DNA of 64,000 nt, from positions 1,240,001-1,304,000 of the forward strand of contig NZ_CP049872.1 in the NCBI RefSeq assembly GCF_011302915.1, in the 5' to 3' direction. Position numbers and translations under genes: made by a program. How positions within the stretch are numbered: the first letter of the stretch is position 1; each line of letters starts with the position of its first letter. The notes under the pieces were generated by a model. It ran no database searches, was not told the DNA's origin, and was given only the letters and a program-made list of their open reading frames with translations. Below, one piece after another: positions 1 to 64,000 of this stretch. Source of the stretch: Thermomonas sp. HDW16 (GTDB lineage Bacteria; Pseudomonadota; Gammaproteobacteria; Xanthomonadales; Xanthomonadaceae).

Positions 1-673
1 TGCCTTCCAGCACGGCGTCGGCGGCGGCACCGGCGTACAGCTGCACGGCACGGATGGCGTCGTCGTTGCCCGGGATGGCGTAATCGACCAGGTTGGGGTC
101 GTAGTTGGTGTCGACCACCGCGATCACCGGGATGCCGAGCTTCTTGGCTTCCTTGATGGCGATGTCTTCATGGCCGATGTCGATCACGAACAGCGCGTCC
201 GGCAGGCGGTTCATGTCCTTGATGCCGCCCAGGCTGGCTTCCAGCTTGTCGCGCTCGCGGCGCAGGCCCATCACTTCGTGCTTGACCAGCTTCTGGAAGG
301 TGCCGTCGGTTTCCGCGGCTTCCAGTTCCTTCAGGCGGGCGACCGACTTCTTCACGGTGGCGAAGTTGGTCAGCGAGCCGCCCAGCCAGCGCTGGGTCAT
401 GTACGGCATGCCGCAACGGGTCGCTTCTTCCTTGATCGGGTCGCGCGCGCTGCGCTTGGTGCCCACGAACAGGATGGTGCCGCGCTTCTGCGCCACGCCG
501 CTGATGAAGTTCATCGCGTCGTTGAACAGCGGGACGGTCTTCTCGAGGTTGATGATGTGGATCTTGCCGCGGGCGCCGAAGATGTACGGGCCCATCTTGG
601 GGTTCCAGTAGCGGGTCTGGTGGCCGAAATGGACGCCGGCTTCCAGCATCTGGCGCATGGTGATCTGGGGCAT
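1..673 (-). CDS. rpsB: 30S ribosomal protein S2 (3' end cut by window edge)
   Basis: Structural protein of the small ribosomal subunit. The reverse strand reads [27 protein letters not shown], then motifs typical of S2 ([68 protein letters not shown]). About 224 codons are visible and the frame is still open at base 1, so the C-terminus lies outside. The ATG at 673 is preceded by GGAG eight bases upstream. It diverges from map with about 250 bases between them, and a good promoter sits far upstream, leaving a long leader. Identification is secure. Confidence 0.97.
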
Positions 674-863
674 TGCAGTAACTCCGATGGTTGGAACCCG
701 CGCCGGAAATGGAGGCGCTGCGCCATTGAAGACGCTGGATCCCGGGGTTGGGCCTCCCTGCCGTCACTGCGTCCGAACTCCTTGCGGAGCACCCCGGCGC
801 AGGGGTTGTCGACAGGTGTGGATTTGTCGGTGTCGCCCGACATGGCGGCGATAAAGCCTTGAA

Positions 864-892
864 ATTATGGCTGAATCCCGGGGCTAGCGCAA
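864..892 (-). promoter_or_regulatory. Predicted sigma70 promoter of rpsB
   Basis: On the minus strand TTGCGC (887-892) and CATAAT (864-869) are separated by exactly 17 bases. Transcription would start near 857, giving a 5' leader of about 185 bases before the rpsB ATG. In E. coli S2 represses its own mRNA through a leader structure; a similar role here is inferred from leader length only. Confidence 0.6.
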
Positions 893-910
893 TCCGGGGG
901 GCGGATCGGC

Positions 911-916
911 GATAAT
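911..916 (+). promoter_or_regulatory. -10 element of map, leaderless architecture
   Basis: GATAAT ends six bases before the map ATG at 923, so a normal initiation distance puts the transcript start on the A of the ATG. No Shine-Dalgarno sequence is present. No convincing -35 is visible. The same arrangement recurs before parC, fnr, nnrS, hemN, rnr and rlmB. Confidence 0.5.
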
Positions 917-922
917 CCGGCC

Positions 923-1699
923 ATGAGCATCGACCTGAAAACCGCCGCCGACCTCGAAAAGATGCGCGAAGCGGGCCGCCTGGCCGCCGAAGTGCTGCAG
1001 GTCGTCGCCCCGTTCGTGAAGCCGGGCGTGACCACCGAGGAACTGGACCGCATCTGCCACGACCATATCGTGAACGTGCAAAAGGCGATCCCGGCCAACG
1101 TCGGCTACCGCGGCTTCCCCAAGACCGTGTGCACCTCGGTCAACAACGTGATCTGCCACGGCATCCCCAGCGAGGCCAAGGTCCTCAAGGACGGCGACAT
1201 CGTCAATATCGACGTCACCGTGATCAAGGATGGCTGGCACGGCGATACCAGCCGCATGTACTTCGTCGGCACGCCGTCGGTGATGGCCAAGCGCCTGGTC
1301 GACGTGACCCGCGAGGCCATGTTCCGTGGCATCCGCGCGGTCAAGCCCGGCGCAACCTTGGGCGATGTCGGCCATGCGATCCAGCAATACGCCGAGGCCG
1401 AACGCTTCAGCGTGGTGCGCGAGTACTGCGGCCACGGCATCGGCAAGGTCTACCACGACGATCCGCAGGTGCTGCATTACGGGCGCCCGGGCGAGGGCGT
1501 GGTGCTGAAGGAAGGCATGACCTTCACCATCGAGCCGATGATCAATGAAGGCGCGCGCCACACCAAGGTGTTGCCGGACGGTTGGACCGTGGTCACCAAG
1601 GACCGCAAGCTGTCCGCGCAGTGGGAGCACACGGTGGCAGTGACCGCCGATGGCGTGGAGATCCTGACCCGCCTGCCGGGCGACGACAACGATCTGTGA
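923..1699 (+). CDS. map: Type I methionine aminopeptidase
   Basis: Removes the N-terminal methionine from nascent proteins in the cytoplasm. The 258-residue product matches the usual length of type Ia enzymes and lacks the N-terminal zinc-finger extension. The metal/catalytic residues are in place: His79 (VICHGIP), Asp97 (NIDVT), Asp108 (HGDTS), the GHGIG histidine, the glutamate of TIEPMI and the last glutamate of WEHTVAV. It is the first gene of a tight operon: its TGA overlaps the GTG of glnD. The start has a -10 hexamer but no ribosome binding site in front, suggesting leaderless translation. Confidence 0.97.
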   Translation: MSIDLKTAADLEKMREAGRLAAEVLQVVAPFVKPGVTTEELDRICHDHIVNVQKAIPANVGYRGFPKTVCTSVNNVICHGIPSEAKVLKDGDIVNIDVTVIKDGWHGDTSRMYFVGTPSVMAKRLVDVTREAMFRGIRAVKPGATLGDVGHAIQQYAEAERFSVVREYCGHGIGKVYHDDPQVLHYGRPGEGVVLKEGMTFTIEPMINEGARHTKVLPDGWTVVTKDRKLSAQWEHTVAVTADGVEILTRLPGDDNDL

Positions 1700-4344
1700 G
1701 CACGCAGGCGGCAGCCGATCCGCACGCGGTTCCGGCTGAGCTGCCCGCCGGCCCCGAAGGCGATGCCGACTGGGCCGCCGCAAGCCGCGCCTCTCTCGCA
1801 CAGACCGATGCAAGGCTTGCGAGCCGTTTCGATGGCGGCGAAGCCGTCGACAAGCTCGTGGCCCTGCGCACGCGCGCGGCCGATGCACTGATCCTCGAGG
1901 CCTGGCAGCGCTGCATCACCACCGACGAAGGCGGGCCCGATGCCGGACTCGCCTTGTTCGCGGTGGGCGGTTACGGCCGTGGCGAATTGTTCCCGCATTC
2001 CGACATCGACCTGCTGGTACTGGCCGAAAGCGATGTGCAGCAGGCGCAGCAGCCCGCGTTGGCGCGCTTCCTTGCAGTGCTTTGGGATGCAGGCTTGCAG
2101 GCCAGCCAGGCGGTGCGTTCAGTCGCGCAATGCACGGAAGCCGCCGCCGACCAGACCGTGTTGACCGCGTTGATGGAAGCGCGTGCCCTGGTCGCGGATG
2201 AGGCCGCGCAAGGGCGGTTGCGCGATGCGATCTCGCCCGAACGCATCTGGTCGGCGCGCGCCTACTTCGAGGCGAAAGTGCAGGAGCAGGCGCAGCGCCA
2301 CGCGCGCTTCGGCGATACCAGCGACAACCTGGAACCCAACCTCAAGGACGGCCCCGGCGGCCTGCGCGACCTGCAGATGCTGGGCTGGATGGCGCTGCGC
2401 AGTTTCGGCGTGCGCGAGCTGGATCCGTTGGTGGGTCTCGATCACCTCGGTGCCGATGAAGCCGTGGCGCTGGATCGCGAACGCCGCGCGCTTGGCCGCC
2501 TGCGCTTCGGCCTGCACCTGGTCGCCGGGCGGCGCGAAGAGCGGCTGCGTTTCGATTACCAGAAGCTGCTGGCCGAACGCCTCGGTTACCTCGACGATGC
2601 CGATTCGCTCGGCGTCGAGAAAATGATGCAGGGCTTCTACCGCAGCGCGGCGATCGTGCGGCGGGTCAACGATCGCTTGCTGCAGCGTTTCGAGGAGCAT
2701 TTCGATGGCGCCGCCGAGCCGCAACTGCTCGACGGCAATCTGGAATTGCGCCGCGGCTATCTCTCCATCCGCAAGCCGGGTTGGTTGATCGAGGACGCCG
2801 CGCATGTGTTCGCGCTGTTCGCCGCCTGGGCGGCCGATCCCGGTTTGCGCGGCCTGCATTCGCAGACGGCGCGGGAACTCGCGCGCGCGTTGCCGGGTAT
2901 CCCGCGCTACGCGAAGGCTACGCCGCAGTTGCGCGCGGACTTCATGCAATTGTTGCGCGGCCCGCAACCGGTGAAGACGCTGGAGCGGATGGCCCGGCTT
3001 GGCGTGCTTGGGCATTGGATTCCGGCCTTCGCGCAGGTCTCCGGGCGCATGCAATTCGACCTGTTCCACGTCTACACCGTCGACCAGCACACGCTGGCGG
3101 TGCTGCGCAACCTGGCGGCGTTCGCGTCCGGCGAGCCGAACGAACGATTCTCGGTCGCACACACCGTGTGGCCGTCGCTGCGCAAGCCGGAGTTGTTGCT
3201 GCTCGCCGGCCTGTTCCACGACATCGGCAAGGGTCGCGGCGGCGATCATTCGGAACTCGGTGCAGTGGATGCGCGCGAATTCTGCACGGCGATGGGCCTG
3301 TCCGAGGCCGATACCGCGTTGGTCGAATGGCTGGTGCGCAAGCACCTGCTGATGTCGGTGACCGCGCAGAAGCAGGACATCACCGATCCCGAGGTGATCC
3401 ATCGCTTCGCGGCCATCGTCGAGGATCGTCAGCGCCTCGATTACCTCTACCTGCTGACTTGCGCGGACATCGCCGGCACCTCGCCAAAGCTGTGGAATGC
3501 GTGGAAGGATCGCCTGCTGGCCGATCTGCACACAGCCACGCGCCTCGCGTTGCGTCGCGGCCTAGAACATCCGGTCGCCGCCGATGAACGCATCGACGAG
3601 AACCGCGCCGCGGCACGCGCATTGCTGGTCGCCGAAGGCCACGACGACGATAGCGCCATCGACGCGATCTTCGCGCGCATGCCACGCGACAACTTCCTGC
3701 GCAGCCGGCCGGAGCAGATCGTCTGGCAGGCGAATGCCTTGCGCGATGCCGCTCACGGTGCGGTCGTCACCCATGCGCGGCAACTGCCCGGCGGTGGCCA
3801 TGAAGTGCTGGTGCATGCGCCGGATCGCGATGGCCTGTTTGCGGCGATCGTGATTGCGCTCGACCGCGCCGGCCTGGCGATCCTGCAGGCGCGCGCGCTG
3901 GACGGTCCCGACGCGACGATTTTCGATACCTTCCACGTGTTGCCGAACGATCCGCGGCAAGCGCCGACGCCGGCGCAGATCGGAGCTGGCCTGCAGCGCA
4001 TGCTTGCTGGCGACCTGCGTCGCATGCAGCCCACGCGGCGCAGCCAGCCGCGCCACCTGCGTCATTTCCGCATCGCGCCGCAGGTAGCATTCGCTGTTGC
4101 CGAAAACGGACGCACCCTGGTCAGCATCGTCGGCAACGACCGCCCCGGCTTGCTGGCCGACGTGGCGCGCGCATTGCGCGAACAACGCCTGCGCGTGCAC
4201 GACGCGCGCATCGCCACCTTCGGCGAGCGTGCCGAGGACATGTTCCAGATCAGCGACGAGCACAATCGCCCGTTGCAAGACGACCACCAACGGCAAGCAC
4301 TGCGCGACGCGCTGCTGGCCGCACTCGACGGAGATTCAAGATGA
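1696..4344 (+). CDS. glnD: Bifunctional PII uridylyltransferase/uridylyl-removing enzyme
   Basis: Senses glutamine and adds or removes UMP on PII proteins, controlling nitrogen assimilation. The GTG at 1696 overlaps the stop of map and is chosen as start, giving 882 residues, close to the usual GlnD size; the frame stays open further upstream inside map, but that would be an unusual extension. Visible domains: nucleotidyltransferase motif GGYGRGEL...SDIDLL near residues 91-107, HD-phosphohydrolase motif LFHDIGKG near residue 508, and two C-terminal ACT domains beginning near residues 700 and 805 ([19 protein letters not shown]). It overlaps dapD by four bases (ATGA), so the two are translationally coupled. 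Confidence 0.97.
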
Positions 4345-5252
4345 GCCCCGCCAAGCCAAAGAAGAAAGCCGCCGCCGAAGCGCCGGCAAAGCCGTCGCGC
4401 GACGCCGCGCGCGCGGCAGAGATGGAGACGCTGCGTTTCGAGATCGAAAGCGCGTGGGAGCGGCGTGCGACGTTGACGCCGGAAGAACTTGAAGGTGCAA
4501 CGCGCCCGGCCGTCGAACGCGCCATCGAAGGGCTGGAGAAAGGCCAGCTGCGCGTTGCCGAACCGGATGGCAACGGCGGCTGGCAGGTCAACGAATGGCT
4601 GAAGAAGGCGGTGCTGCTGTATTTCCGCACCCAGGAAATGGAGCTGGTCGAAAGCTACCCGGCGCCGTTCTGGGACAAGGTGCCGGCGCGCTTTGCCGAG
4701 TTCGACGAGGCGGATTTCCGCAAGCTCGGCGTGCGCGTGGTGCCGGGTGCGATCGTCCGTGCGGGTAGCCATATCGGCAAGGACGTTGTGCTGATGCCGA
4801 GCTTCGTGAACATCGGTGCACATGTCGGCGAAGGCACCATGGTCGATACCTGGGCCACGGTCGGCAGTTGCGCGCAGATCGGCAAGCACTGCCATCTGTC
4901 CGGTGGCGCCGGCATCGGTGGCGTGCTGGAACCACTGCAGGCATCGCCGACGATCATCGAAGACCACTGCTTCATCGGCGCGCGTTCGGAAGTGGTGGAA
5001 GGTTTCGTGGTCGGCCATCACAGCGTGATCGGCATGGGCGTTTTCCTCGGCCAGAGCACGCGCGTCTACAACCGAGCCACTGGCGAGATCAGCTACGGCC
5101 GCGTGCCGCCATACAGCGTGGTCGTCTCCGGCCAGCTGCCCGCCGCCGATGGCAGTCATTCGCTGTACTGCGCGGTGATCGTCAAGCAAGTGGATGCAAA
5201 GACGCGCAGCAAGACCAGCATCAACGACCTGTTGCGTGGGTTGGCGGACTGA
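4341..5252 (+). CDS. dapD: Tetrahydrodipicolinate N-succinyltransferase
   Basis: Succinylates tetrahydrodipicolinate in the lysine/diaminopimelate pathway. The 303-residue protein has a Lys/Ala-rich N-terminal extension of about 30 residues relative to E. coli DapD, then the conserved helical part and the left-handed hexapeptide beta-helix ([53 protein letters not shown]). The start overlaps the glnD stop as ATGA. Its TGA overlaps the ATG of yffB by one base. It works in the same pathway as dapE two genes downstream, supporting a single map-to-dapE transcript. Confidence 0.96.
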
Positions 5253-5614
5253 TGGCGACAACCCTGTACGGCCTGAAGAACTGCGACACCTGCAAGAAGG
5301 CGCAGAACTGGCTGAAGCGTTTCGGTATCGAATACGCCTTCGTCGACTACCGCGACGAACGGCAATCGCCGGAGACGCTGGTGGCATGGAAGGACGCGGC
5401 CGGTGGTTGGGATGCGCTGATCAACAAATCGTCCACCACCTGGCGCCAGTTGCCGCCCAACCGCAAGACGCCGGGCAGCGATGCCGAATGGAAGCTGCTG
5501 CTCAAGGAATATCCGCAGCTGATCCGCCGGCCGGTGGTGGTGCTGGACGATGGCAGCGTGTCGCAGGGTTTCAGCGACAACGGCTTCAAGAAGCTTTTCG
5601 GGGTCGACAAGTGA
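5252..5614 (+). CDS. yffB: ArsC/Spx-family protein YffB
   Basis: A 120-residue thioredoxin-fold protein of the ArsC/Spx family with an N-terminal CDTC motif (residues 11-14) and the ArsC-type RRPVVV segment near residue 93. Its precise function is unknown; the E. coli homolog YffB is also encoded next to dapE, so the linkage is old. It is not evidence for arsenic resistance: no ars genes are nearby. The start ATG shares one base with the dapD stop and the stop overlaps the GTG of dapE by four bases. Confidence 0.88.
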
Positions 5615-6771
5615 GCGAAGTTCTCGCATTGACGAAGGAGTTGATCCTGCGCCCATCGGTGACGCCGGACGACGCCGGTTGTCAGGCGCTGATCGCCGAT
5701 CGCCTGCAGCGCGCGGGCTTCAGCATCGAACAGCTGCGCTTCGGCGAGGTCGACAACCTGTGGGCAACGCACGGTAGCGGCGATGGCCCGGTGTTGGTGC
5801 TGCTCGGGCACACCGACGTGGTGCCGTCCGGCCCGCGAGAGGCCTGGGCCAGCGATCCGTTCGTGCCCGAGGTGCGCGATGGCGTGCTCTACGGGCGCGG
5901 CGCGGCGGACATGAAGGGCAGCGTGGCGGCGTTCGTCATCGCGCTGGAACGCTTCGTGGCCGCGCATCCACAACATGCGGGCACGGTGGCGTTGCTGCTG
6001 ACGTCGGACGAAGAGGGCGATGCCATTGATGGCGTGCGCAAGGTCGCGGAGTTGTTCCGCGAGCGCGGCCAGCGCATCGACTGGTGCATCACCGGTGAAC
6101 CGTCATCGAAGGTGAAACTAGGCGATCTGCTGCGCGTCGGTCGGCGTGGCACCTTGTCCGCCACGCTGACGGTGAAGGGTATCCAGGGCCATGTGGCGTA
6201 TCCGGACAAGGCGCGCAACCCGATCCATCAGGCGCTGCCGGCATTGGCCGAGCTCGCATGGAAGCAGTGGGATGCGGGTTACGAAAGCTTCCCGCCAACC
6301 AGTCTGCAAATCAGTAATTTCAATGCCGGCACCGGCGCCAACAACGTGATCCCCGGCGAAGCGACGCTGCTGTTCAACCTGCGCTACAACCCGAATTGGA
6401 CTGCCGCGCAGCTGGAAGCGGAGTGCGAAACCCTGCTGCGCGATTACGGGCTTGAATTCGACATCCGCTGGCATCGCGGCGGTGAACCGTTCTACACGCC
6501 GGAAGGCCCGCTGCGCGAGGCTGCACGCGAGGTGCTGACGCAGTTCTCCGGTGCGCCGCCGGAAGAAAGCACCGGCGGCGGCACCTCGGATGCGCGCTTC
6601 ATCGCGCCGCTGGGCGCGCAATGCGTGGAGATCGGGCCGGTCAATGCCAGCATCCACAAGGTCGATGAGAACGTGAGCGTGGCTGATCTGGATGCCCTGC
6701 CGGATCTGTACCTGGCCCTGCTCGAACGGTTGCTGGCGCAACCGTTGCGCGATGCCGATGCGGCGGGTTAA
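5611..6771 (+). CDS. dapE: Succinyl-diaminopimelate desuccinylase
   Basis: Zinc enzyme that hydrolyses N-succinyl-LL-diaminopimelate to LL-diaminopimelate and succinate. The GTG at 5611, overlapping the yffB stop, gives 386 residues, matching the family; the frame remains open upstream but that part lies in other genes. M20 metallopeptidase signatures are visible: [11 protein letters not shown] (His and Asp ligands), [25 protein letters not shown] (catalytic Glu pair) and [13 protein letters not shown] near the C-terminus. It is the last structural gene of the map operon; the asn leader ORF starts ten bases after its stop. Confidence 0.97.
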
Positions 6772-6780
6772 GGTCGAGCC

Positions 6781-6843
6781 ATGAGCTTCCAGCGTGCCAA
6801 CAATAATCGCAACAACGCCAGCCCCCCGCGGGTCGGCGATTAG
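6781..6843 (+). CDS. Putative asparagine leader peptide of asnB (20 aa)
   Basis: A 20-codon ORF from ATG 6781 to TAG 6841-6843, preceded by AAGG seven bases upstream. It encodes a peptide with core ANNNRNNA: five of twenty residues are asparagine (codons AAC AAT AAT CGC AAC AAC, 6799-6816). It is followed 28 bases later by a strong intrinsic terminator and then by asnB. This is the layout of his, leu and thr leader peptides, where ribosome stalling at scarce aminoacyl-tRNA favours an antiterminator. Function is inferred from composition and context; I do not know of an established asparagine leader in this family. Confidence 0.75.
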   Translation: MSFQRANNNRNNASPPRVGD

Positions 6844-6906
6844 CGCGCGCGTCACACGCTGATCTTCCCGAGGCCCGCACTGCAAAGTGCGGGCCTTTTC
6901 GTTTTT
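6828..6906 (+). terminator. Attenuator terminator with candidate antiterminator, upstream of asnB
   Basis: A 10-bp perfect stem, GGCCCGCACT (6872-6881) with AGTGCGGGCC (6886-6895), loop GCAA, followed by TTTTCGTTTTT: a textbook intrinsic terminator 33 bases before asnB. GCGGGTC (6828-6834), just after the Asn codons and inside the leader ORF, can pair over seven bases (one G-U) with GGCCCGC of the terminator's 5' arm (6872-6878). A ribosome stalled on the Asn codons leaves 6828-6834 free; one at the stop codon would mask it. The terminator is certain by inspection; the switching is inferred. Confidence 0.8.
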
Positions 6907-6938
6907 CCCTCCGAAACATCCCCTCAAGGACTTCCACG

Positions 6939-8624
6939 ATGTGCTCGATCCTCGGCGTCTTCGACCTCCGCCCCGGCGCGGACCTGCAACCCCTGCGGCC
7001 GCTGGCCTTGTCGCTGTCCGCGCGCCAGCGCCATCGCGGCCCGGACTGGAGCGGGGTGCACGTGGATGCGAATGCGCTGCTGGTGCACGAGCGCCTGGCC
7101 ATCGTCGATCCCGCCGGCGGCGCGCAGCCGATCCATTCCGCCGACGGCACGCTGGCGCTGGCGGTGAACGGCGAGATCTACAACCATCGCGAGCTCGAAC
7201 GTCGCCTGGCCAAGCCCTACGCGTTTCAGACCGGCTCCGATTGCGAGGTGGTCAACGCGCTGTACCGTGATGGCGAAGCCCCCGAAACCTGGCTGGGCCG
7301 GCTCAACGGCATCTTCGCTTTCGCCCTGTGGGATGCCGACGCCAAGCGCGTGCTGATCGCGCGCGACCACATGGGCATCTGCCCGCTGTACTGGGGCCAC
7401 GATGCCGACGGCCGGCTGTGGGTGGCGTCGGAAATGAAGTCACTGGTGCGCGTCTGCGACGACGTGGCCGCATTCCCGCCCGGCCATGTCTATGACAGCG
7501 CGACAGGCGAGCTGATCCATTGGTACAAACGCGCCTGGCGCGATTACGACGCGGTGCAGGGTGTCTCTGCCGACAAGGCCGAACTGCGTGAGGCCTTCGA
7601 GCGCGCCGTGCATCGGCAGATGATGAGCGACGTGCCGTATGGCGTGCTGCTCTCGGGCGGGCTGGATTCCTCGCTGGTCGCCGCGTGCGCGGCCAAATTT
7701 GCGCGCAAGCGGGTAGAGGACGATGACAAGGGCGAAGCCTGGTGGCCGCGCCTGCACAGCTTCGCCATCGGACTGGACGGTTCGCCGGATCTTGCCGCCG
7801 CGCAGATCGCTGCGGATGCGCTGGGCACGGTGCATCACGGCTTCACCTACAGCTTCGCCGAGGGGTTGGACGCGCTACCGGAAGTGATTCGCCATATCGA
7901 GACCTACGACGTCACCACGATTCGCGCATCCACGCCGATGTTCCTGCTGGCGCGGCGGATCAAGGCGATGGGGGTGAAGATGGTGCTCAGCGGCGAGGGC
8001 AGCGACGAGCTGTTCGGCGGCTACCTCTACTTCCACAAGGCGCCGAACGCGCGTGAATTCCACGATGAGCTGGTGCGCAAGCTGGATGCGCTGCACAGCT
8101 ACGATTGCCTGCGCGCCAACAAGTCGATGATGGCCTGGGGCGTGGAGCCGCGCGTGCCGTTCCTGGATGTCGAGTTCATGGACGTGGCGATGCGCATGGA
8201 CGCCAAGCACAAGATGAGCGGCGGCGGGAAAATCGAAAAATCGGTGCTGCGCGAGGCCTTCGAGGGTTATCTGCCGCAGGAAATCCTGTGGCGGCAGAAG
8301 GAGCAGTTCAGCGATGGCGTGGGCTATGGCTGGATCGATGGCTTGAAGGCGCAGGCCGAAGCGCAGGTGAGCGATGCGGATTTCGCTGCAGCCAGTCAGC
8401 GTTTCCCGATCAACGCGCCGCAGACCAAGGAAGCGTATTTCTATCGCCGCATCTTCGAGGAGATTTTCCCCGGCGAGGCCTGCGCGAACACGGTGCCGGG
8501 CGGCAAGTCGATCGCGTGTTCTTCGCCCGCTGCGATTGCGTGGGATGCGGCTTTCGCGACGATGGCCGATCCATCCGGGCGTGCGGTGGCCGGTGTGCAC
8601 AACGCGGCGGTGATGGCGCTCTAG
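6939..8624 (+). CDS. asnB: Asparagine synthetase B (glutamine-hydrolysing)
   Basis: Makes asparagine from aspartate, ATP and glutamine in the cytoplasm. The 561-residue protein starts MCSILG, exposing Cys2 as the class II glutaminase nucleophile, with the RGPDWSG and VNGEIYNH motifs following. The synthetase domain has the PPi loop LSGGLDSS near residues 237-244 and SGEGSDELFGGYLYF. AAGGA lies ten bases before the ATG. Upstream are the Asn leader peptide and terminator, so expression is probably controlled by charged tRNA-Asn. The stop overlaps the convergent tpm stop by four bases. Confidence 0.97.
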   Translation: MCSILGVFDLRPGADLQPLRPLALSLSARQRHRGPDWSGVHVDANALLVHERLAIVDPAGGAQPIHSADGTLALAVNGEIYNHRELERRLAKPYAFQTGSDCEVVNALYRDGEAPETWLGRLNGIFAFALWDADAKRVLIARDHMGICPLYWGHDADGRLWVASEMKSLVRVCDDVAAFPPGHVYDSATGELIHWYKRAWRDYDAVQGVSADKAELREAFERAVHRQMMSDVPYGVLLSGGLDSSLVAACAAKFARKRVEDDDKGEAWWPRLHSFAIGLDGSPDLAAAQIAADALGTVHHGFTYSFAEGLDALPEVIRHIETYDVTTIRASTPMFLLARRIKAMGVKMVLSGEGSDELFGGYLYFHKAPNAREFHDELVRKLDALHSYDCLRANKSMMAWGVEPRVPFLDVEFMDVAMRMDAKHKMSGGGKIEKSVLREAFEGYLPQEILWRQKEQFSDGVGYGWIDGLKAQAEAQVSDADFAAASQRFPINAPQTKEAYFYRRIFEEIFPGEACANTVPGGKSIACSSPAAIAWDAAFATMADPSGRAVAGVHNAAVMAL

Positions 8625-9274
8625 CGCCGGCGCAGCACGTAGACCGCCGTGTCCAGCTGCGATACCCCGGCCACGTAGCCGGGGTGTTCCGGCGGAATCG
8701 GCCGGCGTTCCAGTAGCTCGATGTCCCAGTCGGCGGAATACAGCGACAACACTTCGTCCTGCAGCACCGAGAACGGCGGGCCGGCGCGTTCGGCCTGCGG
8801 GTATTCCAGGGTGATCAGCAGACCACGGCAGCCGGTGGGCAACTTCGCGTAGACCTCGCGGGCATAGCGCTGGCGCAGTTCCGGTGGCAGCGCTATCAGC
8901 GCGGCACGGTCGAACACCGCCGCGCAATCGCGCAAGGCCTGCGCATCCAGTGCGAAGGCGTCGCCGCAGATGAGTTCGATGCCATTCGCCGAGTAATGGC
9001 GGCCGTACTTCGATTCACGGATGTCCGGTTGCAGCCCGTGTTCAACGAAGAATTGTTCGATGGCGAGTTGCGAAAGTTCCACGCCCAGCACGCGATAGCC
9101 CTGTGCCGCGAACCAGACCATGTCCAGCGACTTGCCGGCCAGCGGCACGAACACTTGAGCACCGGCGGGGATGTCCAGCGCGGGCCAATGCTTGAGCAGT
9201 AGTGGCGTGGGCGTGTCTTGGTGGAAGCCGATCTGGTTGTCGGCCCAGCGCTGGTGCCAAAACTCGGGGTGCAT
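8621..9274 (-). CDS. tpm: Thiopurine S-methyltransferase
   Basis: SAM-dependent methyltransferase; bacterial TPMT homologs methylate thiopurines and oxyanions such as selenite or tellurite. The 217-residue product starts MHPEFWHQRWADNQIGFHQ and has VFVPLAGKSLDMVWFA (SAM-binding motif I region), GVELSQLAIEQFF and the DRAALIALPPELRQRYA block that is characteristic of this family. GAGGAG precedes the ATG. It is convergent with asnB and separated from parC by a 169-base spacer that contains a hairpin but no gene. Confidence 0.93.
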   Translation of the reverse strand: MHPEFWHQRWADNQIGFHQDTPTPLLLKHWPALDIPAGAQVFVPLAGKSLDMVWFAAQGYRVLGVELSQLAIEQFFVEHGLQPDIRESKYGRHYSANGIELICGDAFALDAQALRDCAAVFDRAALIALPPELRQRYAREVYAKLPTGCRGLLITLEYPQAERAGPPFSVLQDEVLSLYSADWDIELLERRPIPPEHPGYVAGVSQLDTAVYVLRRR

Positions 9275-9352
9275 GCGTGTCTCCTCGTTCGACGGCGCCT
9301 ACCATCGGGGTAAGTGGGGCTTTCGAGCAGCGTACGCTGCGAGCCCACGAAC

Positions 9353-9378
9353 GCCAGTCGGCATGCAGGCCGACTGGC
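9353..9378. repeat. Hairpin in the tpm-parC spacer
   Basis: GCCAGTCGG (9353-9361) and CCGACTGGC (9370-9378) form a 9-bp perfect inverted repeat with an eight-base loop. No T-run follows on either strand, so it is not a canonical terminator; it could stabilise the parC mRNA 3' end or be a solitary REP-like element. Nothing else is recognised in the 9275-9443 spacer. Confidence 0.4.
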
Positions 9379-9443
9379 AGGGGCTCCGCGGCTCAAAATG
9401 CCGCTACGCGAAACACCCGATGGTCTCGCCGTCGATGTGGCGG

Positions 9444-11693
9444 TTACGCCTCGACGGCCAAGGCATCGACCTTCTGCCAGCCACGCGGCAACAGCCCGCC
9501 ACGCGAACCGCGCGCACCGACGTAATCGTCAAGTTCCTTGAACGAAAGCGTCATCGTGCGCGCACCGGATTTCACCTGCAGCTTGCCGGCAGGCGGCACC
9601 ACGGCGACGGCGACGACCTTCTCGGTGCCGCGCTTGGCCTTGGGGATCTCGATGATCTTGTTGCCCTTGCCCTTGTCGAGTTCCGGCAGTTCGCTCAACG
9701 GGAAGACGAGCACATGGCCGGCGCTGGTGACCGCGACGATGCGATCCGCCGCGACATCGGCCACCGCGGCGGGTTGCAACACCAGCCCGCCTTCGGACAA
9801 GGAGAGCAGCGCCTTGCCGGCCTTGTTGCGGCTGGTGAGATTCTCGAAGCGGGTGACGAAGCCGTAGCCGTGGCTGGAGGCGATCACGAAGCGTGCATCG
9901 TTGTCGCCGCTGGCCAGCGCCTGGAAGCTCGCGCCTGGTGCGGGAGTGAAGCGGCCGGTCAGCGGCTCGCCGTTGCCACGCGCCGAGGGCAGTGTGTGCA
10001 CGGCAGTCGAATAGCTGCGCCCCGCCGAATCGAGGAAGGCGACCTGCTGGTTGCTGCGTGCCTTCACTGCGGCGAGCAAGCCATCGCCTTCGCGATAGCT
10101 GAGTGCGGCGGCATCGATATCGTGGCCCTTGGCCGCGCGCACCCAGCCCTTGTCGCTGACCACCACGGTCATCGGTTCGCTGGCGACCAGTTCGGTTTCG
10201 TCCAGCGCCTGCGCGGCTACGCGCGCGACCAGCGGGCTGCGGCGTGCATCGCCGAATTTCTTGGCATCGGCCAGCAACTCATCCTTGATCAGCTTCTTCA
10301 GCTTGGCCTTGCTTTCCAACGTCGAGATCAGGCGATCGCGTTCTGCATCGAGTTCGTCCTGCTCGCCGCGAATCTTCATCTCTTCCAGCCGCGCCAGCTG
10401 GCGCAGCTTGGTATCGAGGATGTAATCCGTCTGGTCTTCGGACAGCGCAAAGCGTGCGATCAGCGCGGCCTTCGGTTCGTCCTCGGTGCGGATGATGCGG
10501 ATGACTTCGTCGAGATTCAGGAACGCGACCAGCAAGCCTTCCAACAGGTGCAGGCGGCGCTCGACTTTCTCGAGTCGATGCTTGAGGCGACGGGTGACGG
10601 TATCGCTGCGGAATGCCAGCCACTCGCTGAGCAGCATCTTCAGGTTCTTGACCTGCGGACGGCCGTCCAGGCCGATCACGTTCATGTTGACTCGGTAACT
10701 CTTCTCGAGATCCGTGGTCGCGAACAGATGGCCCATCAGTTGTTCGGCATCGACGCGGTTGCTGCGCGGCACCAGCACGATGCGGGTGGGATTGGCGTGG
10801 TCGGATTCGTCGCGAATGTCTTCCAGCCACGGCAGTTTCTTTGCGCGCATTTGCGTCGCGATCTGCTCGATCACCTTGCTCGGGCTGACCTGATAGGGCA
10901 GCTCGGTGATGACGATATTGGTGTTCTCTTTCACGAACACGCCGCGTGCGCGCACCGAACCGTTGCCGGTTTCGTACATCGCCTGCAGGTCGGCGGTGGG
11001 GGTGATGATTTCCGCCGCAGTCGGGTAATCCGGGCCGCGCACGTGTTCGCACAGATCGCGCACGGTCGCGTCGGGATCGTCCAGCAGGCGTACGCAGGCG
11101 CTGACCACTTCGTTGAGGTTATGCGGCGGTACGTCGGTTGCCATGCCGACGGCGATGCCGGTGGTGCCGTTGAGCAGCAGGTGCGGCAGGCGCGCCGGCA
11201 TCCACGTGGGTTCTTCCAGGGTGCCGTCGAAATTCGGGTCCCAGTCGACGGTGCCCTGGCCGAGTTCGCCCAGCAGCACTTCGGCGATGGGCGACAGCTT
11301 GGATTCGGTGTAACGCATCGCCGCAAACGACTTCGGATCGTCGGTGGAACCGAAATTGCCCTGTCCTTCGACCAGCGGATAGCGGTAGCTGAACGGCTGC
11401 GCCATCAGCACCATCGCTTCGTAGCAGGCGGAATCGCCGTGCGGGTGGTACTTGCCGATCACGTCGCCCACGGTACGCGCGGATTTCTTCGGCTTGGCCC
11501 CGGCATTGAGGCCGAGCTCGCTCATCGCATAGATGATCCGGCGCTGCACCGGTTTCAGGCCGTCGCCGATGAAGGGCAGGGCGCGGTCGAGCACCACGTA
11601 CATCGAGTAGTCGAGGTAGGCGCGCTCGGCGTACTCGCGCAGGGGGATCTGTTCGAAGCCGTGGAAGGCGGTGCGGATGCTGTCGTCGGTCAT
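9444..11693 (-). CDS. parC: DNA topoisomerase IV subunit A
   Basis: Catalytic A subunit of topoisomerase IV, which decatenates daughter chromosomes. The 749-residue length and the start [31 protein letters not shown] are typical of ParC rather than GyrA. The catalytic tyrosine is Tyr128 (AAMRYTESK). In the quinolone-determining region ([10 protein letters not shown]) Ser88 and Glu92 are the wild-type residues of susceptible strains. The C-terminal half carries a short beta-pinwheel. A TAGAAT hexamer lies six bases before the ATG with no Shine-Dalgarno sequence. Confidence 0.96.
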
Positions 11694-11699
11694 GGGGCA

Positions 11700-11705
11700 A
11701 TTCTA
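11700..11705 (-). promoter_or_regulatory. -10 element of parC, leaderless architecture
   Basis: TAGAAT on the minus strand ends six bases before the parC ATG (11693). A transcript starting at the usual distance would begin at the start codon. No ribosome binding site and no clear -35 are visible. Confidence 0.45.
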
Positions 11706-11775
11706 CTGCCGCGGTGGATTCGGCAGTGCTTTGATAGTCTGCAGGCGTGGATTTTCATCAACCAGGATGTCTGCC

Positions 11776-12144
11776 ATGAATCATGTCGAGATCGCCACCA
11801 CCTTCCTGCGCATGTGCGCCCGTGGCGAGGTACGCGAAGCCTACGCACGCTTCGTGGCTGCGGATTTCGTCCATCACAACGCGTGGTTCCCCGGTGACCG
11901 GGAATCCTTGCTGCTGGCGATGGAACAGAGCGCGGCGGCCGAGCCGAACAAATCGTTCGAGCCGAAGCAGGTGATCGAAGGTGGCGATCGCGTGGCGGTG
12001 CTGTCGCACCTGCGCCGCGCGCAGGCGGAGTTGGAATATGCCGTCGTCCACATCGTGCGCTTCGCCGATGGCAGGATCGTCGAATTGTGGGATCTGGGGC
12101 AGGAGATCCCGAAGGATTCACCGAACGCGCTGGGGATGTTCTAG
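11776..12144 (+). CDS. SnoaL-like (NTF2-fold) protein
   Basis: A 122-residue protein from the ATG at 11776, resembling the SnoaL-like/NTF2 superfamily: an N-terminal helix pair (FLRMCARGEVREAYARFVAADFVHHNAWFPGD) and a strand-rich C-terminal half (VVHIVRFADGRIVELWDLGQEIP). The WFPG and ELWD motifs are common in predicted SnoaL-like ester-cyclase or dehydratase relatives, but the substrate cannot be predicted. It diverges from parC and converges on the SafE-like gene with four bases between the stops, so it is probably a single-gene unit. Confidence 0.75.
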   Translation: MNHVEIATTFLRMCARGEVREAYARFVAADFVHHNAWFPGDRESLLLAMEQSAAAEPNKSFEPKQVIEGGDRVAVLSHLRRAQAELEYAVVHIVRFADGRIVELWDLGQEIPKDSPNALGMF

Positions 12145-12148
12145 CGCA

Positions 12149-12874
12149 TCATCTCGCTAGGCTGCGGCAGCCCAGCGCTTCCAGTACGCCGTGCAAGACC
12201 GGCACATGCATCAACCACGGCCCGGCAAGCGTGAGCAAGCCGGCAACGATCACCAGCCCGCCCGCCATGGTGCGCAAACCGCCACGCTGCAGGCGTTGGC
12301 CGATGCGCGCGCCGGCCCAGGTCAGCGGGATCATCAGCGGCAGGGTGCCTAGGCCGAATGCGGCCATGGTCAGTGCGCCATGCACGGCGCTGGCCTGCAG
12401 CCATGCCGCAGCGAGCAGGGTGGTGCTGAGGCCGCAGGGCATCCAGCCCCAGACCATGCCAAGCACCAGCCGTTTGCCGGCGGTGTCCGCCGGCCAGACG
12501 CGCGCGCGCAGCGGCGCCAGCCACTGCCACAGGCGGGAGCCGGCACCGCCACCGAAGTTCCGCAGGCGATGCCTGCGATCCAGCAGCCGCAGGCCGGCGA
12601 TGACCAGCACGATGCCGACCATCGCGCGCATCGCGATCCCGAGTCCGGGCATGCGCGCGATGCCCAGCAGGCCTCCACCGAGTCCGCCGACGATGGCACC
12701 GGCCAACGCGTAGCCCAGCACGCGGCCGAGGTTGGGCAATGCCGCCATCCACACGCTGTCGCGTTGTCCGACGGAGAGGCTGGTGGCGATGCCGCCGCAC
12801 ATCGCCGCGCAATGCACGGTGCCGAGCAGGCCGCTGGCGAACGCGGCCAGCAGCACCAGTCCGTCAATCGGCAT
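12149..12874 (-). CDS. SafE/DsbD_2-type membrane protein of the cbb3 cluster
   Basis: A 241-residue polytopic inner-membrane protein (about six helices) of the sulfite exporter TauE/SafE / DsbD_2 group that commonly closes cco clusters. It has HCAAMCGG near residue 21 and WGWMPCGLSTT near residue 144, paired Cys/Met-rich helices like those of copper- or thiol-handling transporters. It overlaps ccoS by eleven bases and is the last gene of the ccoN-ccoS block, suggesting a part in copper supply or cytochrome maturation for the cbb3 oxidase. The exact substrate is unknown. Confidence 0.8.
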   Translation of the reverse strand: MPIDGLVLLAAFASGLLGTVHCAAMCGGIATSLSVGQRDSVWMAALPNLGRVLGYALAGAIVGGLGGGLLGIARMPGLGIAMRAMVGIVLVIAGLRLLDRRHRLRNFGGGAGSRLWQWLAPLRARVWPADTAGKRLVLGMVWGWMPCGLSTTLLAAAWLQASAVHGALTMAAFGLGTLPLMIPLTWAGARIGQRLQRGGLRTMAGGLVIVAGLLTLAGPWLMHVPVLHGVLEALGCRSLAR

Positions 12875-13052
12875 CGTCGCCTGCCTTCTCGCGTGGCGGC
12901 TGTGGAGCGGGTACGTCGTCGTCGCGGAGGATGTCGATGGCGGGCGTGTCGAGGTCGTCGAACTGGCCGTGTTTCACCGCCCATGCGAACAGTAGGGCGG
13001 CCGCGCCGATCATCACCAGGCTGATGGGGATCAGGAACAGCAGGATGTTCAT
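12864..13052 (-). CDS. ccoS: cbb3 oxidase maturation protein CcoS
   Basis: A 62-residue membrane protein starting MNILLFLIPISLVMIGAAALLFAW, one transmembrane helix followed by the conserved HGQFDDLDTPAIDIL and an acidic tail. CcoS is needed to insert heme b and copper into the CcoN subunit. The ATG (13050-13052) overlaps the ccoI stop, and its end overlaps the SafE-like gene, so the three are translationally coupled. Confidence 0.93.
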   Translation of the reverse strand: MNILLFLIPISLVMIGAAALLFAWAVKHGQFDDLDTPAIDILRDDDVPAPQPPREKAGDDAD

Positions 13053-15412
13053 CGCGAAGGAACCCTTGTCAGCCGCAGCGCGTTGGCGGTGACCGCCAGC
13101 GAAGACAATGCCATGCCCAGCGCCGCCAGCCACGGCGTCACCACGCCTGCGGCGGCCAGCGGCAGGGCGAGCAGGTTGTAGCCGACCGCCCAGGCCAGGT
13201 TTTGGCGGACGATGCGGCGAGTGCGGCGGGCGATGGCGATGGCGGCGGGTACATTGCCCAGCGCGCTGCCGGACAGCACCAGGTCGGCGGCGCGCTGGGC
13301 CAGTGCCGCGCCGTCGCCGATCGCCAGCGACACGTCGGCCCCGGCCAGCACCGGCGCATCGTTGAGGCCGTCGCCGACCATCGCCACGCTGCGGCCGTCG
13401 GCCTGCAGCGCACGCACCCGCGCCAATTTGTCTTCCGGCGACTGGCGCGCATACGCATCGCTGATGCCTACCGCCTCGGCGAAGCGCGCCACCGGTGCGG
13501 CGGCATCGCCGCTGGCCAGATGCAGCGCCAGTCCCTGTTCGCGCAAGCGCGCGACCGCGCGCGCGGCATCCGGCCGTTCGCGTTCGGCGAAGGCGAAGCG
13601 CGCGCGTGCCCCGGCAGCGTTGCCCAACCAGATCGCGCCATCGTCGTCCTGGCCGATGGCGAACGGCGCGGTGCCGATCCGCCAGCGCTGGCCATCGATC
13701 ATGCCTTCCACGCCCTGTCCGGCCACTGCACGCAGGTTGGCGGCGGTGGGAACACCTGCAACGTGCGCGAAGGCGGCGGCCAGCGGGTGGCTGCTGTCGC
13801 GTTCCAGCGCGGCGGCGATGCACAGGGCTTTGTCGGCATCGATGCCGATGCAGGCATCCACGCCCTGCAGGTGCGGCTTGCCGTCGCCGAGGGTGCCGGT
13901 TTTGTCGAACACCACGTCGGTGACTCGCGCCAGTCGATCCAGTGCGTCCGGGCGTACCGACAGCACGCCGATCTTGGCGAGTGCGCCGTGCGCGGCGGCC
14001 AGTGCGGCGGGTACCGCGAGCGACAATGCGCAGGGGCAGCTGATCACCAGTAGCGCCAGCGTCACTTCGAAGGCGCGCGCCGGGTCGTGGGCGCGCCACC
14101 ACAGGTAGACCGCGGTGGCCGCCAGCAGCAGGCCGGCCACGAACCAGCCGGCGATGCGTTCGGCGCCGCGCGCCAGCGCCGGGCGGTGCGCCTGCGCGGT
14201 TTCCACCAGCCGCGCCAGTTCGGCGAGGCGGGTGCCGGCGCCGACTTCGGTGATGCGCATCCTGGCGGCGTGTTCGCGGCAGGCGGTGCCGGCGTACACG
14301 GCATCGCCGGCATGTTTGCTGACCGGCGTGGATTCGCCGGTCAGCAGGGATTCCTCGAAGCGGGCGTCGTCGTCCAGCAGCACGCCGTCGGCCGGCACCG
14401 GTTCGCCCACTGCAACGCGCACGATGTCGTCCACCGCCAACGCATCCAGCGGCACCGATTCGCGGCTGCCGTCGGCCAGTTCGCGGGTGGCGAACGCGGG
14501 CCGTGCGCGCGCCAACGCATCGACCTGCGCGCTGGCGATGCCGCGCGCGCGCTGTTCCAGCTGACGCGCGACCAGCAGCAGGAACACGAACATCACCGCT
14601 GCGTCGTACCAGACGTGGACGCCGCCACGCACCGTTTCGATCGTGCTGGCCGCCCATGCCAGCAGGGTGGAGCCCGCGATCAGCACATCCATGCCCAGCC
14701 GTCGCCCGCGCAGTTCGTGCCAGGCGCCGACCAGGAACGGCCAGCCGGCCCAGAACACCACCGGCGTGGACACCATGAAGGTGATCCAGCGGAAGAAATC
14801 GCGGGTGGGCAGCGGCATTTCGCCGCGGGTATCCAGGTACAGCGCCTCGGCGAACATCATCGCCTGCATCGCGCCGATGCCGGCCAGACCGATCCGCAAC
14901 AGGTCGCGGTTGCGTTCGCTGCGGCGGGCGCGCTCGCGTGCCTCGCCGGTGGCCAGGTACGGCCGGTAGCCGAGCGACGCCAACCGCGCCAACGGCTGCG
15001 ACAGCGTGGTGAGCGCCGGGTTCCAGGCGATGCGGATGCGCCCTGTGATGGCGTTGGCAGTGGAATCCAGTACGCCCGATTCGCGCGCCAGCGCGCGGTC
15101 GATCAGCCAGGCGCAGGCGGCACAGCGCATGCCGTCGGTGAGCACGGTGATCTCGCGGCCACCTTCGACCGCGCGGGCGTGGCCGGCCAGCAGTTCCTCG
15201 CGATCCCAGGCCGCCAACGCGGGCGCGTCGGCGTCCACGCGGCCGGCCGGCACGCTGCGCAGGCGGTAGTAGTCGTCGAGGCGTGCATCCAGGATCCAGC
15301 GTGCGGCTGCCGCGCAGCCCTCGCAGCAGAAGCCGCGCGCGGCGCCATCGACATCGGCGCGCACCGCCGGCTGCAGCAGCGGTTCGCCGCAGTGGTGGCA
15401 GACCTCGGCCAT
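13049..15412 (-). CDS. ccoI: Copper-translocating P1B-type ATPase CcoI/FixI
   Basis: Inner-membrane copper ATPase that supplies copper for cbb3 oxidase assembly. In order: an N-terminal Cys-rich segment (CHHCG, FCCEGC) typical of CcoI, a heavy-metal-associated domain with MRCAACAW, the actuator motif TGES, the metal-binding CPC in helix 6, the phosphorylation motif DKTGTLG, and GDGLNDAP of the ATP domain. The ATG at 15412 is used; a GTG nine bases upstream (15421) would add three residues and neither has a clear Shine-Dalgarno. About 787 residues. It lies between ccoH and ccoS. Confidence 0.94.
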   Translation of the reverse strand: MAEVCHHCGEPLLQPAVRADVDGAARGFCCEGCAAAARWILDARLDDYYRLRSVPAGRVDADAPALAAWDREELLAGHARAVEGGREITVLTDGMRCAACAWLIDRALARESGVLDSTANAITGRIRIAWNPALTTLSQPLARLASLGYRPYLATGEARERARRSERNRDLLRIGLAGIGAMQAMMFAEALYLDTRGEMPLPTRDFFRWITFMVSTPVVFWAGWPFLVGAWHELRGRRLGMDVLIAGSTLLAWAASTIETVRGGVHVWYDAAVMFVFLLLVARQLEQRARGIASAQVDALARARPAFATRELADGSRESVPLDALAVDDIVRVAVGEPVPADGVLLDDDARFEESLLTGESTPVSKHAGDAVYAGTACREHAARMRITEVGAGTRLAELARLVETAQAHRPALARGAERIAGWFVAGLLLAATAVYLWWRAHDPARAFEVTLALLVISCPCALSLAVPAALAAAHGALAKIGVLSVRPDALDRLARVTDVVFDKTGTLGDGKPHLQGVDACIGIDADKALCIAAALERDSSHPLAAAFAHVAGVPTAANLRAVAGQGVEGMIDGQRWRIGTAPFAIGQDDDGAIWLGNAAGARARFAFAERERPDAARAVARLREQGLALHLASGDAAAPVARFAEAVGISDAYARQSPEDKLARVRALQADGRSVAMVGDGLNDAPVLAGADVSLAIGDGAALAQRAADLVLSGSALGNVPAAIAIARRTRRIVRQNLAWAVGYNLLALPLAAAGVVTPWLAALGMALSSLAVTANALRLTRVPSR

Positions 15413-15425
15413 CGCATCCACTGCG

Positions 15426-15941
15426 TCAGGGCTGGGCGTCGTCGCCCACGGATGGACGTAACTGTGCAGCGAGCTGGCCGCGCGGCATCCGCCCGCGCAG
15501 GCGCCACGCTTCGCCGTCGGCGGGCTTCAGCTGGAGCAGCCAGTCGTGGTCGATGGCGGGCTTGGCGTCGACACGCCAGCCGGTGTCGGTGGCGGCCAGT
15601 TCCAGCACCACGTCCTGTTCGGCGCGAGTCGGATGGTGCAGGCTCAATTTGAGCGGGGCCGCGCGGTCGAGTTCGCCGCTGACCGGCAAGACTTCGACGA
15701 AGCCGTGTTCGTCGTCGATGCGCACGATCGCGCCCAGCTTGCGCTGCGCGGCCACTGCATCTGGGCCGAGATCGGTCTGCTGGGTCTGCCCGGTGCGCTG
15801 CACCTTGTCCGGCACTGCGTCGATGCTGTCGCCGTTGGCGGCGACCTTGAGCAGCCAGACGCTGCCGATGACGGCGGCGCCGACCAACGCCACCATCAGC
15901 CAGACGATGGGCTGCCGCCAGGGCGACGATTCGCGTTCCAT
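15426..15941 (-). CDS. ccoH: FixH-family protein CcoH
   Basis: A 171-residue membrane-anchored assembly protein of the cbb3 oxidase. It starts MERESSPWRQPIVWLMVALVGAAVIGSVW, one N-terminal transmembrane helix, followed by a periplasmic FixH domain (VSGELDRAAPLKLSLHHPTRAEQD, WRLRGRMPRGQ). CcoH interacts with the oxidase during assembly in related bacteria. It sits between ccoG and ccoI, as in the usual ccoGHIS order. Confidence 0.9.
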   Translation of the reverse strand: MERESSPWRQPIVWLMVALVGAAVIGSVWLLKVAANGDSIDAVPDKVQRTGQTQQTDLGPDAVAAQRKLGAIVRIDDEHGFVEVLPVSGELDRAAPLKLSLHHPTRAEQDVVLELAATDTGWRVDAKPAIDHDWLLQLKPADGEAWRLRGRMPRGQLAAQLRPSVGDDAQP

Positions 15942-16007
15942 TCCGTATCTCCTGGGAGCCTGTCCGCGATCCGCCGCGGACGAGCGCGGAGGATCGCGAT
16001 GTGGGGG

Positions 16008-17558
16008 TTAAGTGGGGCCGAAGAAGGTGCTGTCGACGCGCGCCTTCGCGCTGCCGTCGTCGGCCTCGATCACGAAGATCAGCGCATGGCGGCCGCGTAA
16101 ATCGGCGGGCGCGCCGACTTCGATCGCCTGCGAGACCACCGCGCCGGCCTGCACCTGTACATCCAGCGGTGTGTCTTTCAGCACCAGTGGCGCATTGTCG
16201 GCCGGTTCGATGCGGATGCGATAGCGATGGTCGGCGTCGGTCTTGTTGATCAGCTTGAGCGTGTAGCCGTTGACGGTGCGGTCGCCCTGCTGCTGGTACA
16301 GCGCGTTGCGGTCGCGCAGCACGTCGGCGATCAGCGGGCTGCGGTGGAGCACGCCCCAGATCCAGCCGGCCACCAGCACGGCAAGCAGTGCGCCATACAC
16401 GAAGATGCGCGGGCGCAGCACCCGCGATGGCTTGCCGTCAAGCGCCTGCTGGGTGGTGTAGCGGATCAGCCCGTGCGGCATGCCCATCTTGTCCATCACG
16501 TCGTCGCAGGCGTCGATGCAGGCGCCGCAGGCGATGCATTCGTACTGCAGGCCGTTGCGGATGTCGATGCCGACCGGGCAGACCTGCACGCACATCGTGC
16601 AGTCGATGCAGTCGCCCAGTTCCTCCTGCTGGAACTTCGGCAGCGGTGCGGCTTCTGCGCCGATATCGCCCAGCATCACCGTGCCAGCCGCCTGCAGACG
16701 CGCTTGCGCGGCGCTGGGGTGGCGGCTGGCGCGGAACACGTAGTCATAGGCGGCGGACACATCGAGCAGCCCACGCGCGCGTTGCAGCACGCTGGACAGG
16801 CCGCGCTTGCGCGGGCCGCGCGGTTCACCGCGCATCGGGTCGTAGGCGATGATCAGGGTATCGCGGTCGAACATCGCGCTCTGGAAGCGCGCGTAGGGGC
16901 ACATGTACTTGCACACTTGCTCGCGCAGGATGCCGGCATTGCCCCAGGTGGCCAGCGCGTAGAACAGCACCCAGAAGGTTTCCCAGCCGTTCCAGTCGAA
17001 CGGCCACAGGCGCGCGCCGAGGCTGGCGATCGGGGTGAAGAAGCCGACGAAGGTGAACCCGGTCCACAGCGCGAACAGCAGCCACAGGACATGCTTGGAG
17101 CCCTTGCGCAGGAGCTTCTCGCGGTTCCACGGGCCGGCGTCGAGCTTCATCCGCTTCTGGCGGTCGCCCTCGGTCCAGCGCTCCATCCACAGGAAGGTTT
17201 CGGTCCACACCGTCTGCGGGCAGGCGTAACCGCACCACAGCCGGCCGGCCAGCGCGGTAACGAAGAACAGGGTCAGCGCCAGAACGATCAGCAGGATCGC
17301 CAGCAGGCTGAAGTCCTGCGGCCAGAAGGTCAGCCCGAACACGTGGAACTTGCGCGCGGGCAGGTCGAACAGCACCGCCTGGCGGCCGTCCCATTTCAGC
17401 CACGGGAACAGGTAGTACATGCCCAGCAGCCAGAACACCGCCAGCTTGCGCAGGCGATCGAAGCGCCCGGACACGTCGCGCGGATAGACCTTGCGTTCGC
17501 TCACGTAGACGGAGTCGCCGCCGGAATCCAGCACGTCGATGTCGATGCGTTTGCTCAC
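16008..17558 (-). CDS. ccoG: cbb3 oxidase accessory protein CcoG (4Fe-4S, cupric reductase family)
   Basis: A 516-residue membrane protein with several helices, a CGYACPQTVWTE segment, two 4Fe-4S ferredoxin motifs (CIDCTMCVQVCP and CIACGACIDACD) and a C-terminal periplasmic immunoglobulin-like domain. CcoG of Rhodobacter reduces Cu(II) to Cu(I) for oxidase assembly. The GTG at 17558, eleven bases after the stop of orf97, gives the expected N-terminus VSKRIDIDV; the frame continues upstream over orf97, but that extension has no CcoG character. Confidence 0.93.
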   Translation of the reverse strand: MSKRIDIDVLDSGGDSVYVSERKVYPRDVSGRFDRLRKLAVFWLLGMYYLFPWLKWDGRQAVLFDLPARKFHVFGLTFWPQDFSLLAILLIVLALTLFFVTALAGRLWCGYACPQTVWTETFLWMERWTEGDRQKRMKLDAGPWNREKLLRKGSKHVLWLLFALWTGFTFVGFFTPIASLGARLWPFDWNGWETFWVLFYALATWGNAGILREQVCKYMCPYARFQSAMFDRDTLIIAYDPMRGEPRGPRKRGLSSVLQRARGLLDVSAAYDYVFRASRHPSAAQARLQAAGTVMLGDIGAEAAPLPKFQQEELGDCIDCTMCVQVCPVGIDIRNGLQYECIACGACIDACDDVMDKMGMPHGLIRYTTQQALDGKPSRVLRPRIFVYGALLAVLVAGWIWGVLHRSPLIADVLRDRNALYQQQGDRTVNGYTLKLINKTDADHRYRIRIEPADNAPLVLKDTPLDVQVQAGAVVSQAIEVGAPADLRGRHALIFVIEADDGSAKARVDSTFFGPT

Positions 17559-17569
17559 GGCCTTGCTTG

Positions 17570-17863
17570 CTACCTGATCCTGGGCCCGTTGAAGCGGCTG
17601 GAAGGCCGCAGCAGGATCCAGGTGAACAGGCTGGACGATGCGGTTGCCAGCCAGAAGGTGAAGAAACCGAGGGTGTAGCCCAGCCCGCGCGAGATCGACA
17701 GGTTCGGGAAGGTCAGGTCGCGCAGTTCCAGCGGGTCGATGAAGGCGAAGAACACCATCGTCGCCACCCCGGCCGCGAAGAAACTGGGCCACAGGATCGC
17801 CCCGATCCGCTGCGCCATCGGGCGCGGCGGATGGTCGAAGTCCGGGGTTGTGAAATCGGTCAT
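17570..17863 (-). CDS. Hypothetical membrane protein between ccoP and ccoG
   Basis: A 97-residue protein with two predicted transmembrane helices (around residues 25-45 and 60-84). It starts MTDFTTPDFDHPPRPMAQRIG, overlaps the ccoP stop by four bases and ends eleven bases before ccoG. No named family is recognised. Being locked between a structural and an assembly gene, it is probably an accessory or assembly protein of the cbb3 oxidase. Confidence 0.75.
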   Translation of the reverse strand: MTDFTTPDFDHPPRPMAQRIGAILWPSFFAAGVATMVFFAFIDPLELRDLTFPNLSISRGLGYTLGFFTFWLATASSSLFTWILLRPSSRFNGPRIR

Positions 17864-18795
17864 CGCGGGGCGGGGGTGCCTGGCTTGGCCTGGTGCGAGA
17901 GCGACCAGACATAGGCCGCGACCAAGCGAGAACGGGTATCGCCCAGTATGTTACCCCACGCGGGCATCACGCCATGGCGTCCGTTGCCGATGGTTTCGCG
18001 CAGCGATTCGCGACCGTCGCCGTACAGCCAATAGCCGTCGGTGAGATCCGGTGCGCCGACGTTCGGATCGCCCTTGCCATCCTTGCCGTGGCAGGCCACG
18101 CACACGCCTTCGTACAGCGTCTTGCCGCGCGCCGCCGCGTAGTCGCTGCGATTGCCGCCGTCCGTCTCGCCAAGCTGGTGCAGATAGGCGATCACGTAGT
18201 CCACCGCATCCGGGCCGCCCATGCCTTCCAGTACCTTGCCCCATGGCGGCATCACGCCCTCGCGTCCGTCCTGCACGGTGTGCAGGATCTGGTCGGGGGT
18301 GCCGCCCCAGTGCCAGATGTCATCGGTCAGGTTGGGGTAGCCGACCGCGCCCTTCGCCGACGAGCCGTGGCAGGTGGCACAGGTGTTGGCGAAGATCGAC
18401 TTGCCCAGCTTGACTGCCTGCGGGTCGCGCGCGAGTGCGTCGATGGCCTGGCCCTTGTACGGGGCAAAGGTTTCCTCCAGCTTCGCGTTCGCCACCTCGG
18501 CCTCGCGGTCGTGCTCGCCCTGCGAGCTCCACTTGCCGAGGCCCTGGTAGGTGCCGAAGCCGCCGTACCAGAACAGGTAGCCGAAGGCGAACACGATCGC
18601 GATGTAGAAGCCGTTGATCCACCAGCGCGGCATCGGCTTGTTGTACTCGGTGATGTCGCCGTCCCAGTAGTGGCTGATCTCTTCCGGCTTCGGGTCGCCG
18701 GGGCGGCGCTTGGCCGTCCACCACAGCAGCCAGGCAACACCCAGCAGGTTGAACAGCACCAGCGCGATGACGTACCAGTTCCAGGCAGTGGTCAT
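17860..18795 (-). CDS. ccoP: cbb3 oxidase diheme subunit CcoP
   Basis: Membrane-bound diheme cytochrome c that passes electrons to CcoO and CcoN. The 311-residue product from the ATG at 18795 has an N-terminal transmembrane helix, the CcoP core (HYWDGDITEYNKPMPRWW, IAIVFAFGYLFWYGG), and two heme c sites, CATCH and CVACH, each followed by a distal methionine segment (GVMPPWG, GVMPAWG). The second tandem helix of some CcoP proteins is also present. The start overlaps the ccoQ stop by four bases. Confidence 0.95.
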   Translation of the reverse strand: MTTAWNWYVIALVLFNLLGVAWLLWWTAKRRPGDPKPEEISHYWDGDITEYNKPMPRWWINGFYIAIVFAFGYLFWYGGFGTYQGLGKWSSQGEHDREAEVANAKLEETFAPYKGQAIDALARDPQAVKLGKSIFANTCATCHGSSAKGAVGYPNLTDDIWHWGGTPDQILHTVQDGREGVMPPWGKVLEGMGGPDAVDYVIAYLHQLGETDGGNRSDYAAARGKTLYEGVCVACHGKDGKGDPNVGAPDLTDGYWLYGDGRESLRETIGNGRHGVMPAWGNILGDTRSRLVAAYVWSLSHQAKPGTPAPR

Positions 18796-18980
18796 GCGTT
18801 CGTCCTCGCGTTGTGGTTGGTGTCGCCGTCGCTGGCGATGGCCTCGCCGGCGGGCACGTCGTCGTCTACCGCCAGTCGCGCGGTGGCCTCGAAGCCGCTG
18901 CGCAGGCGGGGTTGCCAGGCCCAGGCCCACAGGCCGACGAACAGCAGCAACAGCAGCGTGGTCACGATTCCGGAAATCAT
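18792..18980 (-). CDS. ccoQ: cbb3 oxidase small subunit CcoQ
   Basis: A 62-residue protein from the ATG at 18980: one transmembrane helix (MISGIVTTLLLLLFVGLWAW) and an acidic soluble tail. CcoQ is poorly conserved and assists stability or assembly of the complex; the call rests on size, topology and its position between ccoO and ccoP. The stop overlaps the ccoP ATG. Confidence 0.88.
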   Translation of the reverse strand: MISGIVTTLLLLLFVGLWAWAWQPRLRSGFEATARLAVDDDVPAGEAIASDGDTNHNARTNA

Positions 18981-18984
18981 CGGT

Positions 18985-19599
18985 TCAATTCCCCCGCGGT
19001 GCGTGCTTGCCCAGCCCTTGCAGGTAGGCCACCAGCGCATCCAGTTCGGTCTTGCCTTCGACGGCGGCGGGCGCGCCCGCGATGTCGGCGTCGGTGTAGG
19101 GATCGCCCAGGCGCTTGATCGCGCGCATGTGCGCTTGCACGGTGGCGCCGTCCAGCGTGTTCTTGGCCAGCCACGGGAAGGACGGCATGTTCGATTCCGG
19201 CACCACGTCGCGCGGATTGATCATGTGCACGCGGTGCCAGTCATCCGAGTAGCGGCCGCCGACGCGGGCCAGATCCGGGCCGGTGCGCTTGCTGCCCCAC
19301 TGGAACGGGCGGTCGTAGACCGATTCGCCGGCCAGCGAATAGTGGCCGTAGCGCTCGGTTTCGAAGCGCAGGGTACGCACCATCTGCGAGTGGCAGTTGT
19401 AGCAGCCCTCGCGGATGTAGACGTCGCGTCCGGCCAGCTCCAGCGCCGGATAGGGCTTGACCCCCGGCAGTGGCTTGATCGCCTCGGCCTGGAACATCAG
19501 TGGGACGATCTCGGCCAGGCCGCCGAGGGACACGGCCACAGCCACCAGCACGGCCATCAGGCCGATGTTCTTTTCGAGTTTCTCGTGTGCGATTCCCAT
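18985..19599 (-). CDS. ccoO: cbb3 oxidase monoheme subunit CcoO
   Basis: Membrane-anchored monoheme cytochrome c of the cbb3 oxidase. The 204-residue product has an N-terminal helix ([22 protein letters not shown]), the heme c motif [14 protein letters not shown], and the CcoO signature [16 protein letters not shown] with the later NMPSFPWL carrying the distal methionine. It follows ccoN by nine bases, so the structural subunits are co-transcribed. Confidence 0.96.
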
Positions 19600-19608
19600 G
19601 TCTCGTCC

Positions 19609-21048
19609 TCAGGCCTGCGCTTCGGCGGCATCGGGTGCCATGACGGGGTGCTCGGCGACACCGCGTGCCTGTTTCCAGGTGCGCCACATGTTCCAGGCCA
19701 TCAGGCACATGCCGGCCAGGATCAGCAGGCCGCCCATCAAGCGTCCCAGGTAGTACGGATAGGTGGCGACCAGCGATTCGACGAAGCTGTAGGTCAACGT
19801 GCCGTCGGCGTTGGTCGCGCGCCACATCAGGCCCTGGGTGATGCCGGCGATCCACATCGAGACGATGTAGAACACCACGCCGATGGTGTGCATCCAGAAG
19901 TGGGTGTCGATCAGTTTCGTCGAGTACATCGCCGGCAAGCCCAGCAGGCGCGGGTACAGCGAGTACAGCGAGCCGATCGAGATCATCGCCACCCAGCCCA
20001 GGGTGCCGGCGTGCACGTGGCCCACCGTCCAGTCGGTGTAGTGCGACAGCGAGTTGACCGTCTTGATCGACAGCATCGGGCCCTCGAAGGTGGCGATCAT
20101 GTAGAAGCTGATCGCGACGATGAGGAACTTCAGGATCGGGTCGGTGCGCAGCTTGTACCACACGCCGGAGAGCGTGAGGATGCCGTTCATCGCGCCGCCC
20201 CAGCTCGGGGCCAGCAGGATCACCGAGAACACCATGCCCACCGATTGCGCCCAGTCGGGCAGCGCGGTGTAGTGCAGGTGGTGCGGGCCGGCCCACATGT
20301 AGATCGAGATCAGCGCCCAGAAGTGGACGATGGACAGGCGGTAGGAGTAGATCGGGCGCTGCGCCTGCTTGGGTACGAAGTAGTACATCATCGCCAGGTA
20401 GCCGACGGTCAGCAGGAACGCCACGCCGTTGTGGCCGTACCACCATTGCGCCATCGCATCGACCGAGCCGCTGTAGACCGAGTACGACTTCCACAGCCCG
20501 GCCGGCATCACCAGGTTGTTGACGATGTGCAGCAGCGCCACCGCGATCACGTAGGCGCCGTAGAACCAGTTGGCGACGTAGATGTGCTTGACCCGGCGCT
20601 TGACGATGGTGCCGAAGAACAGCCAGCCGTAAGCCACCCAGACGACCGCGATCAGCAGGTCCAGCGGCCATTCGAGTTCCGCGTATTCCTTGCTCTGGGT
20701 GATGCCCAGCGGCAGGGTGATGACTGCGCCCAGCATCGCCGCCTGCCAGCCCCAGAACACGAAGCTGGCGAGCTTGTCGGAGATCAGCCGCACATGGCAG
20801 GTACGTTGCACCACGTACAGCGAGGTGGCGAACAGCACCGAGCCGCCAAACGCAAAGATCATGCCGTTGGTGTGCAGCGGCCGGATCCGGCTGTAGGTCA
20901 GGTACGGGATGTCGAAATTGAGCGCCGGCCAGTAGAGTTGCGCGGCGCAGAGCACGCCGACGGCCATGCCGACGATGCCCCAGAACACGGTCGCAACCGC
21001 GAATTGGTGCACTACTTTGTCGTTATAGGTGCCGGTGATGGCTTGCAT
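19609..21048 (-). CDS. ccoN: cbb3 oxidase catalytic subunit CcoN
   Basis: Catalytic heme-copper subunit of the high-affinity terminal oxidase, a proton-pumping inner-membrane enzyme used at low oxygen. The 479-residue product has about twelve helices, with histidines for heme b, heme b3 and CuB in segments such as [49 protein letters not shown] and [15 protein letters not shown] precedes the ATG. It heads a ten-gene operon whose promoter carries a perfect FNR box and a suitably spaced -10. Confidence 0.97.
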
Positions 21049-21072
21049 ACGGGTCTCCGGAGGTTCCTGAAT

Positions 21073-21113
21073 ATGCTACCGGCTGCGGCATGAGGCCGCT
21101 TGATCTAGATCAA
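21073..21113 (-). promoter_or_regulatory. FNR-dependent promoter of ccoN (perfect FNR box)
   Basis: TTGATctagATCAA (21100-21113) is a perfect FNR palindrome. On the minus strand TAGCAT (21073-21078) lies where a -10 should be if the box is centred at -41.5, with the start near 21065 and a short leader holding GGAG before ccoN. The box is also about 68 bases upstream of the predicted fnr start, so autoregulation is possible. Confidence 0.85.
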
Positions 21114-21161
21114 ACCGATGTCGCGAGCGTCGTGGTTGCGGTATCTGCCGTGCGTATCGTC

Positions 21162-21167
21162 GATAAT
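21162..21167 (+). promoter_or_regulatory. -10 element of fnr, leaderless architecture
   Basis: GATAAT ends seven bases before the fnr ATG (21175), with no Shine-Dalgarno sequence between. The transcript probably begins at the start codon. Confidence 0.45.
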
Positions 21168-21174
21168 CGACGGC

Positions 21175-21957
21175 ATGGCCGCCGAACCCTGCGCAGCGAT
21201 CCCCCTGGACCTGGCCCGGCTGCGCCGCAGCTGCGCCGAATGCTCGTTGCACAGCCTGTGCCTGCCGGCGGGTGTCGATGGCATTGACCTTGGTCGGTTG
21301 GAGGCCGTGGTGCAGCGGCGCAAACCCCTGCGGCCCGGTGAATCGTTGTTCCGCTTGGGCGATCCGTTGGGGTCGGTCTACGTCGTCAACGAGGGTGCGT
21401 TCAAGACCATCGGCAACAACGAAGCCGGCGAGGAACACGTGCTGGGCTTCCACCTGCCGGGCGAACTGTTCGGGCTGGACGCAATCGGCAGCGGCCGCCA
21501 TCGCTGCGCGGCGGTTGCGCTGACAGAGGCCCGCGTCTGCGAATTGCCCTTCGGCAGTTTGGCGATGGTGGCCAGCGAATTGCCCAGCCTGCAGCAGCAG
21601 TTGCTGCGGGTGATGGGGCAGAGCGCGGATCGCGACCACGATCATGTCGATGTGCTGTCCCGCCGCCAGGCCAGCGAGCGCATCGCCCTGTTCCTGCACA
21701 GCCTGGGCGAGCGTTACCGGCGGATCGGGCGTCCTGCCGATGCCTTCCAGTTGCCGATGAGCCGCCACGAGATCGCCCTCTACCTGGGATTGGCGCTGGA
21801 GACGGTGAGCCGCAGCTTCAGCCGTCTGCACGAGGATGGCGTGATCGATGTGCGGGGCCGCCAGATACGGGTGCTGGATACGAAACGGTTGCACGCAGCG
21901 GCCAGTGGTTGCGAGGCCGACAATGCGCGCGAGGCCATGCGCCGTTCGCGCGCCTGA
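21175..21957 (+). CDS. fnr: Oxygen-sensing transcriptional regulator FNR/ANR
   Basis: A 260-residue Crp/FNR regulator with the full [4Fe-4S] cysteine set, Cys20, Cys23, Cys29 and Cys111, nearly the spacing of E. coli Fnr. The C-terminal helix-turn-helix has SRHEIALYLGLALETVSRSFSRL with the Glu-x2-Ser-Arg residues that read TTGAT half sites. It diverges from ccoN around a shared perfect FNR box and is the likely master regulator of the boxes listed here. ATG 21175 is chosen because it places the first cysteine at the usual position. Confidence 0.95.
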   Translation: MAAEPCAAIPLDLARLRRSCAECSLHSLCLPAGVDGIDLGRLEAVVQRRKPLRPGESLFRLGDPLGSVYVVNEGAFKTIGNNEAGEEHVLGFHLPGELFGLDAIGSGRHRCAAVALTEARVCELPFGSLAMVASELPSLQQQLLRVMGQSADRDHDHVDVLSRRQASERIALFLHSLGERYRRIGRPADAFQLPMSRHEIALYLGLALETVSRSFSRLHEDGVIDVRGRQIRVLDTKRLHAAASGCEADNAREAMRRSRA

Positions 21958-21966
21958 CCCCGGCGG

Positions 21967-22554
21967 CTATTCCACTGCCGTCGCACGCCTGACGGTGGCA
22001 ACGAATTCCGGATCGGGCTGGGTGCCCATCTTCTCGCTGCGCGCAAGTACCCGGCCATCCGCGTCCAGCAGGATCATCGCGCTGCTGTGGTTGAACTCGC
22101 CATCGGCCAGCGCGCGGTAGCGCACGCCGAGCACGCCGGCGATGTCGCGCACGTCGTCCTTGCGTGGGGCCAACAGGCTCCAGTGCCGGGTATCGAGTTT
22201 GCGCTTGTCGACCACGGCCCGCAGCGCCTTCGGCGTATCGCGTGCGGGATCCATGCTGACCAGGGTGATGCCGAGGCGGTTGCGTTCGGCTGGGGTGAGC
22301 TGGTGTTCGACCGCCTTGCCGCTGTCCACGATCAATGGGCAGATGTATTGGCAGGAGGTATAGAACATCGCCACCAGTCGTGGCTTGCCGCGTAGTGCGC
22401 GCCACGCTTGCGAACGGCCATCCTGGTCGACCAGCTGCGCCTGCAATTGGTAGACCGAATCGGTGGGCAGTGGCGTGTCGCGCGCAGCGGCCGGAATCGT
22501 GCTCGATAGCAGTGCCGTCAGCAGAACCGTCTTCATCACCAGCGTTGTCTTCAT
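21967..22554 (-). CDS. SCO1/SenC-family copper chaperone
   Basis: A 195-residue exported thioredoxin-fold protein (signal peptide about residues 1-24) with the SCO copper site: YTSCQYICP (CxxxC) and a distal histidine in FNHSSAMILLD. GAGGAG precedes the ATG at 22554, which overlaps the nirV stop. SCO proteins deliver copper to oxidases or copper enzymes in the periplasm; as the last gene after nirK-nirV, loading or redox maintenance of the NirK copper sites is the most likely task, though a role for cbb3 copper is possible. Confidence 0.9.
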   Translation of the reverse strand: MKTTLVMKTVLLTALLSSTIPAAARDTPLPTDSVYQLQAQLVDQDGRSQAWRALRGKPRLVAMFYTSCQYICPLIVDSGKAVEHQLTPAERNRLGITLVSMDPARDTPKALRAVVDKRKLDTRHWSLLAPRKDDVRDIAGVLGVRYRALADGEFNHSSAMILLDADGRVLARSEKMGTQPDPEFVATVRRATAVE

Positions 22555-23330
22555 GGTGCACTCCTCGCGCAACGGAATCCCAGGTTGGGGGTGACATCGG
22601 CGCCTTCCACCGAGGACAGCATCGCCACCCGCATCATCACCGCGTAGTTCTCGCGGTCGTCCATCGACAGTGCGCCTGCACCGCAGAACTTGGCCTTGTC
22701 CGGATCGCCCTGTGTGCGGTTGTCGCTTTCCATCAACAGGGACGAGGCGTCCTCGGTCCATTCCCATACCAGTCCGTGCAAGTCCTGCACGCCGTACGCA
22801 TTCGGGGCCTGCAGGCCTGCCCGCGGCAATGCCGCATTGGACGGACGCGCATACCAGCCCAGGATGCGTTCCCGCCAGGCAGGATCCTTGCGTGCGTCGC
22901 GCCGTGTTTCATCGGCGGCGGCGGCGTACTCCCATTCGTTCCAGGTGGGCAGGCGCGCACCCAGCGATTCGCAATACGCACTGGCGGCGAACCAGCTGAC
23001 CTGCACCACCGGCCGGTCGGGTAATGCGCTCGCGCCGAGCTGGGTGACGCTTGCCCAGTGCGAGAGATAGCGCTTTTCCGCGAATACCGCGGGGACTCGA
23101 TCGCGGCGCCATTGCGGGTGGGTGTTCACGAAGTCCAGGAAGTCGGCATTGGTCACCGGCTTGCGCATCAGTGCGAACGGGGCGATGCGGACGCCGGACT
23201 TCGCATCCTCATAGCGCAGTACCGATTTGAACGTGCCGCCCGGCAAGCCGGCGTAACGCCCCACCACTGCACCGGCCGCAAGGCCGGTGAGTGGCAGGAC
23301 GATGGCGAGCAGGGCGGCGAGGCGACGCAT
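22551..23330 (-). CDS. nirV: NirV-like formylglycine-generating-enzyme family protein
   Basis: A 259-residue exported protein (signal peptide MRRLAALLAIVLPLTGLAAGA) with an FGE-sulfatase domain: PVTNADFLDFV, RPVVQVSWFAASAYCESLGARLPTWNEWEYAA, DLHGLVWEWTEDA and NLGFRCAR. Such proteins, called NirV, regularly accompany nirK; their role in nitrite reductase maturation is not proven. The paired Cys of true formylglycine-generating enzymes is not evident. The ATG one base after the nirK stop is used; an upstream in-frame start overlapping nirK is possible. Confidence 0.88.
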   Translation of the reverse strand: MRRLAALLAIVLPLTGLAAGAVVGRYAGLPGGTFKSVLRYEDAKSGVRIAPFALMRKPVTNADFLDFVNTHPQWRRDRVPAVFAEKRYLSHWASVTQLGASALPDRPVVQVSWFAASAYCESLGARLPTWNEWEYAAAADETRRDARKDPAWRERILGWYARPSNAALPRAGLQAPNAYGVQDLHGLVWEWTEDASSLLMESDNRTQGDPDKAKFCGAGALSMDDRENYAVMMRVAMLSSVEGADVTPNLGFRCARSAP

Positions 23331-23331
23331 C

Positions 23332-24852
23332 TCAATGCCCGTCGGAGGCATTGCCGGGCTTGGCGGCGCGTGCGGCGGCGGCGTCAGCCTTGCTTACCTG
23401 GCCTCCGGGGTTGCCCCAGCTGTTGAGCACGTAGGTGCCGATGTTGGCCACTTCGTCGTCGGTCAGCTGGCTCATCGGCGGCATGTTGGAGTTGTAGTCC
23501 TTGCCGTTGACCTTCACCGGGCCGACCAGACCATGCAGGATGATTTCCGGCACGCGCTTCGGATTGGCCTTGATGTAGTCGGAACCCGCCAGCGGTGGGA
23601 ACACGCCCTCCATGCCCTTGCCGTCCGGCTGGTGGCAGGTCGAGCAGGTGCCGGCGAACAACACCTTGCCGGCGGCGATCTGTTCTTCCTTGGTCAGGTT
23701 GCCGGTCTTGGCCGATGCCGCAGCCGCGGCGATCGGGGCGCGGCTGGTGCCGGCGGCCTGGTCGCCTAGGTACACCGCATCGACTTCCTTGCCCGAATAG
23801 ATCGCCTTGTCCTCGGGGCCGTCGGCCTTGAGGATCGCCAGTGCGCCCTTGTTGAAGGCGCGGAAGATGCTGTGGTCGACCAGCACGTAGCTGCCCGGGA
23901 CTTCCATGTGGAATTCCATCATTGCCGCGCCGCCGGCCGGGATCAGCGTGGTCTGTACGTTCTCCTGGAACTTGGTGCCGCCTTCGTACCAGACCTTGTC
24001 GAAGATCTCGCCGATCACGTGGAAGCTGGAGATCAGGTTGGGGCCGCCATTGCCGACGTACAGGCGTACCTTCTCGCCGGTTTTCGCGGTCAGCGCCTTG
24101 TCACCGGTCATCGAGCCTTCCATGCCGTTGAACAGCACGTAGGTCGGGTGCTCGTCGATCGCCTTCTCCATGGCGAAGCCCTGGTGACCTTTCTCGCGAT
24201 ACTTGCCGGTGGTGTAGAAGTCGCCCTGCATCACGTAGTACTCGCGGTCGACCTTCGGCAAACCCTCCGGCGGCTCGACCAGGATCAGCCCGTACATCCC
24301 GTTGGCGATATGCATGCCCACCGGCGCAGTCGCGCAGTGATAGACGTACAGGCCGGCGTTGAGCGCCTTGAAGCTGAAACGGCTGACGTGGCCGGGCGCG
24401 GTGAAACTGGACGCCGCGCCGCCGCCCGGGCCGGTCACGCCGTGCAGGTCGATGTTGTGCGGCATCTTGCTCTCGGGCATGTTGCGCAGGTGGAACTCCA
24501 CCGTGTCACCCTGGCGCACGCGGATGAAGCTGCCGGGCACGGTGCCGCCGAACGTCCAGAAGGTGTAGCTCACGCCTTCGGAAATCTCCATGTCCTTTTC
24601 GATCACGTCCAGCGACACGATCACCTTGGCCGGTGCGGTGCGCCCGGTGGCCGGTGGCACATGCGGCGGTGAGGTCAGTACGGCTTCGATCGGAGCGCCC
24701 TGCGGCGGGCCGAAATCGCCTTTGGCAGAGCCGCCGGTGTCAGCTTCGGTCGTGGTGGCCGGTTTGGCATCGCCGGTGGCTTCCTGCTTGCACGCGGGAA
24801 GCGCCATGGCGATGGCGAGGCTGAGTGCGAGAAGCGGGAGTGCGCGTTTCAT
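23332..24852 (-). CDS. nirK: Copper nitrite reductase with C-terminal cytochrome c domain, lipoprotein
   Basis: Reduces nitrite to NO in the periplasm. The 506-residue product has a lipobox LPAC (Cys21), then two cupredoxin domains. Type 1 copper ligands are His132, Cys173, His181 and Met186; type 2 ligands are His137, His172 and His327, with catalytic Asp135 and His278. A linker of about 35 Ala-rich residues leads to a cytochrome c domain with CSTCH (404-408) and the distal methionine probably in SNMPPMSQL. The three-domain form lets heme c feed electrons directly. AAGGGG precedes the ATG; a perfect FNR box lies upstream. Confidence 0.97.
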
Positions 24853-24936
24853 CGAGATTCCCCTTGCAGCAATGGATGCGCCATCGGCGCGTTTGAAGGC
24901 TCGATGCCAGCTTGAATTCGCCACCTCCTGCGCGCG

Positions 24937-24950
24937 TTGATTTAAATCAA
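24937..24950 (-). promoter_or_regulatory. FNR box of nirK
   Basis: TTGATttaaATCAA, a perfect palindrome centred 91 bases before the nirK ATG. A -41.5 placement would start transcription near 24902, but no good -10 is visible there, so the exact geometry is open. It shares the 200-base divergent region with the porin gene. Confidence 0.85.
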
Positions 24951-24985
24951 CCGTACGCAGGTTGGTGCATGGATGGCGGTGGCGA

Positions 24986-24999
24986 TTGACTTGGATCAA
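24986..24999 (+). promoter_or_regulatory. FNR-type box of the porin gene
   Basis: TTGACttggATCAA, one mismatch from the FNR palindrome, centred about 60 bases before the porin ATG and 49 bases from the nirK box. It probably serves the plus-strand gene. The -10 is not clear. Confidence 0.65.
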
Positions 25000-25052
25000 C
25001 GCGCAGCAGCCGGATGCTGCGGAGGCTGTGCGCATCGCCCCCGGAGCCGCTC

Positions 25053-26267
25053 ATGTCCAAGCCATTCGATACCCGAATTCCGCTGTTGCTGCTGTGCGTG
25101 GCCGCGCTGCCGGCGCAGGCCCAGGCGCCCTCCGGGCTTTCACTGGAATGGGATCTGCGCGCCCGCCACGAGCAGGTCGATGACGATGCATTCGCCAACG
25201 CCGCGCGTGCGGACACGCTGCGCCTGCGCGCGGGCCTGCGCTTCGCGTTCGACAACGGCTGGAACGGCCTGCTGGAAGGCGAGGGCGTGGCCGGCAACAA
25301 CCACTACAACAGCGGCGCCAATGGCCGCACCGACCTGCCGGCAGTGATCGATCCGCGCGGTGCCGAGCTCAACCAGGCCTGGCTGGGCTGGAAGGGCGCG
25401 CGCGGCAACGGCAGCCTTGGTCGGCAGCGGCTCTTGTTCGACAACCAGCGCTGGATCGGCAACGTGGGTTGGCGGCAGAACGAGCAGACCTTCGATGCAT
25501 TGGCGCTGGAATTCGCTCCGGGCAAGGACATCGTGTTGCGCTATGCGTTCCTGGATCGGGTGCATCGGGTCAATGGCGACGATGCGATCGATCCGCTGGC
25601 GCGCGAACGCAAGCTGTCCACCCACCTGCTGCACGGCGCGTACAAACGCGGTGCGCAGCAGTGGAGCGGTTATGCCTGGCTGCACAAGGATCGCGATGCC
25701 GCCACGGCATCGGCTTCGACCTATGGCCTGCGCTGGACGGGCAGCATGCCGATGGCGAAGACAAAATTCGGCTGGACGCTGGAAGCCGCCCAGCAGCGTG
25801 ACCATGCCAACAACCCGCTGCATTTCTCGCACACGTACTGGTTGCTGGAACCGGCGCTGACCGTGCGCGACATCACCGCGCGCGCCGGTTGGGAACACCT
25901 GGGCGGCAACGGCCGACATGCGCTGCAGACGCCGCTGGCCACTTTGCATGCGTTCAACGGCTGGGCCGACAAGTTCCTGGTCACCCCGGTCAACGGCTTG
26001 GAGGATCGCTATCTGGGCGTCGGCGGCGCGTTTGGCCGCGAACGCGCCGGTAGCCGGCAGGCCTGGCAACTCACCTGGCACGACTACCGCGCCGATCATG
26101 GCAGCAGCCGCTATGGCCGCGAATGGGATGCCTCGTGGAGCGTGCCGCTGGCCAAGGGGCTGAGCGGCATGCTGAAGTACGCCGACTACCGCGCCGATCG
26201 CTACGCGCGCGACACCCGCAAGTTGTGGCTGCAGATCGAATACAAGGGCAGCCATCGCATCGAGTGA
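25053..26267 (+). CDS. Outer-membrane porin, alginate-export family
   Basis: A 404-residue beta-barrel protein with a signal peptide (cleavage after AQAQA near residue 23) and repeated amphipathic strands (LEWDLRARHEQVDDDAF, RLRAGLRFAFDNGWNGLLEGEG, QRLLFDNQRWIGNVGWRQNEQTFD). It resembles the alginate_export porins that occur in denitrification clusters and are thought to pass nitrate or nitrite, not alginate. GGAG precedes the ATG at 25053. It diverges from nirK over a region with two FNR boxes, supporting a role in anaerobic respiration. Confidence 0.85.
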   Translation: MSKPFDTRIPLLLLCVAALPAQAQAPSGLSLEWDLRARHEQVDDDAFANAARADTLRLRAGLRFAFDNGWNGLLEGEGVAGNNHYNSGANGRTDLPAVIDPRGAELNQAWLGWKGARGNGSLGRQRLLFDNQRWIGNVGWRQNEQTFDALALEFAPGKDIVLRYAFLDRVHRVNGDDAIDPLARERKLSTHLLHGAYKRGAQQWSGYAWLHKDRDAATASASTYGLRWTGSMPMAKTKFGWTLEAAQQRDHANNPLHFSHTYWLLEPALTVRDITARAGWEHLGGNGRHALQTPLATLHAFNGWADKFLVTPVNGLEDRYLGVGGAFGRERAGSRQAWQLTWHDYRADHGSSRYGREWDASWSVPLAKGLSGMLKYADYRADRYARDTRKLWLQIEYKGSHRIE

Positions 26268-26277
26268 TCTACGTCAA
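26264..26277 (+). promoter_or_regulatory. Weak FNR-type box before the DUF2249 gene
   Basis: GTGATctacGTCAA matches eight of ten positions of the FNR palindrome, overlaps the end of the porin gene, and lies about 63 bases before the DUF2249 start. A -41.5 placement would start the transcript near 26312. Confidence 0.45.
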
Positions 26278-26332
26278 GGCGCCGCCACGGTGCCAACGCC
26301 ATCCTGTGGATCACTCTTATGGATCACACCAC

Positions 26333-26623
26333 ATGACCACCACTTTGCAAGTTCATCCGTTCGATGCGCGCGGTATTTCCCGCCGTTTTCGTCACGCCGC
26401 GATTTTCGGTGCGCTGGACGCGCTGGAACCGGGCGAGGCGATGCGCTTCATCAACGACCATGATCCGGTGCCGCTGCTTGGACAACTCCAGCAGCGCTAT
26501 GGCGAAGGTCTCGAAATCGCTTACCGTGCGCGCGAAACGGGCAATGTTGTCATCGATTTCGTGCGGATGGATGCACAGGCGGCCGAGAAGCAGGGCAGCG
26601 ATTGCTGCGGCGGTTGCAGCTGA
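26333..26623 (+). CDS. DUF2249-type small protein with Cys-rich tail
   Basis: A 96-residue protein beginning MTTTLQVHPFDARGISRRFRHAAIFGALDAL with the DUF2249 core (GEAMRFINDHDPVPLLGQL, RETGNVVIDFVRM). It ends DCCGGCS. DUF2249 proteins are common in denitrification regions and may bind a metal or redox cofactor; function is unknown. The Cys tail resembles that of the 73-residue protein at 36065-36286. It follows the porin by about 65 bases with a weak FNR-type box between, and converges on the cysteine-synthase-like gene. Confidence 0.8.
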   Translation: MTTTLQVHPFDARGISRRFRHAAIFGALDALEPGEAMRFINDHDPVPLLGQLQQRYGEGLEIAYRARETGNVVIDFVRMDAQAAEKQGSDCCGGCS

Positions 26624-26654
26624 CACGCTTGATGCGTCGCCTTTGCGAGGAGGT

Positions 26655-27746
26655 CTAGTTCGCCGCGTCGGGCACGACCAGCGTGCCAGCGGCCAGGGCA
26701 TCGGTGAGCGCCTGTTGCCACGGCGCCACGTCCAGCCCGCGCGCCGCGCGCCAGTCCGCGTCGTACAGCGTGCCGGCATAGCGTTCGCCGCGGTCGCACA
26801 GCAGGGTGACGATGCTGCCTTCGGTGCCGGCTTCGCGCATCCGCGTTGCCAGTTCCAGGCAGGCGACCAGATTGGTGCCGGAGGAACCGCCGTGGCGCAC
26901 GCCCAGCCGCTGTTCCAGCAGCAGCATGGCGGCGATGGACGCGGCATCGTCGACTTCGATCACCTCATCGACCACGTCGAACTGGAAACTGGGTTCCACG
27001 CAGCGACGGCCAATGCCTTCGATCACGCTGTCGGCGCGGCTGCAGGCATCGCGGTCGCGCCGTCGCCAGGCATCGGCGAACACCATGTCTGCCGGCTCCG
27101 CCACGCATAGCTGGGTCTGCAGGCCGCGATAGCGCAGGTAACGGCCCAGCGTGGCCGAAGTGCCGCCGGTACCCGCGCCGCACACGATCCACGCCGGCTG
27201 CGGATGCGCTTCGCTCTCGAGTTGGCCGAGGATCGATTCGGCGATGTTGTTGTTGCCGCGCCAGTCGGTGGCGCGTTCGGCCAGGCCGAACTGATCGAGG
27301 AAACACGCGCCGTCTGCGGCGATGCTGCGCGCGCGCGCCTGTGTGCATTCGCCGGGCGGCGTGAGCACACAGTGTGCGCCGAGCGCGCGCAACGCCTCGA
27401 TCTTGCCGGGCGAAGTGCCTTCCGGCATCACCGCAGTGAACGGCAGGCCGAGCAGGCGCGCGAACCAGGCTTCGGAGATCGCGGTGCTGCCGGACGACGC
27501 ATCGACCACTGCCTGTCCTTCGCGCAGCCGTCCGTTGCACAGCGCATACAGGAACAGCGAGCGCGCCAGCCGGTGCTTGAGGCTGCCGGACGGATGCGCG
27601 GCCTCGTCCTTGAAATAGAAATCGATGCCGGGAAATCCGGCGAAGCGCATGTGCAGCAGGTGGGTGTCGGCGGAGCGTGCGGCTTCTCGGTGCAGCGTGG
27701 CCACTGCATCGCCCACCCAGCGACGGTCGTCGGCGTGCGCGCTCAT
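26655..27746 (-). CDS. PLP-dependent cysteine-synthase-like protein
   Basis: A 363-residue fold-type II PLP enzyme of the cysteine synthase/cystathionine beta-synthase group. The internal-aldimine lysine is in HPSGSLKHRLA, the substrate loop is SSGSTAISEAWFARLLGLP, and the phosphate-binding glycine loop is CGAGTGGTSATLGRYL. A C-terminal HGGSSGTN segment completes the site. It is longer than CysK and belongs to the group that includes Cds1-type cysteine desulfhydrases; the reaction cannot be assigned. The start overlaps the stop of the decarboxylase gene (ATGA), so the two PLP enzymes are coupled. Confidence 0.8.
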   Translation of the reverse strand: MSAHADDRRWVGDAVATLHREAARSADTHLLHMRFAGFPGIDFYFKDEAAHPSGSLKHRLARSLFLYALCNGRLREGQAVVDASSGSTAISEAWFARLLGLPFTAVMPEGTSPGKIEALRALGAHCVLTPPGECTQARARSIAADGACFLDQFGLAERATDWRGNNNIAESILGQLESEAHPQPAWIVCGAGTGGTSATLGRYLRYRGLQTQLCVAEPADMVFADAWRRRDRDACSRADSVIEGIGRRCVEPSFQFDVVDEVIEVDDAASIAAMLLLEQRLGVRHGGSSGTNLVACLELATRMREAGTEGSIVTLLCDRGERYAGTLYDADWRAARGLDVAPWQQALTDALAAGTLVVPDAAN

Positions 27747-29668
27747 GCCAACAGGGCGCCGATGCGTTTTTCCAGATATTGGAAATACATGTCGATGTAG
27801 CTGATGCCGTTGTGGCGGTCGATGAGCCATGGGTTCATCAGTGTATGCCGCAGGATCACCAGGTGGTCTTCCTCATCGCCGTCGGCGGCGGCATCCAGAT
27901 CCAGTGCGTCGAGGATGCGCTGCATGCCGGCTTCGCCCAGCACTTGCGGGCGAAGCGTGGTGGCCGAGCCGAAGAAACTGCGGTCCTGCAGCGGCACACT
28001 GGGATCCACGCGCAGCTCGTCGTGCAGCCGCCGCGCGAAATCGTTGGCGATGCCGATGACGCGATTGCCGACGGGATTGAAGGCCACGCAGACCAGGTTG
28101 CTGTCCGGCGGGAAGGGCACGGTGACCCGCACCTTGTCCTGCACGCGCGCGGCGAAGGCCTGCGCCGCCGCGTGGAAGGCTTCCGCCGAGCGCACGGTCT
28201 GCGCCGGCAGCTGGCCGAAGTTCGCGTGATCCAGTGGCATCACCTTGTGGGTGACGTACACCGCCGCCACGTTCGCGCCGGATTTGGAACCCTCCGGAAT
28301 GAACTGGCCGAGGTTGCGGTAGCGGGCGCGATAGCCGCGCAGCGCGTGGTCGTGGAACACGTAGTCGGCGGATTCGGCCAGCAGAGCCATCGCCCGATGA
28401 TCGCGGCAGAGGAAGGCGCCGGCGCCGTAGGGCAGGTAGCCCAGCTTGTGCGGGTCGATGGTGATCGAGTCGGTGCGTGCAAGCGCCGCGGCAGCTGCGT
28501 ACACACCCGCGCGCGGGAAGTGCGTGTAATCCTGCGCGACGTCCTCCTGCGTGCGCAGGCTGCCGTCCTGGTTGCGGAACAAGGTAGCGAGGTAGCCGCC
28601 CCAGGCGGCATCGACATGCGCCGAGAATCCGAACCCGCGTGCCAGCGCCGCATCGCGCGCATCGACCAGGCCATCGATCGGATCGACCGTGCCGTATTCG
28701 GTGGTGCCGAACACGCCCACTGCCATCAGCACCGGCTGGCGTTCGCGTTCGCAGCGCATCAGCGTGTCATTGACCGCATCGATGTCCAGGCGCATGTCGC
28801 GCTCCGGCACCAGCCGCAGCTGCGCGCGGCCCAGACCAAGCAGCTTCATGCCCTTCGACCACGAGTAATGCGCGGTGATCGGCGCCAGCACCCACGGCGT
28901 CTTCAGCGTGTCGTGGGTGGCGAAGAACTCACACAGGCCGCGCTGTTCGATGCGCTCGGCCTGCACCTTCGCCTTCCACGCGCGATGTTCGCGCGGCGGT
29001 AGTGCGGCCAACCACGCCTTCCAGCGCGCCACCAGTTCGGTGCCAGCCGTCGGGCCCAGGTTGAACGCGGCCCAGTCGTCGTCGGGTACGCCGATTTCCG
29101 GCACGCCGGCCGTACGCAGCGCCACCGGAAAGGCCTTGAGCGACAGCGCCAGCCGCAGTGCCTGGTAATTGGCTAGGGTGCCACCGGAGGTTAGATGGCC
29201 GAACGCGCAGGGATCGCGATCCGGATCGTGCGGATAGCCCACCATCCGCGCCAGCTGCAGGCCGACTTCGACCTCCATGTCCACGGTCACCGGCGCGGCG
29301 TCTTCGCTGACGTTGTTGGGGTTGTAGGGCAGGGTGAGGATCTGCGCGATCAACCCCGGCAGCAGCAGATCGCTGGCCATGTGGCCGATGTAGCGCGGGC
29401 TGTGGAATGGCACCGATTTCTTCAACGCAGCGGACAGCGCATGCAGCTCGCGGCGCAGGCGTGCCTCGAACGCGCGGTAGCCCGGCTCGAACGCGGCGTG
29501 GGTGGAGATCGCCGGCGGGTCCTCGGGATGGAAATTGCGGCGCCAGTACACGTGGTCGCGCAGGAACTCGACCACGAGTTTTTCCAGCAGGGTGTCGTTC
29601 TCGCCGTAGGGGCCGAGGAAGCAGGCGTCCAGCGCGCCGCGCGTGGTGTCCGGGTTGGCGTCGGTCAT
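27743..29668 (-). CDS. Group II PLP-dependent decarboxylase
   Basis: A 641-residue fold-type I PLP enzyme of the glutamate/aromatic amino-acid decarboxylase family. Visible: HLTSGGTLANYQALRLAL, AHYSWSKGMKLLGLG, SAHVDAAWGGYLATLF (PLP-binding Asp), and TIDPHKLGYLPYGAG with the Schiff-base lysine. It is longer than GadB, with about 100 extra N-terminal residues, and the substrate is not evident. The gene lies between sirB2-like and the cysteine-synthase-like gene with four-base overlaps on both sides, inside a probable nnrS operon, an unexpected place for an amino-acid decarboxylase. Confidence 0.85.
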   Translation of the reverse strand: MTDANPDTTRGALDACFLGPYGENDTLLEKLVVEFLRDHVYWRRNFHPEDPPAISTHAAFEPGYRAFEARLRRELHALSAALKKSVPFHSPRYIGHMASDLLLPGLIAQILTLPYNPNNVSEDAAPVTVDMEVEVGLQLARMVGYPHDPDRDPCAFGHLTSGGTLANYQALRLALSLKAFPVALRTAGVPEIGVPDDDWAAFNLGPTAGTELVARWKAWLAALPPREHRAWKAKVQAERIEQRGLCEFFATHDTLKTPWVLAPITAHYSWSKGMKLLGLGRAQLRLVPERDMRLDIDAVNDTLMRCERERQPVLMAVGVFGTTEYGTVDPIDGLVDARDAALARGFGFSAHVDAAWGGYLATLFRNQDGSLRTQEDVAQDYTHFPRAGVYAAAAALARTDSITIDPHKLGYLPYGAGAFLCRDHRAMALLAESADYVFHDHALRGYRARYRNLGQFIPEGSKSGANVAAVYVTHKVMPLDHANFGQLPAQTVRSAEAFHAAAQAFAARVQDKVRVTVPFPPDSNLVCVAFNPVGNRVIGIANDFARRLHDELRVDPSVPLQDRSFFGSATTLRPQVLGEAGMQRILDALDLDAAADGDEEDHLVILRHTLMNPWLIDRHNGISYIDMYFQYLEKRIGALLA

Positions 29669-30063
29669 TGCAGCAGCCAGAACCAGCCCAGCGGATTGTG
29701 CGTACGGGCGATGCCGTAGATCTGCGCGAACACCAGCAACGCCGCGATGTAGCAGATCGCGCGGGTGCGGCGGGTGCGCCCGCGTCGCAAGGCGAACACG
29801 CCCAGCACCACATAGACCACGATCAGCACGATCTTCATCGTCAGCCAGCCGTTGGCGAACATCGCGCCGGGCAGGATGGTGAGCAGCATCATCGCGGCGG
29901 TGAGCAGGGCGGTATCCACCGTCCAGCTCAGCCAGCGCACCGGCAATGCGTGCGGCCAGCGCATGTCGGCCAGTGCGAAGGCGCCGCGCAGCGCGAACAG
30001 CGACCCGCTGAGCAGGGCGCAGAAGATGTGGAAGTGCTTGATCTGCGGATAGAACTCGATCAT
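29665..30063 (-). CDS. SirB2-family membrane protein
   Basis: A 132-residue membrane protein with four predicted helices beginning MIEFYPQIKHFHIFCALLSGSLFALRG, matching the SirB family (originally an invasion gene regulator, actual function unknown). It follows nnrS by seven bases and overlaps the decarboxylase start, so it is part of the nnrS transcript. Histidines near the N-terminus (KHFH) could ligate a metal, but that is speculation. Confidence 0.8.
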   Translation of the reverse strand: MIEFYPQIKHFHIFCALLSGSLFALRGAFALADMRWPHALPVRWLSWTVDTALLTAAMMLLTILPGAMFANGWLTMKIVLIVVYVVLGVFALRRGRTRRTRAICYIAALLVFAQIYGIARTHNPLGWFWLLQ

Positions 30064-30070
30064 GTCGCGT

Positions 30071-31297
30071 TCAACCCGGCTTGCCGTCGCTGCGCGGCGA
30101 CAGATAGATGCGGCCGATGCGCAGCACCCACGGCGTGAAGGCGAGCAGCCAGCCGAACGCCGCATACGCCATCCATGCGCCGGTATCGGGCATGAGTTCG
30201 CCGACGATGCGCATCACCGCCACCACCTGCACCATTACGAATGCCCACCACGCCACCTTCGGCATGTACAGCATCTGCCCGGAATGTCCCTGGGTGACGC
30301 GGGTGACCATCGCCACCAACACGCTGCCGAAGAACCCGATGTACAGCGCGTGTGCCGGCGCGCGGCCGAGGAAATAGATCCCGGTCAACGCATAGGCCAC
30401 GCTCTGTCCGGCATACAGGGCGAAGGTCAGCGGCAACCACGACAGGCCGATGAACAGCACCGCCAGTAGGCCGGGCATGCGCCCACGCGGCCAGAATTTC
30501 CAGTTCATCAGCAGCGCCAGACCCAGCAGCGGCACGTCCGCCAGCCATAGCCAGGCATAGGCATGGAACAGCTCCAGCACCAAGTGCACGAGCAGCAGCA
30601 CCCAGAACGCCGCCAGCACCCACAGCGGCCGCCACGGCTTGTAACCCGCCACCACGTTGCCGGCGAAGAACGGGAACATCCGATGGGCCACGGTCAGGTA
30701 CAGCGGCAGCAGGAAACCGAAGGTGCCGATCTTGATGCTGGCGAAGGCATACAGCGGGTTCTCACCGATCAGGAAGGCGAACCACAGCAGCAGGCCGCCC
30801 AATCCGAACAGCAGCGCCGCCATGCACGAACGCGCATGCCAGGTGGTGCCACGCTCGCGCCACAGCATCGGCAGCAATTGGCCGATGCCGCCCAGCCAGC
30901 CACCCAATGTCAGAAGCGCGCCCACGATGATGCCGGCCTGCCAGCCCAGTGCGCCCAGCAACGTGGCCAGTTGCCCGCCGAACAGGCCGAGCCCGACCGG
31001 CACGTAGCGCCAGCGCTCCAGTTCCGGCAGGCCCATCCAGCGCGGGAACACGGTGAGCAGGAAGCCGAAGATGAAGCTGGGCAGCATCTGGTACTGCATC
31101 ACGAAGGCGTGCAGCCAGCCCGCGTACGGCGCGGGTTGCGGCATCGTCCAAAGTTGCCAGCGGCCGGCGGCGAGCCACGCAGTCCACCACAGCATCGCCA
31201 GCAGCAGGTTGCCGGCACCGATGAAGAACATCAGCCGATGCGGCGCGGCCCCCAGCAGGCGCGGCGAGGGATGCGGTGCAGGCGGTCGCGTATTCAT
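30071..31297 (-). CDS. nnrS: NnrS-family heme-copper membrane protein
   Basis: A 408-residue polytopic membrane protein (about twelve helices) of the NnrS family, which binds heme and copper and protects cells from NO-derived iron-thiol damage. Typical segments: PSPRLLGAAPHRLMFFIGAGNLLLAMLWW, WLHAFVMQYQMLPSFIFGFLLTVFPRWMG, TVAHRMFPFFAGNVV and VTQGHSGQMLYMPKVAWW. It heads the nnrS-sirB2-decarboxylase-cysteine-synthase-like operon. The promoter has an FNR-type box exactly 41.5 bases from the start codon and GACAAT six bases before the ATG, pointing to a leaderless, FNR/DNR-activated message. Confidence 0.93.
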   Translation of the reverse strand: MNTRPPAPHPSPRLLGAAPHRLMFFIGAGNLLLAMLWWTAWLAAGRWQLWTMPQPAPYAGWLHAFVMQYQMLPSFIFGFLLTVFPRWMGLPELERWRYVPVGLGLFGGQLATLLGALGWQAGIIVGALLTLGGWLGGIGQLLPMLWRERGTTWHARSCMAALLFGLGGLLLWFAFLIGENPLYAFASIKIGTFGFLLPLYLTVAHRMFPFFAGNVVAGYKPWRPLWVLAAFWVLLLVHLVLELFHAYAWLWLADVPLLGLALLMNWKFWPRGRMPGLLAVLFIGLSWLPLTFALYAGQSVAYALTGIYFLGRAPAHALYIGFFGSVLVAMVTRVTQGHSGQMLYMPKVAWWAFVMVQVVAVMRIVGELMPDTGAWMAYAAFGWLLAFTPWVLRIGRIYLSPRSDGKPG

Positions 31298-31303
31298 GCC
31301 GGC

Positions 31304-31345
31304 ATTGTCCGGCGCGCGCCCATGCGTCGCATTGATCCATGTCAG
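31304..31345 (-). promoter_or_regulatory. FNR-type promoter of nnrS, leaderless
   Basis: TTGATccatGTCAG (31332-31345) is an FNR-type box with two mismatches. GACAAT (31304-31309 on the minus strand) ends six bases before the ATG. With the box centre at 31338.5, a -41.5 site predicts the start exactly at 31297, the A of the nnrS ATG. Confidence 0.65.
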
Positions 31346-31360
31346 TTACCACCGCCGCCA

Positions 31361-31391
31361 CAAATGACAAGGGCGGCCCGAAGGCCGCCCC
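31361..31391 (-). terminator. Predicted terminator of norB
   Basis: Minus-strand GGGCGGCC-TTCG-GGCCGCCC, an 8-bp perfect stem with a UUCG tetraloop, followed by TTGTCATTTG. It lies 18 bases after the norB stop. The T-run is interrupted, so termination may be partial. Confidence 0.65.
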
Positions 31392-31408
31392 TGCCGCTCC
31401 CCAAACGC

Positions 31409-33697
31409 TCAGTACTCGGTGTCGGCCTGGCCTTCGGCCAGTGCGCGGTCGTATTCCGGATCGCGTACCGGCTTGATCCACTGGCGGAACACGAACCAGG
31501 CCAGCAGTGCCGCGCCGACGCTGAAGATCGTGTCGCCGGGTACGCGCATCCACACCAGCATGTCGATCAGCGGGCGGTTCATGAACTCCGCCGAACGCGC
31601 GAACCAGTAGCCGTGCTCCAGCGCCGCCTGCAGCTGCAGCACGCCCATCGGCAGCAGGGTGAGCAACGCCATCAGCGCCAGGCCGATGTTGAAGCACCAG
31701 AACGCGCCGCGCAGCAAGCCGGTGTGCCACTGCACATGCGGTTTCAGGCCGCGCAGGCAGAACAGCATCAGGCCGATGCCGAGCATGCCGTACACGCCGA
31801 ACAGCGCGGTGTGGCCGTGCAACGGAGTCAGGTTCAGGCCCTGCATGTAGTACAGCGCGATCGGCGTGTTGATCAGGAAGCCGAACAGGCCAGCACCGAT
31901 CAGGTTCCAGAAACTCACCGCCAGGAAGAACATGATCGGCCACTTGTAGCGCGCCATCCACGGCGTTGCACGGCTATGGCTCCAGGTTTCGTAGGCTTCC
32001 AGCCCGATGATCGCCAGCGGCACCACTTCCAGCGCGGAGAACGCCGCACCGAGTGCCACGCCCGCAGTGGTCGTGCCGACGAAGTACAGGTGATGGAACA
32101 TGCCCAGTACGCCGCCGGTGAGATACACGATGGTGGCGAACAGCACCGCCTCGGTCGCGGTTTTGCCGCGCAGCAGGCCCAGCTTGACGAACAGGAAGCT
32201 GATCACCGCCACTGCGAACACCTCGAAGAAGCCTTCCACCCACAGGTGCACCACCCACCAGCGCCAGTACTCCACCATCGAGATGTGGGTGTGTTCGCCC
32301 CACATCAGGCCGGCGCCGTAGAACAGGCCGATCGCAACCGTGGAGAGGAACAGCAGGCCGACGATGGAACTCATCTCGTCCTTGCGCTTGATCGCCGGCC
32401 ACAGCGCACGGCCCACCAGGAACAGCCACAGCAACAGTCCGATGAACAGGAAGGCCTGCCAGAAGCGGCCGATGTCCACGTATTCCCAGCCCTGGTGGCC
32501 GAACCAGAAGTTGTGCTCCAGGCCCAGCTTCTGCATCACCGCGAACCACTGCCCGGCGAACGCACCGATCACGATGATGAGCAAGCACGCGAACAGGAAA
32601 TTGACGCCGGCTCGCTGGTACTTCGGCTCATGCCCGGAGATCGCCGGCCCGATGTACAGGCCGGTGCCCAGCCACGCGGTGGCGATCCACAGCACTGCCA
32701 GTTGCGTATGCCAGCTGCGGGTCAGCGAGTAAGGCAGGATCTCGGCGATCTGCAGGCCATAGGCTTCCTGGCCTTCCACCTGGTAGTGCGCGGTGGTCGC
32801 GCCCAGCAGGATCTGCACCAGGAACAGCGCGATCACCACCCAGAAATACTTGGCGGTGGCCTTCATCGACGGCGTCGGCTTCAGGCCCAGCAACGGATCG
32901 CGCTTGGGCGGTACCGGCAGCGGTTCCTTGCCGTGGTAGGCCGCGTAGTGCCAGCTCATCAGGCCGATGCCGCCCAGCAGGAACAGCAGCGAGAACATCG
33001 ACCACATGAAGGAACTGGACGTCGGCGCGTTGCCGACCAGCGTTTCGTACGGCCAGTTGTTGGTGTACGTGATCGTGCCATCGGGCCGGTTGGTGGTGGC
33101 CGCCCACGCCGTCCAGAAGAAGAACGAGGTCATCGCGCGGCGGTGCTCCTGGTCGGGCACCGTGTCTTCCTTCATCGCATAGGCTTCGCGCAGTTCGCGC
33201 GTGGCCGGATCGTTGGAGAACAGGCTGCTGTAGTGCGCCGCCACCTGGCTGATCGCCTGCGCGCGCGCATCGCTGATCACGATGTCGCCGGTCGCTGCGT
33301 CATAGGTATTGGCGCGCATCTCCGCCTGCAGCGCGGCCTGCAGCTGTGCCTTGGCCGGTGCGTCGAGCATCGAGTACGGCTCGGCGGTGTTCTTGCGCGC
33401 ATCCAACTCCAGCATCGCCTCGGCTTCGCGATGCAGCCAATCGGCCGACCAGTCGGGTGCAACCAATGCGCCATGGCCCCAGATCGAGCCCAGCTGTTGC
33501 CCGCCGGTGCTCTGCCAGACCTGGCGGCCCTTTTCGATGTCGGCGCGGGTGTAGACGACTTGCCCATTGCGCGTGATCACGCGTTCGGGCATCGGTGGTG
33601 CAGTCTGGTGCAGCTCGAATCCAAGCCACAGCATGACGCCGAAGCTGGCGATGAGCAGGGCGGCAAGCCCCAGCCAAAGCCGTTTGGTGGTCGACAT
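31409..33697 (-). CDS. norB: Quinol-dependent nitric oxide reductase (qNorB)
   Basis: Reduces NO to N2O with quinol as donor in the inner membrane. The 762-residue product has the long N-terminal extension of single-subunit qNOR (a periplasmic segment with QVVYTRADIEKGRQVWQSTGGQQLGSIWGHG) fused to a heme-copper oxidase-like core of about twelve helices with the histidines of heme b, heme b3 and FeB (TRSWHTQLAVLWIATAWLG, WWVVHLWVEGFFEVFA, GVLGMFHHLYFVG, PLHGHTALFGVYG). No norC is present, as expected for this type. ATG 33697 is used; a DNR-type box lies about 64 bases upstream. Confidence 0.96.
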   Translation of the reverse strand: MSTTKRLWLGLAALLIASFGVMLWLGFELHQTAPPMPERVITRNGQVVYTRADIEKGRQVWQSTGGQQLGSIWGHGALVAPDWSADWLHREAEAMLELDARKNTAEPYSMLDAPAKAQLQAALQAEMRANTYDAATGDIVISDARAQAISQVAAHYSSLFSNDPATRELREAYAMKEDTVPDQEHRRAMTSFFFWTAWAATTNRPDGTITYTNNWPYETLVGNAPTSSSFMWSMFSLLFLLGGIGLMSWHYAAYHGKEPLPVPPKRDPLLGLKPTPSMKATAKYFWVVIALFLVQILLGATTAHYQVEGQEAYGLQIAEILPYSLTRSWHTQLAVLWIATAWLGTGLYIGPAISGHEPKYQRAGVNFLFACLLIIVIGAFAGQWFAVMQKLGLEHNFWFGHQGWEYVDIGRFWQAFLFIGLLLWLFLVGRALWPAIKRKDEMSSIVGLLFLSTVAIGLFYGAGLMWGEHTHISMVEYWRWWVVHLWVEGFFEVFAVAVISFLFVKLGLLRGKTATEAVLFATIVYLTGGVLGMFHHLYFVGTTTAGVALGAAFSALEVVPLAIIGLEAYETWSHSRATPWMARYKWPIMFFLAVSFWNLIGAGLFGFLINTPIALYYMQGLNLTPLHGHTALFGVYGMLGIGLMLFCLRGLKPHVQWHTGLLRGAFWCFNIGLALMALLTLLPMGVLQLQAALEHGYWFARSAEFMNRPLIDMLVWMRVPGDTIFSVGAALLAWFVFRQWIKPVRDPEYDRALAEGQADTEY

Positions 33698-33754
33698 GGG
33701 AAAACCCCGTTGATTAGGACGTGCGCATGCTGCGCGGGTGTCCGTGGCGCGTCC

Positions 33755-33768
33755 CTGACCCAAGTCAA
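33755..33768 (-). promoter_or_regulatory. FNR/DNR-type box of norB
   Basis: On the minus strand TTGACttggGTCAG, one mismatch from the palindrome TTGAC-N4-GTCAA. Centred at 33761.5; a -41.5 site predicts a start near 33720 and CAGCAT (33727-33732) is in the -10 place. The norB leader would be about 23 bases. Confidence 0.7.
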
Positions 33769-33799
33769 TCGCACGCCATACGGCGTGCGGAAAATCCGA

Positions 33800-34555
33800 T
33801 CAGGCGCGCAGCACCGGGGCGGCGCGTGCTTCCAGCGTGGCGGAGTCCAGCAGCTGGAGTTCGCGGCGATCCACCCGCAGCAGGCCGTCTTCCTGGAACC
33901 GACGCAGCACGCGGCTGACGGTTTCCGGTGCCAGCCGCAGATAGTTGGCGATGTCGGTACGCGCCATCGTCAGCTGGAAGCGGGTGGGCGAGAACCCGCG
34001 CGCGGCGAGGCGCCGCGAAATGCCGACCAGGAACGCCGCCATGCGTTCGTCCGCCGACCAGTCGCCGGCCAGCAATGCGGCGCGGCCGATGTCGCGGCTG
34101 AGCAGGCGGAACAGCTGGCGCTGCAGTCCTGGCACACGCGTGGCCAGCACGGAAATCTTCGGGAACGAGAACCGGCACAGCATCACCGTGTCCAGCGCCA
34201 CCGCATTGCAGGGATAGCGATCGCCGTCGATGGCGTTCAGCCCGATCACCTCGCCCGGCAGGTGGAAGCCGTGCACATGCTCGCGGCCTTCCTGGTCCAC
34301 CACATAGGTCTTGACCGTGCCGGCACGCACTGCCGCGATGGCCTCGAACGGATCGCCTTCGCGGAAGATGTGTTCGCCGGCGTGGAACGGGCCGATGTGC
34401 TCCACCAGCACGTGCAGGTCGCCCAGCGAACTCTTGTCCATGCCCTCGTCGAGGCAGGCCTGCGAGAACGCGCAAGTCGAGCAGAAATGCAGCTCGTTGC
34501 CGTCATCGGCAAGGGTGCGCGCATCGTTGCGCGGGAAGGCGACGCCTCCGCTCAC
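33800..34555 (-). CDS. Second four-cysteine FNR-family regulator (DNR-like position)
   Basis: A 251-residue Crp/FNR regulator encoded next to norB, where NO-sensing DNR/NnrR genes usually lie. Unlike DNR it keeps a complete [4Fe-4S] cysteine set: Cys25, Cys28, Cys34 (CSTCAFSQAC) and Cys116 (YPCNAVAL). The helix-turn-helix is TDIANYLRLAPETVSRVLRRF with the Glu-x2-Ser-Arg motif. GTG 34555 is chosen because GGAG lies six bases upstream; the frame extends 28 codons further into the hemN gap. It follows hemN by 19 bases and probably shares its FNR-activated promoter. Confidence 0.9.
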   Translation of the reverse strand: MSGGVAFPRNDARTLADDGNELHFCSTCAFSQACLDEGMDKSSLGDLHVLVEHIGPFHAGEHIFREGDPFEAIAAVRAGTVKTYVVDQEGREHVHGFHLPGEVIGLNAIDGDRYPCNAVALDTVMLCRFSFPKISVLATRVPGLQRQLFRLLSRDIGRAALLAGDWSADERMAAFLVGISRRLAARGFSPTRFQLTMARTDIANYLRLAPETVSRVLRRFQEDGLLRVDRRELQLLDSATLEARAAPVLRA

Positions 34556-34574
34556 ATGGATCTCCGGGACGCGA

Positions 34575-35966
34575 TCAGATCGCGCGCGAGAAACGCGGCG
34601 TGGCTGGTTGGTCGAGGTATCGGTCGAAGCACATCGCAATGTTACGCAACAGCAGCCGCCCGCGCGAGGTGACCGCGATCCTGGCGTTCTCGATCCGCAC
34701 CAATCCGTCCTCGACCAATGGCCGCAGCTTGTCCAGCGAGTCGGCGAAATACTGGGCGAAATCGATGTCGTAACGGCGTTCCAGCGCGGCGAAGGAGACT
34801 TCGCCCGAGCACATCAGCTGCTGGATCAGGTCGGCGCGCAGCTGGTCGTCGGTGTCCAGGCGCATGCCGCGGAACACCGGCAGCCGGCCTTCGTCCAGCG
34901 CCGCCTGCCAGCTGGGCAGGTCGCGCGGGTTCTGGCTGAAGCTGTCGCCGATATGACTGATCGCGGACACGCCCAGGCCGACCAGGTCGCTGTCGGCGTG
35001 GGTGGTATAGCCCATGAAGTTGCGGTGCAGGCTGCCGCGTTCGCGCGCCAGCGCGAGTTCGTCGTCGGGCAGCGCGAAATGGTCCATGCCGATGTAGACG
35101 TAGCCGGCATCGCCCAGCCGCTCGATCGCGCGCTGCAGCAGCGCCAGCCGGGTTTCCGCATCCGGCAGGTCTGCTTCGACGATCTGCTTCTGCGGCTTGA
35201 ACAGGTGCGGCATGTGCGCATAGCCGTAGACCGCGATGCGATCCGGGCGCATCGCCACCACCGTATCCAAGGTGCGGCTGAAACCGTCGATGTTCTGCTT
35301 CGGCAGGCCGTAGATTAGGTCCACGTTGACCGAGCGGAAACCGTGGGTGCGGCAGGCGTCCACCACCACGCGGGTTTCTTCCACGCTCTGGATGCGGTTG
35401 ACCGCTTCCTGCACCAGCGGATCGAAATCCTGCACGCCGAAACTGGCGCGGTTGAAGCCGATCCGGGCCAGCGCGGCGATGCCGTCGGCATCGACGAAGC
35501 GCGGATCCAGTTCGATGGAAATGTCGCGGTCGCGTGCGTCGGAGAAGCGGAAATGGCTGCGAAGGGTATCGACCACTTCGCGCAACTGCACCGGCGACAG
35601 GAAGTTCGGCGTGCCGCCGCCGAAATGCAGCTGGATCACTTCGCGGTCTCGGTCGAACAGCGGCGCGGTCAGCGCGATCTCGCGGAACAGGCGCACCAGG
35701 TAGGCCTCGCCGCGCGCGGTGTCGCGGGTGATGATCCGGTTGCAGCCGCAATAGAAGCAGGGGCTGGCGCAGAACGGCACGTGCACGTACAGCGAGAGCC
35801 GGCGCGGGATCGGCTCCTCGTTGCTGGCGGCGGCCACCGCACGCAGTTCGGTCTCGCCGAAGCCGTTCTGGAACTGCGGCGCGGTGGGGTATGAGGTGTA
35901 GCGCGGGCCCGGCCGGTCGTAGCGGCGCAGCAGGTCGGCGTTGAAGGCGAGGGTAGTCGTGTCCAC
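34575..35966 (-). CDS. hemN: Oxygen-independent coproporphyrinogen III dehydrogenase
   Basis: Radical SAM enzyme that makes protoporphyrinogen precursor without oxygen, needed for heme under denitrifying conditions. The 463-residue product carries the radical SAM cluster motif CASPCFYCGC near residue 66, LHFGGGTPNFLSP, and the HemN-specific YTSYPTAPQF near the N-terminus and GMDHFALPDDELA. It starts with GTG at 35966; there is no Shine-Dalgarno, and TAACCT lies six bases before the GTG. A near-perfect FNR box is centred about 41 bases upstream. The second FNR-family gene follows. Confidence 0.96.
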   Translation of the reverse strand: MDTTTLAFNADLLRRYDRPGPRYTSYPTAPQFQNGFGETELRAVAAASNEEPIPRRLSLYVHVPFCASPCFYCGCNRIITRDTARGEAYLVRLFREIALTAPLFDRDREVIQLHFGGGTPNFLSPVQLREVVDTLRSHFRFSDARDRDISIELDPRFVDADGIAALARIGFNRASFGVQDFDPLVQEAVNRIQSVEETRVVVDACRTHGFRSVNVDLIYGLPKQNIDGFSRTLDTVVAMRPDRIAVYGYAHMPHLFKPQKQIVEADLPDAETRLALLQRAIERLGDAGYVYIGMDHFALPDDELALARERGSLHRNFMGYTTHADSDLVGLGVSAISHIGDSFSQNPRDLPSWQAALDEGRLPVFRGMRLDTDDQLRADLIQQLMCSGEVSFAALERRYDIDFAQYFADSLDKLRPLVEDGLVRIENARIAVTSRGRLLLRNIAMCFDRYLDQPATPRFSRAI

Positions 35967-35972
35967 GTTTGC

Positions 35973-36013
35973 AGGTTAGCCGGCTGCGCGCACGGCACAT
36001 TGATCTGCGTCAA
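35973..36013 (-). promoter_or_regulatory. FNR-dependent, leaderless promoter of hemN
   Basis: TTGATctgcGTCAA (36000-36013, one mismatch) is centred 40.5 bases from the GTG start of hemN; TAACCT (35973-35978 on the minus strand) is in the -10 place, six bases before the start codon. Confidence 0.75.
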
Positions 36014-36064
36014 CCTGCATGGAGGCGACGGCGGGCATCGGGCGTGCTGCGCGGCGGGGCGGGC

Positions 36065-36286
36065 TCAGCCGCAGCCGCCGCAACAGGTGCTGCCGGCGTG
36101 TGCGTTGTGCGTGCCCAGGCCCGATTGCTGGATCGCGTCCTCGACCTGGGTGGCGTCCAGGTCGCCGAACACCAGGAGCTCGCCGCTGTCGTCGTCGATC
36201 GATACTTCGCAGCCGGGATCGATCTCCGTGAGCAGGTTGCGCAGAGTCTGCAGCGCGTCTGCGTCGAGTGCGGGTGCTGCGGACAT
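36065..36286 (-). CDS. Small protein with CCGGCG tail
   Basis: A 73-residue protein beginning MSAAPALDADALQTLRNLL, with SIDDDSGELLVFGDLDATQVEDAIQQSG and a C-terminal TCCGGCG. No named family is recognised. The middle is reminiscent of small metal-associated domains, and the Cys tail is like that of the DUF2249 protein at 26333-26623, hinting at a shared metal or Fe-S ligand. GAGG precedes the ATG. It diverges from the gene at 36422 across one FNR box with a good -10 on both sides. Confidence 0.75.
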   Translation of the reverse strand: MSAAPALDADALQTLRNLLTEIDPGCEVSIDDDSGELLVFGDLDATQVEDAIQQSGLGTHNAHAGSTCCGGCG

Positions 36287-36322
36287 GAGGTGGCCTCGAT
36301 GGGTGGTGCGAAGGGAGCCGGC

Positions 36323-36392
36323 AGTATTCGGCCGTGCCCGCTCGGACGCCCTGATTCAGATCAAGTCGCCACTGCGGCGGACACCCTAGACT
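36323..36392. promoter_or_regulatory. Single FNR box serving two divergent promoters
   Basis: CTGATtcagATCAA (36351-36364, one mismatch) lies between two divergent small genes. A -10 sits at the same -41.5 spacing on each side: AATACT on the minus strand (36323-36328, start near 36316) and TAGACT on the plus strand (36387-36392, start near 36399). Confidence 0.75.
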
Positions 36393-36421
36393 GCGCTTCT
36401 TTCCTGCAATTCGCCCCGCCC

Positions 36422-36826
36422 ATGGATCACTTCGACGATCTGCTTGCCGCTGCCCGCAACCAACCCCAACCGCAGCGCCTGTTGCTGGTATTCGCCCGCG
36501 CCGAGTGCCCACCGGATGCCACGCCGGATGAGCGTGCGGCATTCGCGCGTGGCGACGGCGGCGCGCTGGCACCAGCAGTGTGCGTGGACAAGTTGCCCGA
36601 GGAGGTCGCCTCGTTCGATGCCTTGCTGGCGGAGTCACAGGCGGCCACGCCCGACTGGCGGATCCTGTTCGTGGCAGCGATGGACGGGCGCGGCGGTTTC
36701 GCGCCGAATACCGACGAAGCGGTGCAGCCGCTGCGGATGATGGTGGAGCAGATCAAGGGCGGGCGCATCGCCAGTTTCCTCGCGGTGGATCGCGATGGCC
36801 GGCTGGTGTCGGTGGCGCGGGGCTGA
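36422..36826 (+). CDS. Conserved hypothetical protein (often named 'ribonucleotide reductase subunit alpha')
   Basis: A 134-residue soluble protein: MDHFDDLLAAARNQPQPQRLLLVFARAE, then GGALAPAVCVDKLPEEVASFDALL, WRILFVAAMDGRGGFAPNTDEA and VEQIKGGRIASFLAVDRDGRLV. From memory it resembles a family misnamed ribonucleotide reductase subunit alpha; it has none of the NrdA motifs and is far too short, so that name should not be trusted. It is under a well-formed FNR-type promoter shared with the CCGGCG-tail gene, so it probably serves low-oxygen growth. Confidence 0.75.
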   Translation: MDHFDDLLAAARNQPQPQRLLLVFARAECPPDATPDERAAFARGDGGALAPAVCVDKLPEEVASFDALLAESQAATPDWRILFVAAMDGRGGFAPNTDEAVQPLRMMVEQIKGGRIASFLAVDRDGRLVSVARG

Positions 36827-36885
36827 GCCAACTCGGCGAAAGCGCGGGTTACCCTGCAGTCGCAACCGCCGGGCGCGAGCGATCC

Positions 36886-37692
36886 ATGTCCAGATCTGCA
36901 CACTCCGAACTCGAACCGATGATCGATCTGCGCGGATCAGGCGTCAGCCTGACCCCGGCGCGGGCGCGCTTGCTGCAGGCGATACACGGCCATGGCTCGA
37001 TCAGCGCCGCCGCGCGCGCGGTCGGCATGAGCTACAAGGGCGCCTGGGATGCGGTGGCGGCGCTCAACAAGCTGGTCGGCGAACCGCTGGTGACGACGGA
37101 AACCGGCGGCAGCGGCGGCGGCGGCGCGCGCCTGACCCCGATGGGCCAGCGCGTGCTGGCCTTCCACGGTGCGCTGACGGCGTTGCAGCAAAGGCTGCTG
37201 GCGAACAGTGCGGACGCCGGCGATGGCGATCTCGAACACATGCTCAGGAGGCTCGACAATCTCATGCTCAAGACCAGCGCACGCAATCAGTACGAAGGCA
37301 CGGTGCAGTCGATCCAGCGCGGTGCGGTGAACAGCGAAGTGATCCTGGCGCTCGACGGCGGCGAACGGCTGGTGGCGATCGTCACCAACGGCAGCGTGGA
37401 CGAACTCGGCCTGGCTGAAGGCAGCAGCGCGATCGCGCTGGTCAAGGCTTCGTTCGTGCTCTTGGCAGAGGCCGACGGCCTGCGTACCAGCGCGCGTAAC
37501 GCGCTGGCGGGTACGGTGAGCGCCTGCCGCGAAGGTGCAGTGAATGCCGAAGTGGAACTGGCGCTGGCCGCCGGCAAGCGGCTGGTGGCTACGGTTACCA
37601 ACGAAAGCCTGCGCGAGCTGGACATCCAAGTAGGCAAGCCTCTGCTGGCGCTGGTCAAGGCTTCGCACGTGATCCTGGCTGTCGCGGTGTAA
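36886..37692 (+). CDS. modE: Molybdate-responsive transcriptional regulator ModE
   Basis: A 268-residue regulator with an N-terminal LysR-like winged helix (LTPARARLLQAIHGHGSISAAARAVGMSYKGAWDAVAALN) and two C-terminal MOP (molybdate-binding) domains, beginning TSARNQYEGTVQSI and TSARNALAGTVSAC. Full-length di-MOP architecture as in E. coli ModE, so it should dimerise and bind DNA when loaded with molybdate. The only strong ModE box in this window lies 3.5 kb away in front of the small molybdoprotein and TonB-receptor genes. It is convergent with the TonB receptor. Confidence 0.94.
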   Translation: MSRSAHSELEPMIDLRGSGVSLTPARARLLQAIHGHGSISAAARAVGMSYKGAWDAVAALNKLVGEPLVTTETGGSGGGGARLTPMGQRVLAFHGALTALQQRLLANSADAGDGDLEHMLRRLDNLMLKTSARNQYEGTVQSIQRGAVNSEVILALDGGERLVAIVTNGSVDELGLAEGSSAIALVKASFVLLAEADGLRTSARNALAGTVSACREGAVNAEVELALAAGKRLVATVTNESLRELDIQVGKPLLALVKASHVILAVAV

Positions 37693-37713
37693 GCGAGAAC
37701 GGCGTGCATCGGA

Positions 37714-39777
37714 TCAGAACCGATAGATGACATTGGCGAACCAGCTGCGCCCCGGCATCGGGAAGCCTTCGGACAGTTCGTACCAGCGGTCGCCCAGGTT
37801 GCGGCCGCCCACTTCGATCGCCAGTCCTGCGTGCGGCGTCCACACGCCCTTCAAGCCGATGCTGGCGTAGCCGTCCAACGGGATGAACGCGGAGCGCCCG
37901 GAGCCGGAATACGGGACGGTCCTGCCACGTTCCGCTTCCACGGTGGCGACCGCCTCCCACTGCGGCGATGGCGCCCAGCTGGCGTGCAGGAACAGCCGCT
38001 GGCGCGGGACGTGGGTGATCGGGATGGCGGGATTGCTGCGGTTGTCCGCATCCAGCCAGGTGTAGTTGCCGCCGAGTTGCACGCGTTCGCCGATGCGCTG
38101 CTGCAGCGCCAGCTCCACGCCGCGATGGCGCGCCTCACCGATGTTCTGCGCCTGGTCGCAAAGCATGCCGCCGCATGCGGTCGAGGCGACCTGCGTGTCC
38201 TGGATCATTTCGTCGATGCTGCTGCGGAACAGCGTGGCTTCCACGCGCGCGCCGGTCCATGCCTGCCCACGCCAACCCAGTTCGAGATGACGGGCGGTTT
38301 CCGGTTTCAGGTTCGGGTTGGGCAGGGCACGGCCCATGCGCGCGGAGTAGCGATCCTTGATGGTCGGGAAGCGGGTCTTGCGGGAGATGCCCGCGAACAG
38401 CTGCCCGTCTTCGCCGACATCGCGGGTCAGTTCGGCCAGTGCGTTGTTGGCGCTGGTGGAACCGGTGGGCCAGAAATACACCTCGCGCGCCTTGCGTTGT
38501 TCGTGGCTGGCGCCCAATCGCAGACGGTAGCGGTCGTTCAGGGTGATGCCGTCCTCCAGCGCGATGGAGGTGGTGACATCGCGATAGCGCTTGTCCGGCG
38601 AGCGCGGATTGCGATCTTCGTGGCGGTCTTCCTTGTAGTGCAGGGCCAGGCGCAGGTCGTGGCGTTCGAACGTGTTGAACGCCAGCTCCGCACTGGCGCC
38701 GCGGGTGCGGTCTTCGTACACGCTGGGGAAGGACGTGCTGAGGATCGGCGTGCTGTAGCTGGCGTCGGTATAGGCGTCCAGACCGTTGCCGTAGCGATCT
38801 TCATAGAGGCGCAGCTTGAGCGCGCTGGTCGCGCCCAGACCGATGTTGCCGATGAAGTACAGGCTTTCCTTGTCCCAGTACGGCCAGCGCCAGTAGCGGA
38901 TGCCCTGGTTGGCGGTGCCGGTGTAGACCGGGTTGCCTTTCTCGCCATCCTGGCGCACATAGCCGATCGCGTATTCGTCGCGGTCGTTCGGCATCAGGCC
39001 GATCTTGATCGAGGCGCGGCGGTCGCTGCGGTCGGCGTTTTCGCGTTCGTCGCCGGTATCGGTGGGGACGCGTTTGTAGTCCTGGAAACCGTCGGGCAGT
39101 GGGAAGCTGTTGGCATCGCGCCAGGACAGGCCGGCCTGCAGATACCACATGCCCTTGCGCGCGCCGATGTTGGCGGCGGCCATGCGTTCGCCGCCGCTGC
39201 CGGCGCCGACCCGCAGATCGCCCTGGAACGGTTCGCTGGGCTTGCGGGTCACCAGGTTGATCGCGCCGCCCAGGGTGTTGGGCCCGTACAGCAGTGAGGC
39301 CGTGCCCTTGGCGACATGGATTTCGGCCAGGTCGAAGGTGGTGAAGCGGCCGAAGTCGATGTAGCCGTCATACGGCACGTACTGCGGGATGCCGTCCAGG
39401 AACACCGGCACCTGGCGCGGATCGAAGCCGCGCACGAACACCAGATCCTCGTTGCGTGCATTGCGCGACAGGTTGACGCCGGGCAGGACGGCGACCGCTT
39501 CGCCCACGGTCTCGCGGTTGAGTGCGTCGAGCTGTTCGCGGGTCAGCACGACCTCACCGTTGGGCGGCAGCTGGCTGCGCTTGCCGCGCACGACCACGCT
39601 GCCGAGTTCGAAGACGCTGTCGTCGTTGCGCTTGTCCCGACCAGTGGGTGGGTTGTCGCTGGCTGAGGCCGGGGCCGCCAGCGCAACGGCGAGCGCAAGC
39701 CCCAGACCATGGTGCAGCGGGGCGCGGTACCGGGAGCGAGGTGGATCTGGCAAGGCGATGGGGGAAAACGCAGGCAT
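37714..39777 (-). CDS. TonB-dependent outer-membrane receptor, candidate molybdenum-related
   Basis: A 687-residue TonB-dependent receptor with a signal peptide, an N-terminal plug (VVVRGKRSQLPPNGEVVLTREQLDALN, VLPGVNLSRNARNEDLVFVRGFDPRQVPVFLDG, GTASLLYGPNTLGGAINLVTRKP) and a barrel ending IYRF. ATG 39777 is chosen because AAGGA precedes it by five bases. It lies 80 bases after a small molybdopterin-domain gene and is probably co-transcribed from a promoter with a ModE box and an FNR box, between modE and modABC. This suggests uptake of molybdate or a molybdenum chelate across the outer membrane; a siderophore receptor is the alternative. Confidence 0.88.
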   Translation of the reverse strand: MPAFSPIALPDPPRSRYRAPLHHGLGLALAVALAAPASASDNPPTGRDKRNDDSVFELGSVVVRGKRSQLPPNGEVVLTREQLDALNRETVGEAVAVLPGVNLSRNARNEDLVFVRGFDPRQVPVFLDGIPQYVPYDGYIDFGRFTTFDLAEIHVAKGTASLLYGPNTLGGAINLVTRKPSEPFQGDLRVGAGSGGERMAAANIGARKGMWYLQAGLSWRDANSFPLPDGFQDYKRVPTDTGDERENADRSDRRASIKIGLMPNDRDEYAIGYVRQDGEKGNPVYTGTANQGIRYWRWPYWDKESLYFIGNIGLGATSALKLRLYEDRYGNGLDAYTDASYSTPILSTSFPSVYEDRTRGASAELAFNTFERHDLRLALHYKEDRHEDRNPRSPDKRYRDVTTSIALEDGITLNDRYRLRLGASHEQRKAREVYFWPTGSTSANNALAELTRDVGEDGQLFAGISRKTRFPTIKDRYSARMGRALPNPNLKPETARHLELGWRGQAWTGARVEATLFRSSIDEMIQDTQVASTACGGMLCDQAQNIGEARHRGVELALQQRIGERVQLGGNYTWLDADNRSNPAIPITHVPRQRLFLHASWAPSPQWEAVATVEAERGRTVPYSGSGRSAFIPLDGYASIGLKGVWTPHAGLAIEVGGRNLGDRWYELSEGFPMPGRSWFANVIYRF

Positions 39778-39857
39778 TGGTGTTCCTTGCAGGCACGCGC
39801 GATTCACGCGCGCCGGGGTGGTGAAATGGTCTGGACGGCGGAGCGTGACTGCGGGCG

Positions 39858-40385
39858 CTACTTCATCCGCACGATTTCGATTTCGCTGAGCTGGCGCACG
39901 TGGCGCGGGCCGGTCTTGATGTCCTTGCCGGAGATCAGCAACAGCTGGCCTTCGCGCGGTGTCAGTGCGGCGCCGTCTTTTTCCCAGGCCACCAGCACCT
40001 CATCGCCGATCGGCGTGTTGTACAGCTCGTTCCAGGAGAAGGTGACCAGGTAGCCGTCGGTGGCGCGAGCCACCACCACCATCCGCCGTGCGTCCTTGTG
40101 GCCTTCCAGGGCAAGGCCGGTGGCGTCGATGACCTCGCGCAGGCGCACGCCGCGGTAGTTGTCCGCCTTGCCGACGGTGGCGCCGGAGGCGCAGACCACG
40201 TCCACCGGCCCGCTGTCGCGGCCCGCCAGTTGCTTGATGGCAGCCAGGTCGAACTCGCGTGGTGCGGTGACGGCGCCGCTGACGCGGACGGCGTGGCTGG
40301 GCGTGCCGACGTCGGCATGATCGGACTGCGCCAGGCCGATGGCCGGCAACAGCAACAGGGCAAGCAGAAGGGAGCGGGATTTCAT
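39858..40385 (-). CDS. Small secreted molybdopterin-dependent oxidoreductase-domain protein
   Basis: A 175-residue protein with a signal peptide (cleavage after GLAQ near residue 20) and a truncated sulfite-oxidase-type molybdopterin domain: VRVSGAVTAPREFDLAAIKQL, VDVVCASGAT with Cys65 in the place of the molybdenum-ligand Cys, and DNYRGVRLREVIDATGL. It is much shorter than sulfite oxidase or MsrP, so it may bind cofactor weakly, act as a scavenger, or be degenerate in function. It is the first gene downstream of a dual ModE/FNR promoter and precedes the TonB receptor. Confidence 0.82.
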   Translation of the reverse strand: MKSRSLLLALLLLPAIGLAQSDHADVGTPSHAVRVSGAVTAPREFDLAAIKQLAGRDSGPVDVVCASGATVGKADNYRGVRLREVIDATGLALEGHKDARRMVVVARATDGYLVTFSWNELYNTPIGDEVLVAWEKDGAALTPREGQLLLISGKDIKTGPRHVRQLSEIEIVRMK

Positions 40386-40396
40386 CGGGGTCGCCT

Positions 40397-40422
40397 TCGA
40401 TATATAGAAATGTATATAGCGA
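40397..40422 (-). promoter_or_regulatory. modE: ModE operator
   Basis: Minus-strand TCGCTATATA-N6-TATATATCGA: two TATATA half sites six bases apart flanked by TCG/CGA, almost identical to the E. coli ModE box (TCGCTATATA-N6/7-TATATAACGA). It covers the predicted transcription start near 40416, as expected for a repressor site, and lies 12 bases before the molybdoprotein ATG. Confidence 0.88.
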
Positions 40423-40464
40423 AGCATACGCGCCTGCGTGCGTGGCGGATCTGATCTGGATCAA
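40423..40464 (-). promoter_or_regulatory. FNR-dependent promoter overlapping the ModE operator
   Basis: CTGATctggATCAA (40451-40464, one mismatch) is centred 41.5 bases from a start near 40416, and TATGCT (40423-40428, minus strand) is the -10. A weaker half-match TTGACcgggATCAG is at 40536-40549. The promoter should fire at low oxygen and be blocked by ModE-molybdate. Confidence 0.75.
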
Positions 40465-40560
40465 TCCGCTGTCCGATGTCCGTCCCGGTTGCGCCAGGCC
40501 TGCAGCAGTTGCCGCAGACGACAGCGGTTCTGCGCTTGACCGGGATCAGCTGCGCTGCGA

Positions 40561-41634
40561 TCAGACCAGCAGCGCCACCGCCTTGATCTGTGCCCACAGT
40601 GGCATGCCCGGCTGCAGGTCCAGGCGTTCGACCGAGCGATGCGAGATCCGCGCCAGCAGCGGTGCGCCGGAGGCATCCAGCCGCGCCTGCACCTGTCCGC
40701 CGGGCAGGTCGGCCAGCGTGGTGAGGGTGGCCGGCAGCAGGTTGAGCAGGCTGGAATCGTCGTGGCGCTGCAGGGCCAGGCTGACGTCGCGCGCCTGGAT
40801 GCGCACGCGCAGTTGCGTGCCCGCCGGATGCGCGGGGCCGTGCGCGTGCAGCGGACCAGCCTGGGTGCGCAATGTCAGCAGTCCGTGCGCATCGCGGCTT
40901 TCCACCTGCGCTTCCAGCACCACGCTGGCGTCATCGCGCAGGGCCAGCGGCAGGTCGTCGCGGTTGAGGACGTCCAGCGCCGGGCCGGAGGCAGCCACCT
41001 TGCCGTCCTCCAGCAGCACCAGGTGATCCGCCAGTCGCGCCACTTCCTCCACCGCGTGGGTCACGTACAGCAGCGGGATGCCGGCATCGCACCGCACCGC
41101 TTCCAGATACGGGAGGATCTCGGCGCGGCGTTCGGCATCCAGCGCGCTCAGCGGTTCGTCGAGCAGCAGCCAGCGTGGCCGGCAGACCAGGGCACGTGCC
41201 AGCGCGGCACGCTGGCGTTCGCCGCCGGAAAGCGTGTCCGGCCGTCGCGACAGCAGAGGCGCCAACGCCAGTCGTTCGATCCAGCGATCCAGCACATCGG
41301 CCGTCGCGCCGGCGCGGCGCCAGCCGTAGCGCAGGTTGTCCAGCACCGACAGATGCGGCAGCAGGGCGGCATGCTGGAACACCACGCCTACTTCGCGCCG
41401 ATGCGCCGGCAAACGGGTGTGTGCGTCCTGCCACGTCGCGCCGGCGACTCGCACGGTGCCGGTCGCGGCGGGTTCCAACCCGGCGATGGCGCGCAGCAGG
41501 GTGCTCTTGCCGCTGCCGGACGGGCCGAATACGGCGGTGGTGCCACGACCAGGCAGGGTCAGGTCAACATCCAGCCGGAAGTCCGCGCGCGGCAGCTGCA
41601 GGCGAATGCGGAGTTCGTCGGCGACCTCAGACAT
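40561..41634 (-). CDS. modC: Molybdate ABC transporter ATP-binding protein
   Basis: A 357-residue ABC ATPase with Walker A FGPSGSGKSTLL, Q-loop VFQHAALLPHLSVLDNL, signature LSGGERQRAALARAL, Walker B WLLLDEP and a C-terminal MOP domain (RISHRSVERLDLQPGMPLWAQIKAVALLV), which is specific to ModC. It energises the ModB permease. The start overlaps the modB stop by eight bases; it ends 175 bases before the ModE-controlled gene. Confidence 0.95.
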   Translation of the reverse strand: MSEVADELRIRLQLPRADFRLDVDLTLPGRGTTAVFGPSGSGKSTLLRAIAGLEPAATGTVRVAGATWQDAHTRLPAHRREVGVVFQHAALLPHLSVLDNLRYGWRRAGATADVLDRWIERLALAPLLSRRPDTLSGGERQRAALARALVCRPRWLLLDEPLSALDAERRAEILPYLEAVRCDAGIPLLYVTHAVEEVARLADHLVLLEDGKVAASGPALDVLNRDDLPLALRDDASVVLEAQVESRDAHGLLTLRTQAGPLHAHGPAHPAGTQLRVRIQARDVSLALQRHDDSSLLNLLPATLTTLADLPGGQVQARLDASGAPLLARISHRSVERLDLQPGMPLWAQIKAVALLV

Positions 41635-42319
41635 CCGCCACCGCCGTGCGCCGGCCCAGCCGCTGCATCAGCAACAGCAGGGCGAAGGAGAAGACCAGCA
41701 AGCCCGCGGCCAACAGGTGCGCGTCGCGATAGGCCATGGCTTCGACCTGGTCGTACAGCAGCACCGACAGCACCCGGGTTTCGCCTTCGATATTGCCGCC
41801 GACCATCAGCACCACGCCGAATTCGCCCACGGTGTGCGCGAAGCCGAGCAAGGCCGCGGTAGTCAGCGCCGGTCGCGATAGCGGCAGCACCACGCTGACG
41901 AAGCGATCCAGCGGCGAGGCACGCAACGTAGCGGCCGCATCCAGCACCGCCGGCGGAATGGCGGCGAAACCGGCCTGCAGCGGGTGCACCACGAACGGCA
42001 GCGAATACAGCAGCGAGGCCAGCAGCACACCCTTGAAGGTGAACGCCAGCGTGCCCAGTCCAAGCGCATTGGTCAGCTGGCCCAGCGGGCCGTCGGGTGC
42101 CAATCCGATCAGCAGGTAGAAGCCCAGCACGGTGGGCGGCAACACCATCGGCAGCGCCACTACCGCGCCCACCGGCATCCGCCAGGCGGAGCGCGTATGC
42201 GCCAGCCACCATGCCAGCGGCATGCCGACGATCAGCAGGATCACGGTGGTCAGGCTGGCCAGCTTCAGGGTGACCCAGACGGCGGCGATCCAGGCGGGAG
42301 CGGCGGGGTCGGGCAGCAT
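41627..42319 (-). CDS. modB: Molybdate ABC transporter permease
   Basis: A 230-residue inner-membrane permease with about six helices and the ABC-permease EAA loop (LDAAATLRASPLDRFVSVVLPLSRPAL). The QVEAMAYRDAHLLAAGLLVFSFALL tail is typical of ModB. ATG 42319 lies seven bases after modA; the frame continues upstream inside modA but that part has no membrane character. Works with ModA and ModC to import molybdate. Confidence 0.94.
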   Translation of the reverse strand: MLPDPAAPAWIAAVWVTLKLASLTTVILLIVGMPLAWWLAHTRSAWRMPVGAVVALPMVLPPTVLGFYLLIGLAPDGPLGQLTNALGLGTLAFTFKGVLLASLLYSLPFVVHPLQAGFAAIPPAVLDAAATLRASPLDRFVSVVLPLSRPALTTAALLGFAHTVGEFGVVLMVGGNIEGETRVLSVLLYDQVEAMAYRDAHLLAAGLLVFSFALLLLMQRLGRRTAVADV

Positions 42320-42326
42320 CGCGCGG

Positions 42327-43094
42327 TCAGTCGTAGCCGAAGGCGCGGATTTTCTTCTGCGCGGCGGGGCTGCGCAGGTACAGCAGGAAGCCGCGCGCGG
42401 CGGCATTGCTGCGGCCGCGTTCCAGCAGCACCGCACTCTGCACGATCGGCGCATGCCACGCAGCCGGCACGTCCCAGCCGGAGCCCGGCGTGGTCTTGCG
42501 CGCCACCTGCACCAGCGAGCGCGGCAGCAGGCCCAGCGGCGCCGCGCCACTGGCCACGAACTGCGCGGCCTGGCCGACGTTTTCGCCCATCACCAGGCGT
42601 GGCTTGAGTTCGTCCCAGCGCCGCACGTGGATCAATGCTTCGCGCGCGGCCTCGCCGTAGGGGGCCAGCTCCGGATTGGCGATGGACAGGCGGGTGATCG
42701 TTCCCTTGCGCAGCAGCGCCTCGCCGTCCTTGACCAGTGCCGGATCGCGGCTCCAGAGCACTAGCCGGCCGGTAGCGTAGTCGTGCAGGGTGTCGGCGTC
42801 GGCCAAGCCTTCGGCGACCAGCTTGCGCGGCGTGTCGGCATCGGCGGACAGCATCGCGTCGAACGGGGCGCCGTTGCGGATCTGCGCGTAAAGCTTGCCT
42901 GTGGACGCGGCGCTGATCTCGATCCGGTGCCCGCTCTGCCGCGCATAGTCGTTGGCGAGCTGGCGGGCGGCGTCGGCGAAGTTCGATGCCACCGCCACCC
43001 GCGCCTGCACTTGCGGTTTCTTCTGCGCGCAAGCGATGCCCGGCAGCAGGCCCGCGAGCAGCGCGATGGTCGCCAACAACGGCTTGTACGTCAT
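42327..43094 (-). CDS. modA: Periplasmic molybdate-binding protein
   Basis: A 255-residue substrate-binding protein with a signal peptide ending near GIACAQ (residue 24), then VAVASNFADAARQLANDYARQSGHRIEISAASTGKLYAQI and PFDAMLSADADTPRKLVAEGL, the molybdate-binding segments of ModA. It is the first mod gene, 70 bases after the carbonic anhydrase gene; the spacer holds a strong hairpin. No ModE box precedes it, so the transporter is probably read from the narK side or a weak local promoter. Confidence 0.95.
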   Translation of the reverse strand: MTYKPLLATIALLAGLLPGIACAQKKPQVQARVAVASNFADAARQLANDYARQSGHRIEISAASTGKLYAQIRNGAPFDAMLSADADTPRKLVAEGLADADTLHDYATGRLVLWSRDPALVKDGEALLRKGTITRLSIANPELAPYGEAAREALIHVRRWDELKPRLVMGENVGQAAQFVASGAAPLGLLPRSLVQVARKTTPGSGWDVPAAWHAPIVQSAVLLERGRSNAAARGFLLYLRSPAAQKKIRAFGYD

Positions 43095-43145
43095 GCGGAA
43101 ATCATTCGTGGTTCGGCTTCGTCGAGTCTAGCCCATGTGCCGGGT

Positions 43146-43164
43146 GCGCCCGGTAACCGGGCGC
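43146..43164 (-). other. Perfect inverted repeat between carbonic anhydrase and modA genes
   Basis: GCGCCCGGT-A-ACCGGGCGC, a 9-bp palindrome directly after the carbonic anhydrase stop. In RNA about seven pairs with a five-base loop can form. No T-run follows, so it may trim expression or stabilise RNA rather than terminate. Confidence 0.4.
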
Positions 43165-43812
43165 TTACGATGCCGCCGGCCAGAGCACCGGTTCGCTGGC
43201 GAAGAAATCCACCGCGCCGCTGCCCAGGTCGTAGTCCGCGCCGACGATGCGCAGGCCGCCCTGCAGCTCGGCATAACGCAAGTAGTCCGATTGCGCGCGC
43301 AGGTTGCGGATCGTCGCTTCGACATTGGCGCGGATCGCGCGTGGCATGCAACTGTTCGAATCGCCGCCGCAATCGGCCAGCGTCGGCTGCACGCCGGGCG
43401 CGATGCGATCGACGATCGCGCGCAGCGCCGGGCTGGTGTCGGCCGGTGCCTGCAGGTGGGTGAGGGTGGCGCGTACCGCACCGCAGTTGGAATGGCCCAG
43501 CACCACCACCAGCCGGGTCTGGAACTGCTCCACCGCGAATTCGATGCTGCCCACCTGCGACGGCGCGGCGATGTTGCCGGCCACGCGGATCACGAACAGG
43601 TCGCCCAAGCCCTGGTCGAATACGAACTCCGCGGGCGCGCGCGAATCCGAACAACCCAGCACCACCGCGAACGGCCGCTGCGCGCGTGCGTGATCCTCGC
43701 GGCGGGCATGGCTGAGCAGCGCCTCCAGGCTGATCACGTGATCGACGAAACGGCGGTTGCCCTCGCGCAGCCGCGCCAGCGCCTGTTCCGCATCCAGTTG
43801 CGGTCCCTGCAT
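43165..43812 (-). CDS. Beta-class carbonic anhydrase
   Basis: Interconverts CO2 and bicarbonate. The 215-residue product has the zinc ligands Cys54, Asp56 (CSDSR dyad with Arg58), His107 and Cys110 (GHSNCGAV), the beta-carbonic-anhydrase set. It begins eight bases after narK1 and reads toward modA, so it is embedded in the nitrate-transport/molybdate operon. A cytoplasmic enzyme; supplying bicarbonate or balancing pH during nitrate-proton symport is conceivable. Confidence 0.93.
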   Translation of the reverse strand: MQGPQLDAEQALARLREGNRRFVDHVISLEALLSHARREDHARAQRPFAVVLGCSDSRAPAEFVFDQGLGDLFVIRVAGNIAAPSQVGSIEFAVEQFQTRLVVVLGHSNCGAVRATLTHLQAPADTSPALRAIVDRIAPGVQPTLADCGGDSNSCMPRAIRANVEATIRNLRAQSDYLRYAELQGGLRIVGADYDLGSGAVDFFASEPVLWPAAS

Positions 43813-43819
43813 CGTCGCT

Positions 43820-45139
43820 TCAGCGCTTGCCGGCCGTCGCCGACATGATTTCGGGCAGGTCGGTTTCCGCCGCCATCTGCGGATGCCGCGCCAGCTCCAC
43901 GCGGCGGATGGTGAAGTGCATCCAGGTCAACGCGGTGGCCACCAGCACGAACAGCAGCATGAAGCAGCTGGTCCACACGCCGATCAGGTCGTTCATCGCG
44001 CCGAACGCGATCGGCAGCAGGAAGCCGCCCAGCCCACCGATCATGCCGACCACGCCGCCGACCGCGCCCACGTTGTTGGGGTAATAGACCGGGATGTGCT
44101 TGTACACCGCGGCCTTGCCAAGCGACATGAAGAAGCCCAGCACGAACACCAGCACGGTGAACGGCAGCACGCCGACGGCGAGGCGGAATTCGATCGGGCC
44201 CTGGATGCCATCGACCACGTAGGTCGTCGATGGATACGACAGCAGGAAGGTGCAGATGGTGGAAACGCCCAGCGTCCAGTACATCACCCGGCGCGCGCCG
44301 ATCTTGTCCGAGAGCCAGCCGCCGACGATGCGGAACAGGCTGGCCGGAATCGAATAGCAGGCTGCGATCATGCCGGCGGTGCGCACGTCCAGTCCGTAGG
44401 CGCCGGTCAGGTAGCGCGGCAGCCACAGCGCCAGTGCCACGAAGGCGCCGAACACGAAGAAGTAGTACAGCGAGAAGCGCCACACCTGCAGGTTGCGCAG
44501 TGGGCGCATCTGCTCGGCGAACGGCACCGGTTCGATGCCTTCGGCCTTGCGCCGGGCCAGGCCCGGATCGTCGCGGGTGAACAGGAAAAAGACCACGGCG
44601 GTGATGGCCAGTCCGATCGACCAGTAGCGCGCCACCGCGTCCCAGCCGTAGGCGACCATCACCATCGGCGCCAGCAGCTTGGTCACCGCCGAACCGATAT
44701 TGCCGGCGCCGAAGATGCCCAGCGCAGTGCCCTGTTTCTCCGGCGGGAACCACTTGGAGACATAGGACACGCCCACCGCGAACGAACCACCGGCAATGCC
44801 CACCGCCAGCGCCGCCAGCAGGAACTGCGGATAGGTCTGTGCATAGGTCAGCATCCAGGTGGCGACGGCGGCCGCCAGCATCACTAGGCTGAACACGATT
44901 CGCCCGCCGTACTGTTCGGCCCACACGCCCAGGAACAGCCGGCTCAGTGATCCGGTGAGGATCGGGGTGGCCGCGAGCAGGCCGAACTGGGTGTCGCTCA
45001 GGCCCAGGTCTTTCTTGATCTGGATGCCGATGATCGAAAAGATCGTCCACACCGCGAAGCACACGGTGAAGGCGAAGGTGCTGGTCCACAGGGCGCTGTT
45101 CTGCTGGCCCTTGGTGATGGAAACAGGAGGCGCGTTCAT
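43820..45139 (-). CDS. narK1: NarK-type nitrate/nitrite transporter 1
   Basis: A 439-residue major-facilitator protein with twelve predicted helices and the nitrate signature segments FGAGNIGSAVTKLLAPMVM and NNVGAVGGVVGMIGGLGGFLLP. The short type resembles NarK1, thought to be a nitrate/proton symporter in paired NarK systems. AGGAGG lies before the ATG. It follows narK2 by 28 bases and is followed by carbonic anhydrase and mod genes. Confidence 0.93.
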   Translation of the reverse strand: MNAPPVSITKGQQNSALWTSTFAFTVCFAVWTIFSIIGIQIKKDLGLSDTQFGLLAATPILTGSLSRLFLGVWAEQYGGRIVFSLVMLAAAVATWMLTYAQTYPQFLLAALAVGIAGGSFAVGVSYVSKWFPPEKQGTALGIFGAGNIGSAVTKLLAPMVMVAYGWDAVARYWSIGLAITAVVFFLFTRDDPGLARRKAEGIEPVPFAEQMRPLRNLQVWRFSLYYFFVFGAFVALALWLPRYLTGAYGLDVRTAGMIAACYSIPASLFRIVGGWLSDKIGARRVMYWTLGVSTICTFLLSYPSTTYVVDGIQGPIEFRLAVGVLPFTVLVFVLGFFMSLGKAAVYKHIPVYYPNNVGAVGGVVGMIGGLGGFLLPIAFGAMNDLIGVWTSCFMLLFVLVATALTWMHFTIRRVELARHPQMAAETDLPEIMSATAGKR

Positions 45140-45167
45140 GCGGAAGCTCTCGTGAGGTTGCGTTGGA

Positions 45168-46529
45168 TTAGCAGGGATTGGCGGCGCCGCGACGGGCGTA
45201 CATCCACCAGTTCAGCAGCACGTTGAAGGCGAAGAACACGGACAGCCCGTAGAACACCGGCGTGGCGGATTCGAACGCACCGAACGACCAGGCGAACAGC
45301 ATCCCGAACAGGAACGGGCCGTAGGCCGCGATCGCCGCGGTGAAACCGATCACCCCGGCCGCCTGGCGCGGCGCGAACAGCATCGGCATCTGCTTGAAGG
45401 TGGAGGCATTGCCGATACCGGCGAAGAAGAACAGCGCCAGCATCGATGCCACGAATTTCGGGAATTCATCCAGCGAATCCGGCGACACGTTCATCGCCAC
45501 CAGCACCGTGCACACCACCATGCCGATGCCGGCCCACTGGGTGACCCGCGCACCGCCCAGCTTGTCCGACAGCGGGCCGGCGGCGACACGCGCAAGCGAA
45601 CCGACCAGCGGGCCCCAGAACGCCCACTTCAGCGGATCGGGTGCGCCCTCGAAGCCGCCGAAGCCTTCCTTGATCAGCAGCGGGAAGGTGGCCGCAAGCC
45701 CGGAAAAGCCGCCGAAGGTCATGATGTACAGCGAGGTCATCGACCAGGTGTGGCGCGACTTGAAGATGTCGAACTGCTCGGCGAAGTTGGCCTTGACCGG
45801 CACCGACTTCAGCAACAGCCAGGCGGTGATGCCGAACACCAGCACGAACGGCACGAACACCGCAGGCGCGTTCTGCAGATACACCTGGCTTTCCACGCCG
45901 CCCTTGAGCAGGGTCTGGCTGTCGCCCATGAGCGCGGTGCTGCCGAGCAGGGCGAAGCCGATGATCCACGGCGTCACGAACTGCACGATCGACACGCCCA
46001 GGTTGCCGATACCGGCCTGGATCGCCAGTGCGGTGCCCAGCAGCCGCTTCGGGAAGAACAGGCTGGTGGACGGCATGAACGAGGAGAAGTTGCCGCCGCC
46101 GAGGCCAGCCAGGAAGGAGAGCAGCAGCAACACCCAGTACGGGACGTTCGGATCCTGCACGGCGAAGAACCAGCCCAGCAGCGGGATCAACAGCGACAGC
46201 GTGGACAGAGTGACCACATGGCGGGTGCCGAACATCGGGGTCAGGAACATGTGGATCAGGCGCAGGGTGCCGCCGGCAAGGCCGGGCATCGCGGTCAGCC
46301 AGAACAGCTGGCTGGGCGAGAAGGTGTAGCCGACCTGCGGCAGGCGTACCACCAATGCCGACACCAGGAACCAGGCGGCGAACGCCAGGGTCAGGTTGAC
46401 GGTGGTGATGGCCAGGGTGCGCCAGGCGATGGTGGAGCCGGCGGTGTTCCAGAAGGCATCGTTCTCCGGATCCCAGTGCGGGAGCCAGGTGCTGGATGCC
46501 TTGGCGATACTGCGGTCGGGTGCGGACAT
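45168..46529 (-). CDS. narK2: NarK-type nitrate/nitrite transporter 2
   Basis: A 453-residue major-facilitator protein with twelve predicted helices, beginning MSAPDRSIAKASSTWLPHWDPENDAFW. It has a long N-terminal WxPENDAFWNTAG segment and the signature AGIGNLGVSIVQFVTPWIIG, typical of NarK2 nitrate/nitrite antiporters. TGGAGA precedes the ATG. Two tandem FNR boxes lie upstream, one at the expected activation distance. Paired with narK1 downstream it gives first nitrate uptake, then nitrate/nitrite exchange. Confidence 0.93.
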   Translation of the reverse strand: MSAPDRSIAKASSTWLPHWDPENDAFWNTAGSTIAWRTLAITTVNLTLAFAAWFLVSALVVRLPQVGYTFSPSQLFWLTAMPGLAGGTLRLIHMFLTPMFGTRHVVTLSTLSLLIPLLGWFFAVQDPNVPYWVLLLLSFLAGLGGGNFSSFMPSTSLFFPKRLLGTALAIQAGIGNLGVSIVQFVTPWIIGFALLGSTALMGDSQTLLKGGVESQVYLQNAPAVFVPFVLVFGITAWLLLKSVPVKANFAEQFDIFKSRHTWSMTSLYIMTFGGFSGLAATFPLLIKEGFGGFEGAPDPLKWAFWGPLVGSLARVAAGPLSDKLGGARVTQWAGIGMVVCTVLVAMNVSPDSLDEFPKFVASMLALFFFAGIGNASTFKQMPMLFAPRQAAGVIGFTAAIAAYGPFLFGMLFAWSFGAFESATPVFYGLSVFFAFNVLLNWWMYARRGAANPC

Positions 46530-46594
46530 CGTGTCTCCAGGGGGCGGTTCCAATCTGCTGGATCGCATCATGGCAACGCCACGCGCGGCACGAA

Positions 46595-46608
46595 TTGATT
46601 GCCATCAA
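46595..46608 (-). promoter_or_regulatory. Perfect FNR box of narK2
   Basis: TTGATtgccATCAA, perfect palindrome. A -41.5 placement predicts a start near 46560 and CATGAT (46567-46572, minus strand) is in the -10 position. Confidence 0.85.
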
Positions 46609-46626
46609 TTCGCACCGCCGTCGTGC

Positions 46627-46640
46627 TTGATTTGCGTCAA
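46627..46640 (-). promoter_or_regulatory. Second FNR-type box of narK2
   Basis: TTGATttgcGTCAA, one mismatch, 32 bases upstream of the first box (about three helical turns). Centred near -73.5 relative to the predicted start; it may add class I activation. Confidence 0.7.
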
Positions 46641-46673
46641 CTTGGTCGCGTGTTCGTCGCCATGACGACGTTG

Positions 46674-48086
46674 TCAGGCGTCCTGCCCGGCGTCTTGCAG
46701 GACGCGCCCGGGGTTCATCAGGTTGTGCGGATCCAGCGCCTGCTTGATCGAGCGCATCATCGCCAACGCCACCGGCGATTTTCGTCGCGCCAGTTCACTG
46801 CGCCTGAGGCGTCCGATGCCGTGTTCGGCGGCGAAGGAGCCGCCGCGCGTCATCACCGCATCGTGCACGCAGGCATTGCAGTTCGCTTCATGCCGCAGCA
46901 GGAATTCCGCCGGCGAAACGCCTTCCGGCGCCTGCAGGTTGAAGTGGAGGTTGCCGTCTCCCAGGTGCCCGAAGACCACCGTGCGCACGTCCGGCACCAG
47001 CGCAGGCAGAGCCGTGTCCATTTCCCGCAGGAATCCGCCGATTTGCGAGACGGGCAGGGCGATGTCGTGCTTGATGTTGAGGCCTTCGCGTGCCTGCGCC
47101 AGCGGGATGGCATCGCGCAGGCGCCAGAGCGCATCCGCTTGCGTTTGGTTTGACGCGGTCACGGCATCGCAATCGGTCTCCACGAGCCGCGCGTGCAGCC
47201 AGTCACGTGCGCGCTCTTCGTCGTCCGCGGCGAACTCGACCAGGATCGTCCACGGCGCCGGCTTCAGCGGCTGCGGGATTTGCGGGAAGTGGCTGGCCAC
47301 CAGCTGCATGGCATGTCGCGCCATCACTTCGAAGCCGGTGAGCTGCGCCGTGGTGCCCGTGCGCAGGCGCGCCAGCAGGGTGATGGCGGTATCGATGTCG
47401 GCGCATGCCAGCAGCGCGGTGAGCGTGGCGGCAGGTGGTGCGAACAGTTTCAGCGAGGCGGCGGTGATGATGCCCAGCGTGCCTTCGCTGCCGATGAACA
47501 GGTCGCGCAGGTCGTAGCCGCTGTTGTCCTTGCGCAGGCCGGATAGTCCGTTCCAGATCTCGCCCGCGGCCGTCACGACTTCAAGCCCCAGGCAGAGTTC
47601 GCGCGCGTTGCCGTAGTGGACCACCTGGCTGCCGCCGGCATTGGTGGCCATGTTGCCGCCGATGGTGCAGCTGCCCTGCGAGCCGATGCTCAACGGGAAC
47701 AGCAGGCCGTGCGTGCGCGCATGTTCGCGCACCTGTTGCAGCACGCAGCCGGCATCCACGGTCATGCTGAGGTTGTCGGGGTCGATGCTGCGGATGGATT
47801 GCATGCGCCCCAGCTGCAGCACGACCTCGCGTCCGCTGTCGTTGGGCACGCCGCCACCAACCAGGCCGGTATTGCCGCCCTGGGGCACGATGGGCACGCC
47901 ATGCGCCGCGCAGGTGCGCACGACGGCCGCTGCTTCCGCAGTGTTGCCGGGCCGAACGACGGCCAGTGCGCGTCCGAAGTAACGCTTGCGCGCGTCGACC
48001 AGATAGCCATCATCCAGTTCGCCTTCGCAGGCGACATGCGCGGCGCCCACGCAGGCACGCAATTCGTCCAGCAATCCCTGGTTCAT
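46674..48086 (-). CDS. FAD-binding oxidoreductase (D-2-hydroxyacid / GlcD-type)
   Basis: A 470-residue flavoprotein with an FAD-binding type 4 domain (VPIVPQGGNTGLVGGGVPND, SIGSQGSCTIGGNMATNAGGSQVVHYG) and the FAD-oxidase C-terminal domain (VVFGHLGDGNLHFNL, FAAEHGIGRLRRSELARRKSP). This matches D-2-hydroxyglutarate dehydrogenase, D-lactate dehydrogenase or GlcD-type enzymes; the substrate is not resolved. GAGGAG precedes the ATG. It is 58 bases after the ppiC gene of the nar operon, an unusual neighbour that could feed electrons from a hydroxyacid to the quinol pool. Confidence 0.85.
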   Translation of the reverse strand: MNQGLLDELRACVGAAHVACEGELDDGYLVDARKRYFGRALAVVRPGNTAEAAAVVRTCAAHGVPIVPQGGNTGLVGGGVPNDSGREVVLQLGRMQSIRSIDPDNLSMTVDAGCVLQQVREHARTHGLLFPLSIGSQGSCTIGGNMATNAGGSQVVHYGNARELCLGLEVVTAAGEIWNGLSGLRKDNSGYDLRDLFIGSEGTLGIITAASLKLFAPPAATLTALLACADIDTAITLLARLRTGTTAQLTGFEVMARHAMQLVASHFPQIPQPLKPAPWTILVEFAADDEERARDWLHARLVETDCDAVTASNQTQADALWRLRDAIPLAQAREGLNIKHDIALPVSQIGGFLREMDTALPALVPDVRTVVFGHLGDGNLHFNLQAPEGVSPAEFLLRHEANCNACVHDAVMTRGGSFAAEHGIGRLRRSELARRKSPVALAMMRSIKQALDPHNLMNPGRVLQDAGQDA

Positions 48087-48144
48087 GCCGGCCGCTCCTC
48101 GGGCGTGCGTGGACGTGCTTGCATGGGTTGCGGGCGAAGGGCGC

Positions 48145-49020
48145 TCAGGCCGACAGTTCGATCCCTTCGACGCGATAACGCTCTGCAAGGATGTGCAGGT
48201 ATTGGTGCACCGCGTTCTGCCGGGTCTGGGTTTCCAGATAGGCCGCGATGCGCGGACGTGCGTCGTCGTATTCGAGGGCTTCGCCATCGATGCGTTCCAG
48301 CACTTCCACCACGTGGTGGCCGTAGCGGGTTTCCACGGTCAGGCCGGCCATGCCGGGCTTGAGCATGAACAGCTGGCGGTCGAATTCGGGCACGGTGTCG
48401 CCGCGTTCGATCCAGCCGAGCTCGCCGCCCGCATCGCGCGAGGGGCAGGCGGAATGGCGCATCGCGAATTCGATGAAGCGATCCGGTTCCTGCTTGAGCG
48501 CGCCGATCAGTTCTTCGCCGAGCAGTTGCGCGCGCTGGCGCGCGGCGATGTCGGCCGGCGCGGCGGCCAGCAGGATATGGCGGACGCGCAGGCAGTCGGG
48601 CTGGTGCAGGCGGGCGCGGTTGGTGTCGTAGTACTGGCGGATCGCGGCATCGTCGGCATCCGGCACCGTCACCGCCTCGGCGAACAGCAGGCGCACGCGC
48701 GCTTCGTCTTCGGTCTCGCCTTCGACCGCGTCGATGGCCAATCCCAGGCGCTCGCATTCGCGGCGCACCAATTCGCGGATGACCAAGGTCGTCGCCGCTG
48801 CCTGGCGGGCATCGTGCGGATTGTCGGCGCGATGGAACTGCATTTCGCGGGCGATCTCCGCTTCGTCCACCGGCGTGCCGCCGACCTGCACGTAGACCGG
48901 CGCCGACCCGGGCAGGGGACTGCCGGGGTCGACATCGTGGTCATGCGTATCGGCGGCGGCCTTGGCCGCATCCGACAAGGCGCCGGCGTCCATGACGATG
49001 GGGATGATGCGTTTGGACAT
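48145..49020 (-). CDS. Parvulin-type peptidyl-prolyl isomerase of the nar operon
   Basis: A 291-residue protein with an N-terminal helical segment and a PpiC/parvulin domain (RVRHILLAAAPADIAARQRAQ, FIEFAMRHSACPSRDAGGELGWIERGDTVPEFDRQLF, VETRYGHHVVEVLER). No signal peptide, so cytoplasmic. A PpiC-like gene directly after narI is common in Pseudomonas and relatives, where it is thought to help NarGHI folding. It begins two bases before narI ends. Confidence 0.88.
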   Translation of the reverse strand: MSKRIIPIVMDAGALSDAAKAAADTHDHDVDPGSPLPGSAPVYVQVGGTPVDEAEIAREMQFHRADNPHDARQAAATTLVIRELVRRECERLGLAIDAVEGETEDEARVRLLFAEAVTVPDADDAAIRQYYDTNRARLHQPDCLRVRHILLAAAPADIAARQRAQLLGEELIGALKQEPDRFIEFAMRHSACPSRDAGGELGWIERGDTVPEFDRQLFMLKPGMAGLTVETRYGHHVVEVLERIDGEALEYDDARPRIAAYLETQTRQNAVHQYLHILAERYRVEGIELSA

Positions 49021-49022
49021 GG

Positions 49023-49724
49023 TCAGTTGCCCGGATAGCGCAGCGGACGCTGGCGGGCGCGCACGACCTGGTAGGGACGCGTGAGGTAGCCCAGCGGGAT
49101 CGACCACACGTGCACCAGGCGGGTGAACGGGGTCAGCAGGATCAGGGTCATGCCCAGGAACACATGCGCCTTGTAGATCCAGTGCGCATCGACGATGTAG
49201 TCTGCCGCGCCGGCGCGGAAGGTGACGATGTGTTGCGCCCATTCGCCCAACTTGACCATCTGCTCGCCATCCATGTGGCCGGACGAGATGTAGATCGAGC
49301 ACAGGCCCAGGATCAGCTGCAGGTACAGCAGCACCAGGATCAGGATGTCGCGTCCGCTCGACGTTGCGCGGATGCGCGGGTTGAGCAGCCGGCGCGCCAG
49401 CAGGATGCTCAGCCCGATGAAGCACATCACGCCGAAGATGCCGCCCACCACCATCGCCATCAGCTGTTTCTGGCCGGAGGTCATGAAGTGCTCATACACC
49501 GCATGCGGGGTGAGCAGGCCGACCAGGTGGCCGCCCAGGATCGCCAGCACGCCGATGTGGAACCAGTTGCTGCCCAGCCGCATCCATTTGCTGGAGAGCA
49601 ATTGGCTTGAACCGGTGCGCCAGGTGTAGGAGGCGAAGTCGAAGCGCGCCCAGCAGCCGATCGCGAAGATCGCCAGCGCGACATAGGGATAGATCTGGAA
49701 CGCAAGGAAATTCAGAGTGTTCAT
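49023..49724 (-). CDS. narI: Respiratory nitrate reductase gamma subunit
   Basis: Diheme cytochrome b that anchors NarGH in the membrane and oxidises quinol. The 233-residue product has five helices with the heme-ligating histidines in segments WFHIGVLAILGGHLVGLLTPH and DAHWIYKAHVFLGMTLILLTPFTRLVH, and starts MNTLNFLAFQIYPYVALAIFAIGCWARFD like E. coli NarI. It overlaps narJ by four bases. Confidence 0.95.
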   Translation of the reverse strand: MNTLNFLAFQIYPYVALAIFAIGCWARFDFASYTWRTGSSQLLSSKWMRLGSNWFHIGVLAILGGHLVGLLTPHAVYEHFMTSGQKQLMAMVVGGIFGVMCFIGLSILLARRLLNPRIRATSSGRDILILVLLYLQLILGLCSIYISSGHMDGEQMVKLGEWAQHIVTFRAGAADYIVDAHWIYKAHVFLGMTLILLTPFTRLVHVWSIPLGYLTRPYQVVRARQRPLRYPGN

Positions 49725-50407
49725 GGCGTCACCGTGGGTTCGACCCGCTTTGCACCCGACGGCAGCCGGGTAGGTGGATTGCAGTCATCGGCCGGGGCTT
49801 CCGCGCCGAAGCGCACCGCTTCTTCTTCCCAGACACGATCCATGGCTTCCGGGGTGTCATCGCGCGCTTCGCTGGCCACGCGCTTGCGCAGCAGGTCCAG
49901 TTCGACCCGGCCGATGGCGGTTTCCACCAGCACTTCCAGCACCGCCGCGTACTCGCTGTTGCGCTCCTGCGCGCGCGCGGCCAGCAGTTCCAGGATGTGC
50001 GCGACATGGGCCAGCCAGTCGCGGATTTCTTCGGTCGGGCGCAGCGACAGATATTCCAGCACCACCGGCAGGTAGTCCGGCAGTTGCTTGGCGCCGAGTT
50101 CGAAGCCGTGGCCGCGATAGGTCGAGAGCAGGTCGACCATCGCCTGGCCGCGGTCGCGGGATTCGCCGTGGATGTGTTCGAACAGCAGCAGGCTCATCGC
50201 CCGGCCACGGTCGAACAAGCCCAGCCAGCGTTCCTGCGCTTCCAGCGGGTCGCTGGCCAGCAGGTTGTCGACGAATCCGCGCAATTGCGCCTGCCGCTTC
50301 GGCGACAGCGCCGGATCGTCCAGCGCGGCGCGCAGTTCGTCGCCGTGCTGCCACAGTTCGTCTCCGGGGTAATCCAGCAGAACCGACATCAGCTTGAGGA
50401 GTTTCAT
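49721..50407 (-). CDS. narJ: Nitrate reductase molybdenum cofactor assembly chaperone
   Basis: A 228-residue cytoplasmic chaperone that helps insert molybdenum cofactor into NarG. It begins MKLLKLMSVLLDYPGDELW, with the conserved LSLLLFEHIHGESRDRGQAMVDL-type segment and LPDYLPVVLEYLS. The C-terminus is variable, as in the family. The ATG overlaps the narH stop by four bases. Confidence 0.94.
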   Translation of the reverse strand: MKLLKLMSVLLDYPGDELWQHGDELRAALDDPALSPKRQAQLRGFVDNLLASDPLEAQERWLGLFDRGRAMSLLLFEHIHGESRDRGQAMVDLLSTYRGHGFELGAKQLPDYLPVVLEYLSLRPTEEIRDWLAHVAHILELLAARAQERNSEYAAVLEVLVETAIGRVELDLLRKRVASEARDDTPEAMDRVWEEEAVRFGAEAPADDCNPPTRLPSGAKRVEPTVTP

Positions 50408-51951
50408 GCCTTCTCCCTGACGTTCAACTGGCGTGCCGGTGGCACTTCGTAGGTCTGGGTCGAACGACCGCCGAACAGTGCCTCGGCCGGGGTGGAAGGC
50501 GAGCAGCCGTTGCCGAAGGTGAAGCCGCAGCCGCCGCGCTCGCCGAAGGCGTCGTTGGCGTATTCGCGATGGGCAGTGGGGATGACGAAACGATCTTCGT
50601 AATTGGCGATGGCAAGGTAGCGGTACATTTCCTCCGCCTGTCCAAGGGTCAGGCCGGCCTGGTGCAGGACCTCAAGATCCTCCACGCCGTCCACGTGCAT
50701 GGCACGACGCCAGGCGCGCATCGCCAGCATGCGTTCCATCGCGCGGATTACCGGGCCCTCGTCGCCTGCGGTCAGCAGGTTGGCCAGGTAGCGGACCGGA
50801 ATGCGCAGCGATTTCACGTCCGGGATCTCGCCGTTCTTGCCGATGCGCCCCGAATCAGCAGCCGACTGGATCGGCGACAGCGGCGGCACGTACCAGACCA
50901 TCGGCAGGGTGCGGTATTCCGGATGCAGTGGCAGCGCCAGCTTCCAGTCGATCGCCAGCTTGTACACCGGCGATGCCTTGGCCGCGTCGAGCCAGTTGTC
51001 GGGAATGCCTTCTGCACGCGCGGCTTCGATCACCTTCGGATCGTTCGGATCCAGGAAGATGCCCAGGTGCGCTTCGTACAGGTCTTTTTCCGACGGTACC
51101 GATGCGGCTTCCTGGATGCGGTCGGCGTCGTACAGCATCACCCCCAGGTAGCGGATGCGGCCCACGCAGGTTTCCGAGCACACCGTGGGTTCGCCCATCT
51201 CGATGCGCGGATAGCAGAAGATGCACTTCTCCGATTTGCCGCTCTTCCAGTTGTAGTAGATCTTCTTGTACGGGCAGGCGGACACGCACATGCGCCAGCC
51301 GCGGCACTTGTCCTGGTCGATCAGCACGATGCCGTCTTCCTCGCGCTTGTAGATCGCGCCGGACGGGCAGGAGGCGACGCAGGCCGGGTTGAGGCAGTGC
51401 TCGCACAGGCGCGGCAGGTACATCATGAAGGTCTTCTCGAACGCGCCGTAGATCTCGCGCTGCACGCCTTCGAAGTTGCTGTCCTTGCTGCGCTTGGCGA
51501 ACTCGGTGCCCAGGATTTCTTCCCAGTTCGGGCCCCATTCGATCTTCTGCATGCGCTGCCCGGTGAGCAGCGAACGTGGGCGCGCGGTGGGCTGGTGCTT
51601 GCCTTCCGGCGCCTGGTGCAGGTGCTGGTAGTCGAAATCGAACGGCTCGTAGTAGTCGTCGATCTGCGGCAGGTCGGGGTTGGCGAAGATCTTGGCCAGC
51701 AGGCGCAGGCGACCGCCGGCCTTCAGGGTGATCTTGCCGTCGCGGCTGCGCGTCCAGCCGCCGTTCCACTTGCGCTGGTTCTCCCATTCCTTGGGATAGC
51801 CGATGCCGGGCTTGGTTTCCACGTTGTTGAACCAGGCGTACTCGACGCCTTCGCGGCTGGTCCAGACGTTCTTGCAGGTGATCGAGCAGGTATGGCAGCC
51901 GATGCACTTGTCCAGGTTCAGGACCATCGCGATCTGGGCACGGACCTTCAT
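50404..51951 (-). CDS. narH: Respiratory nitrate reductase beta subunit
   Basis: Electron-transfer subunit with one [3Fe-4S] and three [4Fe-4S] clusters. The 515-residue product starts MKVRAQIAMVLNLDKCIGCHTCSITCKNVW, then LCEHCLNPACVASCPSGAIY, CRGWRMCVSACPYKKIYYNW and EKCIFCYPRIE. ATG 51951 is chosen because AAGGAGG lies seven bases upstream; a GTG one codon earlier is too close. It overlaps the narG stop by one base. Confidence 0.97.
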   Translation of the reverse strand: MKVRAQIAMVLNLDKCIGCHTCSITCKNVWTSREGVEYAWFNNVETKPGIGYPKEWENQRKWNGGWTRSRDGKITLKAGGRLRLLAKIFANPDLPQIDDYYEPFDFDYQHLHQAPEGKHQPTARPRSLLTGQRMQKIEWGPNWEEILGTEFAKRSKDSNFEGVQREIYGAFEKTFMMYLPRLCEHCLNPACVASCPSGAIYKREEDGIVLIDQDKCRGWRMCVSACPYKKIYYNWKSGKSEKCIFCYPRIEMGEPTVCSETCVGRIRYLGVMLYDADRIQEAASVPSEKDLYEAHLGIFLDPNDPKVIEAARAEGIPDNWLDAAKASPVYKLAIDWKLALPLHPEYRTLPMVWYVPPLSPIQSAADSGRIGKNGEIPDVKSLRIPVRYLANLLTAGDEGPVIRAMERMLAMRAWRRAMHVDGVEDLEVLHQAGLTLGQAEEMYRYLAIANYEDRFVIPTAHREYANDAFGERGGCGFTFGNGCSPSTPAEALFGGRSTQTYEVPPARQLNVREKA

Positions 51952-54900
51952 CACACCACCTCCTTGGCGGCTGCAGGCACGGGCTCACCGTCCAGCCAAT
52001 CGACCTTGTCCATCTTGCGCACGATCACCAGTTCGTCGCGGTTGGTGCCCACCGTGCCGTAGTAATTGAAGCCGTAGGACAGCTGCGCATAGCCGCCGAT
52101 CATGTGGGTGGGCTTGACCACCACGCGGGTCACCGAGTTGTGGATGCCGCCGCGGGTGCCGGTGACTTCGGAGCCGGGCGTGTTGATGATGCGTTCCTGT
52201 GCGTGATACATCATGGCGATGCCGTTCATCACGCGCTGGCTGACCACCGCGCGCGCGGCGATGGCGCCGTTGACGTTGAACAGTTCGATCCAGTCGTTGT
52301 CCTCGATCCCGGCATCGCGCGCGTCGTCCTCGCTCAGCCAGACGATGGGCCCGCCGCGCGACAGCGTCTGCATGATCAGATTGTCGCTGTAGGTGCTGTG
52401 GATGCCCCACTTCTGGTGCGGGGTGATCCAGTTCAGCACGATCTCCTTGTGGCCGTTCGGCTTCTTGCCGTGCAGCGGTTTGATCGTCTTGGTCTCGATC
52501 GGCGGGCGATAGCCCATGAAGCCTTCGCCGAAATCGCGCATCCACTGGTGGTCCTGGTAGAACTGCTGGCGACCGGTCAGGGTGCGCCACGGGATCAGTT
52601 CGTGGACGTTGGTGTAGCCAGCGTTGTAGCTGACGTTCTCGTCCTCGAGGCCAGACCAGATCGGCGAGCTGATGATCTTGCGCGGCTGCGCCTGAATGTC
52701 GCGGAAGCGGATCGCTTCGTGTTCCTTGCCCTCGGCCAGGTGCGTGTGGTGACGGCCGGTGAAACCCTCCAGCGATTCCCATGCCTTCACCGCGACATGG
52801 CCATTGGTCTCGGGCGCCAGGTGCATGATCGCTTCGGCGGCATCGATCGCGGTTTCCAACTGCGGGCGGCCGTGGCTGATGCCGGCATCGGTCACTTCAT
52901 GGTTGAGCTTGCCCAGGAATTCCACTTCGTGGGTGGTGTCCCATTGCATGCCCTTGCCGCCATTGCCCTGGGTGTCCAGCAGCGGGCCCAGCGAGGTGAA
53001 TTTCTTGTACAGGTTCGGGTAGTCGCGTTCGACCACCACCATGCTCGGCGCGGTCTTGCCGGGGATCAGCTCGCACTCGCCCTTCTTCCAGTCGGTCACG
53101 CCGTAGGGCATGGCGATTTCGTTCGGGGTGTCGTGCAGGGTGGGTACCAGCACCAGGTCCTTTTCCACGCCCAGCACGCCGGGCGCCATGTCGCTGACGG
53201 TGCGGGCGATGCCCTTGAAGATGTCCCAGTCGCTGCGCGCTTCCCAGGCCGGATCCACTGCCTTCGACAGCGGGTGGATGAAGGGATGCATGTCCGAGGT
53301 ATTGAGGTCGTTCTTCTCGTACCAGGTCGCGGTGGGCAGCACGATGTCGCTGTACAGCGCGGTGGTGCACATCCGGAAGTCCAGGGTCACCAGCAGGTCG
53401 AGCTTGCCTTCGGGCGCTTCGTCGCGCCATTTCACTTCTTCAGGCGTGGTCGCGCCGCGTTCGCCAAGATCCTTGCCCTGCACGCCGTGACGGGTGCCCA
53501 GCAGGTGCTTGAGCATGTATTCGTGGCCCTTGCCCGAACTGCCCAGCAGGTTGGAGCGCCAGATGAACAAGTTGCGCGGGAAGTTTTCCGGCGCATCCGG
53601 ATCGGCATAGGCGAAGTCCAGGCTGCCGTCCTTGAGCTTGCCCACCGCGTAGTCGACCGGCGCGATGCCGGCTTGCTCCGCGTCGTGGACCAGTTGCAGC
53701 GGGTTGGTGTTGAGCTGCGGGATCGACGGCAGCCAGCCCATCCGGATCGCGCGCAGGTTGAAATCGGCCAGCGAACCGCTGTACTTCGATTTGTCGGCCA
53801 GCGGCGAGAGGATTTCCTCGACGTCGAGTTTTTCGTAGCGGTACTGGCCCGAGGTGAAATAGAAGAACGAGGTGCCGTTCATCTGCCGCGGCGGTTTGCT
53901 CCAGTCGGTGGCGAACGCGATCGGCGCCCAGCCCGATTGCGGACGCAGTTTTTCCTGGCCCACGTAATGCGCCCAGCCGCCGCCAGTCTGGCCCACGCAG
54001 CCGCACATCACGAGCATGTTGATCAGCCCGCGATAGTTCATGTCGTTGTGGAACCAGTGGTTCATCGCCGCGCCGACGATGATCATGCTGCGCCCGCGGG
54101 TCTTGTCCGCCGTGCGCGCGAATTCGTGGGCGATGCGGATGACCTCGGCGCGCGGCACGCCGGTGATGGTTTCCTGCCAGGCCGGTGTGCCGGGGATGTT
54201 GTCGTCGAAGCTTGCGGCCACGTTGCCGCCGCCGAAGCCGCGATCGACGCCGTATTGCGCCAGCAACAGGTCGTACACGCTGGCCACGGCCCATTCCTGG
54301 CCATCGGCCAGGGTCAGGCGCTTGACCGGGATGTTGCGCTCCAGCACATCATCGAACTTGGACTCGGTCCAGTAGTCGTTGGTGATGCCGCCGAAGTAGG
54401 GGAAGCTGACCGCCTCGATGCCGTCGGCGCTGTCCTTGAGCGACAGCCGCAGGCGGGTTTCGTGACCGGCGCTGTTTTTCTCCTCGATGTTCCATTTGCC
54501 CTTTTCGCCCCAGCGGAAACCGACCGAGCCGTTCGGCACGGTGAGTTCGCCGCTGGTCTCGTCGTAGGCCAGGGTTTTCCACTCGGGGTTGTTGGTCTCG
54601 TTCATGCCGCCGAGGTCAGCGGCACGCAGGAAACGTTCCGGAACCAGCCGGCCGTCGGCGCGCTTCTCCAGCCGCACCAGCAGCGGCATGTCGCTGTACT
54701 GGCGGCAGTAGTCGGTGAAGTACTGCGACGGGTTGTCGACGTGGAACTGCTTGAGGATCACGTGGCCGAAGGCGAACGCCAGTGCGGCGTCGGTGCCTTG
54801 CTTGGGATGCAGCCAGTGATCGGTGAGCTTGGCGACTTCCGAATAGTCCGGGGTGATCGCCACCGTCTTGGTGCCGTTGTAGCGGGCCTCGGTGAAGAAG

Positions 54901-55694
54901 TGGGCGTCCGGCGTGCGCGTCTGCGGCACGTTGGAACCCCAGGCGATGATGTAGCGGCTGTTGTACCAGTCGGCCGATTCCGGCACGTCGGTCTGTTCGC
55001 CCCAGACCTGCGGGCTGGACGGCGGCAGGTCGCAGTACCAGTCGTAGAAGCTAAGGCAGGCGCCGCCGAGCAGCGACAGATAACGCGCGCCGGCGGCATA
55101 GCTGACCATCGACATCGCCGGGATCGGCGAGAAGCCGACCACGCGGTCCGGGCCCCATTTTTTCACGGTGTAGAGATTGGAAGCGGCGATCACTTCGTTC
55201 GCCTCGTCCCACGCCACGCGCACGAAACCGCCCATGCCGCGCTTGCTCTTGTAGCTCTTCGCCTTGTCCTGGTCGCTGACGATGCTGGCCCAGGCGTCGA
55301 CCGGCGATTTGTTCTTGCGCGCTTCGCGCCACAGCTTGAGCAGCGCGCTGCGCATCAACGGGTATTTCACCCGGTTGGCGCTGTACAGATACCAGGAATA
55401 GCTGGCACCGCGCGGGCAGCCGCGCGGCTCGTGGTTGGGCAGGTCGGGACGGGTGCGCGGGTAGTCGGTCTGCTGGGTTTCCCAGGTGACCAGGCCGTTC
55501 TTGACGTAGACCTTCCAGCTGCAGGAGCCGGTGCAGTTCACGCCATGGGTGGAGCGCACGATCTTGTCGTACTGCCAGCGCTGGCGGTAACCGTCTTCCC
55601 AACTCCTGTCGTCCGCACGAGTGGCGCCATGGCCGTCGGAAAAAGATTCGGGTGCGGGCTTGAGGAAGTTCAGCCGGTCGAGGAAATAACTCAT
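51951..55694 (-). CDS. narG: Respiratory nitrate reductase alpha subunit
   Basis: Catalytic subunit of the membrane nitrate reductase, a cytoplasm-facing molybdo-bis(MGD) enzyme that reduces nitrate to nitrite. The 1247-residue length equals E. coli NarG, and the Fe-S ligands His50, Cys54, Cys58 and a later Cys near 92 (NHEPRGCPRGA) match. DWYNSRYIIAWGSNVPQTRTPDA lies in the molybdenum-binding region. No good Shine-Dalgarno is seen before the ATG. A DNR-type box is centred about 65 bases upstream. Confidence 0.98.
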   Translation of the reverse strand: MSYFLDRLNFLKPAPESFSDGHGATRADDRSWEDGYRQRWQYDKIVRSTHGVNCTGSCSWKVYVKNGLVTWETQQTDYPRTRPDLPNHEPRGCPRGASYSWYLYSANRVKYPLMRSALLKLWREARKNKSPVDAWASIVSDQDKAKSYKSKRGMGGFVRVAWDEANEVIAASNLYTVKKWGPDRVVGFSPIPAMSMVSYAAGARYLSLLGGACLSFYDWYCDLPPSSPQVWGEQTDVPESADWYNSRYIIAWGSNVPQTRTPDAHFFTEARYNGTKTVAITPDYSEVAKLTDHWLHPKQGTDAALAFAFGHVILKQFHVDNPSQYFTDYCRQYSDMPLLVRLEKRADGRLVPERFLRAADLGGMNETNNPEWKTLAYDETSGELTVPNGSVGFRWGEKGKWNIEEKNSAGHETRLRLSLKDSADGIEAVSFPYFGGITNDYWTESKFDDVLERNIPVKRLTLADGQEWAVASVYDLLLAQYGVDRGFGGGNVAASFDDNIPGTPAWQETITGVPRAEVIRIAHEFARTADKTRGRSMIIVGAAMNHWFHNDMNYRGLINMLVMCGCVGQTGGGWAHYVGQEKLRPQSGWAPIAFATDWSKPPRQMNGTSFFYFTSGQYRYEKLDVEEILSPLADKSKYSGSLADFNLRAIRMGWLPSIPQLNTNPLQLVHDAEQAGIAPVDYAVGKLKDGSLDFAYADPDAPENFPRNLFIWRSNLLGSSGKGHEYMLKHLLGTRHGVQGKDLGERGATTPEEVKWRDEAPEGKLDLLVTLDFRMCTTALYSDIVLPTATWYEKNDLNTSDMHPFIHPLSKAVDPAWEARSDWDIFKGIARTVSDMAPGVLGVEKDLVLVPTLHDTPNEIAMPYGVTDWKKGECELIPGKTAPSMVVVERDYPNLYKKFTSLGPLLDTQGNGGKGMQWDTTHEVEFLGKLNHEVTDAGISHGRPQLETAIDAAEAIMHLAPETNGHVAVKAWESLEGFTGRHHTHLAEGKEHEAIRFRDIQAQPRKIISSPIWSGLEDENVSYNAGYTNVHELIPWRTLTGRQQFYQDHQWMRDFGEGFMGYRPPIETKTIKPLHGKKPNGHKEIVLNWITPHQKWGIHSTYSDNLIMQTLSRGGPIVWLSEDDARDAGIEDNDWIELFNVNGAIAARAVVSQRVMNGIAMMYHAQERIINTPGSEVTGTRGGIHNSVTRVVVKPTHMIGGYAQLSYGFNYYGTVGTNRDELVIVRKMDKVDWLDGEPVPAAAKEVV

Positions 55695-55752
55695 GGTGGG
55701 GGTGTCCCGTACAGTGGCTGCGCCAGTGTCGGTTCAGCGACCAGAGCTGTCT

Positions 55753-55766
55753 TTGACGTGCGTCAA
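55753..55766 (-). promoter_or_regulatory. FNR/DNR-type box of narG
   Basis: TTGACgtgcGTCAA, a perfect palindrome of the TTGAC form. A -41.5 site predicts a start near 55718; GACACT (55725-55730, minus strand) is a weak -10. It overlaps the end of the upstream small gene. Confidence 0.75.
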
Positions 55767-56110
55767 TCCGGCATCGCTTGTGCGGCTTGCTTGCGTTGGC
55801 GATGGCTGTCGCGCACGTCCACCTCCACCGAGACACGGATCATTTTCTGTGCGAATGAGAACCCGTCTCGTCTTGGCCGTTCGTCGGCAAACGCCAGGAA
55901 ATCGTTGCGCGACAAGACCACGCGCAACGCCATCAGATCGCCCTCGCAGCGGCCTTGCGATGCATCGTCGTGTAGTTCAAGCGTGCAATGCGCCTCACTG
56001 CGATTGGGGCAGGGCCAGCGCTGCTGGAGTTCGCCATCCTCGCCCAGCTGCGCCAGCTCCTCTTCGGAGATGCGCAGGCGCAGCAGATCGCCATCGAGCT
56101 GCAGTTTCAT
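55763..56110 (-). CDS. Small DUF7009-like protein between moa and nar genes
   Basis: A 115-residue soluble protein beginning MKLQLDGDLLRLRISEEELAQLGEDGEL, matching from memory small proteins of the DUF7009 group (MKIR..NSIRLRL..SE start). It has two cysteines (WPCPNRSEAHC), the segment MALRVVLSRNDFLAFA, and a charged tail. The start overlaps the moaE stop by four bases and the stop lies on the narG FNR box. Its place as the last gene of a molybdopterin operon just before narG suggests a role in cofactor delivery or nitrate reductase maturation, not proven. Confidence 0.7.
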   Translation of the reverse strand: MKLQLDGDLLRLRISEEELAQLGEDGELQQRWPCPNRSEAHCTLELHDDASQGRCEGDLMALRVVLSRNDFLAFADERPRRDGFSFAQKMIRVSVEVDVRDSHRQRKQAAQAMPD

Positions 56111-56625
56111 GCGTGCGCGCCCGTGTGTTGCGCGTGGTCGTGCGCGGTGGTGGTCGATGCCGGCTCATGGCCGCACAGCGAGCAGCCTTCGCTCCATTCG
56201 CTGTGGCCGTCGATGAAGTGTTCCTGCTTCCAGATCGGCGCCTGGTGCTTGACCGCTTCGATCACCTCGCGGCAGCCGCGAAACGCTTCATCGCGATGTG
56301 GGGTGGCGAAGGCGATCACCACCGCCAGGTCGCCAACCGCCAGCTTGCCCTTGGCATGCGCCACGTAGCATTTCGCGTTCGGGCCGAAGCGGGCGATGGC
56401 CGCATCGGCGGTCTCGCGGAACACGTTGAGTGCCAGCGGATCGAACATGTCGTAGTGGACGGCGACGCATTCGCGGCCGTGGCTGGCGGCGCGCACGCGG
56501 CCGATGAAGATGTCGATGCCGCCGAAGGCGTTGTCGCTGACGAATTCGATGGCGGCCTGCGGATCTAGCCGGCCGTTGGCGATGTCCAGCACATCGCAGG
56601 CGATGCGGGTGTGGTCTGCGCTCAT
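56107..56625 (-). CDS. moaE: Molybdopterin synthase catalytic subunit
   Basis: Large subunit of molybdopterin synthase, which adds two sulfurs to cyclic pyranopterin monophosphate. The 172-residue product from the ATG at 56625 contains GGIDIFIGRVRAASHGRECVAVHYDMFDPLA, VAHAKGKLAVGDLAVVIAFATPHRDEAFRGCREVIEAVKHQAPIWKQEH, including the catalytic lysine region. The C-terminus is extended with His/Thr residues. It overlaps the DUF7009-like gene by four bases and follows moaD by one base. Confidence 0.95.
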   Translation of the reverse strand: MSADHTRIACDVLDIANGRLDPQAAIEFVSDNAFGGIDIFIGRVRAASHGRECVAVHYDMFDPLALNVFRETADAAIARFGPNAKCYVAHAKGKLAVGDLAVVIAFATPHRDEAFRGCREVIEAVKHQAPIWKQEHFIDGHSEWSEGCSLCGHEPASTTTAHDHAQHTGAHA

Positions 56626-56626
56626 C

Positions 56627-56887
56627 TCAACCTCCGCTGACCGGTGGCAGCACGGCCAATCGGCCATCGCTCGGCAGCGTGCTGTCGGCGCGCAGCAGCG
56701 CGGATTCGGTGGCGATGGCCGAGGCCTTCAGCAGGGCCGGCGCATAAGCCGGCCAGTGCGCCTGCGCCCAGGCATCGAATGCTGCACGGAAATCGGCGAC
56801 GGTGGCGATGCCGGGCAGGTCGAGGTCGAGTTCGGGCGCCGCGCTGAATTCGCGGAAGCGGCCGAACAGTTGCAGGGTGATTTTCAT
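56627..56887 (-). CDS. moaD: Molybdopterin synthase sulfur carrier subunit
   Basis: An 86-residue ubiquitin-like sulfur carrier starting MKITLQLFGRFREFSAAPELDLDLPG and ending PPVSGG; the C-terminal Gly-Gly becomes the thiocarboxylate used by MoaE. It overlaps the moeA stop by four bases and precedes moaE by one base. Confidence 0.95.
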   Translation of the reverse strand: MKITLQLFGRFREFSAAPELDLDLPGIATVADFRAAFDAWAQAHWPAYAPALLKASAIATESALLRADSTLPSDGRLAVLPPVSGG

Positions 56888-58143
56888 TGGGTGAGTCCAT
56901 CGAACGAAGCGCCATGGGGGCGCAGCGGAAAGATCGGAACACGGGTTCCGGCGGGCAGCGTGCTGGCGTCTTCGGGCAACAGCGCCCAGACGCGCGCGCG
57001 CAGCAGCGGTGCGGTCTTGAAACTTTCCTGACCCTTGAGCAGTTGCACCTGCAGCTGTCCCTGCGCGTTCAACACCAGCGCGGCCTTCTGGATCATGGTG
57101 AAGCCGGGTTTCTTGCTGGCGTCGGCCGCCAGTGGCAGCCGCAGCGCGGTTTCCGGCGGCTGTCCGGCCAACGCACGCAGGGCGGCATCCACATGGAAGC
57201 GCGCGCCGACCGCACTGGACACCGGATTGCCGGGCAGGCCGAACACCAGCGTGCCGCGACCTGCAGTGGCGAACAGCAGCGGCTTGCCCGGGCGCATCTT
57301 CAATTTGTGGAATCGCAGTTCGGCGCCGGCTGCGCGCAGCACGTACGGCACGAAGTCGTAGCGGCCCATCGACACCGCGCCGGTGGTGACCACCAACTCG
57401 ATGCCGGCGTCCAGCCAGCGCGCCAGCAGGGTCGCCAGCGCCTCCGGCTCGTCGGGCACGGTGACGCGCTCCACCACCTCGGCGCCGGCGTCGGTGAACA
57501 GCTGCGCCAGATAGGGGCCGTTGGTATTGGCGATTTGCCCCGGCGCCAATGCGGCGCCGTCGGTATCGACCAGTTCGCGGCCGGTGCAGGCCAATGCCAG
57601 GCGCGGGCGGCGGCGCACGTCGACTTCGCCGATGCCGATCCCGCGCAGCACCATCACCGCTTCCTGGTTGAGGCGGGTGCCGGCGTCCAGCACGCGTTCG
57701 CCAGTGGCCACGTCCTCGCCTGCGTGGCGTACGTGCTGGCCGCTGCGTGGAGTGATCGAGAGACGGATCGATAACGCTGCACCGGCAGGATCGCGCGCGG
57801 TGACCGTGCAGTCTTCCACCGGCACCACCGTGTCCAGCCCGTCGGGCAGGCGCGCGCCGGTCATGATGCTGCAGGCGCCATCGGACTGGCCGGCGATACC
57901 ATCGCCTGCGGCCTGTTCGGCCAGCACGGCCAGTTCGCTGCCTTCCGCCAGGTCTTCGCGCCAGCGCAGGGCGAAACCGTCCATCGCCGAGTTGTCGAAT
58001 GGCGGTAGTGCGCGCGGGGCATCGATGGCTTCGGCGAGTACCCGCTCGCCGGCCTGCGCCAGCGCGATGCGCTCACTCGGCAGCGGCGTGCAGCAGGCGC
58101 GGATCATCGCCAGCGCTTCGTCCACGGCAATCATGGTCTTCAT
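56884..58143 (-). CDS. moeA: Molybdopterin molybdenumtransferase
   Basis: Inserts molybdate into adenylated molybdopterin. The 419-residue product starts MKTMIAVDEALAMIRACCTPLPSERIAL, then PPFDNSAMDGFALRW, IMTGARLPDGLDTVVPVED, VVTTGAVSMGRYDFV, KLKMRPGKPLLFA and FGLPGNPVSSAVG, all MoeA motifs. It overlaps moaCB and moaD by four bases on each side. The moa/moe genes precede narG in the same direction. Confidence 0.96.
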   Translation of the reverse strand: MKTMIAVDEALAMIRACCTPLPSERIALAQAGERVLAEAIDAPRALPPFDNSAMDGFALRWREDLAEGSELAVLAEQAAGDGIAGQSDGACSIMTGARLPDGLDTVVPVEDCTVTARDPAGAALSIRLSITPRSGQHVRHAGEDVATGERVLDAGTRLNQEAVMVLRGIGIGEVDVRRRPRLALACTGRELVDTDGAALAPGQIANTNGPYLAQLFTDAGAEVVERVTVPDEPEALATLLARWLDAGIELVVTTGAVSMGRYDFVPYVLRAAGAELRFHKLKMRPGKPLLFATAGRGTLVFGLPGNPVSSAVGARFHVDAALRALAGQPPETALRLPLAADASKKPGFTMIQKAALVLNAQGQLQVQLLKGQESFKTAPLLRARVWALLPEDASTLPAGTRVPIFPLRPHGASFDGLTQ

Positions 58144-59141
58144 GCGTGCGGTGCTCCGCGCATCATCGCCAGCGCATGCGGCAGCAGCGGGCCCAGGATA
58201 TCCATGCCCTGCGCCACGGCCTTGGGGCTGCCGGGCAGGCAGATCACCAGGGTGCCGTCGCCGACCAGCGCGCAGGCGCTGCGGCTCAGCCAGGCCAGCG
58301 GGGTATGCGCGCTGCTGGCGCTGCGGAACAGTTCGGCCAGGCCGGGCACATCGCGAGTCGCCACGCTGGCCATCGCTTCCGGCGCCAGGTCGCGCGGGCC
58401 GAAGCCGGTGCCGCCGGTGCACAGTACCAATGGTGTGCCGAGTGCGGCTTCTTCGCGCAGGGCGGCGGCCAGCGGTTCGATGCCGTCGGCCAGCAGGCGC
58501 CGGCGTACGTCGGCCCCCATCGACCGCAATGCATCTTCCAGCAGCGCGCCGCTTTGATCCTCGTACACGCCGGCGACGGCGCGGTCGCTAAGGGTGATCG
58601 CCGCCACCGTTTCGCCATCCAGGCGTGGGCCGCTCTTCGGCCGGTAGTAGCGGCGTTCGTCCTCGCTCATGCCGGCCGGATGGATCCACAGACCTTTCTT
58701 GCCGCCTTCCTTGAACAACAGGCGCACCGCTTCGATGCCCAGTGCCGGTTCCACCGGCTTGGTCAGGTCGTACAGGGTGAGCAAGGCTGCGCTGGCACCG
58801 GCCAGGGCTTCCATTTCGACGCCGGTTTTCGCGGTCAGCGCGGTCTCGCAATAGACCCGGATCGCGTGGCGTTCCGGCACCGGCACGCAGCGCACATCGA
58901 CGTATTCCAGCGACAGCGGATGGCATAGCGGCATCAGCTGCGCGGCGTTCTTCGCGCCCTGCAGGCCGGCCACTTCAGCCATCGCCAGCGCATCGCCCTT
59001 GGGCAGGGTCTTGCCGGCCAGCGCGGCATAACCCACTGGGCCTGCGTGCAGTTCGCCCACCGCCACCGCGCGGCGTTCGGCGGGGCGCTTGCGGCGCACG
59101 TCGGCCATGTGGAAACCGGAAGCGGGGATCGGTGCGTCCAT
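58140..59141 (-). CDS. moaCB: Fused cyclic pyranopterin monophosphate synthase / MoaB-type adenylyltransferase
   Basis: A 333-residue two-domain protein. Residues 1-158 are MoaC (ELHAGPVGYAALAGKTLPKGDALAMAEVAG, KNAAQLMPLCHPLSLEYV, TAKTGVEMEALAGA), which makes cyclic pyranopterin monophosphate from the MoaA product. Residues 170-333 are MoaB/MogA (ITLSDRAVAGVYEDQSG, LCTGGTGFGPRD, LPGSPKAVAQG), which adenylates molybdopterin. The fusion joins an early and a late step of the pathway and is known in some bacteria. Its ATG abuts the moaA stop. Confidence 0.95.
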   Translation of the reverse strand: MDAPIPASGFHMADVRRKRPAERRAVAVGELHAGPVGYAALAGKTLPKGDALAMAEVAGLQGAKNAAQLMPLCHPLSLEYVDVRCVPVPERHAIRVYCETALTAKTGVEMEALAGASAALLTLYDLTKPVEPALGIEAVRLLFKEGGKKGLWIHPAGMSEDERRYYRPKSGPRLDGETVAAITLSDRAVAGVYEDQSGALLEDALRSMGADVRRRLLADGIEPLAAALREEAALGTPLVLCTGGTGFGPRDLAPEAMASVATRDVPGLAELFRSASSAHTPLAWLSRSACALVGDGTLVICLPGSPKAVAQGMDILGPLLPHALAMMRGAPHA

Positions 59142-60125
59142 TCAACCGCCGATGGTGGAGAGGTTGGGGACCAGGCCGGTTTCGCCCTCGTGCAGACGGT
59201 GGCCGATCGCCTTCAGGCCCAGCTGTGCCTGCAGCGCGGCGGCAAGCCGGTCGCAATCGGCATCGTCCTGCAGCCACGGCCGCAACGGGATGCCCACGTT
59301 GCCGAACAGGCATAGCCGCAGATCGCCGGTATGGGTGACGCGCAGGCGGTTGCAGCCGGCGCAGAAGTCGTTGGAGTAGGGCGCGATCACGCCGATCCGT
59401 CCGGCAAAATCCGGATGCGCGTACTCGCGCGCCGGGCCGGCATCGGGCGCGCGCTGCAACAGCTGCCAGCCGGTGGCTTGCAGGTTGGCCTCCAGCGTTT
59501 CGGCGCGCAGGTGGTGGCGTTCGAAATAGGCCAGGTTGTCGCCGGTGCGCATCAGTTCGATGAAGCGCACGGTGACGTCGCGTTCGCGCAGGTAGTCGAA
59601 CCACTGCGGCAGCAGGTCGTCGTTCAGGCCCTTCAGCAGCACGGCGTTGAGCTTGATCGCCTTGAAGCCCAGTCCCTGCGCCAGCTCGATCCCGCGCAGG
59701 ATTTCGTCCAGCCGGTCGTGGCCGGTGATGGCGTGGAAGCGCTCGCGTTCCAGCGCGTCCACGCTGATGTTGAGGTTGGTCAGGCCGGCCTGACGCCAGC
59801 GCGCCACCCGGCGGTCCAGCAGAGTGCCGTTAGTGGTGAGGGCGATGCTGTCGATGCTGCCCACGGCTGCTGCCGAAGCGATGATTTCCGGCAGGTCGCG
59901 GCGCAGGCTGGGCTCGCCGCCGGTCAGCCGCAGCTTGCGCAGGCCCACGCTGGCGAAGCCGCGCAGCAGGCGGGCGATTTCCTCGCGGGTGAGCGGCATC
60001 GGGCGCCCGGCGCGGGCATGGAAACCGTCCGGCAGGCAGTAGCTGCAGTGGAAGTTGCAGGCTTCGATCACCGACAGCCGCAAATACGGGAAGGCCCGGC
60101 CAAACCGGTCCTGCAAAACCGACAT
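59142..60125 (-). CDS. moaA: GTP 3',8-cyclase
   Basis: Radical SAM enzyme for the first step of molybdenum cofactor synthesis. The 327-residue product from ATG 60125 has the N-terminal cluster motif CNFHCSYC (Cys23, Cys27, Cys30), LRLTGGEPSLRRDL, the C-terminal second cluster in FCAGCNRLRVTHTGDLRLC, and the essential C-terminal GG (STIGG). AAGGAG precedes the ATG. It heads moaA-moaCB-moeA-moaD-moaE; a 128-base structured leader and a perfect FNR box lie upstream. Confidence 0.96.
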   Translation of the reverse strand: MSVLQDRFGRAFPYLRLSVIEACNFHCSYCLPDGFHARAGRPMPLTREEIARLLRGFASVGLRKLRLTGGEPSLRRDLPEIIASAAAVGSIDSIALTTNGTLLDRRVARWRQAGLTNLNISVDALERERFHAITGHDRLDEILRGIELAQGLGFKAIKLNAVLLKGLNDDLLPQWFDYLRERDVTVRFIELMRTGDNLAYFERHHLRAETLEANLQATGWQLLQRAPDAGPAREYAHPDFAGRIGVIAPYSNDFCAGCNRLRVTHTGDLRLCLFGNVGIPLRPWLQDDADCDRLAAALQAQLGLKAIGHRLHEGETGLVPNLSTIGG

Positions 60126-60253
60126 CTGTTGTGCTCCTTTCCAAACGCGGGCGGCAACACCGTTTCCAGCGGTGCCGGGTGGCGGAAACCGCCACGGTCG
60201 GCGGCCATGCCCGAAAGCGAAGGCCGTGCGACTCGGAGTGCAGCCTGGGCTGC
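60126..60253 (-). promoter_or_regulatory. Structured 5' leader of moaA, candidate Moco riboswitch
   Basis: The leader folds locally: GCAGCC/GGCTGC right after the predicted start, GTGGCGG/CCGCCAC with a three-base loop, and GGCA..CCG/CGG..TGCC just before a purine-rich GGAAAGGAGC ribosome binding site. Size and the last hairpin with the following GCCCG-x5-GGAAAGG recall the Moco RNA motif of E. coli moaA. The match was made by eye and is tentative. Confidence 0.35.
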
Positions 60254-60259
60254 GCGGGC

Positions 60260-60301
60260 ACTTTAGGCGGCGCGGCCGCATCCGGCATTGATCGGGATCA
60301 A
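60260..60301 (-). promoter_or_regulatory. FNR-dependent promoter of the moa operon
   Basis: TTGATcgggATCAA (60288-60301) is a perfect palindrome, and TAAAGT (60260-60265, minus strand) stands exactly at the -10 position for a box at -41.5, with the start near 60253. Confidence 0.8.
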
Positions 60302-60342
60302 TCGCGTCGGCGTTTGCAGGCCCGCATTGCGTTGCGCACACG

Positions 60343-60368
60343 AAAACGCCCGGGTGGGTGCCCGGGCG
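60343..60368 (-). terminator. Terminator of the 113-residue membrane protein gene
   Basis: Minus-strand CGCCCGGG (60361-60368) and CCCGGGCG (60347-60354) form an 8-bp perfect stem with a six-base loop followed by TTTTCG. It lies 55 bases after the gene's stop. Confidence 0.85.
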
Positions 60369-60422
60369 AGTGATTCGGCATCAGGCGATCCGGCCGGCTT
60401 TGCGGCCGCCGGATCGACGAAC

Positions 60423-60764
60423 TCAGTGCAGGATCTGCAGCGGTTGGTGCCCCAGCTTGGCCAGCATCAGGAACACGCAGACCGTAACCGAGTTGATGGT
60501 CCAGCCGATGGTCAGCACCCGCGCCATGGAGGCCAGTTCGGGGCGATCCACGTTGGGTGCGTTCAGCCAGATCTTGCGCATGATCCAGGCGGTGTACACC
60601 AGGAAGCACACGACGCCGGCAACCAGCGCGGCGGCGGGGCCGTATTGGTAGATCGCGAGCAAGGCCAGGAACAGCACATTGCTGGCCAGCACGCCTTCGA
60701 TCCAGAACACGCGGGAGAGCCGGAGTTTGCCCGGAACGCTGTCGTCGAAAAACGCCTGCATCAT
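60423..60764 (-). CDS. Hypothetical four-helix membrane protein
   Basis: A 113-residue protein with three or four predicted transmembrane helices, beginning MMQAFFDDSVPGKLRLSRVFWIEGVLASNVLF. A strong GAAGGAG lies eight bases before the ATG, and TAGATT at 60801-60806 (minus strand) may be its -10. No family is recognised. It stands alone between the tRNA-Leu terminator and its own terminator, so it is an independent unit. Confidence 0.75.
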   Translation of the reverse strand: MMQAFFDDSVPGKLRLSRVFWIEGVLASNVLFLALLAIYQYGPAAALVAGVVCFLVYTAWIMRKIWLNAPNVDRPELASMARVLTIGWTINSVTVCVFLMLAKLGHQPLQILH

Positions 60765-60872
60765 GGGATCACTCCTTCGCTTGCCGGGTGGAAACGCCTG
60801 AATCTACGGTAGTCCTTCGCGCAGGTAGCGGCAAGCGCGCGCGCGGGGCACAAGTGCGGGATGCGGCGGGGC

Positions 60873-60900
60873 AAAAAAAAACCCCCGCTTGCGCGAGGGT
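60873..60900 (-). terminator. Terminator of tRNA-Leu
   Basis: Minus-strand ACCCTCGC-GCAA-GCGGGGGT, an 8-bp stem with one G-T pair and a four-base loop, followed by nine T residues. It begins 14 bases after the CCA end of the tRNA. Confidence 0.9.
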
Positions 60901-60913
60901 TTTTGGTTGTACC

Positions 60914-61000
60914 TGGTGCCCGGGAGAGGACTCGAACCTCCACGAAGTTGCCCCCGCTAGCACCTGAAGCTAGTGCGTCTACCAATTCCGCCACCCGGGC
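60914..61000 (-). tRNA. tRNA-Leu(CAG)
   Basis: An 87-base tRNA: acceptor GCCCGGG/CCCGGGC, discriminator A and encoded CCA; D arm GGCGGAATTGGTAGACGC; anticodon arm CTAGC-TTCAGGT-GCTAG with anticodon CAG; a long variable arm GGGGGCAACTTC, and T arm GGTTCGAGTCC. Long variable arm and size are those of tRNA-Leu. Confidence 0.97.
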
Positions 61001-61086
61001 AGGGTGCAGGGGGCGCATGATGCAGTGCGATTTCGATGATGTCAACGGATCTTTGCGATGCGAACGAAGCATGCACGGACGCGATG

Positions 61087-61092
61087 TACCAT
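61087..61092 (+). promoter_or_regulatory. -10-like element of rnr, leaderless architecture
   Basis: TACCAT preceded by TG (an extended -10) ends six bases before the rnr ATG at 61099. No Shine-Dalgarno sequence is seen between. A -35 is not clear. Confidence 0.35.
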
Positions 61093-61098
61093 CGCTGC

Positions 61099-63567
61099 AT
61101 GACCAAGCCTCCCAGCAAGCGCGGCACCGGCCGCGGCAAGGCGCCCACGGGCAAATCCGGAAAGCCGTCGAGCAAGCAAGCCAAGCCGGGGGGCACGCAC
61201 GGCGGCAAGCCTGCAGCCGGCAAGCGTCCACCATGGATGCCGGAGCTACCGGCATCGCCCCCTTCCAGGGCATCCGGGTTGCAACAGTCCCCGCCCCGTC
61301 GCGAAGCACCTCCGCCGCGTGCGCCGAGCTTCGATCCGCATGCCGAACGCGAAGCCCAGCGCTACGCGCAACCCATCGCCAGCCGCGAGATGATCCTGCA
61401 GGTGCTGGCCGCCAGCGACGGGCCGCTGGATGCCGATGCACTGGCGCAGAAACTCGCGCTGACCGCGCCGGATCGCTTTGAGGCGCTGGAAAAGCGCCTG
61501 CAGGCGATGTTGCGCGATGGCCAGTTGCTGCAGAACCGGCGCGGTGGTTATGCGCCGGCCGCGCAGATGGACCTGGTGCCGGGCGTGGTGATCGCCAACG
61601 AAAACGGCTTCGGCTTCCTGCGTCCCGATGCCGGCGGTGGCGATGACCTGTTCCTGCCGCCATTCGAGATGCGCAAGGTCATGCATGGCGACCGCGTGCT
61701 GGCCAGTGTGACCGGCATGGATCGGCGCGGGCGCCGCGAAGGCACGATCGTCGAGGTATTGGAACGCCGCCTCACGCGCTTGATTGGCCGCTACACGGAA
61801 GAGGCGGGTATCGGCTACGTGGTGCCGGACGACAAGCGCGTACAGCGCAACGTGATGATTCCTGCCGACGGCCGCAATGAAGCGCGCAACGGTCAGTTGG
61901 TCGTTGCGGAAATCACCACGCCGGCCAATTCGCACCGCCCGCCGATCGGCAAGGTGCTGGCGGTGCTGGGCGACAAGCTCACCGCATCGCAAGCGGTCGA
62001 AGCGGCGATCCACGGCCACGACATCCCGCACGAATTTCCGCCCGAAGTGTTGGCGCAGGCCACCGCCGTGCCGCTGGAGGTGCAGGCCGGCGAGATCCCC
62101 AAGCGCGTGGATCTGCGCGGCGTGCCGCTGGTCACCATCGATGGCGAGGACGCCAAGGATTTCGATGATGCGGTGTGGTGCGAACCCACCCGCGACGGTT
62201 TCCGCCTGATCGTCGCGATTGCCGATGTGTCGCATTACGTGCGCCCGGGCACGCCGCTGGACGACGAGGCGCAGCTGCGCGCGACCTCGGTGTATTTCCC
62301 CGGCTTCGTGGTGCCGATGCTGCCGGAGACGCTGAGCAACGGTATCTGCTCGCTGATGCCGAAGGTGGATCGCCTGTGCTTCGTCTGCGACATGCAGGTG
62401 GGCCGTGACGGCATCGTCACCGAATCCAGCTTCTACGAAGCGGTGATGCACTCGCACGCGCGCCTGACCTATACCGATGTGTGGAACGCGGTGGGCGAGG
62501 GCATTCCGGAAGACGATCACGCCGCGGCATTGGCCAAGATCGGCCCGCTGTTGCCGCAGATCCAGCGCCTGCACCAGCTGTACAAGGTGCTGGACAAGGC
62601 GCGGTCCAAGCGCGGTGCCATCGAATTCGAGAGCAGCGAAGTGCGTTTCGTGCTGGACGCCAAGGGCGCAGTGACCCAGGCCGGCATGCTCCAGCGCAAC
62701 GACGCGCACAAGCTGATCGAGGAATGCATGATCGCGGCCAATGTGCAGGCCGCGCTGTTCCTGCTGGAAAGTCGCGTGCCTGCGCCGTATCGCGATCATG
62801 ACCGCCCGCCGGAATCCAAGTACGCGGACCTGGAGGAATTCCTCAAAGAGTTCCAGCTGCGCATGCCGCCGTGGGCCAAGGTCAAGCCCAAGGATTTCCG
62901 CAACTTGCTGGAGAAGATCCGCGAGCGGCCCGATGCGGCGTTGCTAGAATCGGTGATCCTGCGTAGCCAGTCGCTGGCGGTGTACGCGCCGGAGAACATC
63001 GGGCATTTTGGTTTGGCGCTGGAAGCGTATGCGCACTTCACCTCGCCGATCCGTCGCTATCCGGATTTGCTGGTGCATCGCGGGATCAAGCATGCATTGG
63101 CTGGCGGCAGGCCGGATACCTACACTTATTCACCACACGAAATGGCGGCGCTGTCGTTGCAATGCTCCGAGCGTTCGCGTCGCGCCGACGAGGCCCAGCG
63201 CGAGGTGGACGAGCGCTATCGCGCGGCGTGGATGGAAGGCCACGTCGGCAAGGAATTCGACGGCACCATCAGCGGCGTGACCAGCTTCGGCCTGTTCATC
63301 GAGCTGGACGAATCCAAGGTCAATGGGCTGGTCCACGTCACCCAATTGCCGCGCGATTTCTACCACTTCGATGCGGTGCGCAAGACGCTCACCGGCGAAC
63401 GTCGCGGCCACGAATACCGCTTGGGCGATCGCGTGCGGATCGTGGTGCTGAAGGCCAGCGTGGAAGACCGCAAGATCGATTTCCGGCTGGTCGATGAGGA
63501 AGGCGGGGGCGTGAAGCCATTGCCGGAGCGTGGCAAACCGGCGAAAAGGCAGAAGCAGAAGTACTGA
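61099..63567 (+). CDS. rnr: Ribonuclease R
   Basis: Processive 3'-5' exoribonuclease that degrades structured RNA. The 822-residue product has a basic, low-complexity N-terminus, a winged-helix and cold-shock OB domain (DLVPGVVIANENGFGFLRPDAGG), the RNB catalytic domain (RVDLRGVPLVTIDGEDAKDFDDAVWCEP with the catalytic Asp residues), and a C-terminal S1 domain (GHVGKEFDGTISGVTSFGLFIELDESKVNGLVHV) with a basic tail. ATG 61099 is chosen as the first in-frame start that yields a typical N-terminus. It precedes rlmB, a common pair. Confidence 0.96.
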   Translation: MTKPPSKRGTGRGKAPTGKSGKPSSKQAKPGGTHGGKPAAGKRPPWMPELPASPPSRASGLQQSPPRREAPPPRAPSFDPHAEREAQRYAQPIASREMILQVLAASDGPLDADALAQKLALTAPDRFEALEKRLQAMLRDGQLLQNRRGGYAPAAQMDLVPGVVIANENGFGFLRPDAGGGDDLFLPPFEMRKVMHGDRVLASVTGMDRRGRREGTIVEVLERRLTRLIGRYTEEAGIGYVVPDDKRVQRNVMIPADGRNEARNGQLVVAEITTPANSHRPPIGKVLAVLGDKLTASQAVEAAIHGHDIPHEFPPEVLAQATAVPLEVQAGEIPKRVDLRGVPLVTIDGEDAKDFDDAVWCEPTRDGFRLIVAIADVSHYVRPGTPLDDEAQLRATSVYFPGFVVPMLPETLSNGICSLMPKVDRLCFVCDMQVGRDGIVTESSFYEAVMHSHARLTYTDVWNAVGEGIPEDDHAAALAKIGPLLPQIQRLHQLYKVLDKARSKRGAIEFESSEVRFVLDAKGAVTQAGMLQRNDAHKLIEECMIAANVQAALFLLESRVPAPYRDHDRPPESKYADLEEFLKEFQLRMPPWAKVKPKDFRNLLEKIRERPDAALLESVILRSQSLAVYAPENIGHFGLALEAYAHFTSPIRRYPDLLVHRGIKHALAGGRPDTYTYSPHEMAALSLQCSERSRRADEAQREVDERYRAAWMEGHVGKEFDGTISGVTSFGLFIELDESKVNGLVHVTQLPRDFYHFDAVRKTLTGERRGHEYRLGDRVRIVVLKASVEDRKIDFRLVDEEGGGVKPLPERGKPAKRQKQKY

Positions 63568-63579
63568 TGCGGTTTCCGC

Positions 63580-63585
63580 GATAAT
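63580..63585 (+). promoter_or_regulatory. -10 element of rlmB, leaderless architecture
   Basis: GATAAT ends six bases before the rlmB ATG at 63592, in the same context (CGATAAT) as map and fnr, with no Shine-Dalgarno sequence. Confidence 0.45.
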
Positions 63586-63591
63586 TGCCGA

Positions 63592-64000
63592 ATGAGCAAA
63601 CAAGCCCAATGGATCGTCGGCCTCAACGCGGTGGCTTCCGCGCTGGAACATGACGCCGAACACGTGCGCGAGGTGCTGCTGGAAGCCGGCGGCAAGAATC
63701 CGCGCATCGTCGAGATCGAAGGCAATGCGCGCCGGCTCGGCATCGACGTGCGCCGCGTGTCTGGCCAGGCGCTGGACGGCGTGGCCGGCGGCGTACGCCA
63801 CCAGGGTGCGGCCGCTCGCTATGCGGCGGCCAAGACCTGGGATGAGCATGAGCTCGAAGGTTTGATCGAAGCTGCCGAGGGCAAGGCGTTGTTGCTGGTG
63901 CTCGACGGCGTGCAGGACCCGCACAACCTGGGCGCCTGCCTGCGCAGCGCGGCGGCGGCGGGCGCGACGGCAGTGGTGTTCCCGAAGGACAAAGCGGTGC
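63592..64000 (+). CDS. rlmB: 23S rRNA (guanosine-2'-O-)-methyltransferase (5' end; cut by window edge)
   Basis: SpoU-family RNA methyltransferase that 2'-O-methylates G2251 of 23S rRNA. The first 136 residues are visible: the N-terminal substrate-binding domain (WIVGLNAVASALEHDAEHVREVLLEAG, VRHQGAAARY) and the beginning of the SPOUT domain, LLLVLDGVQDPHNLGACLRSAAAAGATAVVFPK. The frame is open at the right edge. Confidence 0.95.
   Translation, partial: MSKQAQWIVGLNAVASALEHDAEHVREVLLEAGGKNPRIVEIEGNARRLGIDVRRVSGQALDGVAGGVRHQGAAARYAAAKTWDEHELEGLIEAAEGKALLLVLDGVQDPHNLGACLRSAAAAGATAVVFPKDKAV

Follow-up and report, generated by a model that had tools for sequence, protein, structure and literature searches.

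A probable asparagine-sensing leader-peptide attenuator upstream of asnB, conserved among relatives of Thermomonas and probably leaderless

The window, meaning the whole analysed stretch of 64,000 nucleotides from Thermomonas sp. HDW16, contains in order dapD, a small ArsC/Spx-like gene and dapE (names from NCBIfam), followed about 10 bases 3' of the dapE stop codon by a short leader open reading frame (ORF) with five Asn codons, at 6799-6807 and 6811-6816. After a further 28 bases past the leader ORF a GC-rich terminator hairpin of 10 perfect pairs begins, and then come the Shine-Dalgarno sequence of asnB and asnB itself. The initial annotation had described a 20-codon ORF with an NNNRNN run, a 10-bp terminator with a U-tract and asnB behind it, all of which are present. 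The features of the locus, including the predicted promoter and RNA strands, are as follows.

4341-5252: dapD (NCBIfam)
ending at 6771: dapE (NCBIfam), with its stop codon TAA at 6769-6771
6745-6750, plus strand: predicted -35 box TTGCGC, within the 3'-terminal part of dapE and 36 bases before the leader ATG, supported by the TTGC spacing in relatives
6769-6774, plus strand: predicted -10 box TAAGGT, overlapping the dapE stop TAA, the best -10-like hexamer by spacing
6781, plus strand: predicted transcription start, the A of the leader AUG or perhaps a base or two off, suggested by promoter spacing and Shine-Dalgarno counts
6781-6843, plus strand: leader peptide ORF of 20 codons, translating to MSFQRANNNRNNASPPRVGD and a stop, with an Asn-rich ORF at the same place in relatives
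6799-6816, plus strand: candidate regulatory codons AAC AAT AAT CGC AAC AAC (N N N R N N), distinguished by their codon use
6817-6824, plus strand: putative strand 1 of a 1:2 hairpin, pairing with 6830-6837 (fold of -11.6 kcal/mol, weak against shuffles)
6828-6836, plus strand: putative strand 2, the 5' strand of the antiterminator, pairing with strand 3 (fold of 6828-6881; pair changes G-C to A-U and C-G to U-A)
6838-6864, plus strand: predicted linker stem 6838-6845/6857-6864 inside the antiterminator, including the leader stop codon (folds)
6872-6881, plus strand: strand 3, the terminator 5' arm GGCCCGCACT, shared with the predicted antiterminator (sequence, fold, covariation)
6886-6906, plus strand: strand 4, the terminator 3' arm AGTGCGGGCC (6886-6895) and U-tract TTTTCGTTTTT (sequence, covariation)
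6926-6930, plus strand: Shine-Dalgarno sequence AAGGA of asnB
6939-8624, plus strand: asnB, glutamine-dependent asparagine synthetase and putative regulated gene (NF006949 asparagine synthase B, 861.7 bits; NF006949 and TIGR01536 both above cut-off)

The genome contains a single full-length match to the AsnB of the window, asnA was not found in it and asnS was found, so the level of charged tRNA-Asn should depend on asparagine supply, and asnB fits as the target of an asparagine-sensing switch. The pattern AsnAsn-x-AsnAsn, sought at the DNA level in all frames of both strands, occurs at three sites in the 2.8-Mb genome, one of them the leader, while the reversed control pattern occurs at one. 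No Asn-rich ORF was found in the 400 bases 5' of the asnS match or in the 520 bases 5' of the nearest AsnB paralogue of the same genome. This paralogue, an AsnB-like protein of 629 amino acids (L082 91-1980, minus strand), matches best as a lasso peptide isopeptide bond-forming cyclase (NCBIfam NF033535), at 403 bits below the cut-off of 525, and is possibly part of a lasso peptide cluster.

Comparison with relatives gives strong support to the proposed reading. Among the 80 AsnB loci found in the genome_contigs set, 41 have a short upstream ORF with at least three Asn in eight codons, 36 of them with at least four; 40 of the 41 are titled as members of the order, including Xanthomonas, Stenotrophomonas, Lysobacter, Rhodanobacter and Dyella, and one (L024) is titled Pseudomonadota only. 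Of 151 genomes drawn evenly from the order, 90 had an AsnB match at 1e-100, and 47 of these belong to families f1, f2 and f12. The initial annotation held that its proposal would fall if relatives kept asnB while losing the Asn run or its frame; at least four Asn in eight codons are retained in 42 of the 47 genomes, three Asn in another three, and two genomes are without. By family, the higher level is reached in 21 of 24 genomes of f1 (three Asn in two more), in 18 of 20 of f12 (three Asn in one more) and in 3/3 of f2, and the two leader-less genomes, one each in f1 and f12, carry divergent AsnB proteins (64% and 65% identical, respectively). Elsewhere in the order such a leader is nearly absent (1/21 in f7 and 0/19 in f9, together 1/40 AsnB genomes; 0/1 each in f4, f5 and f10). 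Dinucleotide shuffles of the upstream regions (n=3400) reach at least four Asn in 0.5% of cases and at least three in 6.6%.

A general association of such leaders with AsnB was rejected, since of the 39 genome_contigs loci outside the leader group six reach three Asn in eight codons, two of which (L051, L069) reach four and the rest (L052, L072, L075, L078) three. L051 and L069 have no terminator by the strict hairpin rule, L052, L072 and L075 have weak hairpins, and L078 has a strong one (-15.2) close behind its ORF; all six ORFs are read as chance occurrences in AT-rich DNA. They were subtracted from the unique upstream regions with at least three Asn in eight codons (91/170; 2 duplicates removed) to leave the 85 leader loci analysed below. 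The single f7 leader (L151), MFAIYNTINTTNNRLLRSAGSF, stands with a terminator 5' of a 64% identical AsnB, the other 20 of 21 sampled f7 genomes being without a leader, and may reflect retention, transfer or a second origin. Three further loci (L018, L020, L031), on contigs labelled Rhodococcus, Holophagales and Deltaproteobacteria, encode AsnB proteins 74-80% identical to that of the window and have no leader; either the gene moved without it or the contigs are misassigned.

Across the leader loci the N-terminal half of the peptide varies freely, both in its residues and in how long it is (peptides of 20 to 43 residues among 81 loci), while the Asn run is kept, with AAC and AAT both in use. 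Judged by this sequence comparison, the ORF behaves as a peptide-coding leader. Codon choice in the run is distinctive, as AAT accounts for 242 of 464 Asn codons (52%) when the final 21 codons of each of the 85 leaders are counted, compared with 56 of 350 (16%) in asnB genes (the asnB of the window and those of leader loci among the 80 genome_contigs loci; Fisher p 2e-27). Use of the less frequent AAT may make the response sharper or help to keep the run free of structure. The attenuation model of PMC1183508 also gives weight to codon choice, but there on account of separate isoacceptor tRNAs.

The upstream neighbourhood is far less constant than the leader. The initial annotation spoke of a dapE-asnB spacer, but dapE proved to be a variable neighbour. 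For 67 leader loci at least 1200 bases of upstream sequence were available; the end of dapE falls no more than 200 bases from the leader in 12 of them, dapE is found at a greater distance upstream in 11, and none was seen in the sequence covered in the other 44. The asnB leader arrangement is not owed to the upstream gene. Where dapE lies directly upstream, as in the window, the terminator may also end dapE transcripts.

A strong hairpin follows the leader in all 85 loci, accompanied by a T-tract under the strict rule in 70, the remaining 15 having been accepted under a relaxed rule that demands no T-tract (L004 and L005 have no clear one). In the window the terminator (6869-6898) folds at -24.9 kcal/mol with a z of -6.8. 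Folding for mutually exclusive structures, a check put forward in the initial annotation, yielded an antiterminator at -25.9 kcal/mol beside this terminator. The specific pairing named there, of GCGGGTC (6828-6834) with GGCCCGC (6872-6878), is possible and has comparative support, but in the window alone it is no better than chance, 20 of 100 shuffles being as good, so comparative evidence is needed. Over the 85 loci the 2:3 duplex averages -21.2 kcal/mol, against -14.6 kcal/mol once the codon regions are shuffled. In 54 loci no more than 5 of 100 shuffles match the real duplex, a level missed in 31, the window among them. The two largest strand-3 types each pair best with their own strand 2, namely GGCCCGC in 37 Rhodanobacter/Dyella-like loci (-21.2) and CCCGCATCG in 23 Xanthomonas/Stenotrophomonas-like loci (-23.4), while the three smaller types give one tie, one slight preference for the own strand and, in a mixed rest, a preference for others.

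Covariation was assessed in an alignment (A1) of 11 Lysobacter-like loci of the 85. Changes on both sides of a pair number two in the antiterminator, three in the terminator and one in the 1:2 hairpin, and 88%, 95% and 99% (98.7%) of cells, respectively, are paired, compared with 17 to 57% when the structures are slid along the alignment by 1 to 3 columns. Of 500 shuffles, 4, 0 and 22 reach the covariation score of the same three helices, and 40, 23 and 309 reach their count of both-side changes, so the 1:2 hairpin is weakly supported. Kinship alone can lift sequences above shuffles, and weight is therefore placed on compensations and slid controls. The clearest compensation is found in L001 and L092, where strand 3 changes from GGCCCGC to GGCCTGC and strand 2 from CGCGGGCC to CGCAGGCC; the C to T in strand 3 and the G to A in strand 2 together restore a Watson-Crick pair in the antiterminator, and the terminator is left with G-U. 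In groups other than the Lysobacter-like one a stable fold is likewise predicted in the 1:2 region.

According to duplex and minimum-energy models, which are the RNA models used throughout, the free RNA before strand 4 averages -22.8 and the terminator -21.8 across the 85 loci. Strand 3 is paired to the leader at six or more positions in 80 of 85 free-RNA folds, and 46 of the 85 folds of the free antiterminator region have a z no higher than -1.65. With terminator and antiterminator so close in stability, part of the switching has to be kinetic, and the ribosome could decide between the folds, as it does in known attenuators. In a geometric model that places the ribosome front edge 13 bases past the first base of the A-site codon and counts a free 2:3 duplex at -12 kcal/mol or better, a ribosome stalled where the Asn run ends permits such a duplex in 83 of 85 loci and one with the stop codon in its A site in 0 of 85, a result partly built in, as strand 2 sits between the Asn run and the stop, where the mechanism needs it. 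Loci of the Stenotrophomonas type have a strand 2 that stops 16-19 bases short of the last base of the stop codon, so a ribosome sitting on that codon may cover the strand incompletely.

In the window TTGCGC is followed after 18 bases by TAAGGT and after a further 6 bases by the ATG. In 81 of 85 loci TTGC begins 35-38 bases 5' of a leader ATG that is in frame, a pattern spotted by eye and then counted, hence post-hoc, with the ATG at the right distance taken where several in-frame ATGs exist. Two of the other four (L034, with a GTG start, and L101) have TTG at that place, giving 83 of 85; L044 and L151 remain, the latter with no TTG at the usual promoter position. TTGC starts at -36 in 38 loci and at -35 in 33, compared with a mean of 0.48 for other offsets (including 15 at -51 and 9 at -50). 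With the best of spacers from 16 to 19 chosen, the best -10-like hexamer falls 17-18 bases past TTGC in 68 of 69 representatives, 5-9 bases before the ATG, and is weakly conserved, no column exceeding about 0.5 bit in an alignment anchored at the ATG. A sigma-70 scan with strict settings gave no promoter between 6500 and 6945, and the boxes differ from the E. coli consensus. Leader starts are preceded by a Shine-Dalgarno match of at least four bases in 20 of 81 cases, as often as control windows (24%, n=323), and asnB starts in 77 of 81. The letters AAGG at 6770-6773, read in the initial annotation as the leader's own ribosome site, are indeed there; given the fixed TTG spacing and the lack of a Shine-Dalgarno excess at leader starts, they are probably part of the -10 box TAAGGT rather than a ribosome binding site, and the leader mRNA is probably leaderless, starting at or next to the leader AUG.

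Thr and Ilv leaders of the same family have a similar promoter spacing. Thr leaders were recognised in 6 of 9 regions taken, their places being estimated, and Ilv leaders in 6 of 17 ilvC loci, with none in the other regions under the rule used. TTGA lies 36-38 bases before an in-frame ATG in 12 of 12 Thr and Ilv leaders of a separate set from the same family, including those of the Thermomonas genome itself. The Thr-rich leader ORFs (L277, in the own genome at C1:2048300-2049300, reading MSRRLTTTTTITGTGTTPVRSVMPG, and L278-L282) have TTGACA 36-38 bases before an in-frame ATG and are probably leaderless Thr attenuators. The Ilv leader ORFs (L239 at the own ilvC locus, reading MLHRRTSLTPTTTASAAASVLVLVLITSPTGAGRSGA, and L233, L235, L237, L241 and L244) have TTGACA 36-37 bases before the ATG. 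A His leader 5' of hisG, sought in 25 genomes as a positive control, gave one clear case (L228) and one unlikely case (L214); the former, in family f8, reads MNINLIALHHHHHHFIMDGAC and has TTGACA about 35 bases before its ATG. The leaderless build may thus be usual for attenuators here. It appears fairly likely that the Asn, Thr and Ilv attenuators of Lysobacterales form a leaderless class in which the AUG would be the first RNA base, a ribosome would have to bind the 5' end of the RNA while this emerges from the polymerase, with coupling at once, and leaderless initiation rather than a Shine-Dalgarno sequence would set attenuation, the Asn member sensing tRNA-Asn.

Alternative explanations have been weighed against this evidence. 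The hairpin might be the plain intrinsic terminator of a dapD-arsC-dapE operon, with an Asn-rich ORF arising by chance, a reading suggested in the window by the leader lying about 10 bases past dapE with the terminator next and the three genes preceding. However, leader and hairpin stay with asnB where dapE is only a variable neighbour (directly upstream in 12 of 67 loci), such an ORF arises in 0.5% of shuffles, and strand 2 compensates for changes in strand 3, which a plain terminator would not need; this explanation is rejected as extremely unlikely. Mutually exclusive hairpins would also suit attenuation by an RNA whose signal is not the reading of Asn codons by a ribosome (a T-box, a riboswitch or an RNA-binding protein), for which the ORF would be incidental. 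Here, by contrast, the conserved feature is in-frame Asn content written with both AAC and AAT, and at gathering thresholds no Rfam family matches 6745-6939, the only two matches in the window being elsewhere, so a T-box or riboswitch is rejected and a mechanism of this kind is exceedingly improbable. The two matches, both on the minus strand, are a Molybdenum cofactor riboswitch (RF01055, 58.6 bits, 60118-60250) and a tRNA-Leu (cag) (60914-61000).

Translation of the Asn run might instead act on asnB by another route, such as Rho-dependent termination, translational coupling or a peptide acting in trans. The conserved reading frame would accord with this, and a trans role has been reported for a Trp leader peptide (PMC7298713); yet 70 of 85 loci have a strong hairpin with a T-tract in this position, and the peptide varies in length and lacks conservation in its N-terminal half, which makes such a route very unlikely. 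Four attenuator features are found by sequence and model, namely the Asn-codon-rich ORF, the terminator, the compensating antiterminator and the stall/stop geometry. Leader, hairpin and compensating antiterminator are retained across three families, which speaks for the attenuator proposed in the initial annotation. In all likelihood, asnB is governed here by transcription attenuation of the ribosome-mediated type, with charged tRNA-Asn as the signal.

From this anatomy, conservation and covariation we infer ribosome stalling, termination and a response to asparagine. Transcription would start at the leader AUG or a base or two from it, and a ribosome would load on the leaderless AUG and trail RNA polymerase. 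When Asn-tRNA is ample, the ribosome would clear NNNRNN, reach the stop codon and cover strand 2, whereupon strands 3 and 4 would form the terminator and asnB would be off. When Asn-tRNA is scarce, it would stall on the Asn run and leave strand 2 free to pair with the emerging strand 3, blocking the terminator and allowing asnB to be read. Without translation, the 1:2 hairpin would hold strand 2, making termination the default.

The locus thus very probably represents a conserved asparagine attenuator of asnB, of a known kind, in which the amino acid is new and the start, probably leaderless, is out of the ordinary. On this reading, asparagine would join the amino acids sensed by leader-peptide attenuation, and a conserved circuit controlling asparagine synthesis would extend over a large group including Xanthomonas, Stenotrophomonas, Lysobacter, Rhodanobacter and Dyella. 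Attenuation on leaderless mRNAs is also suggested for this group and, if true, would make step-keeping of ribosome and polymerase from a leaderless start directly testable. We know of no report of asparagine being read by leader-peptide attenuation. As in the initial annotation, which knew of none, no description of an asparagine-specific leader-peptide attenuator was found in the open-access literature searched. The terms asparagin- and asnB are absent from the main text of PMC2965389, a survey of premature terminators, and from the main text of PMC1262725 on Actinobacteria by word search.

Several known systems offer points of comparison, in which either the signal or the architecture is shared. 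T-box control of asparagine genes in Firmicutes likewise senses tRNA-Asn charging, but there the RNA binds the tRNA directly and there is no leader peptide, whereas the present locus has no Rfam match. In E. coli, AsnC controls asnA, so that asparagine again governs a synthetase gene; AsnC, however, is a DNA-binding protein, and asnA was not found in the genome studied here. Classical ribosome-mediated attenuators control the his, thr, leu, ilv, trp and phe operons in Proteobacteria. The design of the trp and his attenuators is described in PMC1183508. The candidate asnB attenuator shares with the classical ones a short leader ORF rich in codons for the product amino acid, predicted 1:2, 2:3 and 3:4 helices and a terminator 5' of the biosynthetic gene, and differs in that asparagine would be sensed, asnB would be the target and the leader probably lacks a 5' UTR and ribosome site. 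For the leaderless build, the nearest parallel by analogy is provided by the cysteine-rich upstream ORFs of mycobacteria (Shell et al. 2015, PMC4633059). In both cases a codon cluster for one amino acid lies 5' of a gene of its metabolism and has been proposed as an attenuator, and the asnB leader differs in amino acid, phylum and gene and in the presence of a terminator/antiterminator pair. The leaderless start is reportedly also shared, later work being said to describe poly-Cys leaderless attenuators in mycobacteria.
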